Shown piece after piece: positions 1 through 23,592 of a stretch of 23,592 nucleotides of DNA. The translations under genes and the position numbers were made by a program. Position 1 is the first letter of the stretch. Each line of letters starts with the position of its first letter. Source of the stretch: a virus. Under the pieces are notes generated by a model. That model had not been told where the DNA came from. It saw only the letters and a list, made by a program, of their open reading frames with translations, and made no database searches. Where the stretch lies: positions 1-23,592 of IMG/VR virus record IMGVR_UViG_3300021088_000327. The stretch is one strand, 5' to 3'.

Positions 1-453
1 TTAAGCAGCAGCTTTATACTCATTTTGGTAGTACCATTCCAGGATGGTGACGCCGTCACTCCAAGATAATTTTCTGTCTGAAGCTATTTGAGAAATCATT
101 ATCGACAGGCTATGCAGAAACGCGCTCTTTGTATCGCCGCTCAATCCCTGTAAAACTTTTACTGCGCAAGCTGTAATTTCTGATGGATTTGTTAGCCCGC
201 TGCAACTGTCGGCCAGCTTAAGCTCAGTTAAAATAGCCGGTAATTTTGCCCGGAGCAACTCTTTAACCCGGTCATCTATTTCACCGGGGATTATAGCTGT
301 CAAGATATCGGCGGCCGGCGAGTCGACGAAGTTTTTTAGATTCTCTGTGACAGCTACGCCGATATGTATGGCTGTCTTCATTTCTGAAGGGATATTGGCG
401 AACAGGTTTTCCACTCCTGCCCATATTTTTTCGATAAAGGTTTTTAAGCGCAT
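1..453 (-). CDS. Conserved phage lysis-region protein, function unknown
   Basis: About 150 residues, last gene of the lysis cassette, with its stop codon at the very edge of the window. It resembles a protein often found beside holin and lysozyme genes in Bacteroidota prophages; I know no function for it. It is soluble-looking and helical, with no signal peptide. Landmarks are an early segment containing MKTAIHIGVAVTENLKNFVD, then a Pro-Gly-Glu-Ile-Asp-Asp turn and a C-terminal LSWSDGVTILEWYYQ. The C-terminal part recalls short helical bundles in which phage proteins dock to partners, but that is only an impression. I chose the ATG at 453, preceded by an A-rich leader as in neighbouring genes; a GTG at 477 would add eight residues. 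It follows the spanin-like gene by about 90 bases and is probably co-transcribed. Confidence 0.8.
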   Translation of the reverse strand: MRLKTFIEKIWAGVENLFANIPSEMKTAIHIGVAVTENLKNFVDSPAADILTAIIPGEIDDRVKELLRAKLPAILTELKLADSCSGLTNPSEITACAVKVLQGLSGDTKSAFLHSLSIMISQIASDRKLSWSDGVTILEWYYQNEYKAAA

Positions 454-545
454 AATTATTGTTTTTTGATTATTCACGTTAGTATTTGTTCTTCAATGGT
501 GTTCATGAAGCCGCTCCGCTTAGTTACACTGATTTTATTTGGATT

Positions 546-872
546 TCACCGATTCGTAAATGCGGTTTTTGTAGTATGATGTGCGCTGGTCGTAGCTGTA
601 GAATTTTCCAGAGGCCACAAAATCTCTTTATCTGAGTATTTTATATTGGCCAGCTGTTTCTGGAGTATCATAACCTGATCCTCGAGCACCTTAATCCGGA
701 TATTATTAATGCGGGTTTCTGTTTCTTGCGAAAGCTTAACTTCCCGGATATCTGTTTTTAAATTACAGTACGTTGTGATAACTGAGGCCACTATACTGGC
801 TGTGCTGAAAACCGTCACCACTATATTCTTAACCGTTATACCCTTTAGTTCTCTGTGTTCAATGGCTGTCAT
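546..872 (-). CDS. Membrane-anchored coiled-coil protein, spanin-like
   Basis: A 108-residue protein between the lysozyme and the conserved 150-aa protein. Residues about 15-36 form one hydrophobic segment (VKNIVVTVFSTASIVASVITTY). They are followed by a charged, heptad-like helix to about residue 80 (ETETRINNIRIKVLEDQVMI). The tail is polar. One N-terminal membrane span followed by a periplasmic coiled coil is the architecture of inner-membrane spanins (Rz-like), which join the inner and outer membranes in the last step of lysis. The assignment rests only on topology and position; I see no partner lipoprotein (Rz1-like) inside or next to the gene. It begins four bases after the lysozyme stop, so the two are likely translated from one transcript. 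It could instead be an accessory holin or antiholin. Confidence 0.7.
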   Translation of the reverse strand: MTAIEHRELKGITVKNIVVTVFSTASIVASVITTYCNLKTDIREVKLSQETETRINNIRIKVLEDQVMILQKQLANIKYSDKEILWPLENSTATTSAHHTTKTAFTNR

Positions 873-876
873 ACTA

Positions 877-1362
877 TTAGGCTGTTAGATGAGCGGTGCT
901 GCCCGATAAGAATAATTGGCTCTCTTCTTTTCGCCGTTGCACGAGCGTGTCACAAACCACTTTTTCGCCGGTTTTTGGGTCGGTAATTTTATCCCAGGCC
1001 AAAAAATGAGCAGCTGCGCCCTGATAATCTTTTACATTAAGCCTGGCCAATAAAGTTGAATCTTTCAGGGCACTCGTTCCTTCATTGTATGCAAAGGAGA
1101 CCAGTGCATCAAACTGATTTTGTGAGATCGGCGTTTTAACGAACTCATTTACTGCATTTTCATACTGGCCGAGTGTACTTTTAAATAATGCATCGGCCTG
1201 GGTCTCGCTGGCCAATTTATCGCCGGGTTTCACTTTTTTTCCGTCATGGTACCTGGTTGATCCGTAACCGATGGTCCAAATTCCAGCCATATCGCGATAA
1301 GCGGCTAACCGCAACCCCTCGAAGTTTTTGATCACTTGATATCCGTGTTCACTTATTTGCAT
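877..1362 (-). CDS. Phage lysozyme, GH24 (T4-type) endolysin
   Basis: Muramidase that cleaves the MurNAc-GlcNAc bond of peptidoglycan to release progeny. At 161 residues it matches the usual length of T4-type lysozymes (164 in T4). The N-terminal catalytic region is clear: Glu15 in NFEGLRLAAYRD, Asp24 and Thr30 in GIWTIGYGS. The spacing Glu-x8-Asp-x5-Thr is that of the T4 lysozyme triad. The family motif QNQFDALVSFAYNEG is at about residues 85-99. There is no signal peptide or signal-arrest-release segment, so export should depend on the holin encoded just upstream. The start ATG is preceded by an A/T-rich leader. It sits between holin and spanin-like genes, which is the usual lysis order. 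Confidence 0.96.
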   Translation of the reverse strand: MQISEHGYQVIKNFEGLRLAAYRDMAGIWTIGYGSTRYHDGKKVKPGDKLASETQADALFKSTLGQYENAVNEFVKTPISQNQFDALVSFAYNEGTSALKDSTLLARLNVKDYQGAAAHFLAWDKITDPKTGEKVVCDTLVQRRKEESQLFLSGSTAHLTA

Positions 1363-1387
1363 ATAAAATTGTGTTAATGATTAAAAA

Positions 1388-1609
1388 TCAACTGGCCGGC
1401 GTAACCGTTTTGGCCGGTGTAAAAAAGTTTTTGCCCAGGTAGGATAAGCCTGCAGCCAAAGCAACACTGGCAATTGTCTTTAGATTAAAGGTTAGTGTGC
1501 CTGCTTGTACACTAGTTTGGATTGCTGCGACTATCGCGCCGCCGATGGCCACTAAAAGGCCCTTCCCCAGGTCTTGAAAGTCCAGGGAGAATAATGATGA
1601 AGTTTTCAT
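1388..1609 (-). CDS. Small holin-like membrane protein
   Basis: A 73-residue protein with two hydrophobic segments, roughly residues 17-35 (GLLVAIGGAIVAAIQTSV) and 44-62 (TIASVALAAGLSYLGKNFF), and a short polar C-terminus (TPAKTVTPAS). Size, two-span topology and position directly upstream of a lysozyme lacking a signal peptide fit a holin, which forms inner-membrane lesions that let the endolysin reach the wall. Similar short proteins, with an LDW/LDF-x-D-L start and a KNFFTP end, are common in Bacteroidota prophages. It is the first gene of the lysis group and follows a possible weak terminator downstream of the appendage gene. Confidence 0.8.
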   Translation of the reverse strand: MKTSSLFSLDFQDLGKGLLVAIGGAIVAAIQTSVQAGTLTFNLKTIASVALAAGLSYLGKNFFTPAKTVTPAS

Positions 1610-1659
1610 TTGGTTTTATTGGTAGTGAGTTATTAGGGTAAATAGTTTTTAGAAAAGTA

Positions 1660-1688
1660 ACCGAAGCGGCTTTTTTATCGGCTTCGGT
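1660..1688 (-). terminator. Possible weak terminator between appendage gene and lysis cassette
   Basis: An 8-bp perfect inverted repeat (ACCGAAGC at 1660-1667, GCTTCGGT at 1681-1688) with a 13-nt loop. It lies in the 106-bp gap between the appendage gene and the holin gene. On the minus strand the stem is followed by a T-rich stretch (TTACTTTTCT), not a clean U-run. It could be a leaky terminator or only an mRNA-stabilising hairpin. Confidence 0.35.
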
Positions 1689-1715
1689 ATATTGTTTATA
1701 ATCAATCCCTTGTCA

Positions 1716-3599
1716 TTATGGATTAGTTAAAGCGAAACCGTTTGAATTAAGTGTTGCAGGAGAATTTAAATTATAAGTATTAATTACGGAAACATTGCCC
1801 AAAAGCTTTTTAGACCCACCAGCAGATAATATTAAATATCTATAAGTGCCTGGTGTTATATCCTGGTCTCCATTCAACCCATATTCAAAATAATTAATTA
1901 CGCTATTTGTAGAAAACACCCCCGTTTGCATGGGTTGTTGGGCACTTTTGTATTGCAGATAACCAGTATTAACAAATGTTGAAGCGACTGTAGTACCGTT
2001 CAGAGTGCCATTTACTATCCACATTGAGGAACTATATGTTATCGTTATTGGGCCAGATATTATGATGTTGCCAACTGCTGTTTTAAAAGATGAGTCTGGA
2101 TATGTTGCATTTTCTGACTGAACAGTTTGATTGTTGGTAGTAAAACTCATATCCCCTGTTCCAAAATTATAAAACCCATCTCGTTTCATGTATAGGCCGC
2201 CCTGCAGTTCAATTGTGGGGTTTCCTGTGAAGGCGATTGTGCCACCTCCAACAAAGTTATTAAGCGTCCCTGTAAATAAAAGACTTCCTGCTCCGGTTTT
2301 GGAAAATATTGATGTCGACGCATTTAACGAAGTTGTTCCAGTAACGGATAAATTATACGTACCACACTCCAATTTACCGCTTCGTATGTAAATGTTCCCC
2401 GACACTGATGTATTTGCTGATAAATTAAATCCTCCGACATTTTTAATGCCTATATATAAATCAGTCCAGGTTCCGCTAGATGGAGGTGTTTTTGTTCCTG
2501 TTCCCTCTATTATCAACTGCTGATAGCTTGTATAGGGAAGTGTAAAATCACCGTTAAATATATACCCTAATGATGTTCCGGGTGTGTTATAATTAAATAT
2601 ACCTGTTGTCATAGACAAAGCTGAATTTCCGAATAACAAATGTCCATTATTAGTTAAGGTGGAGCTGGAAAGAGTACCGTTAACTACACCATCAAATACA
2701 AGCCATTGTGCATTACTTGTCACGGTTATTGCGCCAACAATATTAACAACTGAATTTGTGACATGGATATAAGCGGTAGCTGAAACTGGATTTGAGCCAC
2801 CGTTTGATAATGAAAGGGTTTGATTGTTTGTTGTAAAATTGAGGGTGCCAGTTCCAAAATTTGTCGCTATTGCATCGTTTTTAAATGCTATACCCCCTTG
2901 GAACTCTAGAGTTGGATTTCCTGTAAAATTAACAGCGGACGGATTGTTGGCGAGCGTAAACAACCCTACAAACAGTACTGTTCCAGACCCTGTTTTTGAC
3001 AATGTTGCAGGTAAGCTGGTGATTGCCCCCGTTATTATAGTTTGGCCCCCGATAGTTAGATTATAATTCCCCAGTTCAAAAAAACCTACTCCGTTTACCT
3101 TTAAGCTTCCCGTAGTCGAGATACTACTTTGTAAATATTTTTTCCCGGTTCCGGTTATAATTAAATTGCAGTATGTTGCCTGCATAATCGCCTGATCAAA
3201 TGTCCCGTTGTAAACCACCGTGCCATTTGTCCCGCCTATAAAATTTCCAGCCGAATTTGTGTAACCGTTTAGAATTAAATTATGGATAGCACTACTCATA
3301 TCCATCCCGCCACTCATATTCAATACACTGTTAATTGTGAATGTTCTGTTGACAAACCCAAAAACCAACATCCCGCCCCCATATAGTCCTGTAACCGACT
3401 GGTTATCCATATCGAGATTTACATTGTGGTGTATGTACACATTATCGCCTGGCTGAGGGTAAAGCGTAAGTTTTTTATCGAGCGCATTGCTCATCCATGT
3501 ATTAGGATCGCTCCAGCTGCCATCCTTAATACTATACCAGGTGTTTAATTTCCTGGTAAATATTAAATGAAACGGGGATGTATTAATTGCGCTGATCAT
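1716..3599 (-). CDS. Modular beta-rich tail appendage or receptor-binding protein
   Basis: A 627-residue Gly/Asn/Thr/Ser-rich protein with no signal peptide, in the fibre region upstream of lysis. Residues about 21-65 (WYSIKDGSWSDPNTW, then PQPGDNVYIHHNVNLD) are the G8-like 'Trp-Ser-Asp...Pro-x-x-Gly-Asp-x-Val' motif that begins many Bacteroidota beta-helical surface proteins. The rest repeats a large module. NGTF/NGDF/NGDQ start points lie at about residues 131, 349 and 577, and the segment FTGNPT-(L/I)-E-(F/L)-QGG...NFGTG...FTTNNQT occurs at about 225 and 457. This gives two full modules of roughly 218-228 residues and a third cut short at the C-terminus. A parallel beta-helix that binds a host glycan or surface protein is the best guess. 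No enzymatic motif is visible. Confidence 0.75.
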   Translation of the reverse strand: MISAINTSPFHLIFTRKLNTWYSIKDGSWSDPNTWMSNALDKKLTLYPQPGDNVYIHHNVNLDMDNQSVTGLYGGGMLVFGFVNRTFTINSVLNMSGGMDMSSAIHNLILNGYTNSAGNFIGGTNGTVVYNGTFDQAIMQATYCNLIITGTGKKYLQSSISTTGSLKVNGVGFFELGNYNLTIGGQTIITGAITSLPATLSKTGSGTVLFVGLFTLANNPSAVNFTGNPTLEFQGGIAFKNDAIATNFGTGTLNFTTNNQTLSLSNGGSNPVSATAYIHVTNSVVNIVGAITVTSNAQWLVFDGVVNGTLSSSTLTNNGHLLFGNSALSMTTGIFNYNTPGTSLGYIFNGDFTLPYTSYQQLIIEGTGTKTPPSSGTWTDLYIGIKNVGGFNLSANTSVSGNIYIRSGKLECGTYNLSVTGTTSLNASTSIFSKTGAGSLLFTGTLNNFVGGGTIAFTGNPTIELQGGLYMKRDGFYNFGTGDMSFTTNNQTVQSENATYPDSSFKTAVGNIIISGPITITYSSSMWIVNGTLNGTTVASTFVNTGYLQYKSAQQPMQTGVFSTNSVINYFEYGLNGDQDITPGTYRYLILSAGGSKKLLGNVSVINTYNLNSPATLNSNGFALTNP

Positions 3600-3642
3600 T
3601 TTTTCGAATTATAGTTATTTAACGGAATGACGATCCGGCTTT

Positions 3643-4077
3643 TTAGAAATTTCTTTGTTTAACCATTATGACCATTTGTGCGGTTGTGGCGGCAATGTTT
3701 CGCGCATAGATAGAAATGCCACTTTCAAGGGTAATCACCCGGTTTCCCGCTAAATCAAGATCAAATAATAGCGGTGCGAGGGCGGCCAGCGAGGCCAAAG
3801 ATGTTGACCCGTTGTTTCCTGAATTTGCAGGAATTGTTATTTGTGTTCGTTGAAACCCATTTGTTCCGTTTGACCCCGTAGCGCAAATGATTATGTCATA
3901 AACCCTCGCATTCGTTCCGTCAAGATTTCTAAATAAAATATCGGTAATAACACTTGCATTGGTGCCGCCGGTTGCTATTAAAGTATCTGTGTTTGCACTA
4001 ACGCCGCTCGCTATTACTGCCATAGGGTAGGTTTGCGTTAGTGTGGAAAATGAGGTTGTGTTTGATGAGCTATTCAT
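3643..4077 (-). CDS. Putative virion accessory protein, beta-rich
   Basis: A 144-residue protein rich in Thr, Ser, Asn, Ala and Ile, predicted by eye to be mostly beta strands. It lacks a signal peptide, membrane span, Cys pairs or catalytic motif. Its start codon overlaps the stop of the collagen-like fibre gene (TAATG), which implies translational coupling. It lies between that fibre gene and the large appendage gene. The pattern (LIATGGTNASVITDILFRNL early, SGISIYARNIAATTAQMVIMV near the end) recalls small phage proteins with a jelly-roll or head-fibre-like fold, but I cannot name the family. Likely roles are a fibre tip, a fibre-connecting protein or a decoration protein. Confidence 0.65.
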   Translation of the reverse strand: MNSSSNTTSFSTLTQTYPMAVIASGVSANTDTLIATGGTNASVITDILFRNLDGTNARVYDIIICATGSNGTNGFQRTQITIPANSGNNGSTSLASLAALAPLLFDLDLAGNRVITLESGISIYARNIAATTAQMVIMVKQRNF

Positions 4078-5864
4078 TATAATGTGGTTTGAAAGAAGTT
4101 ATAGGCTATTTTAGTTGATCCGTCTATACCGGCCGGACCTGCCGGGCCAGTTGGCCCAGTCGGTCCGGTAGCGCCAGTTGCTCCGGTGGGGCCTGCCGGA
4201 CCTGTTGATCCAGCCGGGCCGGTCGGACCTGCAGGGCCTGTTGGGCCGGCCGGCCCGCTGGTGGCATCAACCCAATGGGTATTAAAATCGGCGCCATCTA
4301 TTTTGGCCAATACCTGGGTTGCCGAGCCGCCAGCAGGCAATATTTTACCTGATAACGAAGTAATCTGTGCCTGAAGTTTACCGAGTGCAATAAGTAAGCT
4401 ATCTGCAGCGGTGACGGCCGTTGCTGTTGAAAAACCAATACCGGTTAGCAACACCGCCAAAACGCGCGACGCCGTAAACCAGAGATTTGTACTGCCCTCC
4501 AGCAAATTATCACTTGTTTTGTTAAAATTGCCAGAACTGTTAAGGCCGGCGTAGCCGCTATTGGCATCTTTATTGTTTTGCGATTCGACCGCGTTTCCGC
4601 CCTGTTTTAATGTGCCGGTGAAATTCCAGTTGCCTGCTATGGTTTGAGCTATGGCGACGAAGCGTGACAAGCCGAGCCAAAACTTTTTGGCGGTTACAAA
4701 TGCCTGATCGTCGGTACTTGTTTCGGTTTGTATAACAGTTTGGGTAACAACTTTTGCTGTTCCGCGATTTGTTTCAGTTGCCTGCTGCTGGTTGAAAGCG
4801 CTGGTTGCCCAGTTGCTAAAGGTTTGCCCGGGTGAATCCACCAATGCGCGTATCGTATCACCGATATCAAATGTTTCACCAGAAATAGTTCCCTCAACGG
4901 ATATTTCAAATGCATTGCCCGCTTTTATAGCGCCGCCTGTGCCTGAACCGCCGGTAGTCGGAAACGTTCCGGCGGACGCATCCCAGTTGCCGCAATCTTT
5001 GTAAACAGAAACCAGCAAACTATCGGCATAGGTTTTGGCTGTTGTTAAATTCGCCGTATCCTGGCTATCTACATAGGCGATCGGAGCCTTTAAACCTAAA
5101 GCATTAGAAAGATTAGCATTATCTGCAGGCTGGCCGGATAAGTTGGCGAAGGAATTATCCTGCCATATCGTATTGAAGTCTGCGCCATCGGCTTTGGCTA
5201 ATACTTGACCTGCCGTTCCTCCGCCTGCCAAGCCAACGCCAAGGAGTGATACCCCGCTTCCCCAATTGCCTGAAGTTTTGGGCCCAAAAATAGTATAGTG
5301 TGTTGTATTGATATAAAAATTTCCGTTAACACCTGTGGCGCTGTTTGACGGATCGCTGCTCCCAAATAATATTGTGTTTCCGTTAGAGCCATTTGTGCCA
5401 TTGGTTCCCGCAACGCCTTGCGGCCCCTGCGGCCCGGTTGCCATTGAAAATACCTGTGACCAGGCGCCTGACGATTTTTGATAAAATATACCGGTTAAGG
5501 TATTGATATAGCTGTCGCCATTTTTGCCTGTAAATGAACCCGGCATACCAGGTCCATATAATAATGTGCCATCTGCAGCATTGGCAGCGGGCAATGTATA
5601 AACAACCGTCCAGGTGCCTGATATTTTTTGGGCGAATGAACCTGTTGCTGTATTTATGAATACGTCCCCGTTACTACCTGATGTATTTTGCGGTAAGATT
5701 GTACCGAAAGAAATTTTAGCGCCTGTGGCAAGATTAGCTTCAAGGAATTGCAGCAGTAACGTGAAGGTATATTGATAGTCTGTTCCCGAATCAACCAACA
5801 CCGAAATATCTGATGCGCCAATGGACGTGGCTATTGGTAATTCACTGATTTTTTTATCTGACAT
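4077..5864 (-). CDS. Collagen-like tail fibre protein
   Basis: A 595-residue fibre-type protein. The N-terminus ([20 protein letters not shown]) is the short 'K-I-S-E-L-P' start seen on many Bacteroidota phage fibres and probably attaches to the virion. Next come three copies of a unit like G-x-x-G-D-x-Y-I-N-T-x-T-G-x-x-x-x-K-x-S-G-x-W (about residues 48-205), a short collagen stretch ([19 protein letters not shown]), and helical parts. The segment [16 protein letters not shown] is nearly repeated later as [16 protein letters not shown]. Near the C-terminus (residues 537-581) are 15 Gly-X-Y triplets rich in GPA and GPT, followed by a 14-residue tip. Trimeric assembly through the collagen triple helix is expected. 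The stop codon overlaps the next start. Confidence 0.82.
4122..4256 (-). repeat. Collagen-like Gly-X-Y tandem repeat
   Basis: Fifteen uninterrupted 9-bp codon triplets encoding Gly-X-Y (GPA, GPT, GST, GAT, GID) inside the fibre gene. GC content is locally much higher than around it. Such tracts vary in copy number by slippage or recombination and can change fibre length. Confidence 0.9.
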
Positions 5865-5872
5865 GGTTTTTT

Positions 5873-5925
5873 GATTTCACCGATTAAGGAATGATTTCAC
5901 CGATTTGAATTAATGGCGCCGATTT
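5873..5925. repeat. Tandem GATTTCACCGATT intergenic repeats
   Basis: The 71-bp gap before the fibre gene holds GATTTCACCGATT at 5873-5885 and 5893-5905, 20 bases apart, and a third degenerate copy at about 5912-5925. The same 13-mer occurs at 542-554, next to the end of the spanin-like gene. Words of this kind are common spacer repeats in Sphingobacteriaceae genomes; no function is shown by the sequence. Confidence 0.6.
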
Positions 5926-5935
5926 AATAGTGGCG

Positions 5936-6568
5936 TTAGTTCATAAATTCGGTGATGGGAAGAAAGCTGTTTGCGCTGGAAGAGTCGTAGCCAGGTGGGT
6001 AGCCAAAAATGGTTCGGTCAATGCTGCGGATACGCGGGCCTGCCTGCCTGCTGCTTTTGTTTTTCCCGTTGTAACGCCACAGCGGAAAATCGGCTTTGTT
6101 ATCCCAAAGAAATTTTTCAACCTCGTTGGCATGCGCATTGGCAACGCTACGCTGTTGTTGCACCAATTTTACGATGTCTTTTGGCGCTACCGGGTCGCCA
6201 TTGTCATGATGTTTGACCACGGGACCGGTTGCTGTATAATGTACTGCATCGGCCTCAATAAAACGGGCGAATGTGAAGTATATCAGCGTTGGCAGTAATC
6301 CCTCGTATAATACGATGTGCCCGTAATCATCAAGATATTCGCTTCCAGTGAAAAGGTCTTTGTAAGGCTGGGGTGCGGTATCTTTTATAGTGCCATCGTT
6401 ATTAAAATTCTGTATAAAATCATAATACAAGGCATGTCCCAGGAAGGGTTTCAGGTCGAGATCCTGTGCTTTTTTTATAAAGACATTCAGCCGTTCGGGT
6501 TTTATATTCACGGATATATCTTCGAAGTTTTGGAACGTGGACTGGCTGATCAAATAAATGGTGTTCAT
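5936..6568 (-). CDS. Head-tail adaptor-like protein (DUF6712-like)
   Basis: A 210-residue, mainly helical protein directly downstream of the portal gene. Residues 38-51 (DLKPFLGHALYYDF) match the signature region of the DUF6712-like proteins found next to Bacteroidota phage capsid and portal genes. Those proteins are thought to be head-completion or connector proteins, comparable to HK97 gp6. The central part (LPTLIYFTFARFIEADAVHY, then VRKH/VKHHDNGD) and the polar C-terminus also fit that family. Its role would be to close the head below the portal and dock the tail. The connector function is inferred from family and position. Confidence 0.75.
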   Translation of the reverse strand: MNTIYLISQSTFQNFEDISVNIKPERLNVFIKKAQDLDLKPFLGHALYYDFIQNFNNDGTIKDTAPQPYKDLFTGSEYLDDYGHIVLYEGLLPTLIYFTFARFIEADAVHYTATGPVVKHHDNGDPVAPKDIVKLVQQQRSVANAHANEVEKFLWDNKADFPLWRYNGKNKSSRQAGPRIRSIDRTIFGYPPGYDSSSANSFLPITEFMN

Positions 6569-6627
6569 TTGGTTAGTTGATTAAGTTGATTGGGAGAATG
6601 GTTGATAGGTTAAGCGGGAGTAATTGA

Positions 6628-7923
6628 TTAACCCGCGTCACTCAAGCACATTGCTTCGGCTTCGGCGGTTTTGAAACCATAGGCGTAAACCAGTGTTGCG
6701 ATTTTGTTTTCGGCGGGTATATCAGCTAAAAGCAATTGATTTATGCTGGCGCCAGCCTTAATACCATTTATATCGTCGGACACGTTTGCGGGAACCGGCA
6801 AAATATTCCAGTTGCCTTCGGGATTTATATCCTGGTAGTAGTTGTCAAATATTTCGGCAAACGCTTCCGACAGTTCCAGCCTTTCGGGCGCGGTATTGTC
6901 GTTAAATTCGCGAATGGCTTCCTTTTTTTCGCCGCCATTGCTCAAACCGGATGCACCGTCGGAATTAATGAGTTCCTTTGGTATGGAGAATCCTTTTATA
7001 ATACGGGATTCAACCGACCGTTCGGTTGTTTCAAAAAGCTTATCATTGTTTTGAATTGAATAAGGCTTGAATTCGGGTTTTGAATTTTCGTCTTCGTACT
7101 CAATAACAATGATCTTTTGCGCGCTTTTTGCTCCCTGGAACGAACCGAGGTCTTTTTCCAATTGCGATGGCAAATTCGTGTATGGCAATTGTTCACTGTC
7201 AGGCCGGCTGTTATCCGCCTCTTCGCGGCGCGCCGGCATGAAAAGCATCGTCGAGGGTAGGAACCCGGTCGTCACTTCCCTATTATTGAAAATTTTTATT
7301 CCGGCCTCGGTTTCAAAATCCTCCCATACCGAATCGGCTTCGATCAAAGGATAATCGTCTACTTCGGGATTGAAATAATACAACTGACCTTTATAATTAT
7401 CCCAACCCCCGGCGGCTATCACCTGATTTTTTATAACCTCTCTATCAGTATCGTATTTATCGAGAAAGGTTATCTTGCTGCGCATGATGTTTTTCCAGGT
7501 TTTCCGGCCCCAATCTGAATACAATGCGTACTTGTTAGCAGTATCAGGACAATCTGTATCACCTAACCGGATATCTTCGAACTTTACATAGTTTACCGAG
7601 CAGATCTTAAAATTGGCATTGTAATTTACATGAATGCCAAAGCCCGTGAAGAGCGCCTTATCGGTAGCAACTGCTTTTAACAATTTAGCAAGGGTTAAGC
7701 CATTTTGATTAACGACTTGCTTACCCAAAGCCGGGGTTTCAAAACCGTTGCCGGCGATAAACTTAGTGCGTTTGTTCCAGCAATCTTTAGCAGTAGGCGA
7801 AGCGGCTACCAGTTCGAGCATGCGTTGCGGATAAGCGTTATCCAGGTCGTAGTTAAGTATGCCGAAGGTTTGGTTGGGGCGTACTATTATCCTCCGCTCT
7901 ATTTGTGGCAGGTAGGTCTTCAT
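6628..7923 (-). CDS. Portal protein
   Basis: A 431-residue protein that would form the dodecameric ring at the capsid vertex through which DNA is packaged and ejected. The N-terminal part (FGILNYDLDNAYPQRMLELVAA, SPTAKDCWNKRTKFIAGNGF, about residues 21-62) is typical of portals in Bacteroidota phages. The middle is mixed alpha/beta (VNYVKFEDIRLGDTD). The C-terminal half is long and helical and contains KGFSIPKELINSDGASGLSNGGEKKEA, similar to the portal region that reads 'ipp.l.G..s.g.sn..e'. Length fits small portals. It is followed by the DUF6712-like adaptor and preceded by the 69-aa protein. It lies after the major capsid gene, although portals usually come just after the terminase. Confidence 0.82.
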   Translation of the reverse strand: MKTYLPQIERRIIVRPNQTFGILNYDLDNAYPQRMLELVAASPTAKDCWNKRTKFIAGNGFETPALGKQVVNQNGLTLAKLLKAVATDKALFTGFGIHVNYNANFKICSVNYVKFEDIRLGDTDCPDTANKYALYSDWGRKTWKNIMRSKITFLDKYDTDREVIKNQVIAAGGWDNYKGQLYYFNPEVDDYPLIEADSVWEDFETEAGIKIFNNREVTTGFLPSTMLFMPARREEADNSRPDSEQLPYTNLPSQLEKDLGSFQGAKSAQKIIVIEYEDENSKPEFKPYSIQNNDKLFETTERSVESRIIKGFSIPKELINSDGASGLSNGGEKKEAIREFNDNTAPERLELSEAFAEIFDNYYQDINPEGNWNILPVPANVSDDINGIKAGASINQLLLADIPAENKIATLVYAYGFKTAEAEAMCLSDAG

Positions 7924-7991
7924 TTAATTATTGAATTAGTGATTATTGAAATAGTGATAGGGCCAGCGAGAAGTTGTTGCTATGGCGCTGT

Positions 7992-8201
7992 CTAAACTGA
8001 TTCATTTAGTTCCCTTGTTTGTTTTTCCGGGCCTTCGGCAATGGTTTTGTCTGGGCGTTTCAAAAATAATCCTGCTATGTGCGGGTATCTTTGCAGGTAC
8101 CATTCTGCCTCTTCATCACCCAGGCTATCGTCTTCATGAACTGCAGGTGAACGTGGCGCAAACTGATGTTTTCCAGGTTTAAGAATATATTTTTTTGTCA
8201 T
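7992..8201 (-). CDS. Small conserved phage protein of the head/neck region
   Basis: A 69-residue acidic/basic protein with a recognisable body: YILKPGKHQFAPRSPAVHED, then DEEAEWYLQRYPHIAGLF. Short proteins of this pattern sit beside capsid, tail-tube or portal genes in Bacteroidota prophages, so it is a real gene despite its size. The function is not known to me. The pattern 'K-P-G-x-H-x-F-A-P...H-x-x-D' and the aromatic C-terminal helix suggest a structural or assembly role. It lies between the tail-tube-like gene and the portal gene, downstream of a GC-rich palindrome. The C-terminal 20 residues are polar and probably disordered. Confidence 0.72.
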   Translation of the reverse strand: MTKKYILKPGKHQFAPRSPAVHEDDSLGDEEAEWYLQRYPHIAGLFLKRPDKTIAEGPEKQTRELNESV

Positions 8202-8202
8202 T

Positions 8203-8235
8203 GGGGCTCCTCTAAATCTCCCCCAAAAGGGGGGA
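8203..8235. repeat. C5-A4-G6 palindromic intergenic element
   Basis: In the gap between the tail-tube-like gene and the 69-aa gene. CCCCC (8220-8224), AAAA loop, GGGGGG (8229-8234), preceded by GGGGCTCCTCTAAATCT. I recognise this wording as a dispersed palindromic repeat of Sphingobacteriaceae-type genomes, from memory and not from a search. It would form a very stable short hairpin in the transcript and could weaken read-through. Confidence 0.55.
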
Positions 8236-8280
8236 CTTAAAATTTAATGAAATCGTGGATATATAAAGCATCGGATCATA

Positions 8281-8868
8281 TTAGCTTGCCAGCAAAGCTT
8301 CAATTGCAGCAATGGTGCTGGAATAGGTGGCCGGGCCGCTTGTAGGTGCGATCGAAACTGCACGCGGCGGATAAGGTTCTCTTAGTTTGTCAGGGTTGGT
8401 GAGTTTTAGTTTGTAACCGCCATCTAATGTCTCATCAGCTGCACTGCGTTCGGCATCGGTTAAGATCAACCCGTTAACAGCGCCGAATAACTCGACCGCC
8501 GAGTCGCTGGAGTTGTAGTTGTTTACTGCAATAGCACAAACCCGGCCGTAGCCCATAGCCATTAACTGCCCTTTAACCTCAACGGAAAATCCGGCAATGT
8601 TAAAGTCAATCTCTTCGGTATAACGCGGACCGACCGGCGTTTTTGCGAGTTTGGATATAGTATTGAAACTATTGTTTGTGCCCTCGAACTTGTAAATTTT
8701 CGCGGCGCTTACAGCTGTTAAGCCGGTAACAATGAGCGGGTTTGTGGTATCGTAAGTAAGGGTGATGTCATCCTTGTTAAAGATGTATATTACATCCTCG
8801 ATCCCGGCTGTAACCGGCGAGACTGTTCCCAAACTGAAGCCGGCATTTATTTTATTGTAAATTGACAT
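8281..8868 (-). CDS. Major tail tube-like protein
   Basis: A 195-residue protein following the major capsid gene. It starts MSIYNKINAGFSLGTVSPVTAGIEDVIYIFN, continues with beta strands (FNIAGFSVEVKGQLMAMGYGRVCAIAVNN), and ends with LKLTNPDKLREPYPPRAVSI. These features, the size and the beta-sandwich character fit the tail-tube proteins of Bacteroidota siphophages, which polymerise as hexameric rings around the tape measure. The call is an inference: there is no diagnostic catalytic residue, and a head decoration protein is an alternative. It has its own 113-bp upstream spacer containing a 12-bp inverted repeat. Confidence 0.65.
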   Translation of the reverse strand: MSIYNKINAGFSLGTVSPVTAGIEDVIYIFNKDDITLTYDTTNPLIVTGLTAVSAAKIYKFEGTNNSFNTISKLAKTPVGPRYTEEIDFNIAGFSVEVKGQLMAMGYGRVCAIAVNNYNSSDSAVELFGAVNGLILTDAERSAADETLDGGYKLKLTNPDKLREPYPPRAVSIAPTSGPATYSSTIAAIEALLAS

Positions 8869-8886
8869 GAGAATTTGATTGTTGAA

Positions 8887-8968
8887 TTATTGATTTGGTA
8901 ATTGTTTGTTTCCTTAGTGATGAGTGAATTACTGATTTTGTGAAGTACTAAATTCGCCAAATCAATAA
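8887..8968. repeat. 12-bp inverted repeat in capsid/tail-tube spacer
   Basis: TTATTGATTTGG (8887-8898) and CCAAATCAATAA (8957-8968) are exact inverted copies separated by 58 bases, filling most of the 113-bp gap between the capsid gene and the tail-tube-like gene. Shorter inverted words (TTAGTGA / TCACTAA) are nested inside. The transcript could form a long hairpin. This may tune mRNA stability between the two most abundant virion proteins. Confidence 0.55.
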
Positions 8969-8981
8969 CTCACTAATTGCT

Positions 8982-10190
8982 TCAGGCACTGAGATAGAAT
9001 AGCTCGTTAGCGAACTTGAAATTTACAGCCGCCTTCATACGCGCCTTCATACGTACTACGTTGTCGTTGGTGTAGGGCTTCATATAAACTGTTGAAAGCT
9101 CAGAGGCGTCTCCCAACAGATCGACCCCTAAAAACAAGTTGGACGAACGTGCGCCTAAAATGGTGTTGGCTTGCCAGTGATTCATGATCTGGAGCGGAAT
9201 ACCAAGGTAATCCATCTTTTTCATATCGGTAAAGGCATTAATAACGTTGAGCGCCTTGTTTGCCTGTGCCTGTGCGAAAGCGTATCCGACATGCAACGGC
9301 ACCTGCAGGTTGAAATCGTCCTGGATGCGGTCGGCAGGATCGAGCTGGGCGTATACGCTTCCCAGTACCGACAACACGTTGCTTACGTTGATATAGCTTA
9401 TGGTTGCTGCGGTGGAAGTTCCTGAAAATGTAGCTGCCTTGCGGCTGTTTACTTCATTGTAGTTACGTACCAGTTTAAACGTGGTTGCGCTTGCTATCTG
9501 GATAAAATAGGACTGTCCCTGGACAGAAATACCCGGTGTTCCGTTAGTAATGTCTTTACTTGAGCCTGTTACAGCGGTAATAGTTACAACATCGCCGTCT
9601 GCTAATGTTGACGTATCGGATACAGTTACAATTCCCGATGCATCGATCGCTGTTGCGATCATGGAAGTTGCCGGCTTTCCCAGGCCAACTTTATAAACGC
9701 CGGAAGCCGAAGCAATAGTTGGCAATAATCCGGTGAACGGAGCAGTAAAAGTAGCCTCCTTAGTTGACCCCTTGCCGAGCCAGTACAAACGCTCGTTTGC
9801 AATTTGTATTTTGGTTAGATAGCGCTGCACCATAAAATCAGACAGGTCGACTACCCCTTCGTAGTCCACGAATGCACCGGGTTTAAGACTTTGCGCCTCC
9901 CAGGATTGAATGAGTTTATCCCATTGTTCCTGCTTCATAAATTCGTATACAACAGGGTCCAGATAGCTTTCATTCTGATGAGCAGTTGTTCCCTGGTCGT
10001 TGAATATACCGGAAGGGTCCTGCAATACGACATCGTCATCAACATCGAGTATTACCTTGCGCGATTTTACGTCGTTAATAACGGTGAGCAGTCCGCGCTT
10101 TACGGAATCAGCTTCCAGCAGCGTACTTGCCATAAACCCGGCCAGCGCTTCGCCGGCATAGGTGTTGTTTGTAAATGTAAATTGAGCCAT
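8982..10190 (-). CDS. Major capsid protein, HK97-fold type, with inserted domain
   Basis: A 402-residue protein expected to form the icosahedral shell. The N-terminus (MAQFTFTNNTYAGEALAGFM) and the sequence QDPSGIFNDQGTTAHQNESY are like capsid proteins in other Bacteroidota phages. The conserved core continues with VDLSDFMVQRYLTKIQIANER and, near the end, DYLGIPLQIMNHWQANTILG and VRMKARMKAAVNFKFANELF. Residues about 183-268 differ from the core: ASGIVTVSDTSTLADGDVVT, later QGQSYFIQIASATTFKLVRN. This is a small beta domain of the kind seen in phage tail and surface proteins (start 'V-T-V...L-A-D-G-D-x-V-T', end 'A-T-T-F-K-L'). It was probably inserted into the axial or peripheral domain. The ClpP-type protease and scaffold are encoded just upstream. 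Confidence 0.85.
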   Translation of the reverse strand: MAQFTFTNNTYAGEALAGFMASTLLEADSVKRGLLTVINDVKSRKVILDVDDDVVLQDPSGIFNDQGTTAHQNESYLDPVVYEFMKQEQWDKLIQSWEAQSLKPGAFVDYEGVVDLSDFMVQRYLTKIQIANERLYWLGKGSTKEATFTAPFTGLLPTIASASGVYKVGLGKPATSMIATAIDASGIVTVSDTSTLADGDVVTITAVTGSSKDITNGTPGISVQGQSYFIQIASATTFKLVRNYNEVNSRKAATFSGTSTAATISYINVSNVLSVLGSVYAQLDPADRIQDDFNLQVPLHVGYAFAQAQANKALNVINAFTDMKKMDYLGIPLQIMNHWQANTILGARSSNLFLGVDLLGDASELSTVYMKPYTNDNVVRMKARMKAAVNFKFANELFYLSA

Positions 10191-10268
10191 GTTTTTTGAG
10201 TGGGTTTATTTTTTAGTATCGAGTATCAGGTAGTTAGTATCAAGTATTTTATGGATAGTTATTACTTG

Positions 10269-11474
10269 CTACCTGGCAACAGCCTTTCGGACTGCGTTTT
10301 GTGCGAGGGTGGTTTGAGGGGCGAAGAACGGTGCAGGTTCGGTTTTGGCTTTGTTGCTGCGTTTTGATCCGCCGGTTGGCGGAGTAAAGTCTGATTTAAT
10401 TTCGTTTTTTATTTCTTCGCGTGTTTTTTGCAGGCGGATGTTAGCTGATTCGAGTGCTTCTTTTGCTTCAGTCAGCAGCGCATTTTGTGCGTACAGCTTT
10501 GCTTTAATAGATTGCAGCCTGTTTTGAATATCCATCGGCTTTTTCGACGACTTAAATTTGTCTGTCGTAGCGATGTCATCATCATCGTCGGCATCCGGTT
10601 CACCAGCATCCGGTGCAGGTGTAACTTTCTGTACCTGACCGTCTTTTACTGCTACCTTACTTCCATTTGCTGTGGTGTAACAGTCGCTGGCCGCCGGCGT
10701 TGTCATGTCCTCATCATTGTAAACCTCGGTGCCTTCGTCGAGTTCGCCGGAGTGGTGTAATGTGCCTTTGTCTGTAATGGTTTGTTTGTTTACCACTTTC
10801 TTAAAAAAGTTCATAATCTTATCCAAAACCGAAGTGGTTTTTTCGATAAGTTCTTTGTTTTCGATGTTCATGTTGCTGTTTTTGGTTAAGATTTTATTGA
10901 TGTATCGTTTATAAAATGCCGGTGCTGTATTTACATATTCTTTGATTATCGCGCTGTTGGTAATTTCTGCGCTATAATCTTCTACCTGATCAATGAATCC
11001 CAAATCGAGCGCCTGATCGGCGGACAACCAGGTGACGGAGTTAATTAAACTATTAACCGTAACTCCGTCCAACCCGGTTTTGTCCATGTATATCTGCGCG
11101 AGGCGCGATTGGACAATATTTAACATTTGCACATCTTTTAAAAGCTCGTCGGCATTGCCACCCGAACCTACCATTGGCTTGTGGATCATTAACAAAGCGT
11201 ATTTGCTCATCACAACGGTTTTGCCGCCCATGGCCACTATTGATGCCGCCGAGGCTGCTAATGCGTCGACATATGTTGTGACGTTGCCGGGATATTTTTT
11301 AAGTAAGTCGTAAATAGCAATGGCATCAAACGCGCTTCCGCCCACCGAGCTGATATGCACTTCTACGTCCTGCCCTGCGGCCATCTCTAATTGTGATTGA
11401 ATAAATGATGATGACAGGCTGCCGGAACCTATGCAATCTGTGTCAGTGTCGTATAAATATATTTTATAGCTCAT
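10269..11474 (-). CDS. ClpP-type prohead protease fused to scaffold
   Basis: A 401-residue protein. Residues 1-165 form a ClpP/SppA-like serine protease: VHISSVGGSAFDAIAIYDLL (oxyanion region, 39-58), DALAASAASIVAMGG with Ser75 as likely nucleophile, and LLMIHKPMVGSGG with His98. In TWLSADQALDLGFID the position usually held by Asp or Glu (before TW) is Val147, so the third member of the triad is unclear. From Met202 (MNIENKELIEKTTSVLDKIM) the chain is charged and partly coiled coil (about 315-360, LQSIKAKLYAQNALLTEAKE), with an acidic run (DADDDDD) and a basic C-terminus. That half looks like the internal scaffold that is digested during capsid maturation. The ATG of Met202 (base 10871) could serve as an internal start for free scaffold. 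Confidence 0.87.
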   Translation of the reverse strand: MSYKIYLYDTDTDCIGSGSLSSSFIQSQLEMAAGQDVEVHISSVGGSAFDAIAIYDLLKKYPGNVTTYVDALAASAASIVAMGGKTVVMSKYALLMIHKPMVGSGGNADELLKDVQMLNIVQSRLAQIYMDKTGLDGVTVNSLINSVTWLSADQALDLGFIDQVEDYSAEITNSAIIKEYVNTAPAFYKRYINKILTKNSNMNIENKELIEKTTSVLDKIMNFFKKVVNKQTITDKGTLHHSGELDEGTEVYNDEDMTTPAASDCYTTANGSKVAVKDGQVQKVTPAPDAGEPDADDDDDIATTDKFKSSKKPMDIQNRLQSIKAKLYAQNALLTEAKEALESANIRLQKTREEIKNEIKSDFTPPTGGSKRSNKAKTEPAPFFAPQTTLAQNAVRKAVAR

Positions 11475-11783
11475 GGTTAGATGTGAGATATTGATTTGAG
11501 TGTTGAGATTCTTATAGTCCGAAAGATTTATTGGCTTGAATTTGGTTCTGTGATTAAGGAATAATATTCCCTTGATTTCAGTGTGATGATCGGATATACA
11601 AATATCAGGACAATTTGTTAACGTGTTGGTGACCGTGTTTTGTCAGTTGTGATATTTATGCTGATTGGCATAATTCAAAGATCGGGATAATTGTTTTTTG
11701 GTTTGGTGACATTACTTTGTCAGTCGTCTAGGTTCCGGTCGGATTATCCACCACCTGATATATTCAAATATCAGAACTATTGT
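11475..11783. other. 309-bp gap upstream of protease gene with repeats
   Basis: No gene seen. The gap holds copies 1 and 2 of a 50-bp degenerate repeat and part of copy 3. It also holds an imperfect hairpin with GGAATA/TATTCC arms at 11558-11570, about 85-95 bases upstream of the protease start. Because the protease-capsid genes follow, it is a good place for a promoter or other control site, though I see no full Bacteroidota -33/-7 pair. Confidence 0.5.
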
Positions 11784-11813
11784 TTAGTTATTTGGTGACA
11801 CTGCTTTGTCAGT
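11598..11813 (-). repeat. Three degenerate 50-bp direct repeats
   Basis: Units at 11598-11647, 11675-11724 and 11764-11813, each exactly 50 bases, separated by 27 and 39 bases. Two conserved blocks occur in each: one like TCAAATATCAG..TTGTT, and one like TTGGTGAC.....TTGTCAGT. On the minus strand the third unit encodes the C-terminus of the 85-aa protein (Thr-Asp-Lys-Ala-Val-Ser-Pro-Asn-Asn-stop). Read in the corresponding frame, the other two would give Thr-Asp-Lys-Val-Met-Ser-Pro and Thr-Asp-Lys-Thr-Arg-Ser-Pro. Each unit ends in GAT-A/C-TTTG, close to the Bacteroidota -7 consensus TAnnTTTG. Confidence 0.7.
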
Positions 11814-12041
11814 ATCCAGAAAGCTATTCAACGCCCTCCAAATAGTACGCTCATCTTTTCCGAATTTTATTTCGGCTTCCAATACAGCCTGGTTTTTGGT
11901 GATCTTGCGTGTTTTAACCTGGGCTTGTACCCAAAGGTATATTTCACGGTAAACGAAAACTTTGGTGGTTATAAAACCGGCTTTGTAAAGGGCAGAGAAT
12001 ATACCGTCGTCAAATAAAGTGTTGGCGAGTTTGATGTCCAT
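11784..12041 (-). CDS. Small helix-turn-helix-like protein
   Basis: An 85-residue protein between the tape measure and protease genes. Residues about 47-75 (KITKNQAVLEAEIKFGKDER followed by TIWRALNSF) look like a resolvase-type or replication-initiator-type helix-turn-helix: two short helices and a recognition helix with Thr-Ile-Trp-Arg-Ala. The first half (FDDGIFSALYKAGFITTKVF) is helical. No virion protein is expected to carry such a domain, so a DNA-binding role in late-gene control is possible; equally it may be an accessory gene carried along. The C-terminal peptide TDKAVSPNN lies inside the third 50-bp repeat. It starts about 52 bases after the tape measure stop. Function is not established. 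Confidence 0.7.
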   Translation of the reverse strand: MDIKLANTLFDDGIFSALYKAGFITTKVFVYREIYLWVQAQVKTRKITKNQAVLEAEIKFGKDERTIWRALNSFLDTDKAVSPNN

Positions 12042-12093
12042 TATTTAGGTGGATTTAATTATAAAAGAGTTGAATGTTAAACTAAGCGCACAC

Positions 12094-14319
12094 TTAAAGA
12101 TTTACCCTGTTAATGGTTTGCGCCAGAATATTCTGCTGGTTGTTTACGTCTTTGACATCGACATACACCGGCGGAAAATTATTGATCATTTGGTATGCGA
12201 TCGTATTGGCCAGATTCTTTTGATCAGTTACCGGCTGGTTATAATAGCGATTGGCATCGCCTCCGTCCGTAAATATACCGCCAACGGCATACCCGCGGCC
12301 GGGATTTGCGATCGAAAAATCACGGCCGCCAAAACCCACGTTTATGGCACTTACCAGATTTCGCGCCCAGGGTACCTGCATAGCTTCGGATACTACAATA
12401 CCTTCGCCAGACCGTAGGAAAGCGGTGGTGTTATCAGTTTTACTGTAGCCCGACAGCACGCCGCCACGGCCATCAGAGGTATAATGAAAGCCACCTGCAG
12501 CATAAGCCGGTGGCTTTTGTGCCGCAATTTTGGCTACCTGAGCAGTTGTTTCGGCTATTACAATACCAATCTCCAACGGAGCAAACACCCCTGTTTGAGC
12601 GGTAGCTTTGGTAACGGCGAGCGCACCATTAATAATTGCTTGTGCGATTGATACTTCCTGCTCTTCCTTAAAAGCCTTAACCTTTACCTGATTTTCCCGT
12701 TGTTTGTACTTTTGTTCGATAGCCAGTTTTTGAGCGGATGTTAGGCTGCTGTTATTGAGCTCGTTTGCTTTATCTTTTTCAAGAGCAGCAATCTTGGCTT
12801 CGCTTTGCTGTTTAATACTATCTTTCAATGTATTTATTGCATTCGCAGCTATTTTGCCGGCGGATTTCTTCGCATAATCTTCTACCTCCCGGAGTGCAGT
12901 CTTTTTTATGCCGACAGTTTCTTCTGCGGTCTTTTTTACTGTAGCCAGTTCTTTTGCGTCTGCGGTATCGCTAACATTGTTATCCCCAGCATCAGTTACC
13001 GGCGATCCAGCAACCCCATTATCAGTAGTATTAACAACATCTGCATCGGCCTTTACAGCCGAAGCCGGAGAAGCGGATACTTGAACCTTTCGCCTATTGT
13101 TACTTCTAATTCTTTTGTTCGATGCGTTAACTTTCTTTTCATGGTTCTCTACAATTTTTCCGGCGCTATTATATCCATTTTCGTATGCCCCTACCATTTC
13201 TTTAGCCGTATCCTTTGCCGCCTTTTTTACCGCGTTAAAAGCGTGGGTTATTTTATCGGTAGCGTTAGTTACCCCTGTAAATGCCTGAATAGTCCCATTT
13301 GCGATTTTTTTAAAATCAAGATGAATAATCCCATCCAGTATTACACCAAATGCCCTGAACCTATTGATTAAATTCTCCTGAATGGTTCGACCTAACGATT
13401 TTAAGGTATCGATTGGATGCGAAAAAGCGTTGATAATTGTTTCGCTAAAAGCTTTTACAAGAGTTTTAACCTTATTTACGACGACACCAATTGCAGATAT
13501 TGCACCCGTTAACACCTTGGTACCGGTAGAAGATTTAATAAACCAGTCAAATAGTAACTGCAGAACCTCCAACAGAAAGTCAAACCCATCAGCTTTTATA
13601 GCCTCACCCACTCCGTTAAACCCGGCTTTAACCAAAGCCAATCCCGTTTTCATGACGTTAAAACCTTTAGCGGCATCTTCCAGGCTGGGGCCAAATTCAC
13701 CAGAAACACCCTTTATCTCATCGAACGACGCTTTGAGATGATCCATAACGGCCTTATGGCCTTCAAATGCTGTTTTATTATTGGCTACACTGGTTGCCTG
13801 CTCGCTTAGTGCACCCGAAGCTGCAGTTATACTGTTGTGAAATTGCGTTGCTTCAGCAAAACCTTTAGACAAGCTGTCTGAAAAAGTATCGATTGCGCTT
13901 TTGGCTGCGTCGACCTTCCCTTTTTGCTGCGTTGCGGAATTATTTAGTGAATTTAACCCGCCAGTCAACTCTTTTATCTTAACAGAATTTTCAGCAGCAG
14001 CTTTCGTGGTTTTTTGATGTTGCGCGGCCAAAGCCGACAGGGAGTTTTCAGCCATCTTACCGGATGTACTTAACGCGGTTAGTGATGAAACACCAGAAGC
14101 CAATTGCGTACTGATGTCCTGAAGTGTCTTTTGAAAACCGATGATAGTCGACGCAATGCTATTAAATGCCGCTGAGTTTTGCTGTCCGGCAGCAGTTAGC
14201 TGCTGCTGTTTAGCTAAAAGACTGTCTATCGTTTTATTTAAATTAGAAATGTTTTGGCTTAGGTTTTCCGTATCGAGATCTACGCCGATGGTAATTTTTT
14301 TACTGATGTCGTCTGCCAT
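12094..14319 (-). CDS. Tail tape measure protein
   Basis: A 741-residue protein that sets tail length and passes into the host envelope at infection. The N-terminal 150 residues are a long coiled coil rich in Ser, Ala, Gln and Asn (ENLSQNISNLNKTIDSLLAK). Residues about 245-285 are hydrophobic (FDFLLEVLQLLFDWF, then LTGAISAIGVVV). A second Lys/Ala/Glu-rich coiled region spans roughly 450-560. The C-terminus has the family ending AYAAGGFHYTSDGRGGVLSG and FLRSGEGIVVSEAM, then INNFPPVYVDVKDVNNQQNI. If tail length scales at about 0.15 nm per residue, as known for other siphophages, the tail would be about 110 nm. It lies downstream of a strong terminator and a palindrome. Confidence 0.92.
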   Translation of the reverse strand: MADDISKKITIGVDLDTENLSQNISNLNKTIDSLLAKQQQLTAAGQQNSAAFNSIASTIIGFQKTLQDISTQLASGVSSLTALSTSGKMAENSLSALAAQHQKTTKAAAENSVKIKELTGGLNSLNNSATQQKGKVDAAKSAIDTFSDSLSKGFAEATQFHNSITAASGALSEQATSVANNKTAFEGHKAVMDHLKASFDEIKGVSGEFGPSLEDAAKGFNVMKTGLALVKAGFNGVGEAIKADGFDFLLEVLQLLFDWFIKSSTGTKVLTGAISAIGVVVNKVKTLVKAFSETIINAFSHPIDTLKSLGRTIQENLINRFRAFGVILDGIIHLDFKKIANGTIQAFTGVTNATDKITHAFNAVKKAAKDTAKEMVGAYENGYNSAGKIVENHEKKVNASNKRIRSNNRRKVQVSASPASAVKADADVVNTTDNGVAGSPVTDAGDNNVSDTADAKELATVKKTAEETVGIKKTALREVEDYAKKSAGKIAANAINTLKDSIKQQSEAKIAALEKDKANELNNSSLTSAQKLAIEQKYKQRENQVKVKAFKEEQEVSIAQAIINGALAVTKATAQTGVFAPLEIGIVIAETTAQVAKIAAQKPPAYAAGGFHYTSDGRGGVLSGYSKTDNTTAFLRSGEGIVVSEAMQVPWARNLVSAINVGFGGRDFSIANPGRGYAVGGIFTDGGDANRYYNQPVTDQKNLANTIAYQMINNFPPVYVDVKDVNNQQNILAQTINRVNL

Positions 14320-14336
14320 AATTTATTATGTTTAAA

Positions 14337-14350
14337 ATGCCATTTGGCAT
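14337..14350. promoter_or_regulatory. Palindrome upstream of the tape measure gene
   Basis: ATGCCA-TT-TGGCAT lies 18 bases upstream of the tape measure start and directly after the terminator, in the only place where a new promoter for tape measure and capsid genes would be expected. It may be an operator or a small hairpin. I see no clear promoter boxes. Confidence 0.3.
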
Positions 14351-14355
14351 AATAT

Positions 14356-14388
14356 GATAAAAAAACAAGCCCGGATCCGGGCTTGTTT
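14356..14388 (-). terminator. Rho-independent terminator of the secreted cargo gene
   Basis: A 26-bp perfect palindrome (14363-14388, arms AAACAAGCCCGGA / TCCGGGCTTGTTT) starts six bases after the cargo gene's stop. On the minus strand it is followed by a run of seven T. This is the strongest intrinsic terminator in the window and it points in the direction of transcription, so late transcripts coming from the right should be cut here unless antiterminated. Confidence 0.88.
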
Positions 14389-14393
14389 CATGA

Positions 14394-14975
14394 TTAATAA
14401 TCAGATTTTTCCTTTGCTTTTTGCTTTGCTTCGGCCTCGCTAAAAAGCTTGTCGTTTTGGTAAATAAGATCAACCGTTAAATCCTCGGTGATTTCGGCAA
14501 GAATAGAGTTGTCGTTCGATTCCCAATATGTTTTATATTCGGCCATCGCGCTTCTTATCGCAACAATTTTATTCATTTCACTGTCCTTGTCTGAATAAGG
14601 AGATTTAAAAGTTACCTGTGAATCACCTTTACCATAATTGTCATTTATATCTTTAACCAGTTCGTTGTAATACTCTATCGATCTGGCATCCTGCCCTGGT
14701 AAAAAGAGAAAATCGGCTTCATAAGCTTTATCGTTTACAAACTTCACAATAAACGATGCGGCTTCCCTATGCCCCAGTTTAACGTTTCTAAAAATAACAG
14801 ACTCTTTCGTGGACTTTGCTTTATCTATAACCCCGCCTTTTGCTATTACAGCAGCGTTCACTGCTGCCATACCGGTGCCAAATTTAATACCCAAAAAGCC
14901 TTCGATGGGTTTTGTTGTTTGCGACATCCCTAAAAACGGGATTAGCAATAATGTGATAAGTAAGGTTTTTTTCAT
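14394..14975 (-). CDS. Secreted cargo (moron) protein of unknown function
   Basis: A 193-residue protein with a clear type I signal peptide (MKKTLLITLLLIPFLGMSQT, cleavage near Met-Ser-Gln). The mature part starts with GFLGIKFGTGMAAVNAAVIAKGG, a pattern I associate with exported Bacteroidota proteins of unknown role, followed by an alpha/beta region and a Lys/Glu-rich C-terminus (AEAKQKAKEKSDY). Virion proteins do not carry such signal peptides. The gene lies between a tail gene and the tape measure and has its own AT-rich upstream region and a strong terminator, so it is probably an independently expressed lysogenic-conversion gene. Periplasmic location is expected. Function is unknown. Confidence 0.83.
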   Translation of the reverse strand: MKKTLLITLLLIPFLGMSQTTKPIEGFLGIKFGTGMAAVNAAVIAKGGVIDKAKSTKESVIFRNVKLGHREAASFIVKFVNDKAYEADFLFLPGQDARSIEYYNELVKDINDNYGKGDSQVTFKSPYSDKDSEMNKIVAIRSAMAEYKTYWESNDNSILAEITEDLTVDLIYQNDKLFSEAEAKQKAKEKSDY

Positions 14976-14993
14976 TTTAATTTTTGCTAATGT

Positions 14994-15056
14994 TTTTGGT
15001 AAATTTAAAAATTGGCAATTAAAAAAGCAAATATTAAGATTAACTTTTGGTAAATT
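14994..15056 (-). promoter_or_regulatory. Possible promoter region of the secreted cargo gene
   Basis: The 117-bp AT-rich gap upstream of the secreted protein gene contains TAATATTTG on the minus strand (15028-15036), close to the Bacteroidota -7 element TAnnTTTG but with one extra spacer base. It also has two identical 12-mers TTTTGGTAAATT (14994-15005 and 15045-15056) that flank it 51 bases apart. The -33 element is not clear. The repeats could be operators. Confidence 0.3.
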
Positions 15057-15092
15057 CTTATTGTTAATACATCATCGTTTAAAACAGACTTC

Positions 15093-17213
15093 TCAATCCA
15101 GCTTTACCAACTCAACCTTTGTTGGCTGCCCCTTGCGCCATGCATCAATTTTGTTGATGTAGTAATAAGCGCTATCCTGCCGCAGGTAAACCGGTATAAG
15201 CAGGTCGAGTTGCAAAATATCGCGCGGGGTTAGTAAAATGTAGCGCACTACCTTTTTTGTTTGTTTAAGTATTTTCTCCAATTGCGGGTAATACCTCCTG
15301 CGTAAATCATCGAACAACAGTGAGCCTGGCCCATAGCCGGGTGCTGGTTCGGGGGCATCAGGCTTATAGAAATATGGGGTGCTGATGACGTCATTGATTA
15401 CCCGGCTGTTACCGTTGCCATCGGTAAACGTAACCGTTTTTCCCAACTGGCCAATATTCAATTTCTGATCGATAAGGATGCGCGGAGATACACTAATACT
15501 AAAATTATTGTTGCTGCTTGTATTGTCCATCATTAAAATCTGAGCGATCGTTCCGCCATAAAAGGGCCTGTTCAGCGTAGCTGCAAACGGGCTGACAAGT
15601 AAGTCGGCGCTTGACGGTAAAGTTTGATCGTTAATATTGATCTGTGACCAGCCAAATTTTAAGGGCAGAACGTTGTCATCGTTCTGGTATTTCATATGGT
15701 TGATCTGCGCATAATTCCCCAACTGAAATAACACCTGTTTACCCTGATCAATACATTTGCTGCTCCAATCCTTTGCCACGGGGATATTATTCACAATGTC
15801 TCTGAACGAATTAAATGATATGGTTTTACTTGCATTATCGGTCTGGCAAATGATACCAAAGCGCTGAAACGTATCTTTCAGTAAGTCTTTTTGTGAAATG
15901 TCGGGGAATATCCGTTCGCATTGCACGGTTTGACCAAATTGAACTGTTGAATTTTCACTTTTAATGATAAAAGTGCATCCCGGATCAATGGCCGCATAAC
16001 ATGGCGTCAATCCATGCCAGACATACCCAACGTATACGCCCCCATTTTTAGGCAGGGTTGTTTGAGCCGAAATTGTGGTCTTCAGAATATCGATGCTCCC
16101 CACAATACTGCCACCGTTGCCACTTATCCGAGTCCACCCGTTTGGATCTGAACCCGATGGATTTCCAGCCTTTTTTTCGCCATGACCGTCAAATGAGAAA
16201 TCATATTGGCTGAGAATGGTATCAGGCGTTGAAGGAAAATTAGGATCGCGATAATAAATATAAGTGGACAACTTGCTTGATTGTTCCTGTGGTGTAACGC
16301 GGCCACGTAAAAACACGCGGGGAAAGGTTACCGTAATTGTTACGCTATTTATATTGTTGGCAATGAAAAGATTATTTCCGAAAAACTGGTGCGATGCATC
16401 CGATACGATAGAATCCCATCTGATAGGAGAACCTGGATTGGTTACATTCGGGTGGTTCAGTACAATTTGTCCTGTATTGGCGGCACTCATTCCCCTGTTG
16501 TCGACCTGATTTTGGTAATCGGTACCGTGCTCAAAACTTCCATTTGAAAATTGAGCGATCATCAGTGGATAAAGCGGATCCGCCAATAACGACCCGGTTG
16601 CTTTATATCCGGAAGATTTCATTAACAAGTCGATGGCTGTTTTGATAAAGAATCCCGGCCGCTGGTATCGAACGTCGATAGGATCACTTAAGATCACCGG
16701 GTCAATCGCTCCGTAATCGACAACAGGCCAAATCCACCCATCCTTTTTTTTTTGTGAATTTGCCACGTTGTCTAAATCCCAGGTATGATCGTAAGGCTTC
16801 CAAACCAAATTTTGGCCGTAATTGCTCCACTGGCTCGTACTATCGCCCATGTCATATAATTTACCGTCGATAGCATCAAAAAAATCAACATTACCTGATA
16901 ATATTGTGATGTTAGCGGCTCCCTGATCTACCCCGTTCAATTCGGCAATGCCGTATGGGATAATTTCCAAACCATCCTGTACAAGTTTGGCCTGATATTT
17001 CTGATAGGGCAAATTAGTAGTAAATGCCACGTCATCCGGGAATCCCAGTATCTGCCTGTTCCGTTGTGTTAGGGGCAATTTAAACTGATTTGATGTATTG
17101 CCCTGCTGGTTTTTTACATCAGCCAGGTTATTGATCTGGAAGGTAAGCGCAATAGGATGATCGTCACTCAAGTCGACGAGCTGATCGTTAATATATAATT
17201 GGAGTTGGTCCAT
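15093..17213 (-). CDS. Distal tail protein (tail tip or baseplate hub-like)
   Basis: A 706-residue protein. Residues 1-70 (MDQLQLYINDQLVDLSDD..., QGNTSNQFKLPLTQRNRQIL GF) contain the 'N-x-F-x-L-P-x-T-x-x-N-x-x-x-L-G' motif, which I recognise as typical of large tail proteins in Bacteroidota phages. The following region (NITILSGNVDFFDAIDGKLY) and the middle (DLLKDTFQRFGIICQTDNAS, about residues 440-460) recall the folded hub domains of siphophage tail-tip proteins. There is no signal peptide or membrane span. The C-terminus is alpha/beta (YYYINKIDAWRKGQPTKVEL). It is encoded right after the SprB-domain tail protein, separated by 38 bases. Its role is most likely at the tail tip or in adsorption. 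No enzymatic motif is seen. Confidence 0.75.
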   Translation of the reverse strand: MDQLQLYINDQLVDLSDDHPIALTFQINNLADVKNQQGNTSNQFKLPLTQRNRQILGFPDDVAFTTNLPYQKYQAKLVQDGLEIIPYGIAELNGVDQGAANITILSGNVDFFDAIDGKLYDMGDSTSQWSNYGQNLVWKPYDHTWDLDNVANSQKKKDGWIWPVVDYGAIDPVILSDPIDVRYQRPGFFIKTAIDLLMKSSGYKATGSLLADPLYPLMIAQFSNGSFEHGTDYQNQVDNRGMSAANTGQIVLNHPNVTNPGSPIRWDSIVSDASHQFFGNNLFIANNINSVTITVTFPRVFLRGRVTPQEQSSKLSTYIYYRDPNFPSTPDTILSQYDFSFDGHGEKKAGNPSGSDPNGWTRISGNGGSIVGSIDILKTTISAQTTLPKNGGVYVGYVWHGLTPCYAAIDPGCTFIIKSENSTVQFGQTVQCERIFPDISQKDLLKDTFQRFGIICQTDNASKTISFNSFRDIVNNIPVAKDWSSKCIDQGKQVLFQLGNYAQINHMKYQNDDNVLPLKFGWSQININDQTLPSSADLLVSPFAATLNRPFYGGTIAQILMMDNTSSNNNFSISVSPRILIDQKLNIGQLGKTVTFTDGNGNSRVINDVISTPYFYKPDAPEPAPGYGPGSLLFDDLRRRYYPQLEKILKQTKKVVRYILLTPRDILQLDLLIPVYLRQDSAYYYINKIDAWRKGQPTKVELVKLD

Positions 17214-17251
17214 TGCCTATATTAAAAGTATTAAAAGATAAAAGCGTTATT

Positions 17252-19372
17252 CTACTGTGTTTGAATATTGATTGCCGGAAGGTTAAAGGTTACGCTGAAT
17301 GGGGCCCGGCCATTAATGGTTTCATATTCGGTGAATGTGGCAGTATTTAGTACAATGGTTTGCCATTTTACCGGATTTTTGTTTATCAACATCTGTACTT
17401 TGGGTGAGTATTTAATGGATTGCAGGCCTTTAATGTCCGAAACTGAAATATCTTCAGCTACTACCTTTATTTTCTGGCCGGCGCTTTTTCCTATCACCTC
17501 TTCGATGCCATCCTGATTTTCCCAGTCGGAAACGTATTTTTTTATGATGACGGCGTTCTGTACATCCAACGTTACTTCCTGGTTAAAAACAAAACGGTAA
17601 TAGTTCCAGCTTCCGCTCAAACCTATCCACCGCAAGTAAACAGACTGTTCGTCAACGGCGTCGTCAACCCTAATAGTTTGTGTTTGGGTAACCGGATGCG
17701 CAATGCCGCCCTGATCATTGTATTTCAATATTATTGTGAAATAATAAACATCTCTATCGAAGTTCTCATTTACCAATAACCGGTTTAACCCTAACTGACC
17801 GGGAACGGTCGTGTTTGAGGAAGTTTGATTGGCTATAATAAGTTTGCTGCCATCCTGATTTAATAACCACGAATTATCATCGTTCAAAATATAAGTGGTT
17901 TGCGGCCCACCGGGTAGCGGAACACGATTTATATCGAGTTGGGTGAGTTCGCAATATAGCTGCAGACCAACGAGGTCATCGCTGTAAATAAATCCAATAT
18001 CAAAAGGATAGCCGTTGGAATATGCGGGTTCGGCAAAATCGGTAACCCATTGTGCCAGCTGGCTATTATCAGTTACCGTTTTGAAAGGCACGAATTGGGC
18101 CAGGTTTCCTCCATATCGCTGGCCGAGCTGTTTGGCGGCGTATACAACGTAATAGGGGTCAGCAATGGGTATATAAGTTAACGTTTGATTGGCAGTTAAT
18201 TTACCATCCCAATATTCGGCATAGGCAACCTGATAGCTGGCGCTAAGATCAGTATCGCGATAATTTATCTGTGAGAAATTGCTGCCATCCTTTGCATGCA
18301 GGTGGCTCTGCAAAAAATTTGAGATATCACATTTAACCCGTCCGGTATTGTCGGGCCGGTTTGTTGATACAATAGAATTGGTTTGCCCGCTGATGGGATC
18401 GGGATAAGTAATTTTTGTATGGATCTGATAATAAGGCCTTAATAAATTTATATTTATGTAGCCGGTTGCATTTGAAACAAACGGAGTGTCTAAGACCAAC
18501 TTTCCGGTACTTGAGATAGCAGAAACATTGAAAGTACCGCTGTAGACTGGTGTACTTAAGTAAACATAAACAGGATTGTTATTATTCAACACGATACCCA
18601 ACGCCGCGGCATTTGCTATTGCGCGGTTATTTGCGGCGATGGTGTTTGCAATTAAAACTGTATCGCAGGCGGCTGATACCGCAGCGTTGCCGCTTAACGT
18701 ATCAAGCTCCACCGCTGTAACTTCAAAATCCTTCCGTTGATAAGTAAATACAATTGGGTTGAAAGCGGCGTTCCACCTTGAGATGTTACCGTTACCAAGG
18801 TTTACAGAGGCATCGCTAACCAGCAAACTGGTTAGTACAGGCAATGTTATGGTTGTATTACTGTTGCATCCATTCGGATCGGTTACGTAAACTGTTTTTA
18901 ACCCGCCTGTTAAACCTGAAAATATTGGTGATACCTGAAATGTGACATTATCAAGGCTATAGCTAATTGGCCCGTAGCTCGATGATGCATTGACGGTTAT
19001 TTGACCGTCGGATGCACCGGGGGCTGATTCAGGATTATCAACGTGAACATAATTTATCTTTAAGTCGCAAAAATTTACCGGCGGGGCACTAACAGGCACC
19101 TCACTTACATTTTCAATTTGAAACTTTGTGAAGAAGAAGTTTGCAGGATCGGAGTTGCTGATCTCCCCGTGGTAAACGGACGCACTTTGGCCAGAAATAA
19201 TCACCTGTCCTTCGGTAACGTAGCCATTAATATTTTGGGTATAAGTTACCGTAACATTATTGCCGTTAACAGGTTGCCCGGTAGCGGCATCGAAAAGAGT
19301 GATAATGATCTCGCCATCTATCCTCGTATCTGTAACACCTGTGTTGCCCGGGCCTATTTTTGCTATTATCAT
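17252..19372 (-). CDS. Large tail protein with SprB-like repeat
   Basis: A 706-residue protein with no signal peptide. The first 100 residues are beta-rich (Ig-like, IDGEIIITLFDAATGQPVNG). Residues about 106-178 form one SprB-like repeat (ASDGQITVNASSSYGPISYS, then FSGLTGGLKTVYVTDPNGC), the unit repeated many times in the gliding adhesin SprB of flavobacteria. The remaining 500 residues contain aromatic-rich segments (YYQIHTKITYPDPISGQTNS; YRDTDLSASYQVAYAEYWDG) and end with a compact domain. Such a domain suits binding to the host surface or to a partner fibre. Its place among tail genes suggests a tail-tip or adsorption protein. It precedes the other 706-aa tail gene by 38 bases; the equal length is a coincidence, since the sequences do not match. 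Confidence 0.75.
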   Translation of the reverse strand: MIIAKIGPGNTGVTDTRIDGEIIITLFDAATGQPVNGNNVTVTYTQNINGYVTEGQVIISGQSASVYHGEISNSDPANFFFTKFQIENVSEVPVSAPPVNFCDLKINYVHVDNPESAPGASDGQITVNASSSYGPISYSLDNVTFQVSPIFSGLTGGLKTVYVTDPNGCNSNTTITLPVLTSLLVSDASVNLGNGNISRWNAAFNPIVFTYQRKDFEVTAVELDTLSGNAAVSAACDTVLIANTIAANNRAIANAAALGIVLNNNNPVYVYLSTPVYSGTFNVSAISSTGKLVLDTPFVSNATGYININLLRPYYQIHTKITYPDPISGQTNSIVSTNRPDNTGRVKCDISNFLQSHLHAKDGSNFSQINYRDTDLSASYQVAYAEYWDGKLTANQTLTYIPIADPYYVVYAAKQLGQRYGGNLAQFVPFKTVTDNSQLAQWVTDFAEPAYSNGYPFDIGFIYSDDLVGLQLYCELTQLDINRVPLPGGPQTTYILNDDNSWLLNQDGSKLIIANQTSSNTTVPGQLGLNRLLVNENFDRDVYYFTIILKYNDQGGIAHPVTQTQTIRVDDAVDEQSVYLRWIGLSGSWNYYRFVFNQEVTLDVQNAVIIKKYVSDWENQDGIEEVIGKSAGQKIKVVAEDISVSDIKGLQSIKYSPKVQMLINKNPVKWQTIVLNTATFTEYETINGRAPFSVTFNLPAINIQTQ

Positions 19373-19447
19373 GTTGCTGGTTGTAAAAGTTAAAGTGGTT
19401 ATGATGGTTAAAAAATTGATAAAAAATTACCAGTTGTTGTTTTATTG

Positions 19448-19885
19448 CTAAGCATTAAGCTCTTTTACAATCTGTTCACTAACGTGAGCCGCTATACTTT
19501 CCATTACCTGGGTTAGCCGAAGGTTGATGTTCTCGTCGCCTAGCGGCTCAGAAAGTAAACCCGCTATTCCTTTATAGCCTTTTTTATCAATAGATTTTTT
19601 TATTGCCCAGGCAGCTTTATCCGGAATCCCCCTGGCCTGGCACCATTCCTTTATGCGTTGTATCATAGGCAGATCAGATGCCGCAGCATTTTTTTCAGTC
19701 GGGCCGCGGCCGGTTTCCAACACTTGGGTATATCCCGGCAGCTGCAACTGCATGCTGTTTTCATCGCCGGTAATTATAAATTGCCGGGCCGTTTGCCCGG
19801 TTGCGTAACGGCCATTTGCCTGCATAGTATTTATCAGGTCGGTTTTAAGTGTCTCAAGAAATTGAGCTAATTGCTGGTTCTCCAT
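19448..19885 (-). CDS. HK97 gp10-like tail or neck protein
   Basis: A 145-residue protein. Its layout matches small gp10-like proteins of siphophages: an N-terminal helix (LAQFLETLKTDLINTMQANG), then RYATGQTARQFII, an YTQVLETGRGPTEKN turn, a helical region PMIQRIKEWCQARGIPDKAA, and a final amphipathic helix. The E-T-G-R-x-P and I-K-x-W-x-x-x-x-G-I segments are often seen in proteins annotated as neck or tail-completion components. It lies 11 bases downstream of the terminator-like gene and upstream of the SprB-domain tail gene. A role in joining the tail to the head is the likely one. No catalytic residues are visible. Confidence 0.72.
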   Translation of the reverse strand: MENQQLAQFLETLKTDLINTMQANGRYATGQTARQFIITGDENSMQLQLPGYTQVLETGRGPTEKNAAASDLPMIQRIKEWCQARGIPDKAAWAIKKSIDKKGYKGIAGLLSEPLGDENINLRLTQVMESIAAHVSEQIVKELNA

Positions 19886-19896
19886 AAGGTACGCTA

Positions 19897-20349
19897 TCAG
19901 TTAAATACTTCAAAATACATGGTTGCCAGGGTGATCGTTAGGTTTACACCAGTTGTATTTACGTCGAACTTGTTATAGACAGGCAGGCATTTTGCACGGT
20001 CGCCGGCCTTGATCCTGAAATACCGACCCTCGCCTTCACGATACCGGGAAGCTTTTACGATAAATTCGTTAGCGAGCGACAGTGCCTGGTTCACATATAA
20101 TTCATTGTCGGAAGTATACTGATCAAAACCTGTCTTATACAGAAATTCGAGATACACGGAAAAGGTATTATCAACAGAGCCGTTTATTTGTGGCGACACG
20201 TCAATTGGCTGCAAAGGGTACATGAACACACAGGGGAATGCATTGATATCATCGGCTAATTGATTGAGTTCATTTACCGTGCCACATACAAAAGTTGGAG
20301 TATTGCTAAGGGTTTGCACGATAGCTTCGATTTGGTTACGTATAGGCAT
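19897..20349 (-). CDS. Tail terminator-like protein
   Basis: A 150-residue alpha/beta protein. The sequence begins MPIRNQIEAIVQTLSNTPTF with a long helix, then a beta region around FPCVFMYPLQPIDVSPQING and VYLEFLYKTGFDQY. Another helix follows (NQALSLANEFIVKASRYREG), and the C-terminal strand is TGVNLTITLATMYFEVF. The helix-sheet-helix-sheet order and length fit tail-terminator proteins (lambda gpU-like), which cap the tail tube. It is the gene between the chaperone-like gene and the gp10-like gene, again consistent with tail completion. No diagnostic residue is known to me, so confidence is moderate. Confidence 0.65.
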   Translation of the reverse strand: MPIRNQIEAIVQTLSNTPTFVCGTVNELNQLADDINAFPCVFMYPLQPIDVSPQINGSVDNTFSVYLEFLYKTGFDQYTSDNELYVNQALSLANEFIVKASRYREGEGRYFRIKAGDRAKCLPVYNKFDVNTTGVNLTITLATMYFEVFN

Positions 20350-20407
20350 TTTGATTTGTGAATTTAGATTTACGATTTTAGATTTAATAGAATGTTAAGA
20401 TCCAACA

Positions 20408-20665
20408 TTATTGCGCGTTAATAAGTTCACTATATCGCCGCTGGTAGTCTGCTTCGGCTTTACTGAGCAGCAGCTTGGTTAATACACGCTCATATGGCAT
20501 ATTTAATATTTCAGTCCATTTGGTGAGGTCGCCTCCGGCAAGTGAGTTGACGGTGTTTATATATTTAAACTTTTCGAACGACTGGATCCCAGCCTTCTTT
20601 TCCAACGCTGTAGGAAGCGACGAAAGAAGCTTGTCTTCGGTTTCGATAAGCCGGGATAACAGGTA
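20408..20665 (-). CDS. -1 frame extension of the chaperone-like gene
   Basis: An open frame with no ATG of its own until a TTG at 20605. It enters from the chaperone-like gene at the T7 run. After a -1 shift there, translation would continue YLLSRLIETEDKLLSSLPTA, then FEKFKYINTVNSLAGGDLTK and NMPYERVLTKLLLSKAEADY, ending at the stop at 20408. This part is helical and ends like the T-type domains of tail chaperones (W-x-x-I-L-x-M-P-Y). The fusion would be 280 residues, of which 85 are from this frame. It may also be translated alone from TTG (65 residues), but the leader is not convincing. Confidence 0.7.
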   Translation of the reverse strand, partial: YLLSRLIETEDKLLSSLPTALEKKAGIQSFEKFKYINTVNSLAGGDLTKWTEILNMPYERVLTKLLLSKAEADYQRRYSELINAQ

Positions 20666-21249
20666 AAAAAATGCTTCGAAACGGGCAGCGCCTCCGCCAC
20701 TCCTAGCTTTTTTACTTCGTTACAAAACTCTTCCACCTCGTATTCATTATATATTTTACCAGTGACCCTACAGAAAAAATAATGGGCCAATACCTGGCAG
20801 CAAGCTTTCAACGAAGGATTAAAATGCTCCTGCCAATCATCGGGGCTATACTTTTTTATGTGCTCGTTTATTTCGTCGGAAATAATATCGCGGGCAGCCA
20901 TAAAAGCGCCCGCAGGCTCTATAGACAGGTTGCGCATTACATTCACGCATACGCGGGTATTCCCGGAGCAGAAGTTGATTTTTTCCGGGATCTTTTCTGA
21001 GTCATACATGTATTTGATTTGGTTGGATAGCGACAGGATGGCGTCTCCGAATACCCGCAAATCATCCAAACTACAAACGTTGTTTAGCTGGTTAATAGGG
21101 ATACCTGACAATATGCTGATTGCTTCAAGATCGTTGAGATTCTCTTTTTCCTGCAATTCAATCATTTGCCCCAGGGTAACTTCGTTTAAGCTTGAGGGGA
21201 TTTTAATTTTAAGCTTTCCGCTAATCGTTTTCAGCGTTTTTTCTATCAT
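20557..21249 (-). CDS. Tail assembly chaperone-like protein (zero frame)
   Basis: A 230-residue protein, starting six bases after the terminase large-subunit stop. The first 100 residues (MIEKTLKTISGKLKIKIPSS, then QMIELQEKENLNDLEAISIL SG) are helical and match a Bacteroidota phage family of 'K-I-P-x-x-x-x-E-V-T-L-G-Q' proteins. The last 35 residues after His193-Phe-Phe are very different: YPGLSKPKTSFFRRFLQRWK and then RRLGSSRSKSLNI, basic and low in hydrophobic helix signal. At His193 the codons CAT TTT TTT form a T7 slippery run. A -1 shift would yield a helical continuation instead. Tail chaperones (lambda gpG/gpGT) are known to be made in two lengths by this mechanism. Function is inferred from architecture and position next to the tail-terminator-like gene. 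Confidence 0.78.
   Translation of the reverse strand: MIEKTLKTISGKLKIKIPSSLNEVTLGQMIELQEKENLNDLEAISILSGIPINQLNNVCSLDDLRVFGDAILSLSNQIKYMYDSEKIPEKINFCSGNTRVCVNVMRNLSIEPAGAFMAARDIISDEINEHIKKYSPDDWQEHFNPSLKACCQVLAHYFFCRVTGKIYNEYEVEEFCNEVKKLGVAEALPVSKHFFTCYPGLSKPKTSFFRRFLQRWKRRLGSSRSKSLNI
20621..20645 (-). other. Hairpin downstream of the slippery run
   Basis: On the minus strand, CGAAA-CC-GAAG-ACAAG-CTTC-TTTCG can fold into a 9-bp hairpin with a two-base bulge. Its 5' end lies 19 bases after the T7 run, farther than the usual 5-9 bases for a frameshift-stimulating element, so support is weak. Confidence 0.35.
20665..20671 (-). other. T7 slippery heptamer (probable -1 frameshift site)
   Basis: TTTTTTT in the zero frame CAT-TTT-TTT-ACC, i.e. 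the X-XXY-YYZ form with X, Y and Z all T. The -1 frame is open from here to 20408 and closed neither side of the overlap by a stop, giving a 280-residue product. A sequencing or biological indel in the homopolymer would give the same picture. Confidence 0.7.
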
Positions 21250-21255
21250 AAAATT

Positions 21256-22476
21256 TTATTTTAGTAAATGCGTGGCTGCAAAATCGTGAGCAGGCTCAAT
21301 GAAAGGCAGTTTGCTTTTAAGCCTGGCTGACTGCGTTATTTTTAACTTATTTAAGGCGACGTATCTTAACGGATCAATCAGGTGGTTCCATGCATCAACC
21401 GGTTGGTTAAGCGGTTTTCCGGAGCGATCAATTTTCCATTTATAGCGGCTTAATTCATTGCGCAGGTTTACACTTTGACGCGTTATGTTTAACTGGTAAC
21501 GTTTTAATATATCTATCGAACTCTTAACGCTGTCGGCACCTTTTTTTGCCCCGGTAATATTCCATCCCAACCTCCTCAGCTCTTCAATTGATTTTGGCTC
21601 GGCGCTGTCGGCGATGATCTCGGTGTTTTTATTCATTCCTGCATTCAGCAGTCTGGCCGAGATATCGGTATTTGTTAACCCGGTTTCATAAAATGCTTCA
21701 TCGATCCATAATTCCCCGTTTTGACGGTAAACCAGAAGGCAACCCGTTTCATCATTTGTGAAACCAAAATCTAACCCCGCGGCTATTAGCCTTGCTTCGT
21801 CCGGTATTTTTTCGCAAATGTGCCAGTTGTTTAATATTAAGCCCGTTATTTTACCGGTAAGCCCACGGGCATAAACCCGCCAAAGCTCGATATCCGAATC
21901 TTTCAGCGATTCTAATTTATCTCGCACATGTACCTCCAAAAAAGGATTGTGCCGGTGATCCGAGATAATGAGTTGCACACCTGGTTTTCCAATTAGATTA
22001 TCGTGTACCCAGAAAGCGCTATTCGGATTAAAATCTATAAACACTTGCTTTTTTGTCCGCAATGACAGCTCCGAGTAAATTTCCCAGCCAATTCCATTCG
22101 CTTCATTTACGAATAAGTAATCGCGCTTCCCGGATTTAGCGTCCTGATTATCCCCGTAGCTTTTGTACTCAATTATGCTGCCGTTATAAAACTCAAATAC
22201 CCTGTCAGTTTTGTTATAGCTTTTTACAAGGGCCTGTAATATTTCGGACGAGTTATAAATATTTAACGCATCACGCAGCACGCCTGCTTTAAGATTAGGG
22301 ATATCCTGCCCTACGACTGTTATCACCTGTTTTTCGGCCTCGCAGGCACGGCAAAATAGAACTTGCTGAATTGAAAATGTTTTACCAGAATGTGAGCCGC
22401 CCTGATTAATGACAGTATGGGCTTTGACATAGTAATTTTGTTTAAATAGTACTGTTGCCTTGTGGTTATTAAACAT
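21256..22476 (-). CDS. terL: Terminase large subunit
   Basis: A 406-residue DNA-packaging motor ATPase-nuclease. The ATPase domain has Walker A GGSHSGKT (residues 26-33) and Walker B-type YLFVNEAN (120-127) with Glu125 as likely catalytic base, followed by the DFNP coupling motif (149-152). The C-terminal RNase H-like nuclease has AAGLDFGFTNDE (Asp236), EIIADSAEPKSIEEL (Asp290) and PVDAWNHLIDPLRY (Asp361, Asp368) as metal-binding acids. Length is typical for pBSX-like terminases. It cuts concatemeric DNA and pumps it through the portal. The small subunit is encoded upstream but separated by an opposing lipoprotein gene. The start ATG is preceded by an A/T-rich leader. Confidence 0.96.
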   Translation of the reverse strand: MFNNHKATVLFKQNYYVKAHTVINQGGSHSGKTFSIQQVLFCRACEAEKQVITVVGQDIPNLKAGVLRDALNIYNSSEILQALVKSYNKTDRVFEFYNGSIIEYKSYGDNQDAKSGKRDYLFVNEANGIGWEIYSELSLRTKKQVFIDFNPNSAFWVHDNLIGKPGVQLIISDHRHNPFLEVHVRDKLESLKDSDIELWRVYARGLTGKITGLILNNWHICEKIPDEARLIAAGLDFGFTNDETGCLLVYRQNGELWIDEAFYETGLTNTDISARLLNAGMNKNTEIIADSAEPKSIEELRRLGWNITGAKKGADSVKSSIDILKRYQLNITRQSVNLRNELSRYKWKIDRSGKPLNQPVDAWNHLIDPLRYVALNKLKITQSARLKSKLPFIEPAHDFAATHLLK

Positions 22477-22485
22477 GGAATAAAT

Positions 22486-22493
22486 TATATTTG
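22486..22493 (+). promoter_or_regulatory. Possible promoter of the lipoprotein gene
   Basis: TATATTTG matches the Bacteroidota -7 element TAnnTTTG exactly; CTTG at 22459-22462 lies 23 bases upstream, near the expected -33 position. It would give a leader of about 130 bases for the plus-strand lipoprotein gene. It overlaps the 5' end of the terminase gene region. Confidence 0.35.
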
Positions 22494-22522
22494 TTAAGCA
22501 ACTCCGTTTATCGAAACTCAGT

Positions 22523-22539
22523 ACTCAATTATATTGAGT
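22523..22539. promoter_or_regulatory. Operator-like palindrome between terL and lipoprotein genes
   Basis: ACTCAAT-TAT-ATTGAGT, 7-bp perfect arms and three central bases, in the 152-bp divergent intergenic region. On the minus strand the centre reads TATAATTG, one base from the -7 consensus TAnnTTTG, so a repressor here could cover a terminase promoter. Confidence 0.4.
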
Positions 22540-22561
22540 TGGTCATTTTCATCTTTTTCCA

Positions 22562-22592
22562 TCGCGATCGATTTATGCTACTCGCGATCTAT
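22562..22592. repeat. Direct repeats TCGCGATC-x-AT in divergent region
   Basis: TCGCGATCGAT (22562-22572) and TCGCGATCTAT (22582-22592) differ by one base and start 20 bases apart, two helical turns. GGATCGC follows at about 22610-22616. They could be binding sites for one protein on one DNA face, near the lipoprotein start. Confidence 0.45.
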
Positions 22593-22658
22593 CCGATATT
22601 TTCAAGGGGGATCGCAGTTATTTAAAAAATGGTACCTTTAATAAGATTTAGATTAGCA

Positions 22659-23114
22659 ATGAGAAGCATGCGCACCCTGGGAACTATTCTTTTTCTTTTA
22701 ATTTGTTTGAATGGCTGTAAAAAGGACTCAACGCCGTTATCGCAAGATTCAAAAAAACTAATTGTTGGTAAATGGTTTACTTTCTCTCATTTATCAAGAT
22801 TATATTACAATGGCGTAGCAGTTGATTCCACTTTTAAACAAAATTTTACTACGAATGACTTTTCCCAATACTTTAGTGATGGAACAGGCATCCAATCAAC
22901 CAACTACCAGCCCGCGCCGAGTTTGAGCCTTTTTCATTATACCATAAACGGTTTGAATTTAAACCAATTTAATTCGTCGGATAATTCAAGCGTAGCAGAA
23001 GTAATAACAACGTTGACATCCACTGATCTGTCATTAAATTATGCTCTTATTATAGCCGACCCCGGATCGGGAAGAGTTTATACCGAAAAAAATTATGTTG
23101 TCTTTAAGAAATAG
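22659..23114 (+). CDS. Lipoprotein cargo (moron), possible lipocalin-like fold
   Basis: The only convincing plus-strand gene, between the terminase genes. Translation from 22659 gives 151 residues; an upstream ATG at 22629 would add ten residues, but the shorter form has a better signal peptide (MRSMRTLGTILFLLICLNGC). The lipobox is L-N-G-C with the lipidated Cys followed by KKDS. The mature part has LIVGKWFTFSHLSRLYYNGV, FSDGTG, FHYTINGLNLNQFNSS and VITTLTSTDLSLNY, an order common in Bacteroidota lipocalin-like lipoproteins (G-K-W start, Y-x-I-x-G-x-x-L later). Ligand and role are unknown. Its orientation opposes the late genes and it ends four bases before the terminase small-subunit stop, so it is probably expressed in the lysogen. 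Confidence 0.82.
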   Translation: MRSMRTLGTILFLLICLNGCKKDSTPLSQDSKKLIVGKWFTFSHLSRLYYNGVAVDSTFKQNFTTNDFSQYFSDGTGIQSTNYQPAPSLSLFHYTINGLNLNQFNSSDNSSVAEVITTLTSTDLSLNYALIIADPGSGRVYTEKNYVVFKK

Positions 23115-23118
23115 CAAC

Positions 23119-23592
23119 CTATAATGTAACGTCTTTCTCGCTTCCCGCCAAATTGGGGCCTGCTTCAAGGATCTCTATTTTAATATTGTGAAAAGTTGTG
23201 AAACCTTCGGTGTTATTTTTCGGTTGTTCATTCCACTTTAGCGTTTTAAGCGCAAATATGGCGCCGGCCGATGACTGAAGATGTAGTTTTTTCTCATATA
23301 CAGATTCAATATGCAGACGCGCCCTTTTAAGAATATGTGCAAACCTGCCATTATCTTCATAGCCAGTAAACGCCTGCATACTTTCGAAACCCAGGAAAAA
23401 TGCGAGCCCGCTTAAAGTCGGCGGCTCCGGCTCGCGATCCCATATTTTATTTTCTGATTTATTGACAGGTTCATCAGGTTGTCCGGTATCGTTTTGACTT
23501 GAACGGTATGCTCCTTGTATATAATTAAAGTAATCATCAATACGATCGGACAGACAAGCCGCACTAGCGAAGGAAAGTTTGGATTTTCTCAT
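23119..23592 (-). CDS. terS: Terminase small subunit
   Basis: A 157-residue protein whose ATG lies at the window edge, so an earlier start cannot be excluded. Residues 55-75 (REPEPPTLSGLAFFLGFESM) start a helix-turn-helix-like domain, followed by QAFTGYEDNGRFAHILKRAR, then IESVYEKKLHLQSSAGAIFALKTL. This 'P-x-x-S-G-L-A-x-F-L-G-F ... G-A-I-F-A-L-K' layout is typical of small terminase (DNA-packaging gp3-like) proteins. It would recognise the pac or cos site and regulate the large subunit. The N-terminal 50 residues are polar and poorly conserved in appearance. It is convergent with the lipoprotein gene and separated from terL by it. Confidence 0.85.
   Translation of the reverse strand: MRKSKLSFASAACLSDRIDDYFNYIQGAYRSSQNDTGQPDEPVNKSENKIWDREPEPPTLSGLAFFLGFESMQAFTGYEDNGRFAHILKRARLHIESVYEKKLHLQSSAGAIFALKTLKWNEQPKNNTEGFTTFHNIKIEILEAGPNLAGSEKDVTL

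Follow-up and report, generated by a model that had tools for sequence, protein, structure and literature searches.

A conserved −1 frame switch in the gene following terL of a Mucilaginibacter prophage-like element probably gives rise to a pair of tail-assembly chaperones

In dnaX-type frameshifting, a −1 slip takes place on a homopolymeric heptamer, with a Shine-Dalgarno stimulator located about 10 nt upstream. For the tail genes of phages, the reference case is the gpG/gpGT pair of phage lambda, in which the G part binds the tape measure and the T part binds the tube protein, and tail chaperones typically come as such a short and a long form, the extension being made rarely (PMC5009743). 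In E. coli, shifting occurs less readily on U_UUU_UUU than on A_AAA_AAG (PMC5009743). The ribosomes of Bacteroidetes hide the anti-Shine-Dalgarno sequence, and mostly ignore Shine-Dalgarno sequences (PMC10783764).

The window, by which we mean the whole stretch of DNA analysed (23,592 nt), is a complete IMG/VR record (IMGVR_UViG_3300021088_000327), with terminase, portal, protease, tail and lysozyme genes. Directly after the gene for the terminase large subunit (terL), a gene with a run of seven T residues can be read in two frames. In the zero frame, the context of the run is CAT TTT TTT ACC, that is, an in-phase T_TTT_TTT, and translation would continue for another 35 residues. After a −1 slip the reading is TAC CTG TTA and so on, for 85 residues up to a TAA ending at 20408, and the fusion of the shared part with this extension has 280 residues. 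The coordinates given in a preliminary description of the locus, which also placed the gene immediately behind terL and far from the tape measure gene, are exact, as are its lengths of 230, 280 and 35 residues. The features of the gene and its neighbours are as follows.

20557–21249, minus strand: zero-frame open reading frame for the short product of 230 aa (ATG at 21249, stop at 20559–20557).
20665–21249, minus strand: shared N-terminal domain of both products, 195 aa, with two beta hairpins plus helices in the predicted fold; conserved in 63 aligned sequences.
20665–20671, minus strand: slippery heptamer T_TTT_TTT, which is in phase in all 109 unique sequences.
20408–20665, minus strand: −1 frame extension, a helical C-terminal domain of 85 aa plus stop, giving the long product of 280 aa; dN/dS well below 1.
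20560–20664, minus strand: dual-coded stretch, in which the zero-frame tail of 35 aa (20–46 aa in relatives) lies over the −1 frame.
20683–20702, minus strand: putative upstream cis signal, consensus GGGTAACGGAGGCRCTGCCC, with GGAGG at 20691–20695; strongest synonymous-site conservation of the gene.
20615–20664, minus strand: putative downstream cis signal, about 50 nt with extra synonymous constraint.
21256–22476, minus strand: terminase large subunit, directly upstream.
19897–20349, minus strand: the following gene, 150 aa, marked as a probable tail terminator by its place in the gene order (no family match; same order in Nonlabens (Persicivirga) phage P12024S).
19448–19885, minus strand: 145 aa, probable HK97-gp10-like tail completion protein by synteny (no match of its own).
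12094–14319, minus strand: tape measure protein, about 6 kb downstream (phrog_3336, 3e-7).

The tail module runs from the frameshift gene through the terminator-like and gp10-like genes and large tail proteins to the tape measure gene. The P12024S counterpart of the 145-aa gene matches phrog_5 and, weakly, HK97-gp10_like. Two other genes of the window may be mentioned here. The small and large terminase genes are separated by a lipoprotein-like gene on the opposite strand (22629–23114, plus strand), which has the appearance of cargo, and a 193-aa protein with a signal-peptide-like start (14394–14975, minus strand) is encoded just upstream of the tape measure gene, at the place expected for a chaperone.

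The fusion protein matched 22 loci in IMG/VR, and an alignment-based search detected 66 loci in IMG/VR and 57 in GTDB genomes, nearly all of the soil bacterium Mucilaginibacter. The frames of the homologs were compared by tblastn, which favours neither layout. The −1 switch at the same codon, together with an in-phase T_TTT_TTT, was present in all of the 142 homologous loci that were usable, which comprise 109 unique sequences and form 82 clusters below 88% nucleotide identity. These counts are not fully independent, as IMG/VR and GTDB records may stem from related genomes. The only irregular record (L024/L085, one contig), which was omitted from the counts, carries an extra 1-nt deletion upstream and the same slip site. 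Among the 82 representative genes, runs of T7 or longer were found at the slip site in every case, against 22 in the 68,061 nt elsewhere; judged from the sequences, the same-codon switch in relatives is far beyond chance. The run is mostly T7 in the main clade. A relative with T8 and a single continuous frame, as expected after an indel, was sought among the homologs; in the 21 unique relatives with T8 or longer the extra T had arisen by substitution after the run, and all of them still require the −1 shift. For the shared domain, the −1 domain (in the overlap and beyond) and TerL, most values of dN/dS were below 0.2, the few of 0.2–0.27 coming from pairs with very few substitutions; the −1-encoded domain is under purifying selection. 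The zero-frame tail had been called unusually long, and its 35 residues stand, but this length is typical within the gene family and seems to be a side effect of dual coding. With the same switch and heptamer at every usable locus, the early proposal of a programmed −1 frameshift at the T run is strongly supported, and we regard it as almost certain.

The best explanation as a whole, which we consider quite probable, is a ribosomal −1 slip on U_UUU_UUU giving a tail-assembly chaperone pair. Most ribosomes would keep to the zero frame and terminate after a further 35 codons, producing the short form of 230 aa, while a fraction would slip back by one base, with the tRNA-Phe in both the P and A sites, to produce the long form of 280 aa bearing the conserved helical domain of 85 aa. 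Many copies of the shared domain would bind the tape measure, and the tail tube protein would be recruited by the rare C-domain.

The chaperone role of the short and long pair, taken by analogy, is probable. As in lambda gpG/gpGT and its analogues in long-tailed phages, a −1 shift near the end of a short reading frame of a tail-module gene gives a C-terminally extended product. The lambda genes differ from the window gene in several respects: the latter has U_UUU_UUU as the slip site, a conserved upstream element and a zero-frame tail of 20–46 aa, lies beside terL rather than before the tape measure gene, and is carried by a vertically inherited chromosomal element; moreover, no sequence or fold similarity to the lambda proteins was found for the window proteins. 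When the two domains were folded separately, the N domain was predicted with a pLDDT of 90 and a pTM of 0.84, and the C domain as five helices with a pLDDT of 73. No fold match in the PDB was obtained for either the N or the C domain, nor did either domain match a named tail-chaperone family in Pfam or PHROGs; this is weak evidence, because tail chaperones diverge strongly. The likeness to gpG/gpGT claimed in the preliminary description is therefore plausible from the architecture, the helical content and the location as first gene of the tail module, but finds no counterpart in family or fold matches. At the level of sequence, a short form and a frameshift-extended long form are both encoded, while the gene lies next to terL, with the tape measure gene, directly upstream of which a chaperone gene is expected, about 6 kb away.

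The position beside terL, which the gene usually adjoins, and the missing chaperone family or fold match would also suit a packaging or head-completion factor tied to the neighbouring terminase and made by the same programmed frameshift. We consider this unlikely: in several lineages it is genes for tail-terminator-like, gp10-like and tail proteins and the tape measure that come next, no other chaperone candidate was found beside the tape measure gene, and the short and long forms with rare extension are the typical design of tail chaperones (PMC5009743).

Given a tail-chaperone pair, its two products could also be supplied by transcriptional slippage, RNA polymerase dropping or adding a U in the T run. 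The run consists of T alone and reaches T9–T10 in divergent relatives, lengths at which polymerase slippage is plausible, but the prevailing T7 of the main clade is short. Furthermore, the last letter of the codon before TTT TTT is T throughout, including sequences in which T8 or more gives a long run anyway. This His or Tyr codon was CAT or TAT in 108 of 108 unique sequences (a naive count, not corrected for phylogeny), against a share of 43–48% for CAC or TAC among the His and Tyr codons elsewhere in the gene. Since the T is needed for tandem codon slippage and not for slippage by polymerase, its constancy disfavours the transcriptional mechanism, which we regard as improbable; the slippage is likely to be ribosomal.

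Ribosomal slippage at this site may be assisted by its surroundings. Among the 82 representatives, synonymous-site conservation was the highest of the gene at codons 184–189 (GTA ACG GAG GCN CTG CCC) and 197–201, with a further block at codons 208–212, indicating putative cis signals on both sides of the slip site. The third-position information was 1.42 bits at −40 to −19 and 1.33 bits at +1 to +18, against a baseline of about 0.7. It was back at baseline by about +51, while the zero frame usually continues to +114. The constraint is therefore tied more closely to the slip site than to the zero-frame tail, although dual coding may contribute to it in the first codons. These flanking elements may stimulate slippage. 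The window copy of the upstream element GGGTAACGGAGGCRCTGCCC is a divergent version. A consensus RNA hairpin was not found upstream or downstream of the slip site by RNAalifold and pair scanning; a 5-bp upstream stem (−38 to −34 with −23 to −19, the GGAGG in the loop) has about 3–4 compensatory cells, one pair being broken in the window, and is taken as a lead only.

The GGAGG of the upstream element is positioned 19 nt before the T run. With a −1 slip, a homopolymeric heptamer and an upstream GGAGG-like motif, the gene resembles dnaX-type systems, but it differs from them in this spacing of 19 nt instead of about 10, and in belonging to Bacteroidota, whose ribosomes hide the anti-Shine-Dalgarno sequence. 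A distance of 19 nt is too long for a classic −1 stimulator, and the motif is absent from divergent homologs; such a role for GGAGG was rejected.

The same GGAGG motif, and the annotation of the −1 part of P12024S as a gene of its own, might instead suggest that the −1 domain is made alone by internal initiation, without any fusion. This is very improbable, given that the first −1 start in the window is a TTG at 20605, past the start of the conserved domain, that the −1 frame becomes conserved precisely from the T run onwards, and that Shine-Dalgarno sequences are mostly ignored by Bacteroidetes ribosomes (PMC10783764). A homopolymer sequencing error or a point mutation in one contig, the main alternative named at the outset, is refuted in spite of the error-prone nature of single-base runs, for more than 100 genomes and contigs that were sequenced separately, among them isolates, show the same switch, and an arrangement in two frames preserved across so many species is real.

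Outside this group, divergent homologs from Sphingobacteriaceae were detected with a profile of the −1 domain, and 16 of them were fetched. Except for one with a continuous frame (L214), all (15 of 16) showed the −1 switch at T8–T10, often in another residue context. A search of INPHARED with the fusion protein by tblastn gave no match; Nonlabens phage P12024S was reached via Foldseek, which ties the N domain of the window to gene 38 of this phage (4e-5). Gene 38 belongs to phrog_32199, with which the N domain has weak matches (E 0.004 and 0.003), and genes 38 and 39 are joined by −1 at T9, directly after terL. This pair is therefore like the window gene in its place after terL, in the match of the N domain and in the −1 joining at a T run, but differs in being annotated as two hypothetical proteins, in its shorter domains, in the lack of a GGAGG element and in belonging to a lytic phage. 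P12024S_39 (JQ823122; L158, 23136–23830) has the annotation of an independent gene, but apparently represents the −1 extension of P12024S_38.

Single-frame homologs, carried by Bacteroidota phages, were found at large distance only, in a gut phage (MT836763, L159), L154/L221 and L224, with possibly another in a Bacteroides phage gene at the same place (L162). They (phrog_28240 and others) share the C-terminal domain and are located in or near the terL neighbourhood, but consist of one continuous reading frame with no frameshift. The frameshift is therefore not obligatory for the family. In L157, with T9, the long form requires −1, while in its close relative L156 a T7 lies within a continuous frame, and a −1 slip would lead straight to a TGA stop, giving the short form; this pair, a single case, would represent a mirror-image layout. 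Flavobacterium phage Fpv5 was rejected as a relative, the gene after its terL being unrelated. The taxonomy line of one record (L161, PP511318) seems to be wrong, as it names Microviridae for a sequence of 35.8 kb that has genes for terminase, portal and capsid.

By a genus search, the frameshift-gene domain was detected in 101 of 150 Mucilaginibacter genomes, as a single copy in 100. In six genomes, as well as in 47 of 57 contigs, one and the same host lipoprotein gene precedes the element, most of the other contigs being too short to tell, and a YCF48-like gene is present on the right side of the element in 5 of the 6 genomes. For 29 genomes, the tree of the frameshift protein plus TerL shared 16 of 26 splits with that of RpoB (Mantel r 0.75), against a mean of 0.28 and a maximum of 3 common splits after random relabelling. 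No integrase or replication family was detected among the window proteins scanned. The element (L089–L145, L187–L204) is a vertically inherited, domesticated prophage, kept in single copy at a fixed chromosomal locus, and is decaying in places. The major-capsid candidate (window 8982–10190) was found in 77 genomes and is truncated or split in several. It is split, truncated or missing in G420, G467, G434, G404, G448 and G003; some of these genomes have retained terL and the frameshift gene. A gene for a peptidase-S24 (LexA/CI-like) regulator (u7367; L187 flanks) is located upstream of the element, at a distance of no more than 10 kb, in 31 of 57 contigs, and SOS control is possible.

Inherited vertically at a fixed locus, and with neither integrase nor replication genes found in its cluster, the element is perhaps a gene transfer agent (GTA). 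To our knowledge, GTAs are hardly known outside Alphaproteobacteria, and no earlier report of the Mucilaginibacter element was found in searches of a collection of open-access papers. As a speculation which we hold with low confidence, this would be a genus-wide, vertically inherited GTA-like element, in which tail assembly needs a U_UUU_UUU frameshift tuned by the GGAGG element, possibly read only by bS21-free ribosomes with an exposed anti-Shine-Dalgarno sequence.

Through these findings Bacteroidota, a phylum with ribosomes that hide the anti-Shine-Dalgarno sequence, gain a large clade of frameshifted phage genes that had lacked annotation, and within this clade a conserved upstream signal that can be tested by reporters. 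Because the family holds both single-frame and frameshifted versions, it offers a natural test of the purpose of the frameshift. The gene also exposes a phage-like element fixed in Mucilaginibacter genomes, in which selection has kept the frameshift gene working.
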